From assembly GCA_001749745.1 (NCBI GenBank), contig JWTM01000418.1, positions 62,001-126,000 of the forward strand: DNA of 64,000 bases. The letters are read 5' to 3'. Under the pieces are notes generated by a model that ran no database searches, was not told where the DNA came from, and saw only the letters and a list, made by a program, of their open reading frames with translations. The DNA comes from Candidatus Marispirochaeta associata (GTDB lineage Bacteria; Spirochaetota; Spirochaetia; JC444; Marispirochaetaceae). Every line of letters begins with the position of its first letter. Position 1 is the first letter of the stretch. Shown piece by piece: positions 1 to 64,000 of this stretch. The translations under genes and the position numbers were made by a program.

Positions 1-650
1 GAGAGCAGCGCGTCGCCTATCTGTATCCCAGGGATCGGACTGGTCTTCACCACATCGAAGAGGATGTTTTTGTTGGAGAGCATCACCCCCTTGGAGTGAC
101 CGGTCGTACCGGAGGTGTAGATGATGACCGCCAGGTCCTCGTACCCTCCGGGATGCTTATAACTCCCCTCGGGAAGATTCGGGCGGGGAGCCTCCTGCAA
201 AGCAGCCTCGGCCGCTGAGGAGCTGACATCGCTCATAAGGCTCAGATTATCGAGCAGATAGACCTTAACCTTGGAGTCGGTAATTCCCGATTCGATTAAT
301 TTGGGAAGCATGCGGCGGGAGACGAAAATCCCGTCGATCTCGGCATGCCCGAGGATGGTGCCGATATCCTCGGGAATAAAATCGGGCAGTACCGGAACGA
401 CTACCCCGCCGGCCCGGTTGATCGCCATGTAGGCGATTCCCCAGTGGGGCATGTTCTGAGAGAGAATCGCGATCCGGCCGCCGTCGCAGAGGCCGTCGGC
501 GCGCAGTTTGGCAGCCAGACGGTCGATCTGCTCCGCCGCAGAGCCGTAGGAGTAAGACTCTTCATCGTAGTAGCCCAAGGCAGGCACTCCGGGATGGCGC
601 TCGGCTCCGCGAAAAAGGATATCGTTCAGCATGGTCAGGTTGTCAATCAT
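1..650 (-). CDS. AMP-dependent acyl-CoA synthetase/ligase, 3'-truncated by window edge
   Basis: About 216 N-terminal residues of an ANL-superfamily enzyme, which activates a carboxylic acid as acyl-AMP and usually transfers it to CoA. The P-loop-like signature YTSGTTGHSKGVMLS is read from the complement of roughly 80-125. The N-terminus (MIDNLTMLNDILFRGAERHP) resembles long-chain acyl-CoA synthetases. ATG at 648-650 has AAGGA upstream. It overlaps the stop of the MBL-fold gene by 4 nt (ATGA), so it is the third gene of the ArsC-like/MBL/ligase operon. The C-terminal domain lies outside the window, so the substrate cannot be judged. Confidence 0.9.
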   Translation of the reverse strand, partial: MIDNLTMLNDILFRGAERHPGVPALGYYDEESYSYGSAAEQIDRLAAKLRADGLCDGGRIAILSQNMPHWGIAYMAINRAGGVVVPVLPDFIPEDIGTILGHAEIDGIFVSRRMLPKLIESGITDSKVKVYLLDNLSLMSDVSSSAAEAALQEAPRPNLPEGSYKHPGGYEDLAVIIYTSGTTGHSKGVMLSNKNILFDVVKTSPIPGIQIGDALL

Positions 651-1447
651 AAAGTGTCCTTATTGCGTAGAGTACCACAGATTAGTTCTCCCCGGGCGGC
701 TATTTTATAGGGGAGCCCATTAATTTTAGCCGCCTGCAGGGTTTCTGCGACCTTATGAGGATCGTTATTGTTTTCCGATAGGTGACAGAGATAGCTCTGT
801 TCCGGCTCGCCGGCCTCGCTCAGGTAGGAAAGCAGTTCCGCCGCCTGAAGATTAGAGAGATGCCCCCGGGAGGAGGCGATCCGTGCCTGCAGGCAGGGCG
901 GATAGGGACCGGTCCGGAGCATCTCCTCGTCATAGTTCGACTCCAGGAAGAGGACTCTGCTCGCCGCCGCAAGTCCGGCCATCTCGTCCGAGACTTCGCC
1001 GGTATCGGTGATAATCGAGATTCGTTCTCCGGCCACAGTAAAACTATACCCCAGGGAGTTCTCCGCATCGTGGGAGGTTGCGAAGGGGCGGCACTCCATC
1101 CAAGAGAAGCGGTAGCTTTTACCCGGGGCGAGTTCATAGCGCTTATCTATGCGACCGACCGAGTCGGGAAGCTTGAGCCCCGCCGCGGTAAAGAGCGGAA
1201 TCTTCAGGCGCCGACAGAGGGGGCCGACGCCGCGCAGATGATCCCCGTGGGTGTGGGTCAGGAAGATACCGTCCAGTGATGCCGGATCGATTCCCGCCCG
1301 AGCGAGCCGGGCCAGGGTCTCCTTCAAGGTAAATCCGTTATCGATCATAATCGCCCGCCCGGCATAACGAATCACATAGGCGTTGGCTGAGGATCCGCTG
1401 CCGAGGAGGGCGTAATCGATTACGGAATCGATGTCAGCGCTCCTCAT
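647..1447 (-). CDS. MBL-fold metallo-hydrolase (WalJ/YycJ-like)
   Basis: A 266-aa metallo-beta-lactamase-fold protein. The metal motif HTHGDH is at about residues 65-70. Further conserved Asp/His residues (SHDAENSLGYSF, ITDTGEVSD, LESNYDEEML) and a late CHLSENNNDPHKV follow the YycJ/WalJ pattern, a family of putative DNA- or RNA-directed phosphoesterases. No signal peptide is seen, so it is cytosolic. The ATG overlaps the end of the ArsC-like gene by 14 nt, and the TGA overlaps the ligase ATG. The fold is certain; the WalJ-type role is inferred from motif spacing. Confidence 0.85.
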   Translation of the reverse strand: MRSADIDSVIDYALLGSGSSANAYVIRYAGRAIMIDNGFTLKETLARLARAGIDPASLDGIFLTHTHGDHLRGVGPLCRRLKIPLFTAAGLKLPDSVGRIDKRYELAPGKSYRFSWMECRPFATSHDAENSLGYSFTVAGERISIITDTGEVSDEMAGLAAASRVLFLESNYDEEMLRTGPYPPCLQARIASSRGHLSNLQAAELLSYLSEAGEPEQSYLCHLSENNNDPHKVAETLQAAKINGLPYKIAARGELICGTLRNKDTL

Positions 1448-1778
1448 CTATCCAGGACTGCCACACCTCGGGAGCATGGCCGACGGTTGCGAGTTTGCCG
1501 TTTCGCACGAGGGGGGTCTTTAATAGCAGAGGATTCTCGAGGATCTCCTCCGCCGGATCGAACTCCATGTATGCAAAGCCCTTGTCTTTATAGGCCTTAC
1601 TCTCGGGATCGATCAGATTCTCCTCGCCCACCGCTCTGGCGACGTTGGCGAGCTCTCCCGGGGAGATACCCTTCTCCTTCAGATCGACCTGGTGGGGTGT
1701 AATCCCCCGTTCCTTGAAGTAGCGAACGGCTTTCTGGGTGGTTTTGCATTTTTTCGTACCGAAAATCTGTATAGTCAT
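1434..1778 (-). CDS. ArsC/Spx/YffB-family thioredoxin-fold protein
   Basis: A 114-aa protein of the arsenate reductase/Spx family. It begins MTIQIFGTKKCKTTQKA, with the single family cysteine at residue 11 in a C-K-T-T context, and has TPLVRNGK before the final helix, where ArsC uses its Arg. A single N-terminal Cys with no CxxC is closer to YffB/ArsC than to classical Spx. ATG at 1776-1778 is chosen because GAGGGG lies 8 nt upstream; an upstream in-frame ATG would run into the promoter. First gene of a three-gene operon. Arsenate reduction is not demonstrated. Confidence 0.8.
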   Translation of the reverse strand: MTIQIFGTKKCKTTQKAVRYFKERGITPHQVDLKEKGISPGELANVARAVGEENLIDPESKAYKDKGFAYMEFDPAEEILENPLLLKTPLVRNGKLATVGHAPEVWQSWIDEER

Positions 1779-1806
1779 TCCAAAGCCCCTCGGATTGAGC
1801 TGTACG

Positions 1807-1835
1807 AGGATACCAGTAAGGCGTTGAGAACTCAA
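1807..1835 (-). promoter_or_regulatory. Sigma-70-like promoter for the ArsC-like/MBL/ligase operon
   Basis: On the minus strand, -35 TTGAGT (1830-1835), a 17-bp spacer and -10 TATCCT (1807-1812) sit about 30 nt upstream of the ArsC-like start. The -35 box lies inside the perfect 12-bp palindrome TTGAGAACTCAA (1824-1835). Confidence 0.5.
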
Positions 1836-1845
1836 GTCCCCGCCC

Positions 1846-1875
1846 TTGAAAGAGCGGTGAAAGGCGTGGTATCAC
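1846..1875 (+). promoter_or_regulatory. Possible sigma-70 promoter for asnS
   Basis: TTGAAA (1846-1851), an 18-bp spacer and TATCAC (1870-1875) precede asnS by about 30 nt. The match is modest; it is included because no gene lies upstream on this strand. Confidence 0.35.
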
Positions 1876-1905
1876 TTTACACACTCTCAATTTCCAGGAG
1901 GCCCC

Positions 1906-3303
1906 ATGTCTACCATTAAAGAACTCCTTGCAACAGTTGCTCAGGAACAGGAGATCAGCGTCGACGGCTGGGTGCGGACCCGCCGGGATTCCAAGAACCT
2001 GATCTTTCTCGCCTTGAGCGACGGATCCTGCTTTGCAACCATACAGGCCATTCTGGATACTGAGCATCACGACTTTGACCAACAGACTCTCTCCCGGATC
2101 AATACCGGCGCCGGGGTGAAGATCAGCGGGAAGCTGGTGCCCTCCCCGGGTAAGGGGCAAGCGGTGGAGATTCAGGCCGAATCCCTGCATCTTTACGGCG
2201 AGGCCGATCCGGCAACCTACCCTATGCAGAAGAAGCGTCACTCCTTCGAATTCTTGAGAGAGATTGCCCACCTGCGTCCCCGGACCAACACCTTCGGGGC
2301 TGTCGCCCGGGTACGGAACACCATGAGCTTCGCTATTCACCGCTTCTTTCAGGAGAAGGGTTTCTTCTATATCCATACCCCCATAATCACCGCCGCCGAC
2401 GCCGAAGGAGCGGGCGAGATGTTCCGGGTCACCACTATCGATCCGGAGAATCCTCCCAAAAACGAGGGCGCGGTCGACTACTCCAGGGACTTCTTCGGAA
2501 AACCCACCTATCTGGCGGTCAGCGGACAGCTCGAAGCGGAGATCTACGCTCTGTCGATGGGAAGGGTCTACAGCTTCGGGCCGACCTTCCGGGCGGAGAA
2601 TTCCAACACCACCCGGCACCTGGCGGAGTTCTGGATGATCGAACCGGAGGTCGCCTTCTGCGATATCCACGGCAACATGGACCTGGCCGAGGAATTCTTG
2701 AAATATATCCTCTCCACGGTGCTCGAGGAGTGCGCCGAGGATATGGCCTTCTTCAATCAGTGGATCGAAAAAGGGATCATCGATACCCTGAAAGAGGTGA
2801 TCGAGAAGAAGTTCGCCCGGGTGACCTACTCCGAGGCGATGGCCGAGCTCGAAAAGGCTCAGGAGTCCGGGGCGGCCAGGTTCGAGTTTCCCGTTAAATG
2901 GGGAGCCGACCTGCAGTCGGAGCATGAGAAGTACTTAACGGAAACGATCTACCGGGGCCCGGTCATCGTTACCGACTACCCGAAAGAGATCAAGGCCTTC
3001 TACATGAAGCAGAACGAGGACGGGAAGACAGTGCGGGCCATGGACGTATTAGTCCCGCGCTTAGGGGAGATCATCGGCGGGTCCGAGCGCGAGGCCGACC
3101 TGAAGCTTCTCGAGAGCCGCATGGAGGAGATGGGCTTGAACAAGGAGGACTACTGGTGGTACCTGGATCTGCGCCGCTACGGCAGCGTTCCCCACGCCGG
3201 ATTCGGCCTCGGCTTCGAGCGGCTCATTCAGTACGTTACCGGGATGCAGAACATTCGGGACGTTATCCCCTTCCCGCGGACGGTGCACACCGCCGAGTTC
3301 TAG
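1906..3303 (+). CDS. asnS: Asparagine--tRNA ligase
   Basis: A 465-aa class IIb aminoacyl-tRNA synthetase that charges tRNA-Asn. An N-terminal OB-fold anticodon-binding domain (about residues 15-100, [23 protein letters not shown]) precedes the catalytic core. Class II motif 2 is [21 protein letters not shown] and motif 3 is [27 protein letters not shown]. The NTTRHLAEF sequence is typical of AsnRS rather than AspRS. The length is normal. ATG follows CAGGAGGCCCC. Its stop shares the tetranucleotide CTAG with the convergent MFS gene, leaving no room for a terminator. Confidence 0.97.
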
Positions 3304-4490
3304 GCTGCCTTTTTTTCGGGACGCAGCAACGGCAGAAGCAGCGGGATGAGAATAAGGGTGTAGATTCCGCCGGTGGCCAAAAAGGCCCCGGAGAATCCGA
3401 GCCGGTCTATCCCGAACCCCAGCACCGGGGTGATCAGTCCGCCGCCGATCATCCCGGCGGCGTAGTATATCCCTAACACCGTCGAACGCCTCGCCGCAGA
3501 GACCGATTCAAGGATAAAGGCCTCGGAAACGGGCATACGCACAAAAAGCACCATCCCCAGAAAGAGCATCAAGACTAAACTCACCGCACCCAAGGGTAGA
3601 ATCGGCAGGAGCATCAGCACCGGAATCAGAAGCAGGCTCACTACCGCCAGGACAGGGATCCGTCCCCATCGATCGGAGAGATAGCCCCCCAGCGGGGCGG
3701 ACCAGAAGCCGACGGAGTAGACAAAGGAGAGTCCCGCTGCGGCAAGCTCCTCTCCGGCGCCGAACTGGTCTACCAGGAGGAGGGGGACAAAGGTAATGGT
3801 GCCGTGTACGAAGGCCGTGGTTAGACTGGTAAGCAGGAGGAAGGCCGTTAGCCGGCTGAGGGCCATCGGGCTCTCAGCTCCCTCTTCCCGAACCGAGGAG
3901 AGCTCAGCTCTCGCTCTGCGGCGATCGATCCCCCCGAGGATCAGGTAGAAGACGACCCCGTAGATCAGCACCGGAATCGAGCTCACCAGGAAGGCTCCGC
4001 GCCAGCCGATATAGCTTGCCAGGCCGACGCCGATCAGGGGCGCCAGGAAGTGGCTGGAACTCCCGCCGATGACGTGGAAACCGAGGGCCCTCCCGCGCCG
4101 CTTCGGACCGACCGCGCCGCTGATCGCGGGCGGCGCCGCCGGATGATAACCTCCTCCGGCGAGCCCCATCAGGATCAGACCGGCCACCAGGAGTATCATT
4201 CCCTGAGAGAGACCGACTAGCGCCCCGGCGAAGGCGACCCCCGCGACTCCTACGCTCAGCATCAGGCGGGGACCGGCCTTATCCGCCAACCAACCGGCTG
4301 GAAGCTGTCCCAGACCGTAGAAGAAGGTAAAGGCGGCCGGAATCATTCCTGCGGCGGCGTAATTGAGGGAAAAGCTGTCCCGAATGAAGGGCAACAGGGG
4401 TACCACGAGGGCGGTGAGTACATGGTGGGAGAAGTGAGCCAAAATGAAGAGTACGATAAACCCTGTGGTCCGCCATTGCTGGGTAGCCAT
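3300..4490 (-). CDS. MFS transporter, fosmidomycin-resistance (Fsr)-like
   Basis: A 396-aa major facilitator protein with about 12 hydrophobic segments. Between TM2 and TM3 it carries the loop [18 protein letters not shown], a variant of the MFS A-motif. The N-terminus ([21 protein letters not shown]) and [24 protein letters not shown] are typical of the Fsr branch of drug and small-molecule exporters. ATG at 4488-4490 is chosen because GGAGG lies 7 nt upstream; a longer in-frame reading lacks an SD. It is monocistronic and convergent with asnS. The substrate is unknown. Confidence 0.8.
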
Positions 4491-4652
4491 AGTCGAGCCT
4501 CCGCGAGCTTCGAGCATACCCCAGGCGGGGTGGCGCGACAAGAGTACGCCGGGACTATACGCGACCATTATTATCAGGTATTATGAGGCACGTGGAACTC
4601 GCCTCACTTTTCATAAGCGAGAGAAAGCATTACATTAATGGGGATGCATCAA

Positions 4653-5822
4653 ATGGAACGGGTATATCTCGATAACAACGCAACAACCATCGTGGATCCG
4701 ATGGTCAAACAGGCTATGGATCCCTTTCACCTTCAACAGTACGGGAATCCAAACTCACTGCACAGCTTTGGAACGGAGACCCATCCGGAGATGAGCATCG
4801 CCCTCGACCGACTCTATGCAGGTATAGGCGCTCGGGATGATGACGACATCCTGGTAGTCGGCTGCGCCACCGAGGGTAATAACGCGGTGCTGAAGAGCGT
4901 CTGGGCCCAGCGTATGCGGGAAGGAAAACCCTTTCGTCTGGCGGTCAGCCAGATCGAACATCCCAGCATTGCTCACACCGCCGACTGGCTCGAGAAGATG
5001 GGCGCCGAGGTGATTCGCCTGCCGGTGAACCCCCAGGGCATCGTCGATGCGGAGATCCTGAAACGGGAGATTAAACCTGATTCAGTCGATCTGGTCAGCA
5101 TTATGTGGGCTAACAATGAAACCGGCTTGATCAATCCGATAGCCGAACTCTGCGAAGCCGCCCACGATGCAGGCGCTCTCTTTCATACCGATGCGGTCCA
5201 GGCAATCGGCAAGGTCCCGGTTAACGTGGCTCAGGTGGGTGCCGATTACCTCACCTTCAGCGCCCACAAGTTTCACGGTCCGAAGGGCGTAGGCGGCCTC
5301 TTCATCAAGCACGGCGCCCCCTTCGAAGCCCTGCTTCACGGCGGCGAGCAGATGGGGGGCAAACGGGCCGGAACGGTCGACGTCGCCTCCATGGTCGGGA
5401 TGGGCCTGGCTATGGAGCTGGCCAATGAATATCTCGGCTACGAAGCGAGCACGGTCCGCGTGCTGCGGGATAAACTCGAGGACGCCCTCTCCGAGCTTCC
5501 CGATACCGTCATCCTCGGCCGCCGAGAGCTCCGCACGCCGAATACCATCCTCGTCAGCTTCCGCGGAATCGAAGGAGAGGCCTTCCTTTGGGACCTGAAC
5601 GCCAAGGGAATCGCCGCCAGCACCGGTTCCGCCTGCTCCTCTGAGGATCTCGAAGCCGACGCCACGCTGAAAGCGATGAATCTGGGCGCAGAACTCGCCC
5701 ACACGGCGGTACGTTTCTCGCTCAGCCGCTTTACCACCGAGAAAGAGATCGACTACACCATCGAGGCTGTCCGGGCGACGGTAACGCGACTGCGGGCAAT
5801 CTCCAGCACCTACACTAATTAA
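4653..5822 (+). CDS. nifS: Cysteine desulfurase (NifS/IscS family)
   Basis: A 389-aa PLP enzyme that moves sulfur from cysteine to a persulfide for Fe-S assembly. It starts MERVYLDNNATT, has the PLP-lysine motif FSAHKFHGPKGVG and the flexible catalytic loop TGSACSS with its Cys. The paired NifU downstream makes it a dedicated NIF-type sulfur donor; no other nif genes are visible. ATG at 4653 has GGGGA 8 nt upstream and matches the family start; an ATG at 4638 adds five residues. The 15-nt gap to nifU indicates one operon. Confidence 0.93.
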   Translation: MERVYLDNNATTIVDPMVKQAMDPFHLQQYGNPNSLHSFGTETHPEMSIALDRLYAGIGARDDDDILVVGCATEGNNAVLKSVWAQRMREGKPFRLAVSQIEHPSIAHTADWLEKMGAEVIRLPVNPQGIVDAEILKREIKPDSVDLVSIMWANNETGLINPIAELCEAAHDAGALFHTDAVQAIGKVPVNVAQVGADYLTFSAHKFHGPKGVGGLFIKHGAPFEALLHGGEQMGGKRAGTVDVASMVGMGLAMELANEYLGYEASTVRVLRDKLEDALSELPDTVILGRRELRTPNTILVSFRGIEGEAFLWDLNAKGIAASTGSACSSEDLEADATLKAMNLGAELAHTAVRFSLSRFTTEKEIDYTIEAVRATVTRLRAISSTYTN

Positions 5823-5837
5823 GATCGAGGCAAACGA

Positions 5838-6800
5838 ATGGCAAAGGCAGATTTAATAGGCGGGACCCTCTGGGACCGCTATTCCAACAAACTCGCTGAC
5901 CGTATGAACAATCCGCGCTTTATGGGAGAGATCAGCCGGGAGGAGGCGGAGTCCCTCAATGCGGAGCTGATCGTCGCCGATCACGGCGCCGAGAGCTGCG
6001 GCGACGCGGTCCGCCTCTACTGGGCGGTGGAGAACGAGAGCGGTAAGATCGTCAAGGCCGCCTTTAAGAGCTTCGGCTGCGGCAGCGCTATCGCCTCGAG
6101 CGACATGATGGCCGAACTCTGCCTAGGCAAAACCGTGGACGAGGCGATTCAGATAACCAATCTGGACGTGGAGAAGGCCCTGCGGGATAATCCTGAGACC
6201 CCGGCGGTACCGCCCCAGAAGATGCACTGCTCGGTTATGGCCTACGACGTCATCAAAGCCGCCGCCGCCCTCTATAAGGGAGTGGATTTAAGCTCCCTTG
6301 AGGAGGAGGAGATCGTCTGCGAATGCGCCCGGGTCAGCCTGGGGACGATTCAGGAGGTAATCCGGATCAACGACCTGAAGACGGTGGAAGAGATCACCTC
6401 CTACACCAAGGCCGGCGCCTTCTGTAAATCCTGCATCCGTCCCGGCGGACACGAGAGCCGGAAACACTACCTGGTAGATATCCTCAAAGAGACCAGAGCG
6501 GCCATGGATGCCGAAGCCCTGCAGCAGCGGGAGATTCCCTTCGCAGAGCTCAGCCCCTTTAAACAGGCCAAGGCGGTGGAAACCCTCTTCGACGCCAGGA
6601 TCCGTCCGGCTCTAATCCAGGACGGGGGAAACGTAGAGATCATCGACCTCTCCGCAAACGAGACGGGACCGCTGATCCAGATTCGCTACGAAGGCGCCTG
6701 CTTAAGCTGTCCCAGCTCCGGCGTAGGCACCCTCGATTTCATCGGTACGATTCTGAAACAGGAGCTGGACGAGAACTTTCAGGTGGAGATCGTCGGTTAG
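5838..6800 (+). CDS. nifU: NifU, three-domain Fe-S scaffold
   Basis: A 320-aa full-length NifU. The N-terminal IscU-like scaffold has its three ligand cysteines in ESCGDAVRLYW, SFGCGSAIAS and MHCSVMA. The central BFD-like [2Fe-2S] domain has CECARVS and FCKSCIRPGG. The C-terminal Nfu domain has CLSCPSSGVGTL (CxxC) at about residues 280-300. It accepts sulfur from the upstream NifS and passes clusters to apo-proteins. All cysteines needed are present. Full NifU without nitrogenase genes nearby fits its use as the general Fe-S system in anaerobes. Its TAG overlaps the convergent UPF0178 TAA in TTAG. Confidence 0.95.
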   Translation: MAKADLIGGTLWDRYSNKLADRMNNPRFMGEISREEAESLNAELIVADHGAESCGDAVRLYWAVENESGKIVKAAFKSFGCGSAIASSDMMAELCLGKTVDEAIQITNLDVEKALRDNPETPAVPPQKMHCSVMAYDVIKAAAALYKGVDLSSLEEEEIVCECARVSLGTIQEVIRINDLKTVEEITSYTKAGAFCKSCIRPGGHESRKHYLVDILKETRAAMDAEALQQREIPFAELSPFKQAKAVETLFDARIRPALIQDGGNVEIIDLSANETGPLIQIRYEGACLSCPSSGVGTLDFIGTILKQELDENFQVEIVG

Positions 6801-7252
6801 ATCAGGAGCCTTCGCAGTTCCCGGTCGAAACGGTCGGCAAAGCGTTTCAGCTCTCCGGCCCCGTAGCTGCGGCCTCTGCTGCCGGCCAGACCGGCCTCCT
6901 TTAACTGCAGATTCCACTCCCGCTGGGAGAGTCGTTCTGCGATGCTGTCCCTGTCAAAACGGTCTCCCCGATCGTTGATGACCGCCGCCTCGAGCTCCAA
7001 GAGCCGGGCGGCCAGGGGTATATCCCGGGTAATTACCAGATCGCCGGGAAGCACCCGAGCCGCGATCTCCTCATCGGCGGTCTTCTCATCCGAACAGACG
7101 AGCATCTCAAGCGTATTGCAGCCCGGGGGCGTCTCGAAGGGGACCGGCCGGTTGGCCACGAAGAAGGCATCGATCCCCTCGCGGCAGGCGGCCCGGGCGA
7201 CGGTATCCCGCACCTTGCGGGGCAGGGAATCGGCATCGAGCCAGATAATCAC
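6797..7252 (-). CDS. UPF0178 (YaiI/YqxD) family protein
   Basis: A 151-aa protein of the DUF188/UPF0178 family, PIN-like NYN-related proteins of unproven function. Key features are IIWLDADSLPRKVRD at the start, the acidic cluster VCSDEKTADEEI, and DLVITRDIPLAARLLE followed by VINDRGDRF. GTG at 7250-7252 is chosen: GGAG lies 7 nt upstream, it begins 4 nt after the manA stop, and the resulting length matches the family. A longer reading would overlap manA by 86 nt with no SD. It is probably the last gene of the regulator-manA operon. Confidence 0.85.
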   Translation of the reverse strand: MIIWLDADSLPRKVRDTVARAACREGIDAFFVANRPVPFETPPGCNTLEMLVCSDEKTADEEIAARVLPGDLVITRDIPLAARLLELEAAVINDRGDRFDRDSIAERLSQREWNLQLKEAGLAGSRGRSYGAGELKRFADRFDRELRRLLI

Positions 7253-7256
7253 TCGA

Positions 7257-8405
7257 TCACTCCGGAACCGCAGCCCGATAGACGAGGCCCGAGCCGGCGA
7301 TTGTGTAGCCTCCGTGGTCGGCGGATACGAAGAAGGATTCACCCGGTTTGAATGAAAATCCGCCCTCCAGCGTCAGGCTTCCCTCGGTGCAGGCCAAGAT
7401 CTGGCAACGGCCGCCGGTATCGACGCTGTACTCCCCGCCGTCCAGTCTAATGGCGCTGAGTTCAAACTCCGGCGCCGGCGTATGGTAACGCTCCTCCCGG
7501 CCCTCAACCTCCGCGTGGAGAATCTCCGGCGGAGCTCCCTGAAAGCTCAGGGTGGCCATCAGCTCAGGTACATCCACATGCTTTACCGTAAGTCCGCCTC
7601 GAAGCACATTGTCGCTGTTGGCCATCAATTCGACGCCCAGGCCCTCGAGATAAGCATGCAGCTCGCCCGCATCGAGATAGAGCGCCTGACCCGGTTCGAG
7701 CCGGAGCAGATTCAGATAGAGGGGTGCGGCGACGCCGGTATCTCCGGGATGGAAGCGGTTCAACCTGCCTATCCAATCGTATATCGTCCCCTCTTTTTCC
7801 GCCGCGGCCGCAACGAGCTCTTCGATCAGCGCCGCGGGCTTCTCGTAGTGCATCAATGAGGCGAAGAACTCTTCCAAATCCTGCGCCTGTGCGGCCAAAG
7901 CGGCATAGAGGGGAGAACCCGCCTCTGCGGCGAGCTCTTGAATCTCCTCCCAGGGGCGAAAACCGCGGAGGGCCCAAAAGGGAGTCAGGGCGCAGAGGAT
8001 TTCCGGCTTGTGGTTGTCGTCCTTGTAGTTTCGTTCAGGCGCGGCGATACCCGGCCCGTTGCGGTTCTCCCGGGCAAAGCCCTCCTCGGCCTGCGCCTTG
8101 GTGGGGTGCGCCTGAATAGAGAGCGGCTCGCCGGCGGCGAGAAACTTGAACAGGAAGGGAAGCCCCCCGAAACGCTCGGCCGTTGCGGTTCCCAACAGGC
8201 GGGAGGGATCGTCGGCGATAAGGTCGATCAGGCTGCGTTCCATATCGCCGCCGTCGACCCGGGAAGGCGCTTTCGGATGGGCACCCATCCAGACCTCGGC
8301 AAATGGTTTTCCTTCGGGATTTTCGATACCCATCAAGTCCGGGATCAACTCTTTGGATCCCCATTGATAGTGCTGTATGCTGTTTATTAGTCGGTAGATG
8401 GCCAT
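7257..8405 (-). CDS. manA: Mannose-6-phosphate isomerase, class I
   Basis: A 382-aa cupin-fold zinc isomerase interconverting mannose-6-P and fructose-6-P. Zinc-binding motifs are SIQAHPTKAQAEEGFARE and NYKDDNHKPE (Gln/His, Glu and His ligands), and the substrate loop GELHAYLEGLGVELMANSDNVLRGGLTVKHVDVPEL is present. It lies 9 nt downstream of the LacI-type regulator and probably shares its transcript, linking mannose catabolism to the same control as galT-galK. The GH38 alpha-mannosidase at 33 kb could supply mannose. Confidence 0.95.
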   Translation of the reverse strand: MAIYRLINSIQHYQWGSKELIPDLMGIENPEGKPFAEVWMGAHPKAPSRVDGGDMERSLIDLIADDPSRLLGTATAERFGGLPFLFKFLAAGEPLSIQAHPTKAQAEEGFARENRNGPGIAAPERNYKDDNHKPEILCALTPFWALRGFRPWEEIQELAAEAGSPLYAALAAQAQDLEEFFASLMHYEKPAALIEELVAAAAEKEGTIYDWIGRLNRFHPGDTGVAAPLYLNLLRLEPGQALYLDAGELHAYLEGLGVELMANSDNVLRGGLTVKHVDVPELMATLSFQGAPPEILHAEVEGREERYHTPAPEFELSAIRLDGGEYSVDTGGRCQILACTEGSLTLEGGFSFKPGESFFVSADHGGYTIAGSGLVYRAAVPE

Positions 8406-8414
8406 GGAGCCATC

Positions 8415-9467
8415 TTACGAAGCCCCGGCCGACCGGTCAAGGAGAGCCCCGGGAACGAGGCTGGGCGCCACCATTCCCTCCGCTCGATGGCCGTCCGCAA
8501 TCGAGGCGATCAGCTCATCGGCGGCCAGTCCATAGAGCTGCTTGAGATTGAGATCCACCGTGGGCATGGTGAAATTAAAACCCAGGGCCACCGGCAGGTT
8601 GTCGTATCCGGCGACGATACACTCCTCCGGAAGACGCATGCCTTGACGAAAAAGCTCCCGAATCACTCCCAAAGCGGTCAGATCGTTGACCGCCGCAACC
8701 GCAGCGATCTCTCCACTCTGTAGCCGCGGAAGGGCCTCCCGGGCGGCCCGTATCCCCCCTTCAATGCCGATTTCGGTCTCGGCGACCTGGATCTCGCCCT
8801 CGAATCCCTCCCGGAATCCGGCAAGGCGACGGCGATGAGAACCGATTTCGGAGAGACGTCCGGTTACGTAGAGTATTTTCTCGATTCCGGCCCGGCGAAA
8901 GGCCTCCCCCAGAACCCGCCCGCCGGCGGCATTATCCGTAGAGCAGCGGGAGAACTCGTCGAGATCCTCCGTATGGTGGGCGCAGACATAGGGCACGCCG
9001 GCGGCGGCAACCGCCCGGGCGTAGGCCTCATCCTCCACGTTGAAGGCTAGTATTCCGTCGCACTCCCGGCCTAAGGGAGGGATCTCGGAGAGGGCGTCGA
9101 CGCTTCGCAGCTCCAGGCGATACTGCGTTCGCCCCACCCGTTCGATTACTGTCCGCAGGATATCGGCGTAGAGCCAGTTGAAGAAGCGGATATCCGGCCA
9201 CTGATACTCTCCCGCCCGGCGATACTCGAGGAAGAGAATGACCCCGGTTCCCCGCCGGCGCAGGGCGCTGGCATGCTTATCCGGACGATAATCGAGGTGG
9301 GCGGCTGCGATGAGCACCCGCTCTACCTTCTCGGGTTTAACCTGATCGGGGGTATTGAAGGCCCGGGAGACGGTCGCTTCGCTTACGCCGGCTTCGCGGG
9401 CCACATCGGCTCTGGTCGGACGGCCTTGACGATCCGCGGAAAAGGCCGTATGATCTTTATTGTACAC
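8415..9467 (-). CDS. LacI-family transcriptional regulator (probable gal/man repressor)
   Basis: A 350-aa LacI/GalR regulator. The N-terminal HTH TRADVAREAGVSEATVSRAFN is followed by hinge helix YRPDKHASALRRRGT and a periplasmic-binding-protein-like effector domain ending in VDLNLKQLYGLAADEL. The likely start is GTG at 9465-9467, the only candidate upstream of the HTH. It has no SD and lies inside the operator palindrome, about 2 nt below the predicted transcription start, so the mRNA would be essentially leaderless. It is divergent from galT-galK and upstream of manA. It likely represses both directions and itself; the inducer is unknown. Confidence 0.9.
   Translation of the reverse strand: MYNKDHTAFSADRQGRPTRADVAREAGVSEATVSRAFNTPDQVKPEKVERVLIAAAHLDYRPDKHASALRRRGTGVILFLEYRRAGEYQWPDIRFFNWLYADILRTVIERVGRTQYRLELRSVDALSEIPPLGRECDGILAFNVEDEAYARAVAAAGVPYVCAHHTEDLDEFSRCSTDNAAGGRVLGEAFRRAGIEKILYVTGRLSEIGSHRRRLAGFREGFEGEIQVAETEIGIEGGIRAAREALPRLQSGEIAAVAAVNDLTALGVIRELFRQGMRLPEECIVAGYDNLPVALGFNFTMPTVDLNLKQLYGLAADELIASIADGHRAEGMVAPSLVPGALLDRSAGAS
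9426..9454 (+). promoter_or_regulatory. Sigma-70 promoter for galT-galK
   Basis: TTGACG (9426-9431), a 17-bp spacer and TATGAT (9449-9454) lie inside the 5' end of the regulator gene. The predicted start of transcription (about 9461) falls within the operator palindrome. Confidence 0.65.
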
Positions 9468-9475
9468 GTGTACAA
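9460..9475. promoter_or_regulatory. LacI-type operator palindrome between divergent promoters
   Basis: TTGTACACGTGTACAA is a perfect 16-bp palindrome with the central CG usual for LacI/GalR operators. It covers the predicted transcription starts of both the galT promoter and the regulator promoter, so one bound repressor would block both. Confidence 0.75.
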
Positions 9476-9505
9476 ATTATAGCTTCACTCTTGAGCTTTC
9501 GTCAA
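9476..9505 (-). promoter_or_regulatory. Sigma-70 promoter for the LacI regulator-manA operon
   Basis: On the minus strand, TTGACG (9500-9505), an 18-bp spacer and a perfect TATAAT (9476-9481). The -10 box abuts the operator, and the GTG start codon is only 8 nt below it, implying a leaderless transcript. Confidence 0.65.
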
Positions 9506-9515
9506 GGAGTCGCCC

Positions 9516-10586
9516 ATGACCTCATCTATGTCGATCGATGATCTCCAAGCCCGGCCGCACCGGCGCTATAATCCCCTCACCGATGAATGGGTGGTTGTCT
9601 CACCCCACCGTACCAAACGCCCCTGGCAGGGGAGCGCGGATGAGAATGAGCAGGAGAAAGTCCCCTCCTATGACCCGAGCTGCTATCTCTGTCCGGGGAA
9701 CGAACGGGCCGGGGGCGCCCGGAATCCGGAGTACAGCGAGACCTTCAGCTTCGTAAACGATTTCGCCGCCCTCAAACCCGACGGTAAACCCGGAGAAATC
9801 GCCGAGGCCGACCTCTTCCGAGCTCACACCGAGCGGGGAATCTGCAAGGTGATCTGCTTTACCCCCCGACACGATATGACTATGGCCCGGATGAGTCCCG
9901 AAGAGATCGTCAGGATTGTCCGACTCTGGAAGAAGGAGTACCGGGAGATCAGCGATAAAGATTTTATCAACTATATCCAGATCTTCGAGAACCGGGGAGC
10001 CCTGATGGGCTGCTCCCAGCCCCATCCCCATGGACAGATCTGGTCCAACCAAACCCTTCCGGATCTGCCGGCCAAAGAGAACCGAGCTCAGATCGATTAC
10101 CATCGGGCCCATGGCCGGCCGCTGCTGCTCGATTACGCCGAGTTGGAGGAGAAAAAGGGAGAGCGAATTATCGCCGAGAATCAGGACTTCATGGTCCTGG
10201 TTCCCTTCTGGGCGGTCTGGCCCTATGAGACCATGATCCTCCCAAAACGGCCCATCCAGCATGTAACGGAGTTGAGCGAGCGGGAGGAGAGCTCCCTGGC
10301 GGCGATTCTGAAGATTATAACCGTCAAGTACGACAACCTCTTTAAGACCAGCTTCCCCTACTCCATGGGACTCCATAACGCCCCCTGCGACGGGGAGGAT
10401 CATCCGGCATGGCAGTTTCACATCCACTTTCTGCCTCCCCTCCTGCGCTCGGCTACGGTAAAGAAGTTCATGGTGGGCTACGAACTCCTGGCGACTCCTC
10501 AAAGGGACCTGACGGCGGAAACAGCCGCAGCCACCATTAAAGAGCTTTCCGAGGTACACTATCTGGAATCCAAGGCAGGAGCGTAA
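9516..10586 (+). CDS. galT: Galactose-1-phosphate uridylyltransferase
   Basis: A 356-aa HIT-superfamily enzyme of the Leloir pathway that exchanges UMP between UDP-glucose and galactose-1-P. N-terminal RYNPLTDEWVVVSPHRTKRPWQG and the active-site motif GCSQPHPHGQIW, containing the HPH nucleophile, are intact. Zinc-site residues CYLCPGN and HPAWQFHIHFLPP are also present. AAGGAG precedes the ATG. It lies 2 nt from galK in a bicistronic operon controlled by the operator at 9460-9475. No galE is seen in the window. Confidence 0.97.
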   Translation: MTSSMSIDDLQARPHRRYNPLTDEWVVVSPHRTKRPWQGSADENEQEKVPSYDPSCYLCPGNERAGGARNPEYSETFSFVNDFAALKPDGKPGEIAEADLFRAHTERGICKVICFTPRHDMTMARMSPEEIVRIVRLWKKEYREISDKDFINYIQIFENRGALMGCSQPHPHGQIWSNQTLPDLPAKENRAQIDYHRAHGRPLLLDYAELEEKKGERIIAENQDFMVLVPFWAVWPYETMILPKRPIQHVTELSEREESSLAAILKIITVKYDNLFKTSFPYSMGLHNAPCDGEDHPAWQFHIHFLPPLLRSATVKKFMVGYELLATPQRDLTAETAAATIKELSEVHYLESKAGA

Positions 10587-10588
10587 AT

Positions 10589-11869
10589 ATGCAGAAAAGC
10601 GACTGGCAGAGAGCCCTGAACGACGAGAAAGCCGCATCCCTGCTGAAGCGGCTCTACGGCAGCGAAGCCGAGGCGGGTCGCCGCCGGATTGAAGCCCTGT
10701 TGGAGCAGGTCCCGGAGGATAAGGAACTCTACCTCTTCTCGACCCCGGGCAGAACAGAGCTCGCCGGAAACCATACCGATCACAATCATGGCCAGGTGCT
10801 GGCCGCATCGATCCATCTGGATGCCCTGGCGCTGGTTTTCCCCCGGAACGACCGCCGCATAGTCCTCCGTTCCGCAGGCTTTGAAGGAGAATTCAGCGTC
10901 GACCTGGGGAGGCTCGAGGCGAATCCCGCCGAGGAGGGGGATTTTCGGAGTCTAATCCGGGGCGTAGCCGCCGGTCTGTCCGAGGCGGGGTATGTTATCG
11001 GCGGTTTCGAGGGAATAATCGAAAGCCGGGTCCTTCCCGGATCGGGCTTGAGTTCATCCGCCGCGGTGGAGGTACTCTTAGGGACGATCCACTCGCACCT
11101 CTATAACGACGGAAGCATCGCCCCCTTAAAGCTGGCCCAGATCGGTCAGTATGCGGAAAACCGTTTCTTCGGGAAGCCCTGCGGCCTGATGGATCAGACC
11201 GCCTGCGCCGTCGGGGGGATAATTCGCATCGACTTCAAGAATCCCGCCGATCCGGAGGTGGAACGGATGGAGTACAGCTTCGAGGAGAAGGGCTACCGCC
11301 TGGCGGTGGTCGACACCGGCGGAAACCATGCGGACCTCACCCCGGATTACGCTGCCTGTCCGCAGGAGATGTTCGCCGTATCCCGTGAACTGGGTAAGGA
11401 GAATGCCCGCCAGATCGATCCTGAGGCCCTGATCGATGCGATCCCCCGCTTGCGAAGGGAGTGCGGCGACCGGGCTATCTTGAGGGTTTTTCATTTTCTG
11501 CATGAGAACGAGCGGGTCGGTCGCATGGCAAACGACCTAAAACAGGATGATCTTCCCAGCTACCTGGCTCATATGCGCGATTCAGGGGACTCCTCCTGGA
11601 AGCTTCTGCAGAACTGCTTCACCGTACAGAATCCGGCGGAACAGGGAATAACCTTAGGGATAACGGCGGCCGAGAGCTCCGTTACCGACGACGCGGCCTT
11701 TCGGGTCCACGGCGGAGGCTTCGCCGGCACGATTCAGGCTCTGGTCTCCGATGCGGATGCGGGGGCTTTCACCAAACGGATGGAGGCGGTCTTCTTTCCC
11801 GGCTGCGTAACCTTTCTGCGCCTACGGCAAGAGGGTACGATCCGGATAAGCTTGGAGCAAGCGGACTAG
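10589..11869 (+). CDS. galK: Galactokinase
   Basis: A 426-aa GHMP kinase that phosphorylates galactose. The galactokinase signature GRTELAGNHTDHNHGQVLAASI is present, as are the ATP-binding GHMP motif LPGSGLSSSAAVEVLLG, CGLMDQTACAVGG with the catalytic Asp, and the C-terminal HGGGFAGTIQALV. It is translated right after galT. It is slightly longer than the 380-390 aa of many galactokinases. Its stop shares CTAG with the convergent small gene. Confidence 0.96.
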   Translation: MQKSDWQRALNDEKAASLLKRLYGSEAEAGRRRIEALLEQVPEDKELYLFSTPGRTELAGNHTDHNHGQVLAASIHLDALALVFPRNDRRIVLRSAGFEGEFSVDLGRLEANPAEEGDFRSLIRGVAAGLSEAGYVIGGFEGIIESRVLPGSGLSSSAAVEVLLGTIHSHLYNDGSIAPLKLAQIGQYAENRFFGKPCGLMDQTACAVGGIIRIDFKNPADPEVERMEYSFEEKGYRLAVVDTGGNHADLTPDYAACPQEMFAVSRELGKENARQIDPEALIDAIPRLRRECGDRAILRVFHFLHENERVGRMANDLKQDDLPSYLAHMRDSGDSSWKLLQNCFTVQNPAEQGITLGITAAESSVTDDAAFRVHGGGFAGTIQALVSDADAGAFTKRMEAVFFPGCVTFLRLRQEGTIRISLEQAD

Positions 11870-12147
11870 AGCTCGAGTTTCTGTTTTAAGGCTTGAAAGA
11901 CCTTGGCGTTTTGTTCCTGGAAGAAATCACGGGATTCAAGATACTCCCGGGCAATCTCACAGAATTCATCGGAGAGGTTAAAGGTTCCGAAGTGTTTGTA
12001 GGCTTTCCGGGGGGTAGACTCCCGGAAAATTCCGTGCTGTTCATTGATACAGAGACCCAGGTTCTCGACCCAGATTTCGAGGATCATATTCTCGGCGGTG
12101 AAAATATCTGATTTTGCACCCTTGGTCGCATAGACTACTGCTTTCAT
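11866..12147 (-). CDS. Small conserved-looking hypothetical protein
   Basis: A 93-aa protein starting MKAVVYATKGAKSDIF, with EMKAVV preceded by AGGGGCGGAG. The sequence is a mixed alpha/beta type with aromatic and acidic residues (YKHFGTFNLSDEFCEIAREYLESRDFFQEQN) and no membrane segment. I do not recognise the family. A longer reading from 12228 is possible, but a TTGATC/TACATT promoter-like pair lies inside it, which favours the shorter start. It is convergent with galK and divergent from pfp. Confidence 0.55.
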   Translation of the reverse strand: MKAVVYATKGAKSDIFTAENMILEIWVENLGLCINEQHGIFRESTPRKAYKHFGTFNLSDEFCEIAREYLESRDFFQEQNAKVFQALKQKLEL

Positions 12148-12302
12148 CTCCGCCCCTACTTTTCTGAAGTTAGCTATAATGTAAACCAGTTCTCGGGAGA
12201 GATCAATCACGCTCAACTTGACCATCACCCCGGAGGCCGGATATAAAAAAGAGATTACGGAATTGTCGCATACAAAGTACCCAATAAGCCCAAGGAGACT
12301 TT

Positions 12303-13958
12303 ATGAATCTTTCCCCCCTTCAGACTGCCCGGTACCAATACCAACCGAAACTGCCGGAAATTCTCAAAGAGGAGATCGGCACGATCGAGGTAAAACTCGG
12401 CGAGGCGACTCAGTCGGTAGCCGACCAGGCCGAACTCAAAGAGCTTTTCCCCCATACCTACGGTATGCCCGTCGCCTCCATGGCGAAAGGGAACAACCCC
12501 AACGCGGCTAAAACGGTGAATGTCGGCGTCATCCTCTCGGGAGGACAGGCCCCCGGCGGCCACAATGTTATCGCCGGGCTCTTTGACGGCATCAAGAAAG
12601 GCAACGCCCAGAGCAAACTAATCGGATTCCTCGGCGGTCCCTCGGGCCTAACCGACGACAAATGGATCGAGATTACGTCCGATTACATGGATGAGTTCCG
12701 CAATACCGGCGGCTTCGATATCATCGGTTCGGGCCGAACGAAATTAGAGAGCGAGGAGCAGTTCGAGCAGTGTATCGAGGTCTGCCGGAAACACTCTATC
12801 AGCGCCCTGGTGGTTATCGGCGGCGACGACTCGAATACCAACGCCGCGGTCTTAGCCGAGTTCTTCAAGAATCGCGAGGCGGGTATCCAGGTTATCGGCG
12901 TCCCCAAGACCATCGACGGGGACCTGAAGAACGAGCACATCGAGACCTCCTTCGGCTTCGATACCGCCACCAAAACCTACTCCGAGCTGATCGGGAATAT
13001 CGAAAGGGATGCCAACTCCGCCAAGAAATACTGGCACTTTATTAAGCTCATGGGCAGAAGCGCCTCGCACATCGCCCTGGAGTGCGCCTTGCAAACCCAG
13101 CCCAACGTGGCGGTTATCTCCGAAGAGGTGGAAGAGAAGAAACAGACCCTGGACCAGATTGTGGGCGCCATCGTCGCCACCGTGGTCAAGCGGGCTGAGA
13201 ATAACGAGAACTTCGGCGTCGTCCTGGTACCCGAAGGACTGATCGAGTTCGTGCCTGAGATGAAGGCCCTGATCGGCGAGTTGAACGATATTCTGGCCGA
13301 GCATGAGGCCTACTACGCCACCCTGAATACCTTCGAGGATCAGTCAGAGTGGGTCAACAAGAACCTCTCCCGGGACGCCTCCTACGTCTTCTCCTCCCTG
13401 CCCAATAACATCCAGCGCCAGCTGTTGATGGACCGGGATCCCCACGGAAACGTGCAGGTCTCCCGCATCGAGACCGAGAAGCTCCTGATCGAGATGGTCG
13501 AGGATCGTCTGAAAGAGATGAAGACGGAGGGCAAATACTCCGGCAAGTTCTCCTCCCAGCACCACTTCTTCGGCTACGAGGGACGCTGCGCCTTCCCCTC
13601 CAACTTCGACGCCGACTACTGCTACTCTTTAGGATTCAACGCCTTTGTACTGATCGCCAACGGCCTGACCGGGTATATGTCGGCAGTCCGGGATCTGCAG
13701 AAACCTGCCGCCCAGTGGATCGCCGGAGGGATACCGGTAACCATGATGATGAACCTCGAGCAGCGCCACGGGAAGAAGAAGCCGGTCATCCGCAAGGCCT
13801 TAGTCGAACTGGACGGCGCCCCGTTCAAGGCCTTCGCCGCCAAGCGGGACGAGTGGGCGGTGACGACCTCCTTCGCCTACCCCGGCGCGATTCAGTACTA
13901 CGGCCCCGACGAGGTCTGCAACCAGCCGACGGTAACCCTGAAGCTTGAGAAAGCTTAA
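12303..13958 (+). CDS. pfp: Pyrophosphate-dependent 6-phosphofructokinase (long, PFP-beta type)
   Basis: A 551-aa PPi-PFK that reversibly phosphorylates fructose-6-P at the committed glycolytic step, using PPi in place of [18 protein letters not shown] is at about residues 78-92, and [16 protein letters not shown] has GGDD, the residue change that marks PPi rather than ATP use. The catalytic loop [10 protein letters not shown], the MGRSASH motif and the long alpha-helical insertion typical of the plant/spirochaete long clade are present. AAGGAG precedes ATG. It is monocistronic, ending in a strong convergent terminator shared with the PfkB gene. Confidence 0.97.
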
Positions 13959-13981
13959 CCAGAAATAATGCACTAGCATAC

Positions 13982-14013
13982 GGCCGGATCGTCTGAGGAT
14001 GGTCCGGCCTTTT
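13982..14013. terminator. Bidirectional intrinsic terminator between pfp and the PfkB operon
   Basis: Arms GGCCGGATCGTC (13982-13993) and GATGGTCCGGCC (13998-14009) form a 12-bp stem with two G-U pairs and a TGAG loop, followed by TTTT. It overlaps the stop region of the minus-strand gene. Confidence 0.8.
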
Positions 14014-14956
14014 ATTCCTGAATCGAACCCGGCGTAATCAGACGCGCATTGGCCGCCGCACACTTGGTACCCAGGTCCAGGGCATCGTCGAAGCTGCCGC
14101 CCCGAGCGAGTTCGAAGGCGCAGCCCGCGGTAAAGGCGTCCCCGCAGCCGATGGTATTGACCGGCGTTAGGGGCAGAGCCTCCCGGCTGATTATCTCGCC
14201 CTGATGGCATGCCAAAAGCCCCTTCCCGCCCCGGGTCAGCACCACGCTCGTGCCGTACTCGGCTGCGAGGGCGCGCATACGACTCTGAGCCTCTGCGATG
14301 AGTTTCGGATCCTCGGCCTGTTCGCTCTCCAGCTCCTTACCGAGGAAGCTCTTTGCGAACTCCGCCAGGTTCGGCTTGATCAAGAGCGGCCGGTGGCGCA
14401 GGGAGTTCTCCAGATCTGAATCCTTGATATCCAGCACCACCGGCACCTCCCGGCGACCGGCCTCGCCGACCATCCAGGGGTAGAGCTCGTCTGAGTAACC
14501 CGCCGCCTTGGTGCCGGAGATAACCATAAAACCGACCTTGTCGATCAGCTCCAGGAAACGGCGGCGTATCCTGCCCTCGGTCTCCGCCGCTACCGGCCGG
14601 GCCTCTTCAACGAGCTCGGTGGAACTCTGATTCCGCCGGCTCAAGAGGGTCGTACAGGTCCGGATCTCCGCCTCCGATTCAGCCCACTCAACCCGGATGC
14701 CGTCGTCGGCGCACATCTCGAGGAAATAGCTCCGCTGACGGCCGCCGGCATGGGTTAGATGGACAGCCGTTGCCCCCAGATGGGTCAGTACCCGGCTTAC
14801 ATTGACCCCCTTACCGGAGGCGTGAAGAAAGTACTCCCCGGTACGGTTGACCTCGTTTTCCTTCCAGTCGGCAAAGAGCAGGGTGCGCTGCAGTACGGGA
14901 TTGAGACAGACGACCAGGATCGGCCGTTTCGGCAGGGTGGATTCTTGTCTACTCAC
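14012..14956 (-). CDS. 1-phosphofructokinase/tagatose-6-phosphate kinase family (PfkB)
   Basis: A 314-aa ribokinase-fold sugar-phosphate kinase. It has the N-terminal glycine motif ASGKGVNVSRVLTHLG and the C-terminal PfkB signature NTIGCGDAFTAGCAFE with the catalytic Asp, features of the LacC/FruK branch (fructose-1-P or tagatose-6-P). No PTS or lac/tag gene is nearby, so the substrate is open. The start is GTG, overlapping the TGA of the upstream alcohol dehydrogenase (GTGA), so the two are translationally coupled. Confidence 0.88.
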   Translation of the reverse strand: MSRQESTLPKRPILVVCLNPVLQRTLLFADWKENEVNRTGEYFLHASGKGVNVSRVLTHLGATAVHLTHAGGRQRSYFLEMCADDGIRVEWAESEAEIRTCTTLLSRRNQSSTELVEEARPVAAETEGRIRRRFLELIDKVGFMVISGTKAAGYSDELYPWMVGEAGRREVPVVLDIKDSDLENSLRHRPLLIKPNLAEFAKSFLGKELESEQAEDPKLIAEAQSRMRALAAEYGTSVVLTRGGKGLLACHQGEIISREALPLTPVNTIGCGDAFTAGCAFELARGGSFDDALDLGTKCAAANARLITPGSIQE

Positions 14957-16095
14957 ATCGACTCCTTCAGGATCTCTTCAATCTCCCGGGTATCGAAGGA
15001 TACCGGGCTGTTTTTTAAGCCGCAACGTGGGGCGAGTTCCTGCAACAGGGCTGCATCGAAACCGTAGCGGCTGAAACCGGGCAGCTGTGACCGCTCCAGG
15101 AGCCCCTGCAGATAACCGCTCAGAGAGCCTTTAGCGGCTCCGAGAGTTTCGGCGGCCCGAGCGAGCTTAACGCGAAGCTGATCCGTCCCCTCCGCGGCCG
15201 CTTTCGCTTCGATGCGGCCCATTACTCCCGGCAGCAGGCGTCCGCAGACGAGGCCGTGGGGGATCGCCCGGGCGGCGCCCACGGGGCTCGCCGCGCCGTG
15301 GATCAGCCCCAGTCCGGCATTGGCCAGGCAGACTCCCGAGAGATAGGCGGCGTAGCCCATGGATTCCCGGGCGGCCGTATCGGTCGGATCGTTTAGCTGC
15401 AGCGGGAAGGCTCCGCCTGCCGCCTGCAGCCCGGAGAGGGCGAGGGCGTCGGTGAAGGGGGTGGCCGCCGTGGAAAGATAGGCCTCCAGGAGTTGGGTAA
15501 TCGCATCCAGCCCTGAGGCGCCGGTCACCTCGGCGGGAAGTCCGAGGGCAAGCTCGGCATCGATCAGCGCCAGTTTGGGCACGAAATTATCGTGGCGCAG
15601 GGATTTCTTGAAACCGCCGATCTCGCTTATCACCGCATTCTTCGTCGCCTCCGAACCGGTGCCGGCGGTGGTAGGGAGAGCATAGAGGGGCAGAGTACGG
15701 CCGGAAGGCTCCCTGCTCCCCACCCCTTCAAGATACTCTTTTACGCTGAGGCGCCCCTCCCCTTCCGCTAACATGGCAGCCACGGCCTTCCCGGCGTCGA
15801 TAGCGCTCCCGCCGCCGATGGCGATGATCAACTCCAGCCCGCGGCCGTTCCACTCCTCGGTGATGGAATCGACAAGACCGGGAGTAGGTTCGCCGGATAC
15901 CTCGGCGCTCCAAAAGGAGAGCCCGGCGTTACGAAGACCGGATTCGAAAGCCGAACCGCGGCCTCGGTAGACCGAGCGGCCGTGAACGATGCCGATGCGG
16001 CGAAATCCCCGGTCGGCGATCAACCGGGGCAGGGTTTTGATGGAACCTGATTGAATCTTCAGTTCTGGTAGCGGGGCGATATGCATGGACTTCAT
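14953..16095 (-). CDS. Iron-type (group III) alcohol dehydrogenase
   Basis: A 380-aa group III alcohol dehydrogenase. NAD-binding IIAIGGGSAIDAGKAVA, PTTAGTGSEAT and the metal-ligand His region GLIHGAASPVGAARAIPHGLVCG are intact. At the second ligand site the usual DxxxH reads DAITQ, so one metal His is Gln, as I recall for a known subgroup. It is the first gene of an operon with the PfkB kinase, suggesting reduction of an aldehyde made from sugar phosphate breakdown. The start ATG at 16095 has no SD but a near-consensus promoter right above it. Confidence 0.9.
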   Translation of the reverse strand: MKSMHIAPLPELKIQSGSIKTLPRLIADRGFRRIGIVHGRSVYRGRGSAFESGLRNAGLSFWSAEVSGEPTPGLVDSITEEWNGRGLELIIAIGGGSAIDAGKAVAAMLAEGEGRLSVKEYLEGVGSREPSGRTLPLYALPTTAGTGSEATKNAVISEIGGFKKSLRHDNFVPKLALIDAELALGLPAEVTGASGLDAITQLLEAYLSTAATPFTDALALSGLQAAGGAFPLQLNDPTDTAARESMGYAAYLSGVCLANAGLGLIHGAASPVGAARAIPHGLVCGRLLPGVMGRIEAKAAAEGTDQLRVKLARAAETLGAAKGSLSGYLQGLLERSQLPGFSRYGFDAALLQELAPRCGLKNSPVSFDTREIEEILKESM

Positions 16096-16102
16096 CAGAA
16101 CC

Positions 16103-16131
16103 AGTATAGGAGAGGCGTATCACTCTGTCAA
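16103..16131 (-). promoter_or_regulatory. Near-consensus sigma-70 promoter giving a leaderless alcohol dehydrogenase mRNA
   Basis: On the minus strand, perfect TTGACA (16126-16131), a 17-bp spacer and TATACT (16103-16108). The -10 box ends 7 nt before the ATG (16095), so the transcript should begin at or next to the start codon. Confidence 0.75.
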
Positions 16132-16158
16132 AGCGGACCAAAGGCACCCAAGCACCAT

Positions 16159-16860
16159 TCAGGCGTAGAGTTCCTGCTCCTCCACTTCATCCTCGGCACA
16201 GGCCTGATTCTCGTCGACACAGAGCTCGAGGTGGGCGATAGTCTCCTCCTCGGTGAACTCGAAGCTTATCGCCTCCTGACCGAAGCCCAAGGTATTCAAC
16301 ATAAGACTGAGCATCACGATACCGAGACCGGCGCCTTCACTGTAATCCTCGGAATCATCGTAGGCGTCCGCCAGGTTGTCGTAGAGTCGGGCAATCCGCA
16401 GCTTGTCGCAGATCCGCTCCTCTTCCTGGGCCGTGGTGGGGGTATTGTTACGGATCTGAATCGAGAGCCGGTTAGAGCTGAGCTGGAACTGGAAGATCAC
16501 GTAGAGTCCGGCCCGGCGCTGTTCATTCAAGTAGGAATCGAGGTTTTGGAAGGTCTCCGCCTTAAAATCCCGCATGCCCTGCTCGTAGGCATCGGGATCG
16601 GCGATATCGAGTCCCATCGATTCGAAGTAGACCCGCTTGGTATTGGCCTTGTGGGCATTGGCGGCAAGCTCGTGGATGCAGTAAGAGAGCTTATTGTTCA
16701 GCCAACTGAGCCCCAGGGAGTTGAGGTACTTTGCGATAACCCCGTCTATAAAATCCCGTTCAATAGAGAGATACTTATAGGTCTTGATATTCAGGGTGCG
16801 ATTGTTGCTGATCGCAAAATCTACTTTCTGCAAATGGGGATTTTTTTGTGCGCCCTCCAT
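16159..16860 (-). CDS. Stand-alone histidine-kinase-like ATPase domain protein
   Basis: A 233-aa soluble protein with a GHKL ATP-binding fold and no dimerisation/phospho-acceptor domain. The N-box is SYCIHELAANAHKANTKRVYF (about residues 58-78), and the G2-like GAGLGIVMLSLML follows near residue 180. A divergent region with many acidic residues ends the protein (CAEDEVEEQELYA). Such proteins act as anti-sigma kinases or as chemoreceptor/second-messenger adaptors; here no partner gene is adjacent. The ATG has GAGGAG upstream. The ATPase fold is well supported; the role is not. Confidence 0.7.
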   Translation of the reverse strand: MEGAQKNPHLQKVDFAISNNRTLNIKTYKYLSIERDFIDGVIAKYLNSLGLSWLNNKLSYCIHELAANAHKANTKRVYFESMGLDIADPDAYEQGMRDFKAETFQNLDSYLNEQRRAGLYVIFQFQLSSNRLSIQIRNNTPTTAQEEERICDKLRIARLYDNLADAYDDSEDYSEGAGLGIVMLSLMLNTLGFGQEAISFEFTEEETIAHLELCVDENQACAEDEVEEQELYA

Positions 16861-17069
16861 GGCTCACTCCTCTCGTCGCATATATTCAGACTGAATTCAT
16901 CCGGCTGTCCGACTGCCGTCCCCTACCCGTGCCTATTCAACTATGTTCCCCTTACATATTGATAAGCAAACGGTCAGAATTCTGTTAGCGCCGTAGAATT
17001 TTATTGCAATTCATTTATAGCATAGCTTTTGCCAGACAGCAAGTTTACATGCTAAAATCAGGATCAGTT

Positions 17070-17591
17070 ATGGAAGAGAAAAGAGATGGACGCCCAAGTT
17101 GGGATGAGTATTTCATGGAGGTCTGCGACGCCATTGCCAAACGGGCCACCTGCGACCGCGGTCGATCGGGTTGCGTGATCGCCCGGGACCGTCAGCTCCT
17201 GGTTACCGGCTATGTGGGTTCCCCCGCAGGATTTCCACACTGCGACGAGGCAGGTCACCAGATCAAGAAACTGATTCACGAGGACGGGCACATCAGCCAG
17301 CACTGCGTCCGGACGGTGCATGCGGAGCAGAATGCTATCTGCCAGGCCGCCCGGCGCGGGGTAAGCCTGGAGGGCGCGACCCTCTACTGCAAGATGACGC
17401 CCTGTCGCACCTGTGCGATGCTGATTATCAACTGCGGGATTACCCGAGTCGTCTGTAAACGGAAGTACCACGCGGGAGAGGAGTCGGAGGCCTTTTTTAA
17501 GCGGGCCGGAATCGAGCTGGAATACTTCTCTGATGAGTTGGAGTCCTACGCCGGTCAGAACGATACCGCCAGCGATCCGGGAAACAGCTGA
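17070..17591 (+). CDS. Deoxycytidylate (dCMP) deaminase family
   Basis: A 173-aa zinc cytidine/deoxycytidylate deaminase. The catalytic HAEQNAIC (His ligand and Glu proton shuttle) and PCRTCAM (two Cys ligands) are in order. The upstream GRSGCVIARDRQLLVTGYVGSPAGFPHCDEAGH segment is typical of dCMP deaminases and related ComEB proteins. It makes dUMP for thymidylate synthesis. ATG at 17070 is chosen for the AGGA 7 nt upstream; in-frame extensions begin with unlikely codons. It ends 3 nt before the convergent yhbY gene. Confidence 0.9.
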   Translation: MEEKRDGRPSWDEYFMEVCDAIAKRATCDRGRSGCVIARDRQLLVTGYVGSPAGFPHCDEAGHQIKKLIHEDGHISQHCVRTVHAEQNAICQAARRGVSLEGATLYCKMTPCRTCAMLIINCGITRVVCKRKYHAGEESEAFFKRAGIELEYFSDELESYAGQNDTASDPGNS

Positions 17592-17594
17592 ATC

Positions 17595-17897
17595 TCAGTC
17601 CGGCAGGGTGTAGCGGCGCTCCTCGGCCGCCTCTGCCCGGCGGAAGAAGATCGCCATGTTGCCGATTATCCTCACCAGGGCAGCATCGGCTACCTGCGCC
17701 AGTTGATCGGCAATCTCGCGCTTCTGATCCTTGTAATCCAGGAATTTGAGCTTTACCAGTTCGTGAGCCGTTAGAGCCTCGTTCAGGGCTCCCACTAGGC
17801 TGTCGCTGGGTCCCTCTTTTCCGAGCATAACTACCGGCTTCAGTTTAGAGGCTTCCGAGGCCAGAAAGCGGCGCTGGGTTTTCGTCAATTCAATCAT
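17595..17897 (-). CDS. yhbY: CRM-domain RNA-binding protein YhbY
   Basis: A 100-aa CRM-domain protein associated with pre-50S ribosome assembly. LTKTQRRFLASEASKLKPVVMLGKEG contains the family GxxG-type loop region, and HELVKLKFLD plus VRIIGNMAIFFRR complete the fold. The length is normal. The start has a purine-rich SD (GAGGGAGGATGCACTACA). It follows the secreted-protein gene by 16 nt and is likely the last gene of the operon running from the GPH symporter. Confidence 0.9.
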   Translation of the reverse strand: MIELTKTQRRFLASEASKLKPVVMLGKEGPSDSLVGALNEALTAHELVKLKFLDYKDQKREIADQLAQVADAALVRIIGNMAIFFRRAEAAEERRYTLPD

Positions 17898-17913
17898 TGT
17901 AGTGCATCCTCCC

Positions 17914-19056
17914 TCATTGAGGCGGCAGGGCGCGAATATTCTCCGGGATTGCCACCGGAATCCAACCTGCGGGATCGGCCATGTCGGCGGCGATCAGCCC
18001 TAAATCAACCTCTTCGGTCATCTCGGCCACCACATACTCCCGGCCCTCCACGCTAAAGGCCGCCCCTCCTCCGGGTACGGCCGCAGCGCCGAGGGCGTGA
18101 CCATAGCTTTCGGAGACCAGGAGGATAGCGTCTATGTCGAAGGAATGCAAGAGGAGCGTATAGAGAAGGCCTAAGGAGTCGCAGTCTCCCGCGGAGGAGA
18201 CCAGAGCCTGGACCGGATCGAGAAAATCGCTGAAGGTGCCCGATCTACGGTACTCGAAGCCCTGCAGCCAAACCAGAAGCTCCTCGGCAACTAAGCGGGA
18301 ATCCGCGGCGTCCCGGCCGAAACCGGCGTGAAGCTCGGCGATAAGGGGCTCGAGTCCCTGGAGTGAATCCCGGTAGACAATCCTGAAGAAGCGCCGCCAG
18401 GCCGAGACGGAGCCCTCGGCGGCGAGTATTCGCGCCTCCCGTTCGGTTACATAGCTGGCGGTCTCGACGGTTCCGGGATCGACGATAAAATCCCCCGGAG
18501 CGGCGAAGATATTCAACGGAACCCGGCGCTCCGATCCGCCGCTGAAGAGCCGATCGAAGGCAGCCACCGGTCCGGGAAGACGGTCGGTCGACGGCAGGGG
18601 CGAATAGGAGTCCATGGCCGAGAGGATGTAATCATTGTAGACCCCCAGGCGATCGGCGTCGGCAAAACCGATCAGCACCACCGGTTGCAGCTCGTTTGAG
18701 TAGAAGGCAAAGAGATAGCCCGAGAAACTGAAGTTGCCGGTGGCGAAGTCGATGCCGCCGAAGTAGGCCTCCCCGGCCCCGTACTGGTAGACGGTGCCCT
18801 CGCCCTGAGCCCCCAGACGCCTCTCGGTCTCCTCCACCAGCGCGGCGAGACTCTCGATCCCTTCATAGCGTTTAATCTGCAGATAGGACCCTTCGTCGGG
18901 GGTGGCAAAGGTAAGCTTATTAGACTCCTCTCCGATTAGACCCCAGGAGTCGGGGGGATCGATGAAACTGCCGAAGGGCCCGAGGGCGATCTGCTCGGCA
19001 GAGAGAGAGGCGAGAAGCAGGAGAGAGAAGATCAGCAGGAGTGAAAAACGTCGCAT
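17914..19056 (-). CDS. Secreted protein with transglutaminase-like domain
   Basis: A 380-aa protein with a clear signal peptide (MRRFSLLLIFSLLLLASLSA, cleaved near ASLSA-EQ). The N-terminal half has no family I recognise. The C-terminal third carries SAGDCDSLGLLYTLLLHSFDIDAILL and SYGHALGAA followed by YVVAEMT, the Cys-His pattern and spacing of the transglutaminase/protease-like fold. The start at 19056 has AGGGG just upstream and lies within the last bases of the GPH symporter gene. A periplasmic or surface role in protein or peptidoglycan processing is inference. Confidence 0.65.
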   Translation of the reverse strand: MRRFSLLLIFSLLLLASLSAEQIALGPFGSFIDPPDSWGLIGEESNKLTFATPDEGSYLQIKRYEGIESLAALVEETERRLGAQGEGTVYQYGAGEAYFGGIDFATGNFSFSGYLFAFYSNELQPVVLIGFADADRLGVYNDYILSAMDSYSPLPSTDRLPGPVAAFDRLFSGGSERRVPLNIFAAPGDFIVDPGTVETASYVTEREARILAAEGSVSAWRRFFRIVYRDSLQGLEPLIAELHAGFGRDAADSRLVAEELLVWLQGFEYRRSGTFSDFLDPVQALVSSAGDCDSLGLLYTLLLHSFDIDAILLVSESYGHALGAAAVPGGGAAFSVEGREYVVAEMTEEVDLGLIAADMADPAGWIPVAIPENIRALPPQ

Positions 19057-19069
19057 ACCCCTAACTATC

Positions 19070-20428
19070 TCACTCATGCCGGGACGCATCCCGGGCGTCG
19101 ATTGCCGCCCTGATTTCGTTGTAGCGCTCCTCGTTCAGGGGGTAGAAGTAGAGCACGCCGATGGAGAGGAGAAAGATTACCGCCGGAATCGGGCCCAAGA
19201 GGAGCTTAATCGCCCGCACCGCAGCCTCCCCCTGGAGGAGATCCGCCTGGAAACCGGCGATTCCCAGCATCCAGCCGATTACCGCATTGGCCAGTCCCTG
19301 GCCGCTCTTGGTCAACAGGGTCCAGGTACCGTAGAAAGCCCCCTCCTTGCGGATCCCCGTATCGAGGTAGTCCTGGTCGATCGCGTCGGGGACCATTGCG
19401 TAGGGGGTCGGAAAGACGAAACCGTTACCGATACCGGCGACGGCGAAGATTATGAGGGAACCGCCGATGCTGATGTTCTCTCCCAAAATGTAGAAGAGGA
19501 AGAGCATGGCCGAGAGTATACCCAGGCCGATGGCGTAGGTCGCCTTTTTGCCGATCTTCTTCGAGATCATTACGCTCACCGGGATGGAGGGTATGGAGAC
19601 GACTAAGAGCAGCCCCAAGGCCAGGTTGGTGGCTCCCTCATCCTGAAAGACATACTTGTAGTAGTAGACCATGATCCCCGAAACGATGGTGATGGCCATA
19701 ATGTGCAGCACGTAGGTGAAGGTGATCAGGAGATAGGGTTTGCAGCGGAACACCTGCCCGTACGAGGCCATCAGCCCGCTGCCGACGGGGGTATCGAGTT
19801 TACCGTGAGAGGGTTCCCTCACCGCGCCGAAGGTGGCTAAAGCGCTGGCGGCCATGATAACCCCGAAGATGATGCCCACCGCGGCGAATCCCTGCTCGGG
19901 GGTGGCGAAGGCGTCCCGGATCGGCAGCACCGCCACCGCGCCCACGAGGGTACCCATAATGGCGAAGACGAATCGGTAGGCGTTCAGGGAGCTCCGCTCC
20001 TGGTAGTCCTGGGTCAACTCAGGCGTCAGGGATGAGTAGGGTACGATCACCACCGTATAGGCCGTCCCCAGCGCGCAGTAGGCGATCAGGGCCCACCAGA
20101 AGAGCCCCTGCTGGGATTCGATCCCCGGGACGGTGAACATGAAGATCATCGCCAGCGCCAGGGGTACCGCGCCGAAGAGCAGGTAGGGCCTCCTCCGTCC
20201 CCAGCGGCTGCGGGTCCGGTCGCTGATCAGGCCGACCGCGGGATCGGTAACCGCATCCCAGATCCGTCCGATCAGCACGACCGTCCCGGCCAGTGCGGCG
20301 GAGAGATGCACCGTATCGGTCAGGTAGTTCATCAACCAGAAGGCGATAACCGTGAAATAGAGATTACCGCCGAGATCGCAGATACCGAAACCGAGCTTCG
20401 TCGTGAGGGAGAGCTTTCCTTCTTTCAT
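19070..20428 (-). CDS. GPH-family (MelB-like) sugar:cation symporter
   Basis: A 452-aa, 12-TM protein of the glycoside-pentoside-hexuronide:cation symporter family. The GPH signature region GRIWDAVTDPAVGLISDRTRSRWGRRRPYLLFG is exact, with the cation-site Asp residues. PTPYAMVPDAIDQDYLDTGIRKEGAFYG in the second half is also typical. Its sugar is unknown; nearby sugar genes suggest a glycoside. It starts the operon continuing into the secreted protein and yhbY. ATG at 20428 has no SD, but a TATGAT box ends exactly 6 nt upstream. Confidence 0.9.
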   Translation of the reverse strand: MKEGKLSLTTKLGFGICDLGGNLYFTVIAFWLMNYLTDTVHLSAALAGTVVLIGRIWDAVTDPAVGLISDRTRSRWGRRRPYLLFGAVPLALAMIFMFTVPGIESQQGLFWWALIAYCALGTAYTVVIVPYSSLTPELTQDYQERSSLNAYRFVFAIMGTLVGAVAVLPIRDAFATPEQGFAAVGIIFGVIMAASALATFGAVREPSHGKLDTPVGSGLMASYGQVFRCKPYLLITFTYVLHIMAITIVSGIMVYYYKYVFQDEGATNLALGLLLVVSIPSIPVSVMISKKIGKKATYAIGLGILSAMLFLFYILGENISIGGSLIIFAVAGIGNGFVFPTPYAMVPDAIDQDYLDTGIRKEGAFYGTWTLLTKSGQGLANAVIGWMLGIAGFQADLLQGEAAVRAIKLLLGPIPAVIFLLSIGVLYFYPLNEERYNEIRAAIDARDASRHE

Positions 20429-20434
20429 GGGGCT

Positions 20435-20463
20435 ATCATATACCCAGCTTAGGCTCCTAACAA
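20435..20463 (-). promoter_or_regulatory. Promoter giving a leaderless GPH symporter mRNA
   Basis: On the minus strand, TTGTTA (20458-20463), a 17-bp spacer and TATGAT (20435-20440). Seven nucleotides below the -10 is the A of the ATG, and there is no SD. Confidence 0.6.
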
Positions 20464-20466
20464 GCG

Positions 20467-21345
20467 TCAGCTGTAGCGACTCAAGATAGCGTTGACCGAG
20501 CTGGCGTAGGAGTGACCGAAGAGGTTGAGATGATTCAGCATATGGTAGAGGTTGTAGGCGTCCCGTCGCTCTTCATACCCCGGTTCCAGGGGCCAGGCCT
20601 CATGGTAGGCGGCGAGGAAACGGGAGCCGAAGCCCCCGAAGAGTTCGGTCATGGCCAAATCGGCTTCCCGGTGACCATAATAGACGGCGGGATCAATCAG
20701 GACGGGACCGCCCTGGGCATCGACCATGTAATTGCCCCCCCAGAGATCCCCGTGAAGCAGGGAGGAGCGCTCCGGCTCGAACAGGATCTCAGGGATTCTC
20801 TGAATAAAGCGCTCTCCCCGGCTGACCATACCGGCGTCCGCCCGGCCCTTTTTTCTCGCCAGATCGAGCTGAAAACGGATCCGCTTCTCGGCAAAAAACT
20901 CGAGCCAGGTCGAGCGCCACTCATTGGGCTGCTCGGTAGCGCCGATATGATTATCCCGGACGAAACCGAAGCCTTCGTCTGCACTCGTGCGGTGGAGTGC
21001 CGCCAATTCGGCGCCGAAGCGTTCCCAGAAACCGGCCTCTTTGGCGCCTGTATCGATATGCTCGAGAATGATAATCTGAGTCTTCCCGTCGTCATGAAAA
21101 CCGTAGACCTCGGGAACCCGGGGCGCTCCGGGCTGATTCAGGGTCTTCAGGCCGGCCGCTTCGCCGGCGAAGAGGCCGGAGAAGCTCGAACGATTGCGTT
21201 TAATGAATATTCGGCGCTTCCCGGAGAGCTCCAACACCTCGCACTGGTTTATGCAGCCCCCGCCGGCACCATGGCGACTCTCGACGGCGGCCTCCGAACC
21301 GGCTAACTCCCGAATCGTTCGCTCGAGGAACTGTTCGCTAGTCAC
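20467..21345 (-). CDS. Fructosamine kinase (FN3K) family protein
   Basis: A 292-aa kinase of the FN3K/aminoglycoside-phosphotransferase superfamily, which phosphorylates ketoamines and begins repair of glycated proteins. LLHGDLWGGNYMVD contains the catalytic Asp, DPAVYYGHREADLAMTELFGGF has the Mg-binding Asp in its family context, and the family tail YNLYHMLNHLNLFGHSY is present. The GTG start overlaps the stop of the LMW phosphatase gene (GTGA). Bacterial FN3K next to an LMW phosphatase is a recurring pairing, as I recall. Confidence 0.9.
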   Translation of the reverse strand: MTSEQFLERTIRELAGSEAAVESRHGAGGGCINQCEVLELSGKRRIFIKRNRSSFSGLFAGEAAGLKTLNQPGAPRVPEVYGFHDDGKTQIIILEHIDTGAKEAGFWERFGAELAALHRTSADEGFGFVRDNHIGATEQPNEWRSTWLEFFAEKRIRFQLDLARKKGRADAGMVSRGERFIQRIPEILFEPERSSLLHGDLWGGNYMVDAQGGPVLIDPAVYYGHREADLAMTELFGGFGSRFLAAYHEAWPLEPGYEERRDAYNLYHMLNHLNLFGHSYASSVNAILSRYS

Positions 21346-21830
21346 CGGGACAGCTCCCCGGCCTCGAAGCGTGTGAGTATCTCTTCCATGGTGCGGTCCA
21401 CCATCTCGTATACCCGGGTGAAGCCTTCCCGTCCGCCGTAGTAAGGATCAGGAACCTCCCCGGGTCCCGCAGGATCGAAGTCACGAAACATGGCGAGCTT
21501 TCGCAGATCGGCCTCGTCTCGGGCCATCGATTGTATGTCCTCCAGGTTTTGCCGGTCCATGGCCAGAATCAGATCGAACTCATCGAAATCGCTTTCCCGA
21601 AACTGTTGGGACCGGTGACCGTTCTTTATCCCGTACTTCGCCAGTTCGGCACTCATCCGCGGATCAGCCGGCTCGCCGGCATGGTAGGCGATCGTCCCCG
21701 AGGAGTCGACTCTCAGCACGGAATCGAGGTTCCGTTCTGCTATCCGCTGTTCAGCCACCGCATGGGCGGCCGGAGACCGGCAGATATTTCCCATACAGAC
21801 AAACATTATTTTAAAAGGTGTGCTACTCAT
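21342..21830 (-). CDS. Low-molecular-weight protein tyrosine phosphatase
   Basis: A 162-aa LMW-PTP. The N-terminal P-loop CMGNICRSPAA gives C(x)5R with the nucleophilic Cys, and the general-acid loop DPYYGG lies near residue 130. It dephosphorylates Tyr-P or small substrates. ATG at 21830 is taken as start because it places the P-loop at the usual distance; the upstream in-frame codon is six residues earlier. It is coupled to the FN3K gene downstream. Arginine-phosphatase activity, seen in some relatives, is possible. Confidence 0.92.
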   Translation of the reverse strand: MSSTPFKIMFVCMGNICRSPAAHAVAEQRIAERNLDSVLRVDSSGTIAYHAGEPADPRMSAELAKYGIKNGHRSQQFRESDFDEFDLILAMDRQNLEDIQSMARDEADLRKLAMFRDFDPAGPGEVPDPYYGGREGFTRVYEMVDRTMEEILTRFEAGELSR

Positions 21831-21872
21831 AGGGCCTAAAGGTAGCAAATCATAAGAGCTAGGTGAAGCGGA

Positions 21873-22616
21873 TCAGAGCTCTTCCCGCAGGGATTCCCCG
21901 GGATAGAAGCGCAGCTCCTCCAGAGATTGAAGAGGTTCTGTCCAGTGGCCGGCAAAGGGACTGAATTCGAAGGGAGTAAAATCGGCCTTATAGCTCATCG
22001 CCCGATTGCCGTGTACATAAAAACCGAGATAGAGAGATTCAATCCCCCGCTCCCGGGCGAGTTCGGCCAGCCTCAAGATGGCAAGCTTTCCCAGACTGAG
22101 GCTGCGGTATTCCCGGTCGTTATAGTAGGTATAGATCGCCGAGAGGGCATTGGGCGTCCAATCGAAATGAGTCACCCCTACGAGTCGATCGCCGTCCCGG
22201 ATGCTCAACCGGTGCTCTGCGGGATGGGAAGAGAAGAAGCTCTCCCTAAAGAGACGCGGGTCGGGCTTCTCTCCGTCGTCAAAGCGGGTTTTATGCCTTC
22301 GGTAGAGCTCGAAGGCCTCTTCCTGATCGACCTCTCCGTCGAGGCGTACCTGAAGCCCGGCCCCCTTATTCAAGACCCGTCGCCAGGAGCGGTGAGAGCC
22401 CGCCGAAAGGGGTTTGAACCGTAAGGGAACGCAGCGGGCGCAAGCGATGCAGGACGGACGGAAATAATAGCTGCCGAAGTGTCGGTACCCGCGTTGAAGA
22501 AGCTGCTCATGCTCCTCGGGATCCAGGCTGAAGGTCAGGAACTGCTCCATTTTGACCTGCCGGCCGCTGAGATAGGGACACTGATAGCTGGCGTTCTCCA
22601 GCAGGGCTGCACGCAT
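21873..22616 (-). CDS. bpt: Aspartate/glutamate leucyltransferase (Bpt, ATE family)
   Basis: A 247-aa aminoacyl-tRNA--protein transferase that adds Leu to N-terminal Asp/Glu and marks proteins for ClpAP/ClpS degradation. It has YQCPYLSGRQV with the family Cys, RPSCIACARCVPLRFKP with the paired Cys, and SLGKLAILRLAELARERGIESLYLGFYVHGNRAMSYKADFTPFEF, the ATE C-terminal signature. ATG at 22616 has AGGAGG 11 nt upstream; an ATG at 22637 with no SD is the alternative. It is divergent from metA. No clpS or aat is in view. Confidence 0.9.
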   Translation of the reverse strand: MRAALLENASYQCPYLSGRQVKMEQFLTFSLDPEEHEQLLQRGYRHFGSYYFRPSCIACARCVPLRFKPLSAGSHRSWRRVLNKGAGLQVRLDGEVDQEEAFELYRRHKTRFDDGEKPDPRLFRESFFSSHPAEHRLSIRDGDRLVGVTHFDWTPNALSAIYTYYNDREYRSLSLGKLAILRLAELARERGIESLYLGFYVHGNRAMSYKADFTPFEFSPFAGHWTEPLQSLEELRFYPGESLREEL

Positions 22617-22726
22617 GCGAGTAGTTGCCTCCTGCATCTAAAATTAACCCACCCGCGAGGAAAAGACCAAGGGGGTCGCCACCGGGACTGCAATTGGTTA
22701 GATTATACCGAATAGAGGAGAGTATC

Positions 22727-23644
22727 ATGCCCCTGAATATTCCCGATAAACTGCCTGCTTACGACATACTCACCAATGAGAAGATCTTCGTCATGCCCCA
22801 TACCCGGGCGATTCATCAGGACATTCGCCCCTTGAGACTGGGGATTCTCAACTTGATGCCCCTGAAGATCGAAACAGAGGTACATCTTCTGCGACTTCTC
22901 TCCAATACGCCGCTGCAGATCGAGATCGATCTACTCCACACAGCCTCGTACCGCTCCAAACACACCCCCGCTTCGCATCTGGACAGCTTCTACACCACCT
23001 TCGAAGATATCCGGGATAGTACCTACGACGGCTTCATTATAACCGGCGCCCCGGTGGAACAGATGGAGTTCGAGGATGTGGCCTACTGGGACGAGATGAC
23101 GGCTATTATGGATTGGACCAAGAGCCACGTCACCTCAACCCTCTATATCTGCTGGGCGGCCCAGGCCGGACTCTACTATAACTACCGGATTCCAAAATAT
23201 CCCCTGGACCGCAAGATGTTCGGAATCTTCTCTCATAATGTTCTCGATCCTACGGTGGCCCTGGTCCGGGGCTTCGACGACACCTTCCTGGCGCCCCACT
23301 CCCGTCATACCGAGCTGCGCCGGGAGGATATCGTGGCGAAGGAGGGACTCACCCTTATCTCGGAATCAGATGAGGCCGGCGTCTTCATTGCAATGAACAA
23401 AAGCGGCCGGGAGATCTATGTCACCGGTCATGTGGAATATGATCCCCTGACCCTGAAACAGGAGTACCTGCGGGATAAAGAGAAGGGGATGGCGATTGCC
23501 CCCCCGGCGAATTACTTTCCCGCGGACGACGAAAGCAGAGAGCCGGTTGTTAGCTGGAGGAGTCATGCGAATCTCCTCTTCTCCAACTGGCTAAACTACT
23601 ATGTCTACCAGATGACCCCCTATCACCTGGAGGAGATCCACTGA
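22727..23644 (+). CDS. metA: Homoserine O-acyltransferase MetA
   Basis: A 305-aa MetA-family enzyme acylating homoserine (acetyl- or succinyl-CoA) in methionine synthesis. It has [30 protein letters not shown], the catalytic Cys in [30 protein letters not shown], and the catalytic His/Glu region [18 protein letters not shown] 6 nt upstream fixes this ATG. Its 3' end overlaps the convergent kinase gene by 22 nt. The leader (22638-22726) was checked and no SAM riboswitch is recognisable. The acyl donor cannot be assigned by eye. Confidence 0.95.
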
Positions 23645-26600
23645 GATTGTAGATACCGCAGCAGACGCTGTGCTTCCCCATGCAGATTCGGAAGCGCACG
23701 GTTCGCCCGCTCTCTATTCCGGCCCTTAGCCGCCTGTTCCAGGCTGAGAGCGCTTTCTCGCAGGGAATCGGCGAATAGATTGGCCGCACCGCCCTTGATA
23801 GAGTGAGCTTCCCGGTGCAGGCTCTCCCAGTCGCCCTCGGCCAGGGCCTGGTCCAGCAGAGCGAGCTGATCCTCGAGGGTCTCCGCAAAACCGCGCACGA
23901 GTTCGTCCCGCATCTGCCGATCCCCGCCCAGCTCTGCAAGCAGGGCCTCTTCATCCAGCGGCGCCGCCGGAATATAGAGGTTTTCCCCGCCGCTAATGCG
24001 GTTCGATTCCTCCTCGTCGATACCGAGAGCGAAGGCGACCGCTAAAATATTGAGCAGTTTCCGTCGGCGAACCGGCTTGATTAGCACCCTGTCCATACCG
24101 GAGTCGAAGCACCGTTCGATATCCCGATGAAAGGCATTGGCCGTGACGCCTATTATCGTCGTTCGATCTCCGCCCTGCTCATCCTCCAGCTTCCTGATAC
24201 TTGCCGATGCCTCGTAGCCGTCCAGGACCGGCATATGAACGTCCATGAGAATCAGATCCGGAGCTTCCCTGCGGTAGAGCTCTACCGCTTCCCGACCGTT
24301 CTCGGCGTCGATCAGCTCGGCGCCGGTATTGCCTAAAAAGAGTTTCAACACCTCCATATTGGGCTGGTAATCCTCCACCAGGAGAATCCGCTTGCCCCGC
24401 AGGTCGAGGGCTAAGGCATCGCCGTCGGAGAAGCCTTCGCTGTGGAGCTCAGGAAGAACCAGGCTCTTCTCCAGGTCGAGGTGGAACCAGAAACGGCTGC
24501 CCTGACCCGGAACGCTGGAGAACGAGATCTCTCCCCCCATCAGTTCCACCAGCTGCCGCGCGATTGTCGTACCCAGTCCGGTTCCGCCGTAGCGCCGGGT
24601 TTCACCGCTCTCCACCTGGAAGAAACTATCGAAGATCCGTTCCTGATCCTCCTCGGGGATCCCGATCCCCGTATCGGAGATGTCGAAGAGGAGCTCATAG
24701 ACCCCTTCATCCTCAGCCTGGGTCTCTACCTTCAGGATTACCTCTCCCTGATCGGTAAACTTCACCGCATTACCGATCAGATTATTGAGGACCTGCCGCA
24801 GGCGCAGCGCATCCCCCAACAGATAGCGGGGCAGATGTTCATCCCGCTGCAACGAGATTGAAAGACCCTTCTTCTCGGCTAAAACTCGACTACCCTGGAT
24901 CACCGAATCGAGCAGCGCGTTGAGATCGAAGGCCTTGGGGCGGATGGCCAGCTTACCGGCCTCTATCTTGGAGAGATCGAGAACCTGATTGACCAGATCG
25001 AGGAGATTCTCCGACTCATCCATGATCATCCGTCCGTAGCGTTTCGCCATCTTGGCTTCATCGGTCTGAGCGACGAATTCGCTGAAGCCGATGATGCAAT
25101 TCAAGGGGGTACGCATCTCGTGGCTCATCCGGGCGATAAAGGCCGAGCGGGTATTCTCCGCCTCCCGGGCGGCGGAAAGGGCGTTCTCGAGGTCGGTTAC
25201 ATCGTGACCGAAGGAGATCACCTCCTGGACTCGCCCCTCCTCGTCGGCGATCGGCAAGAGGGTGTTGTCGATGTAGTAGATCCTATCCTCCCCGCCCATG
25301 CATTTTACGATTCCGCTCATAAACATGAGCCGCTCCAAGGGCGGCTTCTCCGGATCATACTCATCGCCGAGTTCGGGCTGCATCAGTTCGATCAAGTCCC
25401 GGCCGACGGCATAGGAGTAGCTGCGGCCGAATCGGGTACGGAAGTGCTCGTTCATGTAGATCAGACGGCCGTTCTTATCGGTCTTCGCGACCAGGGAACT
25501 GGCATCCATGGCGCTCTTATAGGCGTCCAGAAATAGGGTCGTCGTATAGAGCCGCCGTTTCTGCTCCCGTTCCTCGGTTTTATTACGCAAGAGCAGAATA
25601 ACCTCGTTCTCCCCGGACGGAACGAAGCGGAACTCGAAGAAGCTATCCTTTCCGGGCTCCTCGAGGCGGTATTCAAACCAGTACTCCTTCTCCAGGTCGA
25701 GTACCAGATTGACATAGTAGCCGATCTTGTAAGCCAGCTCCTGGGGGAAGAGCTCCTCTACATTCTCCGGGAATGGAGTCTTAAAGGGCAGCGGCCAGGA
25801 CTCCTGGTGAAACTGTATGCGGACCACATCCCCCCGGGGATTGAGGCGCAGGATGGAATCGGGCAGCGTCTGCAGAATAGCCGACTGGAGCTGGATATTC
25901 TCCATTAGACGGCTCTCGGCCTGCTCTTTATTGCGCCTGAAGCCTTCGATAATCATCGTCAGCGGAGCAAAGAGCGCCAAGGCGAAGATCAGCCAGGAGA
26001 GATGCCGGATTATTCGATCCCGGGTTACAGCCTGTCGTACCTCGGCGGGGAGTACCGTCAAAAGGGTGTAGACATCGCTCACAGTATTGGCTATGCCGAT
26101 CTCATGCAGGCCCTTGAATTGAAATCGTCGCAGGCTGATCAGAGAATCTCCGGTCCAGCCCTGGGCGACATCCTGCCCGAGATAACGCTCCAGGACCATG
26201 GCGGGCGGCAGGGATGTACCGTTCCCCTTGAGGGAGACGACCTTCCCCTCCGATGAGAGGAGAAAATGCTCCAGCGAGTCCGCGCCGTTGGGCGGGAAGA
26301 GAATGTGCCGCAGGGCTTCGAGATCGACGCTGATCCTCAGGTAGTGGCGCTCCTCTCCCGGTTCGTCCACTAGGGGAATCCAGAACTTGACCACCGGATC
26401 ATCGAGGGGCTCCGACCAGAGAGCGGCGGAGCCTTCGCCACGCAGTTCAATCAAGAGATCCCGATTATTCAGGAGCTGCAGCTCTTGGAGCTTCGCCAAG
26501 GGAAGAACCTCCTCGCCCGCGGCAACCGGGAGAGATGAGGATACGGCGGCGACCGCCCGGCCGTCGGAATTAAAGTAGGCAATATCTCGATACCGGGGCT

Positions 26601-26892
26601 TGGAGACGAGGAGCAGCTCCAAGGCTCTGGGAAGATCCTCCCGGCCGGGAGCACGGAGATACTCGGCAAGCAGCGGAGACTCCGACAGGAAGAGGGAATC
26701 CCCTGCGACCTCACTAATATAGGTTTCGAGCATCTGCTCGCTAAAGCTGATCTGATTCGCCGCCTCCCGCTCCATTAGACGCACATAATTGAGATCCCCG
26801 TAGAGGTAGATCATCAGGGTAAAGAGGGATGCTGCACCGGTTAGGGCGGCATAGAGGAGTATGGCGGAAAATGGGGTACGTTTTTTACTCAT
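23623..26892 (-). CDS. Membrane hybrid sensor histidine kinase with PAS, REC and HPt domains
   Basis: A 1089-aa complete phosphorelay protein. TM1 is near residues 8-30, then a sensor region of about 260 residues outside the membrane and TM2 ([18 protein letters not shown]). Two PAS-like segments follow. HisKA has the phospho-His in [14 protein letters not shown]; HATPase_c has [14 protein letters not shown] and DTGIGI. REC has VEDYQPN, the phospho-Asp in [13 protein letters not shown] and the Lys in IKPV. The HPt His is in [15 protein letters not shown] at 26892 lies 19 nt after the SBP stop. No output regulator is adjacent, so the final target is elsewhere. Confidence 0.93.
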
Positions 26893-26911
26893 TAGTTGTT
26901 GTACTGGGGGA

Positions 26912-28168
26912 TTATCCTTCCGATGCCTCCGTCCTCCGTAGTGATTCAATTTTTGCCTGATAACTCTGGAGCAACTCCGGCGATATGGCGGTCTCTGAGA
27001 GAATATGCTCGAAAAAGAGTTCCTCGTAGACCCGCTTTACATTGCCCCACTCGGGGAAGTCCCCGGGAATGCCCTGAATGCGGCCGGTGAGCAGCAGCTC
27101 CATCCCCGAGTTGATGCTCCGGTCGACGGCGCTATCGCCGAGTAGCTGGCGGGACTCATTGACGGTGGGGATGAATCCGCCGATCCCCCGAGATATGGCG
27201 ACCTGGACCGAGGGCCGGGTCAAATATTCCGCCAGCTCTAGCGCATGGTCCGGATCATTCGATTCAGCAGGAATTCCCATGCCGCTGATGCCGCCCACCG
27301 ATCCCCGTCCGGCCGGACCGCGAGGTGCGGTGAGGACCAGAAAATCATCGGGAGCCTCCTTCAGGATCGCCCCGGCATGGGCGCAGTGGGCGAAGGCGAA
27401 CCAGGCGTCCCCGGCTAATAACGGTTCGATGACCGAATCGAAATCCCGAATTTCCGCATGGAATCCCGCCTGCATCCCATGGTAGAGCTTCATGGCCTCC
27501 AGAGCGGCAGGTGAACCAAGGTCGGGAAAGTCGCCGCCGTATGAGAGAATCGTCCCCGAAAGAAGATAGATAAGACTCTTCATGGGAATCCCCGTAGCAG
27601 CCATGAGGCCGCGTCCCTCGGCCGCGGATGCATCCTCTACCCAGCGAGAGAGCTCCGCCCAACTCAATGGGGTTCCGACCTCACCCGGCCTGTAGGGCAG
27701 CGCCTTATTCGACACCACCGTCAAATAGGCGTCTGCGCCGATGGGGAGAAAATAGTTACTAAAGGCGTCGCTATCCCAGGGATCCAGACTAAGAATGAAG
27801 GTACGGTCATCCCACTTCTCCCGCACCGGTTTGAGGTCTATCAGCTCCGTCTCTTCTAACCAGAGGGGCAGATCCTTCCCATAGGGAATTACCAGGTCTA
27901 CGCCCTCAAGCTTATCCGCCATCGCAATAGCGGTAAGATCGTTATCAGTATAGAGGGAGAGTTCGGCCTTTAGACCGCTTATCTTGGTAAAACCGGGCAG
28001 AATCGTCTCCCTGATGAAGGCCTGCTCCCGCAAGGGGGTCCAGAGGCGAGAGTAGATCTGTAAAGTGATCTCCTTTTCATGCCGACTTTTAGAACAACCG
28101 GCAATGGCGAGTGCCGCCGCTACAGAGGCGATCAGAAGAAGATAACGGCACAATCCGCGTCGAAACAC
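26912..28168 (-). CDS. Lipoprotein extracellular solute-binding protein (family 1), orphan
   Basis: A 418-aa solute-binding lipoprotein. Its lipobox is ALAIAGC at the end of the signal peptide, so it is membrane-anchored, and the body has the family-1 sugar-type binding fold pattern (SNKALPYRPGEVGTPLSWAELSRW, ELAEYLTRPSVQVAISRGIGGFIPTV). GTG start with AGGAG 7 nt upstream. No ABC permease or ATPase follows; the only partner is the hybrid kinase 19 nt downstream. It therefore probably presents a ligand to the kinase rather than feeding transport. The ligand is unknown. Confidence 0.85.
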   Translation of the reverse strand: MFRRGLCRYLLLIASVAAALAIAGCSKSRHEKEITLQIYSRLWTPLREQAFIRETILPGFTKISGLKAELSLYTDNDLTAIAMADKLEGVDLVIPYGKDLPLWLEETELIDLKPVREKWDDRTFILSLDPWDSDAFSNYFLPIGADAYLTVVSNKALPYRPGEVGTPLSWAELSRWVEDASAAEGRGLMAATGIPMKSLIYLLSGTILSYGGDFPDLGSPAALEAMKLYHGMQAGFHAEIRDFDSVIEPLLAGDAWFAFAHCAHAGAILKEAPDDFLVLTAPRGPAGRGSVGGISGMGIPAESNDPDHALELAEYLTRPSVQVAISRGIGGFIPTVNESRQLLGDSAVDRSINSGMELLLTGRIQGIPGDFPEWGNVKRVYEELFFEHILSETAISPELLQSYQAKIESLRRTEASEG

Positions 28169-28179
28169 AATAGACTCCT

Positions 28180-28198
28180 GTTGGATGTAGTGTCCAAC
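28180..28198. promoter_or_regulatory. Inverted repeat in the SBP/ParA-like divergent region
   Basis: GTTGGA-(7 nt)-TCCAAC lies just above the SBP SD and between two divergent genes. It could be an operator, but there is no independent support. Confidence 0.3.
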
Positions 28199-28257
28199 TT
28201 GTCTTGATGCAGTATTCTATATGATATGATAGTAGCAAAGAGTCGGGAGTAATAGCA

Positions 28258-29892
28258 ATGGGAGAGCATATGCGGACAAAATCCCTGGCGGTCGGCTCCG
28301 GCAAGGGCGGAGTAGGGAAAACGACCACGGCAGTCAATCTGGCGATCTACTATGCCAAACAGGGCTATAGCACCGCGCTGGTGGATACCGATCCGCTCTC
28401 CAACTCGGCGTCCCTGCTCGATGTGGAAGAGGAGTACCGCCATGGGAAGCTCGATCCGGATGCATCCCTCGACCGCTATATCCTCCCGGTTCTGCCCAAC
28501 CTGGACATCCTCTTTCCGGGCCCTAAAACCGGAGCCGACGATTCGGCCCTGCTCAGAACCCTGCTCTTCGATACCTTTCGGGAAGCCTTAGAGAGCGCCT
28601 ACGACATATTGATCTTCGACCTGCCCGCCGGTATGGACAGCGACGAGAATCTCGCCTTTTTAAGCGAGATTGATCATCTGATTGTGGTCACCAACCCCCA
28701 GCCGACCGCTCACGTGGCAGCCGGAGCCTATCTCAAGAAGGCCTTGGAGAGCGCGCCGGATATCTCGGTCTACTTCTGGCACAACCGCTTCAACCTCGGG
28801 AGCGAGAGTAGCCTCGCCTACCGGGACGTTATCGAAACCTATAACCGCAACATGCCGCCCGAGGAGCATCTGCCGGAGGAGATCAAACAACGGGTGAGTC
28901 CCTTGGCCTACGTGCCCGAGGACCCGGCGCTCGATCTTCTGAAAGGGACTCCCTCGTCAATCATGAACATCCACCGCTCTCTCCTGAGCGTCGTCTCACA
29001 ACTGATAGACACCCGCACCGAGCTCCTTACCGCCGGAGCACCATTCAACAAGGGCATTCGGCGCCTCTTGGCGCTCTACATCTCGGGGAAACCGGAGGAG
29101 CGGGAGGATGATTTCATCCGGGGCTTCGGAGATTATGTGGGCACCCTCCTCTTTTCAGCCTTCAACATATCCGCCGAGGGTAAGAATCCATTCACCGATG
29201 AGGAAGCGGCAAAGATCAAGCAGCTCTACTCCCAGGTCAAGGCGGACCCGCAATACCGGCACCTGCGCCGGGTAGAGGCGCTGCTATCGAAAAAGATCGA
29301 GCAGCTGGAGGATGAAACCAAGCTCTTCAGTCAAGGGATCCATATTATCCAGGACCGGGATATCGACCGGGAGGTTGGTCTTCTGCTGCGGAGCATCGAA
29401 CGCTCCGCCGCCTTCGAGGCATTGCGTCCCAACGCCTCGATCCTGCTTTTCTACTTCGCCCTCTACAAATTGCTTCAATCACCTACCATCGTCGGGCTCT
29501 TAAACGACCTGATCCCATTCCGTGAGGGGGACCGGGGCGAACCGATCCGGGACCGGCGGGGGCAGATCACCCAGCTGGTGCATAGAAGCGACGAGTACCG
29601 CGCCCAGTATTTGAAGATGATCAAGACTATCTTCCCCGTGGTGGGGAAACAGATCGAGGCGATCAGCAAGGCCTTCGGTCTGCATCACCTGCTGCTGCGG
29701 GATACCGCGGATGGGCGCGTGCGGAGCGACTCCTATGCCAAGCTCCTAAGTAACTTCATTCACGACACCCTCTACTCGGGCCTCTCGGTGGTGGTGGGCT
29801 TCGAATACCGCAGCGCCGCAATAGCCTTTCAAGACGGCGCGGAAATCCTGGGGGCGAAACTCCTGAAAAACAGAAGCCGCAAGAGCGCCTAA
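28258..29892 (+). CDS. ParA/MinD-like ATPase with long C-terminal extension
   Basis: A 544-aa protein. Residues about 8-250 form a deviant-Walker P-loop ATPase: SGKGGVGKTTTAVNLAIYYAKQG, then VDTDPLSNSAS and ILIFDLPAGMDSDENLAFLS. The remaining roughly 290 residues (from about TAGAPFNKGIRRLLALY) are helical with no domain I recognise. Similar long ParA-like proteins occur in spirochaetes, as I recall, but their role is unknown; no ParB, flagellar or Min gene is adjacent. It may start at ATG 28258 or 28270. It ends 4 nt from the convergent thiamine ABC gene. Confidence 0.8.
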   Translation: MGEHMRTKSLAVGSGKGGVGKTTTAVNLAIYYAKQGYSTALVDTDPLSNSASLLDVEEEYRHGKLDPDASLDRYILPVLPNLDILFPGPKTGADDSALLRTLLFDTFREALESAYDILIFDLPAGMDSDENLAFLSEIDHLIVVTNPQPTAHVAAGAYLKKALESAPDISVYFWHNRFNLGSESSLAYRDVIETYNRNMPPEEHLPEEIKQRVSPLAYVPEDPALDLLKGTPSSIMNIHRSLLSVVSQLIDTRTELLTAGAPFNKGIRRLLALYISGKPEEREDDFIRGFGDYVGTLLFSAFNISAEGKNPFTDEEAAKIKQLYSQVKADPQYRHLRRVEALLSKKIEQLEDETKLFSQGIHIIQDRDIDREVGLLLRSIERSAAFEALRPNASILLFYFALYKLLQSPTIVGLLNDLIPFREGDRGEPIRDRRGQITQLVHRSDEYRAQYLKMIKTIFPVVGKQIEAISKAFGLHHLLLRDTADGRVRSDSYAKLLSNFIHDTLYSGLSVVVGFEYRSAAIAFQDGAEILGAKLLKNRSRKSA

Positions 29893-29895
29893 GCC

Positions 29896-30660
29896 TTAGG
29901 CCCGCAGGTACGCGTAGAGACGGCGCTTCAACTCGACAAACTCTTCCTGAAGCGCGGTCTCCCGCTGCCGGGGACGCTCCAGCGGGATATCGAGTTCGGC
30001 GGTAATTCGCGCCGGCTTCTCGCTCATTACCAGCACCCGATCGGAAAGCAGAATCGCCTCATCCACATCGTGGGTCACCAGGAGAGCCGAGGTCTCGAGG
30101 CTGCCGATAAGAGTCAGGAGCCAGTCCTGCAGCCGCTCCCGGGTAATGGCGTCCAGCGCGCCGAAGGGTTCGTCCAACAAGAGGATATCCCGACGATAGA
30201 GATAGGTCCGCATCAGCGCCGCCCGTTGACGCATACCGCCGGAGAGCTGGGAGGGATAGAACTCTTCGAACCCCTCCAGGCCGAAGGGCTTGAAGAGAGG
30301 ACGGGCCTGCTCCTCGGCCTCTTTACGGCCCAGACCTTTCAGACGCAGGGGTACGCAGACGTTCTCCAGCACCCGTTTCCAGGGGAGGAGCAGGTCCTTC
30401 TGATGCATGTACCCTACCCGTCCCGGGATCCCCCCTACGGCCTCCCCACCGATCAGAATCCGCCCTTCGTCGGGCGACTCCAGTCCGGCGATTAGGTGCA
30501 TCAACGTGCTCTTACCGCAGCCCGAGGGGCCGAGGAGGCTCAAGATCTCCCCCCGCCCGAGGCGGAAGGAGATAGCCTTGAGCACCTGAAGGTCGGCGTA
30601 GCCCTTGGCGAGCTCGGAAACCTCGATGGGCGCCGGATTCCTACTCAGGGAGGAACTCAT
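29896..30660 (-). CDS. thiZ: ABC transporter ATP-binding protein, thiamine-precursor uptake (ThiZ-like)
   Basis: A 254-aa ATPase of the nitrate/taurine/thiamine-precursor ABC group. Walker A is LLGPSGCGKSTLMHL, the signature is LSGGMRQRAALMRTYL, Walker B is ILLLDEPFGALDAITR, and the switch His is in LVTHDVDEAILLSDR. It powers the ThiX permease. It starts inside the end of the thiY gene (20-nt overlap) and closes the TPP-controlled operon. Pathway assignment rests on the riboswitch and partners, not on the ATPase itself. Confidence 0.9.
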   Translation of the reverse strand: MSSSLSRNPAPIEVSELAKGYADLQVLKAISFRLGRGEILSLLGPSGCGKSTLMHLIAGLESPDEGRILIGGEAVGGIPGRVGYMHQKDLLLPWKRVLENVCVPLRLKGLGRKEAEEQARPLFKPFGLEGFEEFYPSQLSGGMRQRAALMRTYLYRRDILLLDEPFGALDAITRERLQDWLLTLIGSLETSALLVTHDVDEAILLSDRVLVMSEKPARITAELDIPLERPRQRETALQEEFVELKRRLYAYLRA

Positions 30661-31618
30661 TGGTATAGGCAGCGGCGGGATCGAACTCGCCTTCGAGGAG
30701 GCCGTTCTGCTGAAGCCAGTCGGCGTAACGCTCCCAGACCTCGAGCTTCATCTCACCCCAGCGGGGAGCATCATCCTGATAGCGGGGCCCCAGATACTCT
30801 TGGCTGGCCAATACAAGCTCCTCGTCGAGTTCCGGCGCGGCATCGAGCAGGATCTCTGCCGCCTCGCTGGGATTCTCGGCGGCATACTCATAGCCTCTGC
30901 TAACCGCGCTCAGGAAGGAGCGGATCAATGCCGGCTCCTCGCTGACCAGGTCGTCGTGGGTTACGAGCACCGGGGTGTAGTAGTCGAGGGCCTCCTCCTC
31001 AGCCAAGGGGATGTAATTGATGTCGATCCCTTTGAGTTCGGCGGCCACGCCGTCCCAGCCGCGAAAGATCCAGACAAAGTCGATTTTGCCTGAGGTAGCG
31101 GCGAAGAAGTCCATTGAACCGATGGGCACGATCTGCACCTTATCCACATCTCCGCCGTCGCCTTCGACTAAGGCCTTGAGCATCGCCTCTTCCACCGGCG
31201 AGCCCCAGCCGCCGTAGGCTTTGCCCTCGAAGTCCCGGGGACGGAGGATACCTTCGGCGGCCCGGGAGGCGAAGCCGGAGCTGTTATGCTGAATCACCGC
31301 CGCCACGGCAGTCAGGGGAGTGCCGGCGGCCCGAGCATAGGTGACTCCCTCCTGATAGGAGAAGGCGAACTCGGCCTTCTTGGCTACCACCATGCCGTCG
31401 GCGCCTGTCTCGGGGGGAAACTCGATAGCCACATCGAGGCCCTCCTCCTCGAAGAAGCCCAGATACTGGGCCACATAGAGCCCGGTGTGGTTGGTATTGA
31501 CCGTCCAGTCGAGGACGGCGGTAACCGGGCGAAGATCAGCAGCCGACTCATTTTGACCGCCGGCGAAAAGAGAACCGAGGGAGACAACAAACAACAGTAG
31601 AAGTACGATACGTTTCAT
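30641..31618 (-). CDS. thiY: NMT1/THI5-like substrate-binding protein (ThiY-like, HMP precursor)
   Basis: A 325-aa secreted binding protein with a signal peptide ending near SLFAGG and no lipobox Cys. The NMT1/THI5 fold is seen in VTAVLDWTVNTNHTGLYVAQYLGFFEEEGLDVAIE, the hallmark of pyrimidine-precursor binders (formyl-aminopyrimidine or HMP). It lies between the permease and ATPase in an operon behind a TPP riboswitch, which strongly supports thiamine-precursor uptake. How the soluble protein is retained, given that spirochaetes have a periplasm, is unproblematic. Confidence 0.9.
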   Translation of the reverse strand: MKRIVLLLLFVVSLGSLFAGGQNESAADLRPVTAVLDWTVNTNHTGLYVAQYLGFFEEEGLDVAIEFPPETGADGMVVAKKAEFAFSYQEGVTYARAAGTPLTAVAAVIQHNSSGFASRAAEGILRPRDFEGKAYGGWGSPVEEAMLKALVEGDGGDVDKVQIVPIGSMDFFAATSGKIDFVWIFRGWDGVAAELKGIDINYIPLAEEEALDYYTPVLVTHDDLVSEEPALIRSFLSAVSRGYEYAAENPSEAAEILLDAAPELDEELVLASQEYLGPRYQDDAPRWGEMKLEVWERYADWLQQNGLLEGEFDPAAAYTNEFLPE

Positions 31619-31620
31619 AG

Positions 31621-32388
31621 CTAGATCCTTGTAGTAGAATTTGTCCGCTGCCAGGAGAGGAGAATTCTCTCCGCAGCCGATACGATGGCCACCACCATCA
31701 GGCTGACGATGACGACCACCAGGATCGCCGCGAAAACCCGCGGGGTGTTGAAAGTCTTATAGGAACGGATCATGTAGACCCCCATTCCCGCCTGGGCGCC
31801 GAGCCACTCGCCGATAACCGCCCCCATAACGCTGTAGGTGGCGGCGATGCGTAGCCCGGAAAAGAGGGACGGTAGGGCCCCCGGAAGCCTTACTTGAGTA
31901 AAAATCTGCAGCGGTCGCGCCCGCATGCTGCGAAAGAGGTCGATCAGGTCCGGATCGGTCTGCTGCAGACCGTCGGTCAGGCTTACCGCCACCGGAAAGA
32001 AGCAGACCAGGACGACGACGAAGACCTTGGCGGTCAGGCCGAATCCGAACCAGATCAGAAAGAGCGGATAGATGAAAATAATCGGAATGGTCTGGGAGAC
32101 CACCATGTAGGGGTAAAATGCCCGCCTGAATAGCGGCAGGAGATCCATTAAGAGCGAGACCGCCGCCGCCACACAGATGGAGAGGGCGAATCCCAGTCCT
32201 GCGGTCAAGAGGGTCACTCCCATGTGGGGCAACATCTTAAAGAATTCGCTTCCCAGGGCGGAAACGATCATCGACGGTGCGGGAAGGATATACTCCTCGA
32301 TAGAGGCGGCCCGGCAAACCAGTTCCCAGATTAGAACCAGTCCGATTCCGGCGAGAATCGAAGGTTGCCGGCGGGCGGGATTACCCAT
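31621..32388 (-). CDS. thiX: ABC transporter permease, thiamine-precursor uptake (ThiX-like)
   Basis: A 255-aa inner-membrane permease of the SsuC/TauC/ThiX family with about six TM segments. The EAA-like loop LFRSMRARPLQIFTQVRLPGALPSLFSGLRIAATYSVMGAVIGEW contacts the ATPase. It overlaps the upstream MTH1187-type gene by 8 nt and sits 2 nt before thiY. The transported molecule is inferred from the TPP riboswitch. Confidence 0.9.
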   Translation of the reverse strand: MGNPARRQPSILAGIGLVLIWELVCRAASIEEYILPAPSMIVSALGSEFFKMLPHMGVTLLTAGLGFALSICVAAAVSLLMDLLPLFRRAFYPYMVVSQTIPIIFIYPLFLIWFGFGLTAKVFVVVLVCFFPVAVSLTDGLQQTDPDLIDLFRSMRARPLQIFTQVRLPGALPSLFSGLRIAATYSVMGAVIGEWLGAQAGMGVYMIRSYKTFNTPRVFAAILVVVIVSLMVVAIVSAAERILLSWQRTNSTTRI

Positions 32389-32674
32389 TTCGGTACTTTC
32401 CCACCTTCTCGTCGAAGCTGATGCCCCCGGGCTTCATATCGGTCTTGATCACCGATCCCACCCGGGTCGCCCCTTCGGCGAGACAAATCCGGTGAGCCTC
32501 TTTGACGATTTCGAAGAGCTCGTCGATCTCGCCCTCGATGGTGGTTCCCATGGGGCCCACTATATGGGGCAGACCCGACTCCTTGATAAGGGCGATAACC
32601 TTATCTACCGTCGGGTAGAGCTTCTCCTCATCGACCCGCGGGAGAATTTGTAGACTTAGGTGCATGGCTGGCAT
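32381..32674 (-). CDS. MTH1187/YkoF-family thiamine-binding protein
   Basis: A 97-aa protein of the UPF0045/MTH1187 family: HLSLQILPRVDEEKLYPTVDKVIALIKESGLPHIVGPMGTTIEGEIDELFEIV. Relatives such as YkoF bind thiamine or its pyrimidine moiety. ATG at 32674 has GGAGG 7 nt upstream; the open frame above it runs into the riboswitch terminator. First gene of the thiamine operon; in this position it may act as a cytosolic sensor or carrier for the incoming pyrimidine, which is inference. Confidence 0.88.
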   Translation of the reverse strand: MPAMHLSLQILPRVDEEKLYPTVDKVIALIKESGLPHIVGPMGTTIEGEIDELFEIVKEAHRICLAEGATRVGSVIKTDMKPGGISFDEKVGKYRNG

Positions 32675-32729
32675 AGATACCTCCGGCAACAACAATCTGG
32701 TCGCCAAAGGAGAGGCAGGATACTCAGGC

Positions 32730-32768
32730 AAAAAAAGACTTCCCCCCGGAAATTCCGGAAGGAAGTCT
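32730..32768 (-). terminator. Riboswitch-linked intrinsic terminator of the thi operon
   Basis: Read on the minus strand, arms AGACTTCC and GGAAGTCT (32761-32768 and 32736-32743) enclose a GC-rich loop that can pair further, followed by a run of about seven T. It lies between the TPP aptamer and the first gene, so it is the likely expression platform. Confidence 0.85.
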
Positions 32769-32794
32769 GTGATTATCAAGCGTAATATAAATTA

Positions 32795-32890
32795 CGAACC
32801 GTCAATCCCTTCGCCGGTATTACCCGGATCAGGTCATAAGGTCGGAATCCGAAGATCCCCTCTCAGCCGTCAATCACAGCTCCCTTTGAC
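32795..32890 (-). ncRNA. TPP riboswitch (THI element)
   Basis: The minus strand carries the conserved THI-box cores in order: GGGAGC, GGCTGAGAGGGGA, GACCTTATGACCTGATCCGG, GTAATACCGGCGAAGGGA. The aptamer is complete by eye and is followed by a terminator, indicating repression of the MTH1187-thiXYZ operon when TPP is plentiful. Confidence 0.95.
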
Positions 32891-32897
32891 ATGGTTA

Positions 32898-32925
32898 AGA
32901 TTACATTAGGGGAGAAAAAAGTCAA
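32898..32925 (-). promoter_or_regulatory. Probable promoter of the thi operon
   Basis: TTGACT (32920-32925) and TAATCT (32898-32903) with a 16-bp spacer, just upstream of the aptamer on the minus strand. The -10 box is weak. Confidence 0.45.
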
Positions 32926-32945
32926 GGCACAACATATCCTGCCAA

Positions 32946-32974
32946 TTGAATCAGGGAATAAAAAGGCATACCAT
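32946..32974 (+). promoter_or_regulatory. Possible promoter for the GH38 gene
   Basis: TTGAAT (32946-32951), a 17-bp spacer and TACCAT (32969-32974). The predicted start is about 4 nt before the ATG at 32985, and no SD is present, so the mRNA would be near-leaderless. It is divergent from the thi promoter. Confidence 0.4.
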
Positions 32975-32984
32975 AGCGCTCTAT

Positions 32985-35459
32985 ATGACTGAACTGCATC
33001 TTATCTGCAACGCCCATATCGATCCCGTTTACCTCTGGCAGTGGGAGGAGGGGGCGGCCGAAGCGCTGGCCACCTTCCGGATTGCCGCCGAGTTCTGTGA
33101 GAACCGCGCAGGCTTTATCTTTAATCACAACGAGGCCCTCCTCTACCGTTGGATCAAGGAGTATGATCCCGAGCTCTTCGCCCGGATCAAAACGCTGGTC
33201 GACCGGGGACGTTGGCACATCATGGGGGGTTGGTATCTGCAGCCGGACTGCAATATGCCCTCGGGGGAGTCGATGCTGCGCCAGATTCTTGCGGGCAGAC
33301 GATTCTTTTTAGAGGAGTTCGGCAAACGCCCCACCACGGCGATCAACTTCGACCCCTTCGGCCACTCCCGCGGCCTGGTACAGCTTCTTTCCCGTTTCGG
33401 CTACGACTCCTACCTCTTCTGCCGACCGATTGATGAGAATCTCGAGCTCCCGGCGGAGGATTTTCTCTGGGAGGGCTACGACGGTTCGCTAGTCAGGGCT
33501 CACCGCGGTTTCGAGCTCTACAAATCACGCCGAGGAGAAATCGAGAATCGGATCAACGCCTATCTCGATTCGCGGAACGGATCACCCTACAGCCGTGGAC
33601 TCCTCTTGTGGGGGATCGGCAACCACGGCGGCGGACCGTCGGCGGAGGACCTGAAGACCATAGACTACTTGAGTGCGCGGTTTCGGGAGGAGGGCCTTGC
33701 CCTCCTGCACTCGACGCCGGAGGAGTTTTTCTCTGCGGAAGAAAAGGAGCTCCCCACGGTGGCGAGGGAGCTCAATCCTTGGGGCGTCGGCTGCTACACC
33801 TCCCAAATCAGGGTCAAGCAGAAGCATCGGGCGCTGGAGAACGCCCTCTATGCAGCGGAGAAGATCGCATCTCATGCCGCGTTGACAACGGACCTCCCCT
33901 ACCCCGCGGCAGAGCTAAAAGAGGCCCTCGACGACCTGCTCCTGGCCGAGTTCCACGACATCCTGCCGGGAAGCTCCGTCCCCGAAGCGGAAAAGGATGC
34001 GTTGCGTTTGATGGATCACGGACTGGAGATCCTCTCCCGGGTCCGCGCCCGCGCGCTCTTCGCCCTCTGCCGCAAGGAGTCTGCGGTTCCTGCCGGACTT
34101 TATCCGATCTACATCTACAATCCCCATCCCTGGCCGGTAGAGGGAAGCTTCGCCTGCGAGTTTCAACTGGCCGATCAGAATCTGTCCGGGAGCTTCACCG
34201 ACTTTATTGTCCGGGATGCCGACGGGAGAAAAATTCCGGCCCAACTCGAGCAGGAGGAGAGCAACATGCCCCTGGACTGGCGCAAAAGGCTGGTCTTAAG
34301 GAGCGAACTGAAACCCTACGGGCTCAACCGCTTCCTCTGCGAGCCCGTCCAAAGGCCGCAGAAACCGACGCCCCTGGAAAACCCCCGGATTTCGAACGAT
34401 CGTAAGTATATCCGGATTCGAAGCGAGGCAGGCTCCTATCGGATCTCCCGACAGAGCGGACTCCTGGAGATGAGCGACCATAACGGCAGAATCCTCCTCG
34501 GGGCCGGCTCCTGTAGGGCGCTGGTAATGGAGGATAACGCCGATCCCTGGGGATCGCTGACCGACCGCTTCGATCGGCAGATCGGTAGCTTCGAATTAAA
34601 GCAAGCAACGTCCGACGAGCTTCCGCCGCTGCGGGTCATAGAGTCGGGAGAGGTCCGCACAGTGGTGGAGGGCCTCTTCGCCTACGGCTCTTCCTCAATG
34701 GTAGTGCGCTACGCCTGCGATCACCGAGTGCCTCTCGTCGATCTGGACCTGCGAATAGCGTGGGCCGAGGCGGACCGGATGCTGAAGCTTCAAATCGACG
34801 GGGAGCCCGAGTTTGCAGGCCGCTGCGTCGGGCAGACCCTCTTCGGCCGCGAGGAGTATACCCTAGCCCATAGGGAGAACGTCTCCCAGCAGTGGAGCGC
34901 CCTCTTCGCCCATGATCCGGCGGCCCCGGGATTAGCGGTGCTCGACCGAGGAAACTACGGCTTCCACTACGCTGATAAGAGTCTCTTCATATCGCTGCTG
35001 CGCTCGCCGGCCTACTGCGCCTACCCGGTTCGGGGGTACCCTGAGCTGCCGCTGGATCGCCATACCCCGCGCATGGATCAAGGGGAGCGTCGCTTCCGAT
35101 TCCGCTTATTAGTCGGCGCCTCCGGGGAGCTCGCCGCACAAGTCGACCGCAGAGCCCTGGAGTTCAACCAGGAGCCCTATGCCCTCGCCCTTTTTCCCGC
35201 CGGTCGGGGAGAAGCCGCTCCCCCGCTGATGGAAATTGAGGATGAATCAATAATTATGAGCGCCTGTAAACAAGCGGAGGACGGCCGGGGCTATATTATC
35301 CGGCTCTTCGAGGGGTTCGGCGAAGCCCGCCGCTGTCTGATCCGAATCCCGGGACTGAAGATAGAGCAGCCCTTAGAGTTCAGCCCCTTCGAGATAAAGA
35401 CCCTCACGCTCAATCCGGAGGCTAAAAGCCTAACCCAATCCGAGGTAGACGAAAACTAA
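32985..35459 (+). CDS. Glycoside hydrolase family 38 alpha-mannosidase
   Basis: An 824-aa zinc-dependent retaining alpha-mannosidase. The N-terminal catalytic domain has NAHIDPVYLWQWEEG (Zn His and Asp), GGWYLQPDCNMPSGES and INFDPFGHSRGLVQLL, containing the nucleophile Asp, then EFHDILPGSSVPEAEKDALR with a Zn His. The C-terminal beta-sandwich follows. No signal peptide, so it is cytosolic and acts on imported mannosides. The product mannose would feed ManA (after phosphorylation). The SD is poor; see the promoter above. Confidence 0.93.
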   Translation: MTELHLICNAHIDPVYLWQWEEGAAEALATFRIAAEFCENRAGFIFNHNEALLYRWIKEYDPELFARIKTLVDRGRWHIMGGWYLQPDCNMPSGESMLRQILAGRRFFLEEFGKRPTTAINFDPFGHSRGLVQLLSRFGYDSYLFCRPIDENLELPAEDFLWEGYDGSLVRAHRGFELYKSRRGEIENRINAYLDSRNGSPYSRGLLLWGIGNHGGGPSAEDLKTIDYLSARFREEGLALLHSTPEEFFSAEEKELPTVARELNPWGVGCYTSQIRVKQKHRALENALYAAEKIASHAALTTDLPYPAAELKEALDDLLLAEFHDILPGSSVPEAEKDALRLMDHGLEILSRVRARALFALCRKESAVPAGLYPIYIYNPHPWPVEGSFACEFQLADQNLSGSFTDFIVRDADGRKIPAQLEQEESNMPLDWRKRLVLRSELKPYGLNRFLCEPVQRPQKPTPLENPRISNDRKYIRIRSEAGSYRISRQSGLLEMSDHNGRILLGAGSCRALVMEDNADPWGSLTDRFDRQIGSFELKQATSDELPPLRVIESGEVRTVVEGLFAYGSSSMVVRYACDHRVPLVDLDLRIAWAEADRMLKLQIDGEPEFAGRCVGQTLFGREEYTLAHRENVSQQWSALFAHDPAAPGLAVLDRGNYGFHYADKSLFISLLRSPAYCAYPVRGYPELPLDRHTPRMDQGERRFRFRLLVGASGELAAQVDRRALEFNQEPYALALFPAGRGEAAPPLMEIEDESIIMSACKQAEDGRGYIIRLFEGFGEARRCLIRIPGLKIEQPLEFSPFEIKTLTLNPEAKSLTQSEVDEN

Positions 35460-35548
35460 CGAAGCCACACTATACACTATCTATTCGCCTTGCGAGACCG
35501 GAAGCGCTATTTTAGAGAAAGAGTCTAAAGCATAAGGTGGAGGATCGA

Positions 35549-36577
35549 ATGAAATACCGGCTACTGGGAAGAACCGGGATGTATGTATCCGAACTCTGTT
35601 TGGGAACCATGACCTTCGGCGGCGCCGGCAAGGGATTATGGGACAATATCGGCCGGCTCGAACTTGATGCAGCTAAGGAGCTGATCAAGATCTCCTTCGA
35701 CCGGGGAATCAACTTCATCGATACGGCCAACATTTACGGCTACGGAGAGTCCGAACGGCTGACCGGCGAAGCGATCGCACAATTGGGGCTTCCCCGGGAT
35801 GAGATTGTCGTCGCCACCAAGGCCTTCGGCGAGATGAAGGAGAAGCCCAACGGCGGCGGACAGTCCCGGTATCATCTGATGCACGCCCTCGATGAGAGCC
35901 TAAAGAGACTTCAGCTCGACCATATCGATCTCTACCAGCTCCACGGCTTTGATCCCATAACCCCGTTAGATGAGGTTTTATCCACCTTGAACGACATGGT
36001 GCGCTCCGGAAAGGTACGCTATATCGGATTATGCAACATGGCGGCCTGGCAAATCATGAAGGCTTTGGGGATATCGGAGACGAAGGGCTTCGCCCGCTTC
36101 GAAAGCGTTCAGGCCTATTATACAATCGCCGGCCGAGATCTGGAGCGGGAGATCGTTCCTCTGGCTCAGGACCAAAAGCTGGGCATAATGGTCTGGAGTC
36201 CCTTAGCCGGCGGGATTCTCAGCGGCAAGTACGACCGGCAGGGAAAAGCGCCGGAAGGATCGCGGCGCACGAATTTCGATTTCCCGCCTATCGACAAAGA
36301 GCGCGCCTTTGACTGTGTCGATAAGATGCGCCCCATGGCAGAGAAACGGGGAGTCACGGTCGCCCAGGTTGCATTGGCCTGGCTGCTGCAAAAGCAAGCG
36401 GTAACCAGCGTCATCATCGGCGCGAAAAACGGTACTCAACTGAATGATAACATCGATTCGGTCGACGTAAGGCTGGACGCGGAGGAACTACAAATCCTGA
36501 ATGAGGTAAGCGCCCTGCCGAGCGAATATCCCGGCTGGATGCTGGCCATGCAGTCGGGCCGGCGGGAAGAGGAATAG
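35549..36577 (+). CDS. Aldo/keto reductase
   Basis: A 342-aa TIM-barrel NAD(P)H-dependent oxidoreductase. The N-terminus is YRLLGRTGMYVSELCLGTMTFGG; catalytic residues follow the family order: Asp and Tyr in FIDTANIYGYGESE, Lys in VVATKAFG, and His in DLYQLHGFD. C-terminal VIIGAKNGTQLNDN is the cofactor phosphate-binding part. GGAGG 6 nt upstream sets the start. The AKR11/12 group (YajO/Tas-like) is the closest by eye. Substrate unknown. Confidence 0.92.
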   Translation: MKYRLLGRTGMYVSELCLGTMTFGGAGKGLWDNIGRLELDAAKELIKISFDRGINFIDTANIYGYGESERLTGEAIAQLGLPRDEIVVATKAFGEMKEKPNGGGQSRYHLMHALDESLKRLQLDHIDLYQLHGFDPITPLDEVLSTLNDMVRSGKVRYIGLCNMAAWQIMKALGISETKGFARFESVQAYYTIAGRDLEREIVPLAQDQKLGIMVWSPLAGGILSGKYDRQGKAPEGSRRTNFDFPPIDKERAFDCVDKMRPMAEKRGVTVAQVALAWLLQKQAVTSVIIGAKNGTQLNDNIDSVDVRLDAEELQILNEVSALPSEYPGWMLAMQSGRREEE

Positions 36578-36592
36578 TTTCTAAAAGGATAT

Positions 36593-37756
36593 CTACGGAT
36601 AGCTTGAGTCCGAACGTACCGGCAAAAGTACCATGAACATCAGGACGATAAAGATCAGATTGACGGCGAATCCGCCGGCGATACTGAAGAACTGGGCGCT
36701 GAATCCCACCAACCAGGGGCCCAGCATACCCCCGAGACCGGCACAAAAGAAGAGCACACTGAAGACCGCCTCCTGGGGCGCATCGGTTTTACGGGCCGCA
36801 TCGGCGGTGGCCGTGGGAAACATGACCGAGAAGAAGAGTCCGGTAAGGGGAATCAGGAAGGCAAACTCCCGAGGGGCGAGGATTCCGGCTCCCAGACAGA
36901 AGAGAGAGAGGACCGAGGTCCAGATTAGCACGCGGCGATATCCTAGGCGCTCGACCAGGAAACTGCCGATGAATCGTCCCAGCATTACACAGCCGAAGTA
37001 GCCCGAAAGGAGCGCGGAACCTAGGGCTACCGGATACCCCTTGGCCTTCAAGAGGTAGTCGACCATCCAGCTGGCGACACCTATCTCGGCGGCCACGTAG
37101 AAGGTCAGGAAGAGCGCATAGAAGAGCAGATTGCGCCGCCAGAGGAGTTTTAGCTCCAGACGGGAATCCGCCGCCCGTTCCCGTCGGCTCCCATCGGGGC
37201 GTCGAAAGAGGAGAAAGAGAAGCGCCTGCAGCGCAGCCAAGGGGACGATCAGGGAATAGACTGTGCGCCAGGAGGCGCCGCCGGCTATAAAGAGTCCCGC
37301 AATGAAGGGGGCCAACATCGATCCGGCCCCGTGAAAAACCGCCAGCAGATTGAGATACCGCCCGCTCTCCGCCGGATAGAGGGTGGCGATTAAACCGTTC
37401 GCACCGACCTCGATGGCTCCCAGGCCGAAGCCCAGGGAAAAGAAGCTGAAAGTCAACAGCAGGGGGGACCCGAGGACGACATTTCCCGCGGCGCCGAGAC
37501 TTACCCCTAAGGCGGCGATGATCAGGGCGGTCCGGTTATCCCTGCGGGATGCAATCAAACCGGTGGCGAGCACCCCGACCATAAAGCCGATATAGGCCGA
37601 GAGCAGCAGCGTACTTCCCGCCGCGTAGGAGAGATTCAGATCGGCCAGAAGCTCCGGGATTATCGGTCCCTTGACGTTGTCGGCGAATCCGAAGAGGAAG
37701 AATGCATAGAATGAGAGGCCCGTAAGTACGGCCAGGGCGGTGTTCCTGTTGCGCAT
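36593..37756 (-). CDS. MFS transporter, fucose-permease (FHS)-like
   Basis: A 387-aa, 12-TM protein. The motif FGLGAIEVGANGLIATLYPAESGRYLNLLAVFHGAGSMLAPFIAG resembles the FHS branch of sugar permeases. The start at 37756 is used because extension would overlap the upstream gene and begin with TTG. It follows the 373-aa unknown by 22 nt and is the last gene of the glycosyltransferase operon. The substrate is unproven. Confidence 0.8.
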   Translation of the reverse strand: MRNRNTALAVLTGLSFYAFFLFGFADNVKGPIIPELLADLNLSYAAGSTLLLSAYIGFMVGVLATGLIASRRDNRTALIIAALGVSLGAAGNVVLGSPLLLTFSFFSLGFGLGAIEVGANGLIATLYPAESGRYLNLLAVFHGAGSMLAPFIAGLFIAGGASWRTVYSLIVPLAALQALLFLLFRRPDGSRRERAADSRLELKLLWRRNLLFYALFLTFYVAAEIGVASWMVDYLLKAKGYPVALGSALLSGYFGCVMLGRFIGSFLVERLGYRRVLIWTSVLSLFCLGAGILAPREFAFLIPLTGLFFSVMFPTATADAARKTDAPQEAVFSVLFFCAGLGGMLGPWLVGFSAQFFSIAGGFAVNLIFIVLMFMVLLPVRSDSSYP

Positions 37757-37778
37757 TAAGATAAGAGTCTCAGGTTTT

Positions 37779-38900
37779 TCAATGAAGATCAAGCAAGGTA
37801 AGAATACCGGTATCCCCGTCGAGCATCGCCCGGGCGTTTAGGGGAAGGAGTTCGGTGTCCCGGGTCTCGCTTATAGAGGGCACTCTGCTCTTCAAGGCAG
37901 CCAGGGTGCCTATTCCGCCGTGACCGCTCCCCGCCTCGACCAATCCCGCCACGGGAAAGGACAAGCCTTCGGCCGCCCGGTTCCAGCGATGAACCACCAG
38001 GATAACCGGCTCCTCCCCCGGGGGCGAGTCATCGCCGTAGAAACGAATCCTGCCCGCTTGTCGACCGGGAGCGCCGGGAGTCCCGATGAGCTGCCGCACA
38101 TAGAGCGGCGCCGTTCCCGACCCGGGGGAAGGCAGAGCCTCTCCTTCCGCCGGGCAGTTCATTGCTTCCAGCCTCGATCGGACCCGGTCCGGGAAATCAG
38201 GATCGTAGCCTGCGGCCAGGGCGGCGTTCCGCCAGGCCCGGTCGAGGCTGTTCTCTTCAGGCTGCGCAATGAGGTTCAGATACTCAAAGAGGCGTTCCGG
38301 CCAGAGCAAGCGATTGTAGAGACGTCCGAAACTGTAGCTGAGATCGAGACCCCGCGCCTCCTCTATCTCGAGACAGAGAGGATCCGGCCCCGGCTGAGTC
38401 GCTCCCTGCTCATCGGGTAGTATCAAGAGGCCCGCATCCGGATAGAACCCCGCGCTAATCTGCAGGGAGTAGCTCTCGGCCAAGACCAAGCGCACCGCTT
38501 GCTGTAAGCCGGCCAGCGTATTCGCCCGCCAGCGGGCTCCGGAGAACTCCTCCTGCGGCGCCGAGGCGGCGACGATCCAGGGTCCCTCCTCCAATGTAAG
38601 GGGTACCTGATCGAGGAACTCCGTTAACTCCTCGCTCAGCTCCGTCATGAGGAAACGGGCCTCGGTCACCAAACGTCTATCCTCCCAGCCCTCCTGTTCG
38701 GTAAATCTCAGCTCGGTCCCTCCGTAGAGAGCGCGGACCATCAACTCCAGCGGCCCGCCTTGAATCCATCTGGAGAGGGCTCCCAGTTCCAAGGCCATTC
38801 CCGGCCGGTCAAGCCCCTCCCGAACAAGGGCCTCCCGCAGTAGTTGGCTCCGGGCGCCGTACTCACGCTCCGGCGTGAACTGGCTTAACAGACTCTTCAT
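37779..38900 (-). CDS. Uncharacterised 373-aa protein in a glycosyltransferase operon
   Basis: I do not recognise the family. It is soluble-looking, rich in Glu and Leu, without a signal peptide; notable stretches are GAPGRQAGRIRFYGDDSPPGEEPVILVVHRWNRAAEGLSFPVAGLVEAGSGHGGIG. The ATG overlaps the PPOX-like gene stop (ATGA) and has GGAGGAG upstream, so it is certainly expressed with it. Codon use resembles the neighbours. A link to glycoside synthesis or processing is only positional. Confidence 0.75.
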   Translation of the reverse strand: MKSLLSQFTPEREYGARSQLLREALVREGLDRPGMALELGALSRWIQGGPLELMVRALYGGTELRFTEQEGWEDRRLVTEARFLMTELSEELTEFLDQVPLTLEEGPWIVAASAPQEEFSGARWRANTLAGLQQAVRLVLAESYSLQISAGFYPDAGLLILPDEQGATQPGPDPLCLEIEEARGLDLSYSFGRLYNRLLWPERLFEYLNLIAQPEENSLDRAWRNAALAAGYDPDFPDRVRSRLEAMNCPAEGEALPSPGSGTAPLYVRQLIGTPGAPGRQAGRIRFYGDDSPPGEEPVILVVHRWNRAAEGLSFPVAGLVEAGSGHGGIGTLAALKSRVPSISETRDTELLPLNARAMLDGDTGILTLLDLH

Positions 38901-39355
38901 GGCTCTCCTCCGGGCCGGTACTGCACTACCTGCTGAAAACGCCAGACGACGTCGTAACTATCTACCGCGAGCAGAAACCATGCCGATGAGGGGGCATCGA
39001 CGAAACTATCGAGATTGGGATACTTCCGCACAAAGAGCGGACGATAGAGCCCTAAATCATCATCAATAAGCTCCCGTGCCGTCCCGCGGGCCTCTATGCC
39101 CCGGATCTCGTGCAGCTCCTTCAGATCCGCCCGCCTATCATCCACGAAGAGGGTGGCCTCGGGGCGCTCCATAAGCAGCTTATACTTCCGGGTCGTCCTG
39201 GGGGTAACGAAGATTATCGATGCCAGATCATCCGCTGCGGCAAAACAGACGATGGTCGAATGGGGCGGCCCGCTCTCTCCATGGGTACTCAACACGGCGA
39301 AGAGCTGACCGGATAAGGCCTTTTTTAGCTCCGTCCGAATTTTCTCTTCGTTCAT
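38897..39355 (-). CDS. Pyridoxamine 5'-phosphate oxidase-fold (flavin/F420-binding) protein
   Basis: A 152-aa split beta-barrel protein. LSGQLFAVLSTHGESGPPHSTIVCFAAADDLASIIFVTPRTTRKYKLLMERPEATLFVDDRR follows the PPOX/HugZ-type fold pattern, which usually binds FMN or F420. It is coupled by ATGA overlaps to both neighbours, the GT1-type glycosyltransferase upstream and the unknown protein downstream. The reaction is unknown. Confidence 0.8.
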   Translation of the reverse strand: MNEEKIRTELKKALSGQLFAVLSTHGESGPPHSTIVCFAAADDLASIIFVTPRTTRKYKLLMERPEATLFVDDRRADLKELHEIRGIEARGTARELIDDDLGLYRPLFVRKYPNLDSFVDAPSSAWFLLAVDSYDVVWRFQQVVQYRPGGEP

Positions 39356-40716
39356 AGATTGCTCCTCGGTTCAGTATATCCCCTTTCCGCCGGATTTGCC
39401 GGCCCGTACTGCAGGCATTCGGCCGCCCAACCGGGGCCACGCCTTCCAATGGTTTCGGATTCTATGGCGACACAATTACCGGTCTCCTCCGAATCGGTCA
39501 ACGCCAAGGCCCGATGCAGATCATCCAAAGTAAAATGGTTCGGATCGAGCACGGACCCGAGCCGCTGCTCCTCGATGTCGACCGCCACATCGAACTGATC
39601 GCTCGAGAAGGGAAGCGCCACCGCCGCTTTAGCCGCGTGGAGGGTTTCAGTGAAGGAGCCGACCCCGCCGTGATGGAATACAAGATCCATTTCCGGCAGG
39701 AGCGCCCGCTGGGGAAGAAAGCGCTCTAGTACGAGCTCCCGACGGCGCATCCCGACTAAGGAAGCGACGCTGTCCCCGGCGCCGACTACTATCTGAGCCG
39801 AAGGGCGCAACTGAGAAAGCCCTTCCAGTAGCCGCTTCAGCACATCCTCGCGACTGGCGAGGAAGGTACCGAGCACAATCATGATGCGTTCCCGCCTCGG
39901 CATAAGCCGCTCCCGCCACTCTCGACTGAGGTGTTCCTCGCTTACCGAATGTCCGGCATAGATATGCTCAACTCCTGAGGCCTCTTTATGGAGAGCCCGG
40001 CTGAACTCCGGATAGTTATAGATAATGTGCCTATCCGAAGCCAGGGCGAAGGCGCTTTCCACCGGGGGAGCAGAGAAGATTTCTTGCAAGGCATCGTTAA
40101 AGATTCCCGTAAAGAGTCGGTCTATCTCTGCGGCGGTCGCCTTCAGCCGCTCCTCGGCCTGCGGGGGGACCGAGAAACAGGAGGGCCAGCGCCTCGGTAC
40201 GCTAAAGAGCTCAGCCGGTCCCGGTATCGAATGGGGATGGGGCGCGCAGAAGGTGGCGAAGGGCTGCTGCATCCCATGGAGGGTCAGGGTCGCTCCGTAG
40301 GAGAGCTGATCGACTATCACCAGATCTGGGTTGAGGCTACGAAGAAGACCGCCCAAATCAATAGCCAGCCCTCGGGGATCGGGAAGCATATCGGCCTGGC
40401 GGTGACGCCCCTGGGTTATCAGGGTCTCTACCGGTCCTATCCGGGTCGCGGAAAGAAACTCCTCGAGCCGCCGCTTCTCCTCCGTCCCTTGCTCCGTGAG
40501 CCGGGCCGTACCGCTATTGGCATTGCGATTCAAGGTAAGTTCCCGAAAATCGAGGCCGGTCCCCTCCAGTTCCCCGGCAAAGGCGGTGTCGCTGGCGACG
40601 ATCACCTGAGCTCCCGATTCAAGCAGAGCCGATGCCAGGGCTTTCAGCGGCCGGAAATGGGAGTAGAACGGCGGGGCCAGGATGAGAATGCGTCGGTAGC
40701 GGATCCGTTCAGCCAT
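39352..40716 (-). CDS. UDP-glycosyltransferase (GT1/MGT-like)
   Basis: A 454-aa GT-B enzyme of the GT1 group. The N-terminal acceptor half starts RYRRILILAPPFYSHFRPLKALASALLESGAQVIVAS with the catalytic His position of the family. The C-terminal donor half has FLPQRALLPEMDLVFHHGGVGSFTETLHAAKAAVALPFSSDQFDVA, the PSPG-like nucleotide-sugar box. ATG at 40716 is chosen for AGGAA upstream (TTG lies two codons earlier). It overlaps the GT4 gene by 8 nt. Members glycosylate lipids or small hydrophobic acceptors. Confidence 0.88.
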   Translation of the reverse strand: MAERIRYRRILILAPPFYSHFRPLKALASALLESGAQVIVASDTAFAGELEGTGLDFRELTLNRNANSGTARLTEQGTEEKRRLEEFLSATRIGPVETLITQGRHRQADMLPDPRGLAIDLGGLLRSLNPDLVIVDQLSYGATLTLHGMQQPFATFCAPHPHSIPGPAELFSVPRRWPSCFSVPPQAEERLKATAAEIDRLFTGIFNDALQEIFSAPPVESAFALASDRHIIYNYPEFSRALHKEASGVEHIYAGHSVSEEHLSREWRERLMPRRERIMIVLGTFLASREDVLKRLLEGLSQLRPSAQIVVGAGDSVASLVGMRRRELVLERFLPQRALLPEMDLVFHHGGVGSFTETLHAAKAAVALPFSSDQFDVAVDIEEQRLGSVLDPNHFTLDDLHRALALTDSEETGNCVAIESETIGRRGPGWAAECLQYGPANPAERGYTEPRSNL

Positions 40717-42418
40717 GGGCAAGCTTCCTGTAGAATCGGGAATGATCGGCGGCCATCTTCTCCAGGGAATAGCCGTCCCGTACGGTGCGCCGGGCCGATT
40801 CCTTCAAGGCCCCTACCCTTTCCGCATCTCCGGCCAAGGTACGGAGCACGATCCCCAGCTCCCGTCCCAGGGATCGACTGTCGCGGGTATCGATCAGGAA
40901 GCCGTTCGTACCGGAGCGGAGGTAGGTTCCGGCTCCGCCGTTCAGGGGTGCGCAGGCAACGAGCCCTGCGCTCATGGCTTCGAGAATAGCCAGCCCGAAC
41001 TCTTCTTTAAGGCTCGGCGCCACATAGAGAGAGGGATACTCCCCGGGTTGGGCTCTTTCTCGTTCGGCAAGCCAGGACTCGATCCTGGTCACGGTATCGC
41101 TCGGCTGCCCCGGCAGATGCACCGCCATCCCGCGGCACTCCGGGTGCGCCTGGTCGAGAAGCTGCCGGATCTCATCTATAATCGCCTCCTCCTCGCGGCT
41201 GGGATCATGGAGATCTCCGCCGATCAGGATCAGGTTATGGGTTTGCCATAGCCCGGCGGTCCAGGCCCGGACGAGAGCCGGCTGGTTCTTAATCGGCGCC
41301 AGGCGCCCGACGCTCACAATAAAGGGGCGCTCCGTATGTTCTTCTTCGAGGGAGAGGCTCAAATCGGGATTCGTCAATAAGGGCAAGGGAGAGAATCCTC
41401 CCTTCAATATATCCGCGGGGTCGGAGACCGGCACCCCTTCGTCGATGGAGGCCGTGCGCAGAGCCTCGGCTCGCTCGAGCTGGGGGAAATAGTCGATCAG
41501 CTGCGTCCGGAGGGTGTCGCGACCGATGGCGACCACGCCGCGGGCGAGATCGAGGAGCTCATCCCCGAGCCAGATCCGGTGCAGCAGGATCAAGCTCTCC
41601 CTTGTCGTTATAGGTGCTATTTCCCCGTCGGAGCCTACCAGCAGACGATGCGGATCGGGGGTAAGGGTCAGAACCAGCGGAATACCCCGCCGTGCGGCGA
41701 CCCGGGCGACCGCGAGGGATGCATCGTCGAGAAAGCGGATGTGAATCACCCCGGGAGCGATTTCTCCCCGGTCTAAAAGAGCCTCGAATGCGGCGGCGAT
41801 ACGATGCGTCCGGAATATGAAGCTCACCGCCCCGGCCGCCGCGGCGGTGAGCGGAAAGCGGCGGAGTTCATGCCCGGGAGCGATCCGCTCAAAACAGGGG
41901 GGAAGCTCGCTCTCTTCAGGGTCGAATACAGCGACGGTAAGCGCCTGATCGCCGCTACCTCCAAGCGCGGACCCAAGGCGCAGCACCAGGGAGCCGATCC
42001 CGCCGCTTCCTTTCCGCCCTGGACGGGCCGGATCGCCGTAAAAAACGGTCTGCAGCACCAGGGGCGAGCGGATCTCTCCCGCCTCCGCCGCTTTAGCGGG
42101 TTCAGGCGATTCATTGACTTCTGCCAGGAAGGCAGGGGTACGGCACGTTTCGGCGGCGGGAATGGAGGCGGGGAGTTCATTGGCTGCATCTGCCAGATAG
42201 CGGAAGAGCATGGGGTGCTCTTCAATTTTCGGCAACAGCGTAAGCAACGCTTGTCGGTCGGGATGTCGCTTCAAGCGCCTGGCGGCGAGGATATCGGTGA
42301 AAAGCTCGGAAGAGAAGAGTTCGGGGCTCAGCACGGCCCGGGCCAACTCACGCTCACGCTCCTCGAGGGATGAGTGGAGGGTGTAGAGCTCATGTCGGAG
42401 ATCGCAGAAAGCGTTCAG
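40709..42418 (-). CDS. GT4-family glycosyltransferase, long N-terminal extension, possible CTG start
   Basis: About 569 aa. An N-terminal roughly 150-residue segment has no family I recognise. The GT-B body follows: FIVSVGRLAPIKNQPALVRAWTAG, then ERAQPGEYPSLYVAPSLKEEFGLAILEAMSAGLVACAPLNGGAGTYL, with the E-x7-E donor motif. The open frame continues upstream of the first TTG (42346) to a CTG at 42418 that has CCAGGAG 8 nt ahead. The residues between look coding, with no ATG, GTG or TTG in this stretch. First gene of a five-gene operon ending with the FHS-like transporter. Confidence 0.82.
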   Translation of the reverse strand: MNAFCDLRHELYTLHSSLEERERELARAVLSPELFSSELFTDILAARRLKRHPDRQALLTLLPKIEEHPMLFRYLADAANELPASIPAAETCRTPAFLAEVNESPEPAKAAEAGEIRSPLVLQTVFYGDPARPGRKGSGGIGSLVLRLGSALGGSGDQALTVAVFDPEESELPPCFERIAPGHELRRFPLTAAAAGAVSFIFRTHRIAAAFEALLDRGEIAPGVIHIRFLDDASLAVARVAARRGIPLVLTLTPDPHRLLVGSDGEIAPITTRESLILLHRIWLGDELLDLARGVVAIGRDTLRTQLIDYFPQLERAEALRTASIDEGVPVSDPADILKGGFSPLPLLTNPDLSLSLEEEHTERPFIVSVGRLAPIKNQPALVRAWTAGLWQTHNLILIGGDLHDPSREEEAIIDEIRQLLDQAHPECRGMAVHLPGQPSDTVTRIESWLAERERAQPGEYPSLYVAPSLKEEFGLAILEAMSAGLVACAPLNGGAGTYLRSGTNGFLIDTRDSRSLGRELGIVLRTLAGDAERVGALKESARRTVRDGYSLEKMAADHSRFYRKLAHG

Positions 42419-42490
42419 TGCGTTAACTCCTGGAGGTTTGCCGGACTTGGTTAGTAAAAGCTAATAGCCCCGCAGAGAGGGGTCAAGGAA

Positions 42491-42520
42491 TTGCCGTGGA
42501 GAATCGGATGGGGTTATAAT
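42491..42520 (+). promoter_or_regulatory. Promoter giving a leaderless mscS mRNA
   Basis: TTGCCG (42491-42496), an 18-bp spacer and a perfect TATAAT (42515-42520). The ATG begins 7 nt below the -10 box, and no SD is present. Confidence 0.6.
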
Positions 42521-42526
42521 AAAACT

Positions 42527-43639
42527 ATGAATGAATTGCTTTCTTTGTTAGAGACAAATGAGTTTATGGGAAACAGTCTGTTTACTTATGCCCGCAGTCT
42601 CGTGATCCTGATTGTGGGTCTCTTTATCGGACTTCTGTTACACAGCATCATCGGCGGGCGGCTCAAGGGCCGTAGCGAAGCAGCAGGCAACAACGGGCGC
42701 TGGTGGATCGCCAAACTGAGCTTTCAACGGGTGGCAATGCCCCTCTACTACCTGGCCCTCCTAAGGCTGAGTCTGGAGGGTCTCACCCTCTCCGATTCCT
42801 TCAATCAGGTCCTGCGCGGGATTATCGCTGCGGTAATCGCCGTACTGGTGGTGAGGGCTATCTCGTTTCTCTTGCGGACCTCTTTGAGCAAATACTCGGT
42901 CAAGACCGGACGGGAGGATGACGAACGTAGGCTGAAACCCCTCCTTTCGCTGGTTTCTTTCATCCTGTGGATGATTGCCGGGATATTTCTGTTGGACAAT
43001 CTGGGTTTCAATATCTCCACCCTGGTAGCAGGGCTCGGGGTTTCCGGTATCGCGGTAGCTATCGCCGCGCAGGGCATTCTAGGGGACCTGTTCAACTACT
43101 TCGTGATCTTCTTCGACCGCCCCTTCGAGCTGGGCGATTTTATTATCTTCGAAGACAAGTTGGGCAGCATCGAGAAGATCGGCATCAAGACCACCCGCAT
43201 CCGCGCGCTGTCGGGGGAACAACTGATCATCTCCAACTCCGGCCTCGTAAACGCCAAGGTACACAACTATAAACGCATGCAGCGACGACGGATTCTTTTC
43301 CGGATCGGCGTGACCTATCAGACCGAGCCTGCCAAGCTCGAGCGTATTCCCGCCATTATCCGCGAGGCTATAGAAGCCCAGGAGGGAGTGCAGTTCGATC
43401 GTTCCCACTTCTCCAGCTTCGGAGATTTTGCGCTGATTGTCGAAACGGTCTACTATGTCGAGAGTCCCGATTATGCGATCTACATGGATAAGCAGCAGGC
43501 GATCAATCTGATCATAATGCGTACCTTCGCCGAGGAAGGGATCGAGTTCGCCTATCCGACCCAGACCCTCTACCTGCAGACCGAGCTCAACCAAGAACCG
43601 CCTTCCCGCATAGGTTTTACCGGGAACCGACCGGATTAG
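42527..43639 (+). CDS. mscS: Small-conductance mechanosensitive channel (MscS family)
   Basis: A 370-aa membrane protein. TM helices lie near residues 20-42, 70-95 and 105-125, and the pore-lining TM3 pattern is NISTLVAGLGVSGIAVAIAAQGILGDLFNYFVIFFDRPFELGDFI, followed by the beta domain with KIGIKTTRIRALSGEQLIISNSGLVNAKVHNY. It protects against hypo-osmotic shock. It is monocistronic and divergent from the glycosyltransferase operon. It starts without an SD at the end of a near-consensus promoter. Confidence 0.93.
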   Translation: MNELLSLLETNEFMGNSLFTYARSLVILIVGLFIGLLLHSIIGGRLKGRSEAAGNNGRWWIAKLSFQRVAMPLYYLALLRLSLEGLTLSDSFNQVLRGIIAAVIAVLVVRAISFLLRTSLSKYSVKTGREDDERRLKPLLSLVSFILWMIAGIFLLDNLGFNISTLVAGLGVSGIAVAIAAQGILGDLFNYFVIFFDRPFELGDFIIFEDKLGSIEKIGIKTTRIRALSGEQLIISNSGLVNAKVHNYKRMQRRRILFRIGVTYQTEPAKLERIPAIIREAIEAQEGVQFDRSHFSSFGDFALIVETVYYVESPDYAIYMDKQQAINLIIMRTFAEEGIEFAYPTQTLYLQTELNQEPPSRIGFTGNRPD

Positions 43640-43651
43640 GCCTATTTTGAT

Positions 43652-43676
43652 GAGATTTTGTCGGTTTTCGGCCGAT
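43652..43676 (+). terminator. Weak hairpin-T run after mscS
   Basis: TCGG-tttt-CGGCCGA followed by TTTTT. The stem is short, so this is a tentative terminator only. Confidence 0.3.
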
Positions 43677-43692
43677 TTTTCTTCGATCGCAC

Positions 43693-43721
43693 TTGATTAA
43701 ATGGAATCAATGGGCTAGTTT
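43693..43721 (+). promoter_or_regulatory. Possible promoter of the leuA leader
   Basis: TTGATT (43693-43698), a 17-bp spacer and TAGTTT (43716-43721). The predicted start is 1-2 nt before the leader-peptide ATG, which has no SD. Confidence 0.4.
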
Positions 43722-43729
43722 TATTCCCA

Positions 43730-43831
43730 ATGAAGCGCGAACTGCTCCTAAACCTACTGCTTAGCCTGCTCGGTCTCCTACTCCTGGGGGAAGCGCCCGA
43801 GCCATGCAGAGGAACGAGGGGAAGCGCATAA
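43730..43831 (+). CDS. leuL: Leucine-rich leader peptide of leuA (attenuator)
   Basis: A 33-codon ORF with 12 Leu codons among codons 5-19 (CTG, CTC, CTA, CTT), then GEAPEPCRGTRGSA and TAA at 43829-43831. The leucine run, the position 95 nt upstream of leuA, and the following mutually exclusive hairpins match a ribosome-mediated attenuator. No SD is visible; the promoter places the start next to the mRNA 5' end. The name follows the enteric leuL by analogy. Confidence 0.8.
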   Translation: MKRELLLNLLLSLLGLLLLGEAPEPCRGTRGSA

Positions 43832-43858
43832 GCTTCTATACCTTTTGGAACTTGCATG
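43803..43858 (+). promoter_or_regulatory. Antiterminator pairing of the leu leader
   Basis: CATGCA (43803-43808) is complementary to TGCATG (43853-43858). This pairing would use up the first bases of the terminator's 5' arm (43857-43864). A ribosome stalled on the Leu codons leaves CATGCA free; a ribosome at the stop codon covers it. Confidence 0.6.
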
Positions 43859-43900
43859 CCATGGGCCGCCTGAATAGGGACGGACCATGGCATTTTTTTT
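43857..43900 (+). terminator. Attenuator terminator of leuA
   Basis: TGCCATGG (43857-43864) pairs perfectly with CCATGGCA (43885-43892), with a further inner CCG/CGG pairing, followed by eight T. It sits 27 nt before the leuA ATG. Confidence 0.85.
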
Positions 43901-43926
43901 AGCCTAATTGCGACGGAGGATACAGG

Positions 43927-45606
43927 ATGAAAACCATGAATTATGCGAAGTACAAAGCCTATAGACCCATGGGATTGAGCGACCGCACCTGGCCCGACCA
44001 GGTGATCGACCAGGCACCCCTGTGGTGCAGCGTCGACCTCAGGGACGGGAACCAGGCGCTGAGCGTACCGATGAACATGGAAAAGAAGCTGACCATGTTT
44101 AAACTGTTAACCGATATCGGTTTTAAGGAGATCGAGGTCGGCTTTCCTTCCTCGGCGGAGATCGAGTTCAACTTCATGCGTCGCCTGATAGAGGATAATC
44201 TGATCCCCGAGGATGTAACCGTCCAAGTCCTGGTCCAGGCCCGGGAACATCTGATACGCCGCACCTTCGAAGCCCTGAAGGGGGTGAAGAATGCGATCGT
44301 CCATATCTACAATTCGACCTCGACCACTCAACGCCGGGTCGTCTTCAACAAGAGCCAGCAGGAGATCATCGATATCGCCGTCGCCGGCGCCAAACTGGTC
44401 AAGGAGCTGGGCGATGCCGAAAAGAATCCCGGCATCCGCTACGAATATAGCCCCGAAAGCTTTACCGGCACGGAGATGGAGTTTGCCGCCGAAATATGCA
44501 ATGCGGTAATCGACGTCCTCGATCCTAGGCCGGATCATAAACTGGTGATAAACCTTCCGGCCACCGTCGAAGCCCACACCCCGAACATTCATGCCGATCA
44601 GATCGAATGGATGTGTCGTCATCTCGACCGGCGAGATTCGATTCTGGTCAGTCTTCACACCCATAACGACCGGGGGACCGGCGTAGCCGCCACCGAACTG
44701 GCCCTGATGGCCGGGGCCGATCGGGTGGAGGGAACCCTCTTCGGCAACGGCGAACGCACCGGCAACGCCGACCTAACGACTCTGGCACTCAACATCTTCA
44801 GTCAAGGCGTTGATCCCAAGCTCGATCTGAGCGACATCAACTACGTACGAGACGTCTATCGCTACTGCACCGGTATGGATATCCACCCCCGCCACCCCTA
44901 TGTGGGCGAGCTGGTCTATACCGCCTTTTCCGGCTCCCACCAAGATGCGATCAACAAAGGGATGCACGCCCGTACCGCCGGCGAAGACGAAGTCTGGGAC
45001 GTTCCCTACCTGCCGATCGATCCTCAGGATGTAGGTCGCTCCTACAAATCGATCGTACGTATCAACAGCCAGTCCGGTAAAGGCGGCGTAGCCTACATCA
45101 TGGACTCCGAGTTTGGTTTTGCCCTGCCGAAGGCGATGCACCCCGAGTTCGGCCTTTTGATCCAGAAGGAGACCGACAAGCGGGAGGACGAGCTGGTGCC
45201 AGAAGAGATCTGGTCGGTCTTCGAGAAATCCTATCTGACGACGGATACCCCTTTCGAACTGGACCATGTCAATGTGCACATGGAATCCGATAAAGCGACC
45301 AAGCAGCATACCGCGGTGGTCACCGGAAAGGTATTGAAAAACGGCAAAGGGGTTGCGATTGAAGGCCGGGGAAACGGTCCGATCGACGCCTTTGTGCACG
45401 GTCTGAAGGAGCATCTCGATTTCGACTTCCGCTTCGAATCCTTCGACGAGCACGCCATCAACGAGGGCGCCGACGCCCAGGCGGTGGCCTATATCTCGAT
45501 CATTAGTGAATCGAAGAAGCGCTACTTCGGCGCCGGGGTCGATACGGATATCTCCTTCGCCTCCTTCAAGGCGATCTTGAGCGCCCTGAACCGAGCTTCA
45601 GCCTAG
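43927..45606 (+). CDS. leuA: 2-isopropylmalate synthase (LeuA, long form)
   Basis: A 559-aa enzyme condensing acetyl-CoA with 2-ketoisovalerate in the first leucine-specific step. WCSVDLRDGNQAL has the catalytic metal-binding Asp/Gln region, the HxH metal ligands are in SLHTHNDRGTGVAATELALMAGADRVEGTLFGNGERTGNADL, and the C-terminal regulatory (LeuA dimer) domain starts after about residue 430. GGAGGATACAGG precedes the ATG. Expression is predicted to fall when leucyl-tRNA is plentiful, through the leader. No leuB/C/D follows. Confidence 0.96.
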   Translation: MKTMNYAKYKAYRPMGLSDRTWPDQVIDQAPLWCSVDLRDGNQALSVPMNMEKKLTMFKLLTDIGFKEIEVGFPSSAEIEFNFMRRLIEDNLIPEDVTVQVLVQAREHLIRRTFEALKGVKNAIVHIYNSTSTTQRRVVFNKSQQEIIDIAVAGAKLVKELGDAEKNPGIRYEYSPESFTGTEMEFAAEICNAVIDVLDPRPDHKLVINLPATVEAHTPNIHADQIEWMCRHLDRRDSILVSLHTHNDRGTGVAATELALMAGADRVEGTLFGNGERTGNADLTTLALNIFSQGVDPKLDLSDINYVRDVYRYCTGMDIHPRHPYVGELVYTAFSGSHQDAINKGMHARTAGEDEVWDVPYLPIDPQDVGRSYKSIVRINSQSGKGGVAYIMDSEFGFALPKAMHPEFGLLIQKETDKREDELVPEEIWSVFEKSYLTTDTPFELDHVNVHMESDKATKQHTAVVTGKVLKNGKGVAIEGRGNGPIDAFVHGLKEHLDFDFRFESFDEHAINEGADAQAVAYISIISESKKRYFGAGVDTDISFASFKAILSALNRASA

Positions 45607-45905
45607 GCCATAGCCCGGTAAAGCGCCTCGATATCCTCGGGCGGATGGTCCTTGATGTTCCAGTATCGCGTAAGGACCTCCGCCTGCTTTACCAGTTCGC
45701 CGTAGTCGGGGGCATCAATTCCGAGCTCTTTCAAGGTCGCCGGACATCCGGCGGCTTTGAGCCATCCGGCAAAGCCCTCGATAACCCGATCGCAGGCCGC
45801 ATAGGCGGTGTACTCATAGGGAATAGAGACAGCTGATTAACCTTGGTTGATAAGGAGCGACCGGCCGATGGATAGTGCCGGGGGTTATAGAACGAACTAA
45901 AAATT
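45603..45905 (-). pseudogene. Iron-type alcohol dehydrogenase (BdhA-like) remnant with internal deletion
   Basis: The minus strand keeps both ends of a group III alcohol dehydrogenase and lacks the middle. At the 5' side a good SD (AAAGGAGGA) leads into FSSFYNP, as at the start of BdhA-type enzymes, with no intact start codon. After about 20 codons the frame is lost, and from about 45836 a frame reads VSIPYEYTAYAACDRVIEGF, then GWLKAAGCPATLKELGID and DIEALYRAMA-stop, the usual C-terminus. About 300 codons are missing. The stop shares CTAG with leuA. Confidence 0.65.
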
Positions 45906-45982
45906 CCTCCTTTCAGCACATCCACCAATGCGGTAGAATAGGACTACATCACTCAGCATCAGCATAATAGAGGGAGTCCTAG

Positions 45983-48262
45983 ATGGAGAGCACGAAGATC
46001 GATGCGGTATTGCAGCAAGCGGCGAATGAGTCGAGAAGTATTCTTTACGAGCATGAGGTCTACGGGATCCTTGAAGCACTCAACCTAAAAGTCCCCCGTC
46101 ACCGGCTTATCCGCACACCGGACGAGATCGATCGGGAACTTCTCTCCGGCTACGGCAGCGACCGGCTGGTTCTAAAGATAGCTGCCCCCACCGTGGCTCA
46201 TAAGCAGAAGCTCGGCGGGGTGGAGATCCTTATAAAAGACCTCGACTTCCTCAAATACTCTTTCGAGCGTATGATGCAACGCTTTCGGGACGCCGGGCAT
46301 GAGCCTGTGGGCGCCCTCCTGACGGAGATGATCGATTACACCCCGGAACTGGGAAACGAGACCCTGATAGGTTTTCGAGAGAGCGACACCTTCGGCCCGG
46401 TAATCAACTTTTCCAAGGGCGGCTCGGACGCGGAACACTTTGCCGCCCACTTCTCGCCCCCGAACCTGGTACTTCCCCCGTTGAGTCCCGAGTGGGCAAG
46501 GGCCCTCCTCTCTTCGACCGAGATCCATAAGAAATTTCTCCAGGAGGGGAAGAAGCACTATGTGGATCAAATAATCGAGGCGAAACTCAAACTCTCCGAA
46601 GTGGCGGTCGCCTTCTCCAACTTCTTCCCTTCGGAAAGCGACGTTGTGATCAAAGAGTTCGAGATAAATCCCTTCGTTTTCGACCGTGACGGCCGCATGA
46701 TCGCCCTAGACGGTTTTGCGGTTATTGCGCCGCGGGAAGAGGGGTCCGTCATAGATGAAGCGGCGCCTGCGAGCGATTCCTTCCGCAACCTAGAAGCCTT
46801 CTTCCGCCCCGAGGGGATCGCCGTAGTCGGGGTAAGCGCCGCGGACCACTCCCGGCCGGGAAACATCATCGCTTCCAACCTGATCAAACTCGAACGCCGG
46901 GATGTGCACTGCGTCAATCCCAAGGGGGGTGCGGTTCAGATCGAAGGTGAGGAGCTGATGTTGCACCGAACGCTTCAGGATCTGCCGGTAATCCCGGAGT
47001 TGGTAATAGTGGCCGTTCCGGCCGGAGCTGCGGTGGCGGTGGTTCGCGAGGCGGTCGCGGTCGGTTGCAAAGCGATCCTGCTGATTCCGGGAGGATTCTC
47101 GGAGAGTTCCCACGACCGGGGACCCGAGGAGGAGATCCTCGCTCTTTGCCGGGAAAAGAGTATCCGTGTGATGGGCCCCAACTGCCTGGGCGTCGTCTTC
47201 TCGAGCAATCGGGGAGAAGAGGGGATCAACACCTTCTTCATTCCCGAGACAAAATTCAAGCTCGATTACAGCCGCCTGCATAACATCGCCCTCTTCTCCC
47301 AGTCCGGCGCTTTAGGCTTGGTAGAGCTGACCGAGCTCCGCCATGCGGTCAGCCCCAAGGTTGTGGTCAGTTACGGCAATCAGCTCGACGTGGACCCCTG
47401 CGATCTGATCCGCTTCTGGGGGGACGATGCCGAGATCCGGGTTATCGGCGTCTACATCGAAGGCTTCAAACCGGGGGCGGGAAGGCGCTTCTTCGACATC
47501 GCCTCCCAGGGCCTCGCCGACAAGAGCCGCGTGCCCATAGTGGTCTACAAGGCGGGCCGCACCGAAGAGGGGCGCAAGGCGACCCAGTCCCACACCGCAA
47601 GCATCGCCGGGGAGTATGCCGTTACCAAGGCGGCTATGAAACAGGCAGGCTGTATCGTCGCCGAGACCATGGCCCAACATCAGGGCTTCATAAAGACCTT
47701 CGCCATGCTCCACGACAAACAGGTTTCCGGCAACCGAGTTGCAGTGATCACCAACGCCGGCTACGAGAAGGCCAATGCCGCCGACAACCTGGGGGGATTA
47801 GAGTCCGCCCTTCTGGACGCGGAAACCGAGAAAGCCTTGGGCCAAATCCTTCCCGGCTTCGTTACCGTGGAACCCTTCCTCGACCTGACCCCCATGGTGG
47901 GGGACGAACTCTTCGCCGAGGCGGCGGAGAAGCTTCTCGCCTCGAAAGCCGTTGATGCGCTGATGATCTCCGTCGTCCCCCACTCCGGCTATCTGCATAC
48001 TACCGATGAGGAGGTGGCGGCCTACGCCCGGAACATCGGTAACGAGATCGTACGGGTAGCCGCTAAGTACCGCAAACCGGTTACCGTCTCCCTCACCGCC
48101 GCCGGCGGAATCGGCTCCTCCTACGATCAGTTAGGCCAACTGATCGAGGGCGGCGGCGTACCGGTCTTCTCATCGGCGGAGGAGGCGATGGGCTTTTTAA
48201 ACGAGTTTGTTCGCTACCACCTGATCCGGGAACAGAACCGGCTTGAGGAGTGGATTCGCTGA
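45983..48262 (+). CDS. ADP-forming acetyl-CoA synthetase, fused beta-alpha
   Basis: A 759-aa NDP-forming acyl-CoA synthetase that makes ATP from acetyl-CoA and ADP, yielding acetate. The ATP-grasp (beta) part is N-terminal: LVLKIAAPTVAHKQKLGGVEI, then VIKEFEINPFVF. The CoA-binding and ligase (alpha) parts follow: FFRPEGIAVVGVSAADHSRPG, FSQSGALGLV, and SHTASIAGEYAVTKAAMKQAGCI with the catalytic His. The beta-before-alpha order is a known variant. GAGGGAG upstream of the ATG. It gives the fermentative cell an energy-yielding acetate route. Confidence 0.92.
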   Translation: MESTKIDAVLQQAANESRSILYEHEVYGILEALNLKVPRHRLIRTPDEIDRELLSGYGSDRLVLKIAAPTVAHKQKLGGVEILIKDLDFLKYSFERMMQRFRDAGHEPVGALLTEMIDYTPELGNETLIGFRESDTFGPVINFSKGGSDAEHFAAHFSPPNLVLPPLSPEWARALLSSTEIHKKFLQEGKKHYVDQIIEAKLKLSEVAVAFSNFFPSESDVVIKEFEINPFVFDRDGRMIALDGFAVIAPREEGSVIDEAAPASDSFRNLEAFFRPEGIAVVGVSAADHSRPGNIIASNLIKLERRDVHCVNPKGGAVQIEGEELMLHRTLQDLPVIPELVIVAVPAGAAVAVVREAVAVGCKAILLIPGGFSESSHDRGPEEEILALCREKSIRVMGPNCLGVVFSSNRGEEGINTFFIPETKFKLDYSRLHNIALFSQSGALGLVELTELRHAVSPKVVVSYGNQLDVDPCDLIRFWGDDAEIRVIGVYIEGFKPGAGRRFFDIASQGLADKSRVPIVVYKAGRTEEGRKATQSHTASIAGEYAVTKAAMKQAGCIVAETMAQHQGFIKTFAMLHDKQVSGNRVAVITNAGYEKANAADNLGGLESALLDAETEKALGQILPGFVTVEPFLDLTPMVGDELFAEAAEKLLASKAVDALMISVVPHSGYLHTTDEEVAAYARNIGNEIVRVAAKYRKPVTVSLTAAGGIGSSYDQLGQLIEGGGVPVFSSAEEAMGFLNEFVRYHLIREQNRLEEWIR

Positions 48263-48288
48263 TTAGAAATGAAAGAGGAGAAGTAAGA

Positions 48289-49032
48289 ATGAAGATCTTA
48301 GTACTCGGTGCGACCGGAGCTACCGGACGACTATTGACCGAACAACTGCTCGAACGCGGGCATACGGTGCGGGTGATTGTGCGCTCCGCAGACAGGCTCC
48401 CGGAAAAGGTGAAGCAGGCAGACAAACTCGAGGTTATCCAAGCCGCCGTACTCGATTTGACGGATGAAGAGCTGGCCCGCCACGCTGCGGACTGCGATGC
48501 CGTCGCCAGCTGTCTGGGGCACAACCTCAGCTTCAAAGGCATCTACGGCAAACCGAGGAAGCTGGTCGCCGATGCGGTAAGACGCACATGCGAGGCGGTT
48601 CGGGCGAATGAACCTGAAAAACCGGTGAAGTTCGTACTGATGAACACCGTCGCCGTACTGGATCGGGATCAGAATGAAACCCACTCCTTCAAAGAAAAAC
48701 TGGTATTTACTCTTATACGCCTCTTGCTCCCGCCCCATAGAGACAACGAGGCGGCCCTTGCATATCTTAAAACTGAAATCGGCAGCGAGAATCCCGTCAT
48801 CGAATGGTCGGCGGTGCGGCCAGACGGGCTTATCGATAAGGATGAAGTAAGCGAGTATGAGGTCTACCCCACTCTGCAGCAAAGCGCGGTATTCGGTGAT
48901 AAGAAGACAAGTCGTATCAACACGGCCCACTTCATGGCGGAGCTGATCTCGAATCCGGATACCTGGGCGAAGTGGAAGGGCCGGATGCCGGTGGTTTATA
49001 ATACGTTTCTCGATAAGGCGAGCGACGCATAA
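48289..49032 (+). CDS. NAD(P)-binding SDR/NmrA-like protein
   Basis: A 247-aa Rossmann protein: the nucleotide motif ILVLGATGATGRLLTEQLLERGHTVRVIVR, then VLDLTDEELARHAADCDAVASCLGHN, and WSAVRPDGLIDKD. It is an atypical SDR without the YxxxK pair in clear form, so it may sense NAD(P)H rather than catalyse. AGAGGAG sits 7 nt upstream of ATG. It follows the acetyl-CoA synthetase by 26 nt, so likely the same transcript. Role unknown. Confidence 0.85.
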   Translation: MKILVLGATGATGRLLTEQLLERGHTVRVIVRSADRLPEKVKQADKLEVIQAAVLDLTDEELARHAADCDAVASCLGHNLSFKGIYGKPRKLVADAVRRTCEAVRANEPEKPVKFVLMNTVAVLDRDQNETHSFKEKLVFTLIRLLLPPHRDNEAALAYLKTEIGSENPVIEWSAVRPDGLIDKDEVSEYEVYPTLQQSAVFGDKKTSRINTAHFMAELISNPDTWAKWKGRMPVVYNTFLDKASDA

Positions 49033-49033
49033 A

Positions 49034-49447
49034 CTAGCCCAGCTGTATCATCATGCCGCAGCCGTAATTCTCGCAGGGCCGCTTAAAGAAGCCGAACTTC
49101 TCATAAAAACCCTCCTTGCCTTCGGCCGCCATGAGGGTTATATAGGCGTTCTTCGGTGCATGGGTCTTGAGATAGGTCATGATCGACTCCATTATCATCG
49201 ATCCTATGCCCCGCCCCTGATACTCCGGTTTGACGATAATGTCGGCGATGAAATAGATAAAGCCCTTATCCCCCACGATTCGTCCCATGCCGGCCGGATT
49301 CTTCCCTGAGTAAGCAGTTATGCAATACTCGCAGTTCCCCAGGGCAACTGCAATTGCGTCGTCCGGCGGCGAAGCCCAGCCGACCGCTGATCTAAACTCT
49401 TTGTAGTCTTGAAGACTGACCGTTTCATTCCGTAGTACTAGTTCCAT
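49034..49447 (-). CDS. GNAT-family N-acetyltransferase
   Basis: A 137-aa GNAT protein. Motif A is IIVKPEYQGRGIGSMIMESIMTYL with the pyrophosphate-binding RGIG loop, then NAYITLMAAEGKEGFYEKFGFFKRP. AAGGA 5 nt upstream of ATG. It is convergent with the SDR gene, 1 nt apart. The acceptor cannot be named. Confidence 0.88.
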   Translation of the reverse strand: MELVLRNETVSLQDYKEFRSAVGWASPPDDAIAVALGNCEYCITAYSGKNPAGMGRIVGDKGFIYFIADIIVKPEYQGRGIGSMIMESIMTYLKTHAPKNAYITLMAAEGKEGFYEKFGFFKRPCENYGCGMMIQLG

Positions 49448-49472
49448 AGTTATCCTTTTTTATAAGGCAGGA

Positions 49473-50684
49473 CTATATACCGAGGTATCTATTTTTAACC
49501 AAACCGGCGATGCACTCGATACCGGCTTCGATCTGCTCTTCAGTCGGGTAGGAATAGTTTAGTCTCATTTCGCTCTTACCGGAGCCATCAGCGTAGAAAC
49601 ACGTTCCAATTACATAAGCCACTTTAAGCTTCACAGCCTCGTGGAGCAACGCCAGGGTATCCATATGGTCGGGAAGATGCAACCAAAGAAACATTCCTCC
49701 CTTCGGTTTTGACCACCAAAGGCCATCCAGCTTCGGCATATATCTATCCAGGGCGGTTAGCATCCCTTTAGCCTTTCGTGAGTACAGCTCTTTCGAGATC
49801 TCGATCTGCTTCTCAAGATACCCCTCTTTCATGAGAGAGGCCGCTGTTAGAGAGACAAAGGAGGAGGTGCATAGATCAGTCCCCTGTTTGGCCATCACCA
49901 GCTTATCAATCACATAATTAGGGGCTGCGACCCAGCCGATGCGGAAACCCGGCGAAAAAACCTTCGAGAAGGTCTTTAACTGTACTACCCGCCCATCGCT
50001 ATCGAGTGAATAGAGCGACGGCAGCAAATCACCCTCGTAGACGAGTTCCCGATATGGACTGTCTTCAATTATGACTAAATTGTGCCGTGAAGCAATGTCC
50101 AGGACCTCTTTACGCCGTGGGACTGAAAGATTGATGCCCGAAGGATTTTGGAAGTCCGGTATTATGTATACAAATCTGGGGGCGCGGCCGGTGCTGATAA
50201 GCTCATTAATCTTGTATTCAAGTTTGTCAGGGATAATTCCATCCTGATCCATATCGACACCATGCAAATCCGCCCCGAATGCTTGGAATGCCTGCAGAGC
50301 TCCGACGTAGGAAGGACGCTCAATGATCACCGGCTCGCCTGGGTCGATGAACACCTTTGCCAGAAGATCGAGGGATTGTTGAGAAGATGAAACCACAAGC
50401 AACTCCTCGGCGGTCACCGTTTCACCACGACGACTGCAGTAGTCGACTATTTGTTGCTTAAGAACCGGGTCCCCTTCGGTCGGGCTGTATTGAAGGGCCT
50501 GTGCGCCCTGCTCTCGAAGGGCGCGCAACGAAGCCGACTCAACCGCCTCATAAGGAAAGATCTTCGGATCAGGCAGTCCGCCGCCGAATGAGATCATATC
50601 GGGAGAACGCGTCAGTTTTAGGAGCTCACGGATCTCGGAGCGCCGAAGTCGCTTCGCCAGCATCGAGAAATCAGCTGTTGCCAT
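49473..50684 (-). CDS. PLP-dependent aminotransferase (fold type I, 2-aminoadipate-like)
   Basis: A 403-aa class I/II aminotransferase of the LysN/YdcR-catalytic-domain group. ISFGGGLPDP, LQYSPTEGDP, IIPDFQNPSG, and TFSKVFSPGFRIGWVAAP with the PLP Lys are all intact. These features match broad-range 2-oxoacid aminotransferases of the MocR lineage without its HTH. AAAGGA 8 nt upstream of ATG. It begins the lower-GC accessory region; no pathway partner is adjacent. Confidence 0.9.
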   Translation of the reverse strand: MATADFSMLAKRLRRSEIRELLKLTRSPDMISFGGGLPDPKIFPYEAVESASLRALREQGAQALQYSPTEGDPVLKQQIVDYCSRRGETVTAEELLVVSSSQQSLDLLAKVFIDPGEPVIIERPSYVGALQAFQAFGADLHGVDMDQDGIIPDKLEYKINELISTGRAPRFVYIIPDFQNPSGINLSVPRRKEVLDIASRHNLVIIEDSPYRELVYEGDLLPSLYSLDSDGRVVQLKTFSKVFSPGFRIGWVAAPNYVIDKLVMAKQGTDLCTSSFVSLTAASLMKEGYLEKQIEISKELYSRKAKGMLTALDRYMPKLDGLWWSKPKGGMFLWLHLPDHMDTLALLHEAVKLKVAYVIGTCFYADGSGKSEMRLNYSYPTEEQIEAGIECIAGLVKNRYLGI

Positions 50685-50790
50685 CTCTTATATCCTTTAG
50701 ATAAATTGATCCCCTTAGAATGTGTAGGGGATGTACTGTATATGTCCGGGAAACCCTTAAGATGACATCTTACTTGTCCTAAAGCCGCAT

Positions 50791-51495
50791 CTACCCCAGT
50801 TTATAGCCGCTCTTCTCCCAGGCCTCGCGCATTACCGTGTTCTTAGCTAAGTAGTCGTCCACGACCTTTTTGGGAACCCTATTGTAGGGACAAGAGAAGT
50901 TGACGCAGCTGGTGCAGTAGAACTTATTTACCGTACGGAGAAAGCTGTACCCCGCCATCAGAGTAGCCGGAACAAATAGAGCAAGAGCGAAACCGACCTC
51001 CATCGGCAGGTCAGTCCGACCGAACAAGATTCGGAGCGGTCCGACAGCTAATGACAACGCCGGTAGAATGAAGAAGATCATGCCCATTACCCCGAATCGC
51101 ATCATGAATCGTTCGAAACGGTTCATCGGTTCCGGATGATACTTCCAGAGCTTGGGACTGCCGTGGTTGGCCAGGCAGCGCAGGGTATTCCCGCCGTCGG
51201 GATAATAGGGACAGTGGCTGCAGAGGAAACGAATCTCGAAGACGTTGAACATGATCAGGAAATAGGCCAGATAGGCCGGAATAGGCCACCAAGCGCCGGT
51301 TAAGATTCCCGCCGCGACGAGACCGAGGAGCGTCGTCAGGACGGGAGCTGAGCCGATAATCGAGAATGTATTCTTGAGTCCCTTATCCCACTTACACGCC
51401 AGCCGGCCGTGGTTGGAACAGCTCGAACAGTCGGAATCCGTATCTAAGGTACAAAGAGAGTAGCGATTGGTCCGCTGTGCAGAGATATTCGACAT
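50791..51495 (-). CDS. Cys-rich four-TM membrane protein, unknown
   Basis: A 234-aa protein with two hydrophobic hairpins (about residues 45-85 and 135-180) and three cysteine groups: CSSCSNHGRLACKW near residue 23, FLCSHCPYYP near 92, and FYCTSCVNFSCPYN near 200. The groups lie on the same side of the membrane by simple topology and could bind Fe-S or zinc. GGGAGG 5 nt upstream of ATG. It is divergent from the sigma factor gene across a 330-nt regulatory region. I do not recognise a named family. Confidence 0.75.
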   Translation of the reverse strand: MSNISAQRTNRYSLCTLDTDSDCSSCSNHGRLACKWDKGLKNTFSIIGSAPVLTTLLGLVAAGILTGAWWPIPAYLAYFLIMFNVFEIRFLCSHCPYYPDGGNTLRCLANHGSPKLWKYHPEPMNRFERFMMRFGVMGMIFFILPALSLAVGPLRILFGRTDLPMEVGFALALFVPATLMAGYSFLRTVNKFYCTSCVNFSCPYNRVPKKVVDDYLAKNTVMREAWEKSGYKLG

Positions 51496-51550
51496 AGAAT
51501 CCTCCCATGATTGTGATAGTGATGCCCATTTTATCCTCCCTCCAGGTCGA

Positions 51551-51570
51551 GTTAACCGTCCGAAAGGACG
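51551..51570. repeat. Stable hairpin with GAAA loop in the 51.5-51.8 kb intergenic region
   Basis: AACCGTCC-GAAA-GGACGGTT is a perfect 8-bp stem. No T run follows on either strand, so it is not an obvious terminator. It lies in the leader side of the Cys-rich gene. Confidence 0.55.
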
Positions 51571-51721
51571 GTTTGGCCCATCCTTCGCCGACTGCGGATT
51601 TCCATCCGAGCGGACGGTGCGCGTCGGCTAACAAGGCGATAAGCTGCATACCATCCGGCAAACGGGAAATGCCTAATACGACAGAGCTCATTGCCGGATA
51701 TGGTAATTGGAAACTGTTGGT

Positions 51722-51756
51722 GAATTTAATTTATTGCATTGGAATGAATTAAATTC
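51722..51756. promoter_or_regulatory. AT-rich inverted repeat abutting the sigma-54-like promoter
   Basis: GAATTTAATT (51722-51731) and AATTAAATTC (51747-51756) are perfect inverted copies 15 nt apart. The right arm touches the -24 element. It is a candidate regulator site for the sigma gene or its divergent neighbour. Confidence 0.5.
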
Positions 51757-51773
51757 TTGGCACAAATCCTGCT
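51757..51773 (+). promoter_or_regulatory. Sigma-54-like promoter for the ECF-type sigma gene
   Basis: TTGGCAC-N5-CTGCT keeps the invariant GG (51759-51760) and GC (51771-51772) with exactly 10 nt between. Predicted start about 51784, 42 nt before the ATG. One base of the -12 element differs from consensus. Confidence 0.5.
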
Positions 51774-51825
51774 TTAAATAGTGCGAACATTAAATGGAAA
51801 GATGGGGTTTTCCCCGGGAGGAACT

Positions 51826-52305
51826 ATGTCGGTCAATGTGGAACAGCTCTACACGAAATACAGCCCCATGGTGCTGCGTCGATGCCGGGCGCTGCTCCAT
51901 GACGAGGATGCGGCTCTCGACGCGATGCAGGAGACCTTCGTACTGGTGCTCCGAAAACAAGAGGTACTAACAGCTGAAGCTCCGTCGAGCATGCTCTACA
52001 CCTTTGCGACTAATGTATGTCTGAACCAGCTGCGAAGCGAACGGCGGAAGCCCTACAAGTCGGATAGCGACATGCTGGAGCGCCTGGCATCGAACGAGAA
52101 TACCGAAGAGAAGGCGCTCTGCGGACACTTCCTCCAGCGGCTCTTGCGCACTGAAGACGAAACAACAGCGCGTATTGTACATCACTTGTATGTGGAGAAA
52201 AGAACCCTGAAAGAGACGGCGCAGCAGGTCCGCTACTCCGTATCCGGGATCCGTCAGCGGATGAGCGCCCTTCGGAACAAGGCGCTTGTCTTACGAGAAC
52301 TATAA
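51826..52305 (+). CDS. ECF-like RNA polymerase sigma factor
   Basis: A 159-aa sigma-70 family protein with only regions 2 and 4. Region 2: LLHDEDAALDAMQETFVLVLRK; region 4: HHLYVEKRTLKETAQQVRYSVSGIRQRMSALRNKAL. ATG at 51826 follows GGGAGGAACT; an upstream in-frame GTG falls at the predicted transcription start. No anti-sigma gene is visible. It is followed after 27 nt by the ATC-hydrolase-like gene, likely one transcript. GC use is close to the nearby genes. Confidence 0.85.
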   Translation: MSVNVEQLYTKYSPMVLRRCRALLHDEDAALDAMQETFVLVLRKQEVLTAEAPSSMLYTFATNVCLNQLRSERRKPYKSDSDMLERLASNENTEEKALCGHFLQRLLRTEDETTARIVHHLYVEKRTLKETAQQVRYSVSGIRQRMSALRNKALVLREL

Positions 52306-52332
52306 GTAGGGGATAACCATAAGGAGAACAAG

Positions 52333-53055
52333 ATGAGTACCCACAATTATTGGATGAACAATATAAAAAAGGTGAACCGTGAAGCGAAGAAGCTTCTGAA
52401 GCTCTACAATGCCGCCGTCGCTAAGCACCCGGGTATATCGCTGCCGCGGCAATTCGACCAGCGCGTGCTTGCAGGAATCCCTCACTATACCGGCTTTCTA
52501 GCCTTCCACCCGGGAGGTCGGGCGAATATGTTTAACGGTTTAATGCCGATTTTAGCGATCATGGCCTCGGTACACACCGTCTTAAGAAACAGCGGCTGGA
52601 CGGTGGACCAAATTGCCCGCATAAACTACGAGACATTCTACGCCTTCTTTATGCGAATTCCTGGGCCCTTTCCGAATCTGGTACGAAACTTCATGGTCTC
52701 CCCATGGTTTGTACGGTTTATGAGGAAGCCCTGCACCAAAATGAATAACTCCGGATTGGAGGAGACCTTCGAGCTTGAATACTCCTACAGTAGGAAGCCT
52801 GAGGCGTCTACAAATATGTCCTGCACCAAGTGCGGAATGATCTCATTCATGAAACGGGCTCAAATGACGGAGATGTTCACCTATTGCAATATATTCGACT
52901 TTGCTCAGGCGGATGCAATCGGACTCGGACTGGTGCAACCGAAATGCATCGGCGCCGGCGATCCTGTATGCGCCTACCGTTTTACTCGTAATCCGGCGGA
53001 TACGCGCTATCCTGCGGCCCTGCGACGCATCCTCGCCACTGCTATGGAGATGTAA
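52333..53055 (+). CDS. L-2-amino-thiazoline-4-carboxylate hydrolase-family protein
   Basis: A 240-aa protein whose C-terminal half matches the ATC hydrolase family pattern: SCTKCGMISF, then TYCNIFDFAQADAIGLGLVQPKCIGAGDPVCAYRFTR, with conserved Cys, Asp and the Gly-Asp-x-x-Cys end. The family name comes from one enzyme that opens a thiazoline ring to cysteine; most members are uncharacterised. AAGGAG precedes the ATG. Co-transcribed with the sigma factor; here a sensing or thiol-handling role is possible, by inference. Confidence 0.75.
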   Translation: MSTHNYWMNNIKKVNREAKKLLKLYNAAVAKHPGISLPRQFDQRVLAGIPHYTGFLAFHPGGRANMFNGLMPILAIMASVHTVLRNSGWTVDQIARINYETFYAFFMRIPGPFPNLVRNFMVSPWFVRFMRKPCTKMNNSGLEETFELEYSYSRKPEASTNMSCTKCGMISFMKRAQMTEMFTYCNIFDFAQADAIGLGLVQPKCIGAGDPVCAYRFTRNPADTRYPAALRRILATAMEM

Positions 53056-53139
53056 TAAGTCGATTTCGATTGAGCGTTCCATGATATAATGCGATACTAC
53101 TGAACGACTAGTGTCGCAAAACGATATCGGGAAGGCGCC

Positions 53140-55746
53140 GTGGAAGAAGCCGTATCCAGATCGAAACTCATAGCCCCTTTACGTAATCTGGAAGGCACCA
53201 TAGATCGGGATTCGGCAAGCATTTGGAAAAAGTCTATCCAGCGTGTAAAACTGGTAAGCATTCAGGCCCCTGCCGGTTTTGGAAAGACGACAACAGTATT
53301 ACAGATTTTAAAGGAGAGCCCCGAGAGTATCCGCTGGCTGGGAGTAGCGCCCCCGCATACGACTCGAGAGAGCTTCTGGCGCTATATGGCCGAGGTTTTT
53401 GCGGAGGATGTCGCCGACTCGCTAGAGCCGGTTACCGCCCAGTTCAGTACGGCCGCTACGAGAGCAGAGGGGGCAGTAATTGCTCTCTGCAACGCCTTGG
53501 GGTCGATTTCCTATTCCCTGGACCTGGTGATTGATGACTATCACCTCCTGCAAGGAACAGCCGACGATGAGCTGGAACTGTTTCTCGACAATACACCCGT
53601 CAACATCAGAACCTGGATTATATCTCGAGGACACCGAAGCCTCAATCTCGCCCGATTCGCCCTACGCGGGGAATTATACGAACTTGATCCCCAGGATCTC
53701 AGATTCGAGACAACAGAAGCGACTGTTCTGCTTCGCTCGGTAAACCCGAAATTATCTGATGAGGACTGCCGGCAACTCGGAAGACAGATCGGCGGATGGG
53801 CGGCGGGGCTGCGTACCATTGGCGTGCTTCTGGCTGATCTGCCGGATCCCGAACTGTTGCTCGCAAACCTGCTGAAACGCAAGAACAAGATCGTATCCTA
53901 TCTGGCCCAAGATATCTTGGAGAATCTACCGTCCGATATTCGCGACCTGGTTACCCGGACTATATTCCTGGAGCGATTCACATCGGCCATGGCCGCCCGC
54001 GTCATACCGGAGATGAGCGAAAAACAGTGCAAGCGGGAACTGCGTCTTCTCGAAGAACACGGTTTCTTTCTCAACAGTTCCGGGGACGACATGTTTAGCT
54101 ACGTTCCGTTCTTTAAGGATTTGGTAAGACAGTATCTGATCAACCGCAACGAAGATTATTTAAAGATACTGGCCGTCTGTATCGAGATAAAGATCGAGGC
54201 CGGCGAGATTGAGGAAGCCGCGACGACGGCTGAAGAGCACGGCCTTAATGAACAACTGGCCTACATTCTTTCAACCCATTACATGACCTGGCTCGGTTCC
54301 GGTAGATACAAGGCATTACTTGATCTTCTGGAACAGCTCTCCAACTCGCTTCGAGAAGCCCATCCGCCGCTTGCAGGATTGCAGATCTGGACCCGCACTC
54401 TGGTTCTCCAAGATATCGACCATGCGGACTACCTCTGCGAATCGTTTTCACATGCAGAGGATAAAGGATTGTGTGCGGCGGCCAAAGCATACTCGGCCTT
54501 CTACATCCTTGGGGACAGCAAGGAACTAGACAAGAGCCTGCGTGAGGCTAAGCAGCACCTAAACGAAGACTTTCCCAGCATTCGGAATATTCTCTCACTC
54601 TTGGAGATCAGCGCCGGCTATCTGGCCGGAGACGCCGAGGAATCCTATACCCAGTTGCGCCGGATCGACCGGGATGCCCTTTACGACAGAAATCCGTATG
54701 TCGGCGTGCTGCTGGATCTCAACCTGGTATTTGCGCAGACGGCTCTAATGATGATTGACGAGTCGCTCTCCATCTACACAGATACTCGCAGGCGGCTGCG
54801 AAATATCTTTGGTTCCGGAGAGCTCCCTTTCTGGGACCTTGGTTGGGCTCACGATATATTGCTTCGCAGTTGGAACAGAAGCGATCCGGGACTGAAGCAT
54901 GAAGCGCGGAAGGCCATGCTGCGGACGGAGGATCAGCGTTCCAATGAAATCATTTTCCTACTGCACAGGTTCATTGCGGAGACAGTCGCTCCGTTGTCGA
55001 TTGAAGATGCCTACTACCATATCGATCGCGCCCTCTACTTCGGCGGAAAATCCGGCTGGGGTCGAAAGGTAGCATTGGCGGAAGCCTCCAAACTTGCCTG
55101 CTGGTTGGATACTCCCGAAGAAGTACGTCGTTGGCTTGTCCAGATGGAAACAGTGGAGCATAGAGGCGATCTTGGCGCATATATCCTTGACGGCGCCCGC
55201 TGCTGGGCCTCCTGGAGCGACGGAGATAGCGAAGGAGCGCGTATACGCACGAATGCACTGCTCGAAAGAGCTGACGTTCCCCCGCTACAAAAGTTTGAAC
55301 TTGAGATACTCTCTTGCCGGATCGACGACGACATGGCGGGTCTTCAGACGTTGGTTGAGAAAGCAGAGGAAAAGAAGCTCGGCGAATGGGCCCGCATCCG
55401 GAGCGGCTTGCCGAAAACCGCGGCGGGAACCAAGGGACCCGCTCCTCATGCGCATTCGCACCCCAGTCCGCAACGGGTGCTCACCGACGATGAGATTCGC
55501 GGGCTGTTGGATAGTGCCGGTAAGGCGACGATCAACGGCTTCGAGGAACATTTCAACGGCCGTGAACTACAGATACTACACCTTATGTTTCGAGGGGCAT
55601 CGAATGAAGAGATCGCCGACACGATCTATATCTCCATCAACACCGTTCGCTGGTACGCCCGTCAGCTCTTCGCCAAACTTGACGTACGCCGCCGGGGAGA
55701 GGCGGCCAGCGCAGCCCGGGAACTGGGACTACTTGAAACCGCTTAG
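53140..55746 (+). CDS. LuxR-family ATP-binding regulator (MalT/LAL type)
   Basis: An 868-aa STAND-type activator. The N-terminal NTPase has Walker A QAPAGFGKTTT (about residues 42-52) and Walker B LDLVIDDYHLL (about 127-137). A long helical repeat region follows, then the C-terminal LuxR HTH: FNGRELQILHLMFRGASNEEIADTIYISINTVRWYARQLFAKL. GTG start with GGGAAGG upstream. The ligand and target are unknown; neighbours are the sigma/ATC pair upstream and the convergent methyltransferase-acyltransferase operon. Between 55747 and 55860 is a short hairpin (AGCCGG/CCGGCT) without a T run. Confidence 0.9.
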   Translation: MEEAVSRSKLIAPLRNLEGTIDRDSASIWKKSIQRVKLVSIQAPAGFGKTTTVLQILKESPESIRWLGVAPPHTTRESFWRYMAEVFAEDVADSLEPVTAQFSTAATRAEGAVIALCNALGSISYSLDLVIDDYHLLQGTADDELELFLDNTPVNIRTWIISRGHRSLNLARFALRGELYELDPQDLRFETTEATVLLRSVNPKLSDEDCRQLGRQIGGWAAGLRTIGVLLADLPDPELLLANLLKRKNKIVSYLAQDILENLPSDIRDLVTRTIFLERFTSAMAARVIPEMSEKQCKRELRLLEEHGFFLNSSGDDMFSYVPFFKDLVRQYLINRNEDYLKILAVCIEIKIEAGEIEEAATTAEEHGLNEQLAYILSTHYMTWLGSGRYKALLDLLEQLSNSLREAHPPLAGLQIWTRTLVLQDIDHADYLCESFSHAEDKGLCAAAKAYSAFYILGDSKELDKSLREAKQHLNEDFPSIRNILSLLEISAGYLAGDAEESYTQLRRIDRDALYDRNPYVGVLLDLNLVFAQTALMMIDESLSIYTDTRRRLRNIFGSGELPFWDLGWAHDILLRSWNRSDPGLKHEARKAMLRTEDQRSNEIIFLLHRFIAETVAPLSIEDAYYHIDRALYFGGKSGWGRKVALAEASKLACWLDTPEEVRRWLVQMETVEHRGDLGAYILDGARCWASWSDGDSEGARIRTNALLERADVPPLQKFELEILSCRIDDDMAGLQTLVEKAEEKKLGEWARIRSGLPKTAAGTKGPAPHAHSHPSPQRVLTDDEIRGLLDSAGKATINGFEEHFNGRELQILHLMFRGASNEEIADTIYISINTVRWYARQLFAKLDVRRRGEAASAARELGLLETA

Positions 55747-55860
55747 GAATTACTCCCCGACCGACCGGTTCCTGTTGATTACCGACGTCTCAATAGCTTT
55801 AAGTTCTCGCTGCGCGCCGTCATCGAAAGCCGGTTGCGCCGGCTATCAATACCGTTTTAA

Positions 55861-57054
55861 TCATACCTCCCGTCGGAAAACAGGCGATCTATCTGACCCT
55901 CTAACGATACGTCGAACTAGGGCCGCTATGATAAAGCAGAGAGGCACGACGACAATCGAAAGCAGTATGAATTTCGCCAGGTTTCCCACGGGCAGAACTC
56001 GAAGCAGCCAGGCCGCATAGACCATAATCGGGATATGGATAATATAGACCGCAAAACTCTCGTCGGCCAGAAGGCGCCCGAGTCGGGACCGTTTATTCAG
56101 AGCACGTTGGAAGAACGCAAGCGAAAAAACGAGCAAACCCGCCGCAAAAGTGTTATCCCAGGCCGCATACAAAGCAGAACGCCAATGCCCGCCCCCCATG
56201 GCCAATGCTATACCTTCGTTTAGTTCTAAGGAGAACAGGTTTCCGCTGAAGGCTAAAGGAAAGAGCAACAGTGTCGCGAGAACTGCTGTAAATGCAGCCG
56301 CAAGACCGTTTACGCGAGTAAACCGTAGCTCGGGATAGCGTTTTCTTACTACGATGCCGGCGGCATAGAAAACAACATATTGCGGAAAATAGGCAAGAGA
56401 AGGAAAGCCCAGAATCTCTTTACCGATAGGAAGAGCGATTCTAATTAGGTAGCTTAAGAGTGCAATACCAATAACTCCGGAGACAATAACCGGAAGAAGC
56501 TTCTGCTTTTTGGGAACCCTAGCCTGAAGCTGTGTGCCTTTAACCGCACCAGCGATTATTGCATATCCGATGCTGAAAAGAATCAGCAAAACTGCAAACC
56601 AGAGAGGCCCCAAACCCAGAAGCTCCGGATATGCCTTCCAAGAGAGGGGCGCGGTGATCCCCGTCAGTTCCTGAGGCATAAGCCAGAATCCTCCTGCTGC
56701 GATAGGATTCAGGATAAAATAAAATACCAGTGCGGCACCCCCCAGCTTTACAAAGCGCTCCTTTAAAAACAGAAAAGCACCCTTGCGTTCGAAAGAGGCG
56801 GGAGTAAAATATCCGGCAATAAAAAAGAGGCCCCCCATGAACCAGGCCTGATTCAGCAGTCCGAAGAGAAGAAACAGCTTATAGGTCAACGCCTCTCCGA
56901 ACGGCGGTTCAACATAGTAAAAGGGAGCGAACGCGCCGTAGACCAGGGCTGCATGATGAAGAACGACTAGGATTATAAAGAAACTCCTCAAATTATCCAA
57001 GAAGTACAGACGCTTTTCTTGACTCTCGTGATCGGTGGAGATTGATGTCTTCAT
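55861..57054 (-). CDS. Acyltransferase family 3 membrane protein
   Basis: A 397-aa protein with about 10 TM segments of the AT3/OafA-NolL type. The early motif RLYFLDNLRSFFIILVVLHHAALVY contains the family His/Arg region, and FFIAGYFTP follows. Members O-acylate glycans or other extracytoplasmic acceptors. It starts 1 nt after the stop of the 88-aa gene, so is translated with it. Visibly lower GC than the first 50 kb. Confidence 0.85.
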   Translation of the reverse strand: MKTSISTDHESQEKRLYFLDNLRSFFIILVVLHHAALVYGAFAPFYYVEPPFGEALTYKLFLLFGLLNQAWFMGGLFFIAGYFTPASFERKGAFLFLKERFVKLGGAALVFYFILNPIAAGGFWLMPQELTGITAPLSWKAYPELLGLGPLWFAVLLILFSIGYAIIAGAVKGTQLQARVPKKQKLLPVIVSGVIGIALLSYLIRIALPIGKEILGFPSLAYFPQYVVFYAAGIVVRKRYPELRFTRVNGLAAAFTAVLATLLLFPLAFSGNLFSLELNEGIALAMGGGHWRSALYAAWDNTFAAGLLVFSLAFFQRALNKRSRLGRLLADESFAVYIIHIPIMVYAAWLLRVLPVGNLAKFILLSIVVVPLCFIIAALVRRIVRGSDRSPVFRREV

Positions 57055-57055
57055 C

Positions 57056-57322
57056 TTATTTCACTCCCAACTCTGCCTCTGCAGAAGTTTCCCGAGCAAC
57101 TTTTAAACGCTGCCAGAAAGATTTATACAGAAAGCTGTGCTCATCCAAACTGCATAGTTGTTCAAACATCGCTTTCGTGACAGTGAAGGCCATTACTTCC
57201 GAAGGCAGATACGGTCGCATGGCTATATCGAGGGTTCCGACGACTGCTTCAGCCGAATCGATCTCTCCCAATGCCTTTTCCAGGTTTGTTGTCGTCAACT
57301 GATCTTGCATATCTTCTACCAT
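57056..57322 (-). CDS. Small hypothetical protein coupled to the acyltransferase
   Basis: An 88-aa soluble protein (MVEDMQDQLTTTNLEKALG at the start, AMRPYLPSEVMAFTVTKAMFEQLCSLDEHSF in the middle). I do not recognise the family. It may start at 57322 or at the ATG four codons later, where AAGG is 12 nt upstream. It lies 43 nt after the truncated DUF3795 gene and 1 nt before the acyltransferase, which supports expression. Confidence 0.5.
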   Translation of the reverse strand: MVEDMQDQLTTTNLEKALGEIDSAEAVVGTLDIAMRPYLPSEVMAFTVTKAMFEQLCSLDEHSFLYKSFWQRLKVARETSAEAELGVK

Positions 57323-57365
57323 CCTTCACAATAGATTACGCTAGAGAGATTTCCCGACCTCATCT

Positions 57366-57521
57366 TTATGTGCGGCTACAAAAGCATTTCAGCTCTTCCG
57401 CGGGGACGCCGAAACGGGCGGATAACGCCTCAATTCGTGCGGGATCTTCCCGGGTTCCGATGTAGATCGTACAGGCCTTGCAATAGAGTCCGCAGACCGC
57501 GGCTGTCGTTTTATTGCTCAT
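57366..57521 (-). pseudogene. Truncated DUF3795-family protein
   Basis: 51 aa: VCGLYCKACTIYIGTREDPARIEAL then FGVPAEELKCFCSRT-stop. The start matches the N-terminus of DUF3795 proteins, which are usually more than twice this length with several further Cys pairs; here the frame stops where the second cysteine cluster should begin (CFC in place of the expected CxGC). No continuation is seen in the other frames. ATG overlaps the nitrilase gene stop (ATGA). It could also be a genuine short form. Confidence 0.55.
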
Positions 57522-59026
57522 CTCTTCTCCTCTATCTTCTTCTTGGCTTTGATCACGATACCTACATGTACTAGCAGTAAGAAAAGCACCGCGCATATCC
57601 AGGCGAAGAGATCACCGATATGCGGATACAGAGTACGAACTCCCCTCACAGGAACATCGGCGAACATGACCCCGGTTCCCGCTTCATTAAAGGGCATTGT
57701 CGACAGGACGCGCCCGTTGGGGTCCGAAGCAAAACTGATGCCGTTGTAACTCGAACGCACGAGAGAACAACCGTTTTCAATCCCTCTCTGTCGTCCCGCG
57801 AGGGTTGCCAGGTTTTGCGGCCATTCGTAAGCCGGGGATAAGAGTATATCCACGTCGTTTTTACCGGCCTGGATTATATACTTCGCCATCTCCATATCCC
57901 GGCAAATGGCGAGGCCTAGGCGGCCGTAGGGAGTATCGGAATAGGGTAATACCTCGACGCCTTTTCTAAATACAAGGGTCTCGCCCATATCGCCCAAGCC
58001 CACCAGATAGCGCTTAGCATACTCCATCAGAATTTTACCCTGATCATCAACCAACATGAGCAAGTTTTGACCCTTACCTTCTCCTGCATAGTATCCGTAA
58101 CCTATGGCCAGGTAGATGTTATAACGGCGGGCAATCTCCCGACAGCGATCGATATAACTTTCTCGTTCACTGGAGTCGATTAGGAATGCCAATTCATGGG
58201 ATAACACAATCTTAGCCCCGCCTTTGGAAGCAATCCGCACCTTCTCTTCAAATAGAGCCAGCCTTTCAACATGTGCATGAGTTATCCGATTTTTTAAGAG
58301 AGGCATCAGCTCCTCCGCCCGACCACTCTCAGGGACGAGCACGATAACGGCGGTACGCACAGTTCGTGTTTCTCCGGCCCCTAGGCCGGTTTTATGAACA
58401 CCGAACCCGGCGAGGATTATGACTATTGATACGTAGCAGAGAATCACTGTTCGGCATTGTTTCCAAGACCACTTGTGTTCCCAGAATAAGTTTACCAAAG
58501 CTGCAAACCAGGAGGTCATAAAAACCGCTCCCGACACCCCCAGCAGCGACAATCCCTGCCGCAACGCCAGGGGGCCGAAAACAAATTTACCCGCCTGGAT
58601 CGCGCCTTCGAAGGGGCCCTCTCGGGTAAGGAGAAAGAAGACGGCCGTTGTGGTAATAGGGAACACCAGACTTGCCAGACCTCTTAGGCGACTGAACCTG
58701 GGGTACAGCCACCGGTCGATTGAAAAAGGGATATAGTAGAGCAGCGCCAGCAGTGTACTGCGCATAAGGTTAAATACCAGCGAGGCTATCCCCTCCCCTA
58801 AATCGAAAAGCCCGAACAGTCCGATGTTCATGGCTGCAACAAAGCCGAGGAAGGTGAGGAGATTCCCTCTTACTGCAGGCTGGGTACGGATAAAGCGCAG
58901 AATAAAAATCGGGGCTATCAGAATCATAAACGGAATTGTCGGAACCAGCAGACTCATGCGGGTGAAAATGAATAATCCGAATCCGAGTAGAAAGCAGCAC
59001 AGGGCTTCAAGATTCCGTCGTTGCAT
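57518..59026 (-). CDS. Lnt-like membrane protein with C-terminal nitrilase domain
   Basis: A 502-aa protein with an N-terminal membrane domain of about 6-7 helices and a C-terminal carbon-nitrogen hydrolase domain. The triad is readable: Glu in IVLSHELAFL, Lys in YAKRYLVGLGD, Cys in LGLAICRDMEMAKYI. This is the layout of apolipoprotein N-acyltransferase. Because it sits in an accessory operon with methyltransferase and acyltransferase, it may be a paralogue with another acceptor rather than the housekeeping Lnt. CGGAG upstream of ATG. Confidence 0.8.
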   Translation of the reverse strand: MQRRNLEALCCFLLGFGLFIFTRMSLLVPTIPFMILIAPIFILRFIRTQPAVRGNLLTFLGFVAAMNIGLFGLFDLGEGIASLVFNLMRSTLLALLYYIPFSIDRWLYPRFSRLRGLASLVFPITTTAVFFLLTREGPFEGAIQAGKFVFGPLALRQGLSLLGVSGAVFMTSWFAALVNLFWEHKWSWKQCRTVILCYVSIVIILAGFGVHKTGLGAGETRTVRTAVIVLVPESGRAEELMPLLKNRITHAHVERLALFEEKVRIASKGGAKIVLSHELAFLIDSSERESYIDRCREIARRYNIYLAIGYGYYAGEGKGQNLLMLVDDQGKILMEYAKRYLVGLGDMGETLVFRKGVEVLPYSDTPYGRLGLAICRDMEMAKYIIQAGKNDVDILLSPAYEWPQNLATLAGRQRGIENGCSLVRSSYNGISFASDPNGRVLSTMPFNEAGTGVMFADVPVRGVRTLYPHIGDLFAWICAVLFLLLVHVGIVIKAKKKIEEKR

Positions 59027-59110
59027 AGAAAACTCCGTTTAATCGTGTGTATGTTCCTCCATGTCCACAGCAGCCCCCGGGTGTTGATTAATTTCTGCTT
59101 TGGACGGCTC

Positions 59111-60118
59111 TCAGCACCTTGAACATTCGAGAATCGAGATACCTTCCGTCGTATCGATAATATTCTGCAATGTAAGCCCTGCCCTCTGAAGCAGGGCTGT
59201 ATACTCATCTCTTGTCCGCTCCTTACCGCCGCCCATTACTAAAACCTCGAGATCCAGGAGCTTGGAGATAGAGAATTCATTCGGACCGGGGATAAGCGCC
59301 TCAATAACAAGAAGCTTCCCATCTCGGGTCATCATCTTGCTGCAGTTTCTGAGAATATCAACACAGGAATCATCCTCCCAGTCGTGAAGGATATTAGAGA
59401 GGATATAACAATCGCCGTCTGAAGGGACCGACTGAAACATGTCGCATTCTATAAAAACGCAGCGTCCGGCCAGATTCATTTCCATAATAAACTCCGACGC
59501 CTCTCCCGCCGCATAGGGAAGATCGGCGATAACGCCTTCCGCTTGGGGATTCGCCTTCAATATTGAATAGAGCAACCCTCCGTATCCTCCGCCGACATCC
59601 ACGATTCGTCCGTGGGTGGAAAAATCGTAGACATCGCATACGGCGGAATGACTCGCTACCGCTTTAAACTGCTGGGCCCGATTGAAATTTTCCGCTTCGT
59701 TGGGATGATCCTTTAGCCATTCAAAGCACGGCTTCCCCAGGGCGGTATCGAAAGGGATATTCCCTGTTTGTACCGCTGGCAATAGCTTATTCCAGGCAGC
59801 GCTATGCCAATCCGATAGAAACATGAGTACGATGGATTTCATGCGATCCTCGGTGAGCATTTCCCCCAACGGAGTAATCCCAAAGACTCGATCATCATGC
59901 TCCAGAAAATAGCCGACCGATGAAAGGGCGCGCATAACCCGATATAGATACGGGGTATAGGATCTACACTTTTCAGCGAGGGAATCGACTGTTTTTGGTC
60001 CTTCCGCCAGCATGTCCGGGATATCCAGTTTACACACCACATAAAGGGGCTGGGCAATCCAGTTTGCGGTAAGGAGCTGCATAATCCGGCCGTAGGCTTC
60101 TTTTTGAGTAGTATTCAT
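59111..60118 (-). CDS. SAM-dependent O-methyltransferase (ASMT/COMT-like)
   Basis: A 335-aa methyltransferase with an N-terminal winged-helix dimerisation domain (about residues 10-100, NWIAQPLYVVCKLDIPDMLAEGPKTVDSLAEKC) and a Rossmann domain with SAM motif IVDVGGGYGGLLYSILKANP, then ILSNILHDWEDDSCVDILRNC, where His is the expected catalytic base. Such enzymes methylate hydroxyls of small aromatic metabolites. GGAGG precedes ATG. It heads the operon that ends with the acyltransferase and is divergent from a second methyltransferase. Confidence 0.9.
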   Translation of the reverse strand: MNTTQKEAYGRIMQLLTANWIAQPLYVVCKLDIPDMLAEGPKTVDSLAEKCRSYTPYLYRVMRALSSVGYFLEHDDRVFGITPLGEMLTEDRMKSIVLMFLSDWHSAAWNKLLPAVQTGNIPFDTALGKPCFEWLKDHPNEAENFNRAQQFKAVASHSAVCDVYDFSTHGRIVDVGGGYGGLLYSILKANPQAEGVIADLPYAAGEASEFIMEMNLAGRCVFIECDMFQSVPSDGDCYILSNILHDWEDDSCVDILRNCSKMMTRDGKLLVIEALIPGPNEFSISKLLDLEVLVMGGGKERTRDEYTALLQRAGLTLQNIIDTTEGISILECSRC

Positions 60119-60265
60119 AAGTCCTCCGTAAAGTATAATAAGTAGGCGACTTCTATCCCCGTCAGTATTTTACTTGCAGATAGAACAACAGCTAAGTGAG
60201 TTGATTTACTAAGTATTAATTAAAGATTCGATAAAAAGTGCTTATTTATTTTAGATGCGACATTA

Positions 60266-61114
60266 ATGAACAAGGTACAAATCAGAATGAATGAATATGA
60301 GATGTTTGAGGTGTTGACTCAGTTTCGAAAGCCGGTACTTAGCAAGATGATCGATGCGTTAGAGATTCAGCCGGAATCGAAGGGAATCGACATCGGCTGC
60401 GGCATAGGCCGCATTACGAACCTGCTCGCCAAAGAGCTCGCCTTGAAAATCGAACTGATCGGGCTGGATCATTCCCCGGATCTACTCAGGTATGCCGAAG
60501 CGACCGCCACTGAATCGAACCTACACTTCATTCAGGGAGATGTCAATAATATAAACCTTGCCGATAATGCCTTCGATTGGATATGGAGTATGGACACCCT
60601 GTGGGTCGGACCCCAGGAATCTGGTTGTCCCATACAGGAACCGAACCGCGTACTACAGCAGCTCCACCGCTCTCTAAGGCCCGGCGGTAGAATCTACCTT
60701 TCATTCTGGTCTTCCCAGAGATTCCTGATAGGTCATCCCTTACTCGAAGCACGACTAAACGCAGCTGTTTCGGCTAACGCACCATATACTAATGATAGTG
60801 CGCTGGAAAGCCATATCTTCCGTTACCCTGCGTGGCTCCGGAAGGCGGGGTTCATCAAGATTCAAGCACACTCATTTGTGGGGGAGATCGCGGGACCATT
60901 GAACAAGGGTGATAAGAGAGCGCTCTCGTATCTATTCCAGATGCTCTGGGGGAAGACAAAGGATGAAGTTACCAGGGCGGACTGGCAGGATTTCCAAAAA
61001 TATGGCCTCCCCTCCTCGCCGGATTCCGTGCTGCACGATCAGGATTATTACGGCTACTACCTGTATACCCTGTTCAGCGGTCAAAAATACTATCATGATG
61101 GAGTTATACCATGA
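60266..61114 (+). CDS. Class I SAM-dependent methyltransferase
   Basis: A 282-aa methyltransferase: KGIDIGCGIGRITNLLAKEL is the SAM loop, GLDHSPDLLRYAE the acidic edge, and NAFDWIWSMDTLWVG the post-motif. No N-terminal partner domain. No SD is seen before ATG; AT-rich promoter-like elements (TTAAAG/TATTTA, 60220-60248) lie close upstream. Its stop overlaps the DUF1330 gene (ATGA). The 147-nt gap to the divergent methyltransferase is AT-rich and should hold both promoters. Confidence 0.88.
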   Translation: MNKVQIRMNEYEMFEVLTQFRKPVLSKMIDALEIQPESKGIDIGCGIGRITNLLAKELALKIELIGLDHSPDLLRYAEATATESNLHFIQGDVNNINLADNAFDWIWSMDTLWVGPQESGCPIQEPNRVLQQLHRSLRPGGRIYLSFWSSQRFLIGHPLLEARLNAAVSANAPYTNDSALESHIFRYPAWLRKAGFIKIQAHSFVGEIAGPLNKGDKRALSYLFQMLWGKTKDEVTRADWQDFQKYGLPSSPDSVLHDQDYYGYYLYTLFSGQKYYHDGVIP

Positions 61115-61407
61115 GCGTCTATTTTATAGCGCAGATAAAGATTATCGACGACCGGACGTATGCCGGGTATTTAGCCGAATGCGATGAGATCTTCTCCCGC
61201 TTCAATGGAAGATACCTCGCGGTAGACTCATCACCTGAGGTAATTGAGGGCGAATGGAAGGGCGGGAGAATTGTAATAATTGAGTTTCCCGAGCGAAAGG
61301 ATTTCGACCGCTGGTACCATTCCGAGGCGTATCAACGGATACTGCAGTACCGACTCGCCGGTGCAGTCTGCAAATCAGTTTTGGTTAACTCGAATAATCT
61401 GGAATAG
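61111..61407 (+). CDS. DUF1330 family protein
   Basis: A 98-aa ferredoxin-like alpha/beta protein of the DUF1330 type: YFIAQIKIIDDRTYAGYLAE, then RYLAVDSSPEVIEGEWKGGRIVIIEFPERKDFDRWYHSEAYQ. The family resembles EthD/dimeric barrel proteins; activity unknown. It is coupled to the methyltransferase and could act on the same small molecule. Confidence 0.85.
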   Translation: MSVYFIAQIKIIDDRTYAGYLAECDEIFSRFNGRYLAVDSSPEVIEGEWKGGRIVIIEFPERKDFDRWYHSEAYQRILQYRLAGAVCKSVLVNSNNLE

Positions 61408-61464
61408 ACATACGCGACGCCCTCCGGACATATATCTATACCTTCAAGGAAGGAGCGAGGCATC

Positions 61465-62193
61465 ATGAAAACACGACAGAAAATCAGGAAAGGAATCGCC
61501 GCGGCGATGATGTTCATTTTCCCGGTCACCGCCTTCTATTTCTCCCCGTATATCTTTCTGCAGGGAGCTGCGCACGGCATAATCGTGGGCAGCGTTTTCA
61601 CTTTCGCGATACTACTGATACTGTCCCTGGTTGTCGGGCGGGCCTTCTGCGGCTGGGCCTGCCCCGCGGGAGCTATTCAGGATGTCGTCGACGGATTCCG
61701 GCCGCGCTCTGTGCGCCGCAGGCGGCTGCGCTGGATCAAATTTGCGATCTGGGGGCCCTGGCTGCTCAGCTTTGTGGTGCTGCTGCTTCGGGCCGGAGGC
61801 GTGAAGGAAGTAAATCCCTTCTACCATATCGAACATGTCGTCTCCGTCGCGGATCTCCGCAGCCTGGCTATCTATTTGGCTATCGTCATCACCTTCTTTC
61901 TGTCGGCCTTATTCATCGGACGCCGCGGGGCGTGCCATACGATCTGCTGGATGTCTCCCTTCATGATTATCGGCCGCAAAATAAGCCAAGCGCTCCGGGT
62001 TCCCCGCCTGAAACTGGAGGTGGATCCTTCCGCCTGCATCTCCTGCAAGCTCTGCAACAAATCCTGCAGTATGTGCATCGAAGTGGATCAACTTGTTCAA
62101 TCCGGTACCCTGGAGACTCAAGACTGCATCCTCTGCGGGGCGTGCGTCGATGCCTGTCCGAAAGCGGCTATACGATATGAATTCGGTTCTTGA
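61465..62193 (+). CDS. NapH/CcoG-like membrane ferredoxin
   Basis: A 242-aa polytopic protein with four to five TM helices, two membrane-side cysteine motifs (FCGWACPAGAIQD near residue 67 and RRGACHTICWMSPF near 155) and a C-terminal 2[4Fe-4S] domain (CISCKLCNKSCSMC and CILCGACVDACPKA). The layout is that of NapH-type quinol or thiol electron carriers. AAGGAG precedes ATG. It follows DUF1330 by 57 nt. No nitrate or nitrous-oxide reductase is nearby, so the acceptor is unknown. Confidence 0.88.
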   Translation: MKTRQKIRKGIAAAMMFIFPVTAFYFSPYIFLQGAAHGIIVGSVFTFAILLILSLVVGRAFCGWACPAGAIQDVVDGFRPRSVRRRRLRWIKFAIWGPWLLSFVVLLLRAGGVKEVNPFYHIEHVVSVADLRSLAIYLAIVITFFLSALFIGRRGACHTICWMSPFMIIGRKISQALRVPRLKLEVDPSACISCKLCNKSCSMCIEVDQLVQSGTLETQDCILCGACVDACPKAAIRYEFGS

Positions 62194-62245
62194 TAACCGA
62201 AGGAGTTGATCATTAGGGTCCTGTGCGCCCGAACATCCAAATACA

Positions 62246-62788
62246 TCAAATCCGGTCAGTGCACCGCCTATAGAGCAACATCCGGGTATTCTCCGGGCGG
62301 AGAACTTCCTTGTCCAGGATTAATCCCGCATTGAGGGCCACCTTCTCAGAGCCTTTGTTCTCAGGTTTGATCAGAGCGATTATGCTCGTTAGCTTCTTTT
62401 CATCAAAGGCATACCGAACCAGGGTCTTCGCGATCTCCGTAGCGTAGCCCTGACCCCAGTGGTCCTTGTCGATTACGTAGGTCAATTCTATTTCCGGTTT
62501 GCCATCCACGATCTTTTCAAGCAGACCGCAGTGCCCGACAGTTTGACGAGTTGCTGTCTCCTCCAGTATCCAGAGATCGTATTCGCATTCAAATGGATCG
62601 GCTGTATATTCTGCCGCCGCCTGATTCATCTTCTCGACAGTTCTGGGACCGCCCATATAGTGTGTTACCTCCGGATCCGTCCAGAGCTGAATAAGGAAAT
62701 TTTTATCTTCGGGGATGAAGTTTCGTAACAACAACCTCGGGGTTTTCAGGTAGATTCTACCGGGCTGCTTCTGATCACTGTAGTCCAT
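62246..62788 (-). CDS. RimJ/RimL-type GNAT acetyltransferase
   Basis: A 180-aa GNAT protein: IYLKTPRLLLRNFIPEDKNFLIQLWTDPEVTHYMGGP at the start and DKDHWGQGYATEIAKTLVRYAFDEKKLTSIIALIKPENKGSEKVALNAGLI as motif A/B. ATG at 62788 has GGGAGG 6 nt upstream; an ATG two codons earlier is too close to the SD. The acceptor is unknown. Its end and the ferredoxin gene are convergent, 52 nt apart. Confidence 0.9.
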   Translation of the reverse strand: MDYSDQKQPGRIYLKTPRLLLRNFIPEDKNFLIQLWTDPEVTHYMGGPRTVEKMNQAAAEYTADPFECEYDLWILEETATRQTVGHCGLLEKIVDGKPEIELTYVIDKDHWGQGYATEIAKTLVRYAFDEKKLTSIIALIKPENKGSEKVALNAGLILDKEVLRPENTRMLLYRRCTDRI

Positions 62789-62877
62789 GGTCATCCTCCC
62801 TATTCAGAGATACTAACTCTATGTTCTCACTGCTTTCTATTGTGCACCTTTTTTTCATTTCCACCGTGACCCGTTTC

Positions 62878-62907
62878 TTGACAAGAGCCTCGGAGTCGTC
62901 ATACTGA
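62878..62907 (+). promoter_or_regulatory. Probable promoter of the 7TM-DISM gene
   Basis: A perfect TTGACA (62878-62883) and TACTGA (62902-62907), with an 18-bp spacer, about 22 nt before the ATG. Confidence 0.45.
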
Positions 62908-62928
62908 ATGATAACAGGGAGCTGTTCG

Positions 62929-64000
62929 ATGCCTTCGAGGGGCCTTTTCACACTATTTATTCTCCTGTTCACCTTCCGGATCTTCGGTTTGGATCCGTTG
63001 ATCCTAGACGAAGATGGAGGTTCCGGCCTATTTATCGGCGAATACCTTGAGTATCTCAGCGAGGGGGACCTTTTCCCCCTGATCAGTTCGGACTGGCCGG
63101 GGGAGAAGGAGTTCGTCGACAAGATCCTCTCCGGACATCTGAGCAACGACGCCCGCTTCCTGATGGCCGAAGAGGCCGTCCCCGGCGGCTACCGTTATAC
63201 CGCGACCCTCAGGCGGAGCGGTGAAAGCGTCGCGTTTGAATGGGGTATCGACGACCTGCGGAGGCTTGATGTCGAAGAGCTCTTCCGCCCCTTCGACACG
63301 GAGATACCGGCCTGCGATTTCACGCCCCACTCCTGCTGGCTCCGATTCCGACTCGACAACCGAACGGCCTCGCCCCGGACGGTCTACCTCGAACTCGACA
63401 AGTACCTCTTCAGCGCCGCGGACATCTTCTATTCCGTATCCGGGTCGCCGGTCGAACAGCGCATGGAGTTTACTGAACCCATGTCGGAGCGCAAGGTGAA
63501 TAACCGCAACATGACCGCCGCTCTGAAGCTGCCCCCAGGGGAGACTCTCTTCTTCATGCGGGTGGACAGCTGGTTCGACGACGTCGTCCCCTTACGACTA
63601 TGGAGCGAAGAGAGCTACATGCTCTACCTGGCCAGGGATAACGCGATTTTAGGACTCATCTCCGGCATCTTCATCCTGCTGATGCTCTACGCCCTCTTCC
63701 TGGCCCTCTCTGGGAAAATGCGCTCCTACTTCTACCTCTTCGCGCTGACCCTCTGCACCTTCCTCATTCAGCTCACCGTCTCCGGCTTCGGCTTCCAGCA
63801 CCTCTGGCCCGGGAATCCGGCCACCGGGATCGTGTTCTTCTACGCGGGTGTCTCGCTCACCATGATCTTCGTTCTGCTCTTCTGCCGGGAATACATCCCG
63901 TCGGAGCGAAGAACCCTGCCGCTGGAGATCTATGTCTTCGGTCTCGCCGGTTTGATCGCGCTGGCGACGGCGGTGATGTACGCCGTGCCCTTCAGCCTGC
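62929..64000 (+). CDS. 7TM-DISM receptor, 3'-truncated by window edge
   Basis: 357 residues visible. The start is MPSRGLFTLFILLFTFRIFGLD, a signal peptide. An extracytoplasmic 7TMR-DISMED2-like domain follows (FTPHSCWLRFRLDN and VYLELDKYLFSAADIFY are typical), then the first of the seven TM helices (DNAILGLISGIFILLMLYALFLALSG, FYLFALTLCTFLIQLTVSGFGFQHLWPG). The output domain (kinase, cyclase or phosphatase) is outside the window. AGGGAG 8 nt upstream of ATG. These receptors are abundant in spirochaetes. Confidence 0.88.
   Translation, partial: MPSRGLFTLFILLFTFRIFGLDPLILDEDGGSGLFIGEYLEYLSEGDLFPLISSDWPGEKEFVDKILSGHLSNDARFLMAEEAVPGGYRYTATLRRSGESVAFEWGIDDLRRLDVEELFRPFDTEIPACDFTPHSCWLRFRLDNRTASPRTVYLELDKYLFSAADIFYSVSGSPVEQRMEFTEPMSERKVNNRNMTAALKLPPGETLFFMRVDSWFDDVVPLRLWSEESYMLYLARDNAILGLISGIFILLMLYALFLALSGKMRSYFYLFALTLCTFLIQLTVSGFGFQHLWPGNPATGIVFFYAGVSLTMIFVLLFCREYIPSERRTLPLEIYVFGLAGLIALATAVMYAVPFSL

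Follow-up and report, generated by a model that had tools for sequence, protein, structure and literature searches.

Ribosome-dependent attenuation is a textbook principle, and leaderless leaders are already known elsewhere. The enterobacterial leuABCD attenuator (the Rfam Leu leader) resembles the locus described here in its Leu-run peptide, its alternative terminator and antiterminator and its position upstream of leuA; our locus differs in the predicted leaderless start of its leader, in a yeast-type leuA, in having leuC elsewhere in the genome, and in giving no match to the Rfam Leu leader. In Sinorhizobium meliloti the trpL attenuator RNA, rnTrpL, begins at the leader ATG and the peptide is leaderless (PMC7298713, PMC10117765): this too is a ribosome-dependent transcription attenuator with a leaderless leader peptide, as predicted for our element, but it is built on Trp rather than Leu, belongs to an alphaproteobacterium, and releases an RNA and a peptide that act in trans. 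Mycobacterial polycysteine leaderless short ORFs control biosynthetic genes (PMC4633059; compare the title of Canestrari et al. 2020), and thus share with our locus a leaderless amino-acid-run uORF before a biosynthetic gene, though the amino acid is cysteine and the process is described as translation attenuation. The actinobacterial LEU element also places a Leu-run uORF upstream of leuA, but has a conserved pseudoknot, its Leu run pairing with the leuA Shine-Dalgarno sequence, and no terminator switch (PMC1262725). Within the phylum, the Leptospira ilvB (WRC-14-1) motif is likewise a predicted RNA element of a branched-chain amino acid gene; it differs in the gene concerned, in being a riboswitch candidate, and in its seven examples being confined to Leptospira (PMC8632094). 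No previous description of a leuA attenuator in spirochaetes came to light in a literature search that covered few subscription papers.

The window, the whole 64,000-nucleotide stretch of Candidatus Marispirochaeta associata DNA that was analysed, had been ascribed in the initial annotation to a likely spirochaete. The FlaA filament family PF04620, which we take to be spirochaete-specific, supports this: it occurs in this genome, 25 of the 31 genomes that were searched have it, and the 14 control genomes all lack it. The features of the leuA region are as follows.

43693-43721, plus strand: sigma-70-type promoter, with -35 TTGATT (43693-43698), a 17-nt spacer and -10 TAGTTT (43716-43721).
43730-43831, plus strand: leader peptide ORF of 33 codons, predicted leaderless; its ATG lies 8 nt past the -10 and lacks a Shine-Dalgarno sequence.
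43742-43786, plus strand: putative sensor run, codons 5-19 of the leader, Leu at 12 of 15 codons (4 CTG, 4 CTC, 3 CTA, 1 CTT).
43803-43809, plus strand: predicted antiterminator 5' arm CATGCAG, from folding, its pairing continuing upstream via GCCC.
43821-43836, plus strand: predicted inner hairpin GAAGC-GCATAA-GCTTC, from folding, whose loop contains the leader stop codon (43829-43831).
43852-43858, plus strand: predicted antiterminator 3' arm TTGCATG, partly shared with the base of the terminator 5' arm.
43856-43900, plus strand: intrinsic terminator ATGCCATGG...CCATGGCAT followed by T8, about -23 kcal/mol.
43915-43919, plus strand: leuA Shine-Dalgarno sequence GGAGG, 7 nt ahead of the leuA ATG.
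43927-45606, plus strand: leuA, yeast-type 2-isopropylmalate synthase of 559 aa (NF002991, 847 bits; TIGR00970, 736 bits; both above cut-off).

The leuA region matched no Rfam family at its gathering threshold, and below threshold gave chance-level matches only, the leuA-Halobacteria model scoring 17.2 bits against a gathering score of 47.9; nor did the T-box riboswitch covariance model match there. On another part of the window, at 32788-32896 of the minus strand, lies a TPP riboswitch aptamer (72.9 bits).

The sequence features expected of an attenuator are found together: a leader ORF of Leu codons ahead of a leucine-synthesis gene, a terminator between that ORF and leuA, and, in the segment that the ribosome would control, a predicted and mutually exclusive antiterminator, weak in one family of the class (f24). 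Comparison of sequences, encompassing the ORF, its conservation, its Leu specificity, the terminator, the co-changing arm and the promoter position, makes it near certain that the element is present and conserved, and argues that it is very probably a ribosome-mediated transcription attenuator responding to charged leucyl-tRNA. Leucine sensing by a ribosome stalled in the leader is probable because the arrangement recurs across the whole spirochaete class.

The terminator hairpin proper occupies 43856-43893, with 9 bp at its base, and its T8 tract 43893-43900; the initial annotation had placed both correctly. It had also proposed an antiterminator formed by CATGCA and TGCATG, and this pairing is indeed present and overlaps the terminator arm, although it is larger than the six pairs envisaged: CATGCAG and TTGCATG make seven, to which folding adds GCCC with GGGC and the inner hairpin. 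What fails is the idea that a ribosome at the stop codon covers the antiterminator arm. A ribosome resting there should cover some 15-17 nt of the upstream RNA; the arm, 20-26 nt ahead of the stop codon (43829), is just outside this standard footprint and should therefore stay uncovered. It is only during transit of codons about 20-32 that a ribosome is over the arm.

When leucine is scarce, the ribosome would stall in the Leu run, leaving the arm that follows free to pair with the nascent 5' arm of the terminator and permitting read-through into leuA. When leucine is plentiful, the ribosome would reach the stop codon, crossing the arm on its way and opening the inner hairpin that bears the stop; with this hairpin open the two arms would be kept apart, the terminator would form and transcription would cease. 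Folding of the RNA with the full terminator made gives the terminator as the minimum-energy state even with a stalled ribosome in place, and the proposed switch would therefore need kinetic trapping during transcription. In other attenuators it is by forming first that the antiterminator wins.

The two other genomes of the genus (G001 and G002), in which leuA is 83-84% identical, have an upstream region of the same design, with Leu run, terminator and antiterminator arm all retained. All three species share Leu at 11 of the 12 positions, with synonymous codon changes at eight of these and an unchanged codon at three, while most non-Leu codons near the run have changed amino acid. The stem of the inner hairpin is kept in both (GAAG-TTAG-CTTC). 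Base pairs, counted by script across the three sequences, are retained at 9 of 9 positions in the terminator and 7 of 7 in the antiterminator; two antiterminator pairs show a one-sided change that still allows pairing, and no fully compensatory pair change occurs among these three sequences. Genome G000 has an estimated contamination of 11%.

Beyond the genus, 395 genomes of the class were searched, leuA was found in 120, and the upstream regions of 119 loci were read; a terminator precedes leuA at 93 of these. The terminator-bearing loci were scanned, blind to Leu content, for a sigma-70 promoter with an ATG or GTG 3-14 nt past its -10 that opens an ORF of 8-60 codons ending before the terminator. 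Matches were obtained at 71 of the 93 loci, as against 2.8% of shuffled sequences, and matches in which 5 or more of 12 codons are Leu at 51 of the 93, as against 0.1% of shuffles; the Leu-bearing matches come from 15 of 17 families and 26 of 36 genera. In most of the families with leuA in the class, all three elements (leader ORF, terminator and antiterminator arm) are present. The exception in family f26 is clear: 11 of its 12 leuA loci have no recognisable leader, and 10 of these (e.g. L005, L109, L111) have no terminator either. Conservation of the Leu-rich ORF and the hairpin in close relatives, on which the initial annotation had staked its proposal, is thus found both within the genus and in most families that carry leuA.

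In most families the segment directly past the Leu run resembles the 3' arm of the terminator and pairs with the 5' arm (e.g. AACAGCGGGTGAGC to ACCCGCTGTC, and GGCCTGGGTTG to CAGCCCAGGC). The sequence of the terminator differs between families and that of the leader arm differs along with it, such that the arm pairs better with its own terminator than with those of other families in 27 of the 29 genera outside f24 (sign test, p = 8e-7). Folds computed for the RNA that begins at a stalled ribosome and stops where the terminator 5' arm ends contain a long antiterminator at most loci examined; at several, the leader stop codon falls in or near the loop of the antiterminator's inner hairpin. Family f24, represented by many genomes, has short leaders of about 16-25 aa in which the arm mostly coincides with the stop codon or follows it, and its predicted antiterminators are weak, no better than cross-family pairs.

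These data bear on the alternative that the leader has no genuine antiterminator: the advance of the ribosome would govern Rho or the translation of leuA, and the hairpin would just set the basal level of read-through. Such a role for ribosome progress is suspected for actinobacterial leuA, where mutations in the Leu-run leader were inconsistent with classical attenuation (PMC1262725), and the weak antiterminators of f24 would fit it. The intrinsic terminators of the leader-bearing loci are nevertheless strong, the arms co-change with them in all but two of the genera outside f24, and at the present locus the leuA Shine-Dalgarno sequence lies outside the switching arms; we consider this alternative very unlikely.

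The ORF (MKRELLLNLLLSLLGLLLLGEAPEPCRGTRGSA) was found where the initial annotation had it, with the same count of Leu codons. All remaining ORFs of the window that are 15-60 aa long stay at or below 7 Leu per 15 codons, and a count of 10 was not reached once in 3000 dinucleotide shuffles of the region. Across the class, 88 ten-residue leader cores contain 492 Leu, as against 14 Ile and 20 Phe. Codon choice is also distinctive, CTA making up 36% of Leu codons in the leaders, as against 3% in leuA and 5% in the long ORFs of the window. The leuL leader of E. coli likewise uses CTA codons. A second ORF (MQRNEGKRISFYTFWNLHAMGRLNRDGPWHFF; 43804-43902, plus strand) starts inside the antiterminator arm and crosses the terminator, and is probably a product of chance. 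That the leader ORF is a genuine gene for a small membrane peptide or lipoprotein, the hairpin being merely that small gene's terminator, would suit the hydrophobic stretch following Lys/Arg and the later Cys seen in the genus, but we give this reading almost no credence and rejected it on Leu specificity and CTA bias: the cores are nearly all Leu with few other hydrophobic residues such as Ile or Phe, CTA is enriched, the peptide outside the Leu run shows no conservation between families, the f24 leaders have a length of only some 16-25 aa, and the ORF consistently stands ahead of leuA with its 3' part pairing with the terminator arm.

Transcription starts usually lie 6-9 nt past the -10, and in 63 of the 65 Leu-bearing matches this is the distance from -10 to start codon, whereas the shuffled sequences fill the whole range allowed. 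The promoter of G001 and G002 is TTGAAT-17-TACTTT, and identical spacing is seen in most class members. The first transcribed base would thus belong to the leader ATG or lie no more than about two bases from it, and the ribosome would accordingly, judging from promoter position, enter at the 5' end with no Shine-Dalgarno sequence to guide it. With a threshold of at least -6 kcal/mol, such a sequence precedes 2 of the 88 leaders, a set picked by Leu content or promoter position, as against 88 of 88 leuA starts, a figure that takes the best among several candidate starts. Because of the promoter position and the absence of Shine-Dalgarno sequences across the class, we regard translation of the leader from a leaderless mRNA as likely, as the initial annotation had suggested for this locus. 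Leaderless mRNAs are abundant in Leptospira, another spirochaete (PMC5243855). It is possible, though on balance doubtful, that leaderless initiation is itself a selected component of the switch which fixes the relative timing of ribosome and polymerase, the ribosome loading once the first codon emerges from RNA polymerase; on this view the design would have been kept class-wide despite repeated replacement of the terminator and antiterminator sequences.

Other loci were viewed in the same light. The leuC upstream regions of the genus carry no Leu leader, and the ilvB loci examined in the genus no convincing one. Upstream of ilvB in three other class members (L207, L213 and L221, in G025, G004 and G018 respectively) are short Ile/Leu-rich ORFs (e.g. 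MNRNTVLHGQRQRFFPSLALLSIIIILLLIPFRGAREA), two of which begin 7-9 nt past a promoter; these are probable ilvB attenuators with leaders that would likewise be leaderless. Outside the spirochaetes, Leu-rich uORFs precede related leuA genes in Calditrichaeota (L024-L026) and at several loci mostly of Rhizobiales (L034, L063, L084, L085, L091 and others), and are absent from the Opitutaceae-type loci of related leuA. Several of these non-spirochaete uORFs start 7-8 nt past a promoter-like -10, and leaderless leuA leaders may extend beyond the spirochaetes.

The comparative evidence, drawn from about 15 families, would extend ribosome-mediated amino-acid attenuation to the spirochaetes. It also offers a large natural series of predicted leaderless leader peptides, through which the contribution of leaderless initiation to the timing of attenuation becomes testable, and it provides a well-delimited element on which to map 5' ends and study the leucine response in cultivable members.
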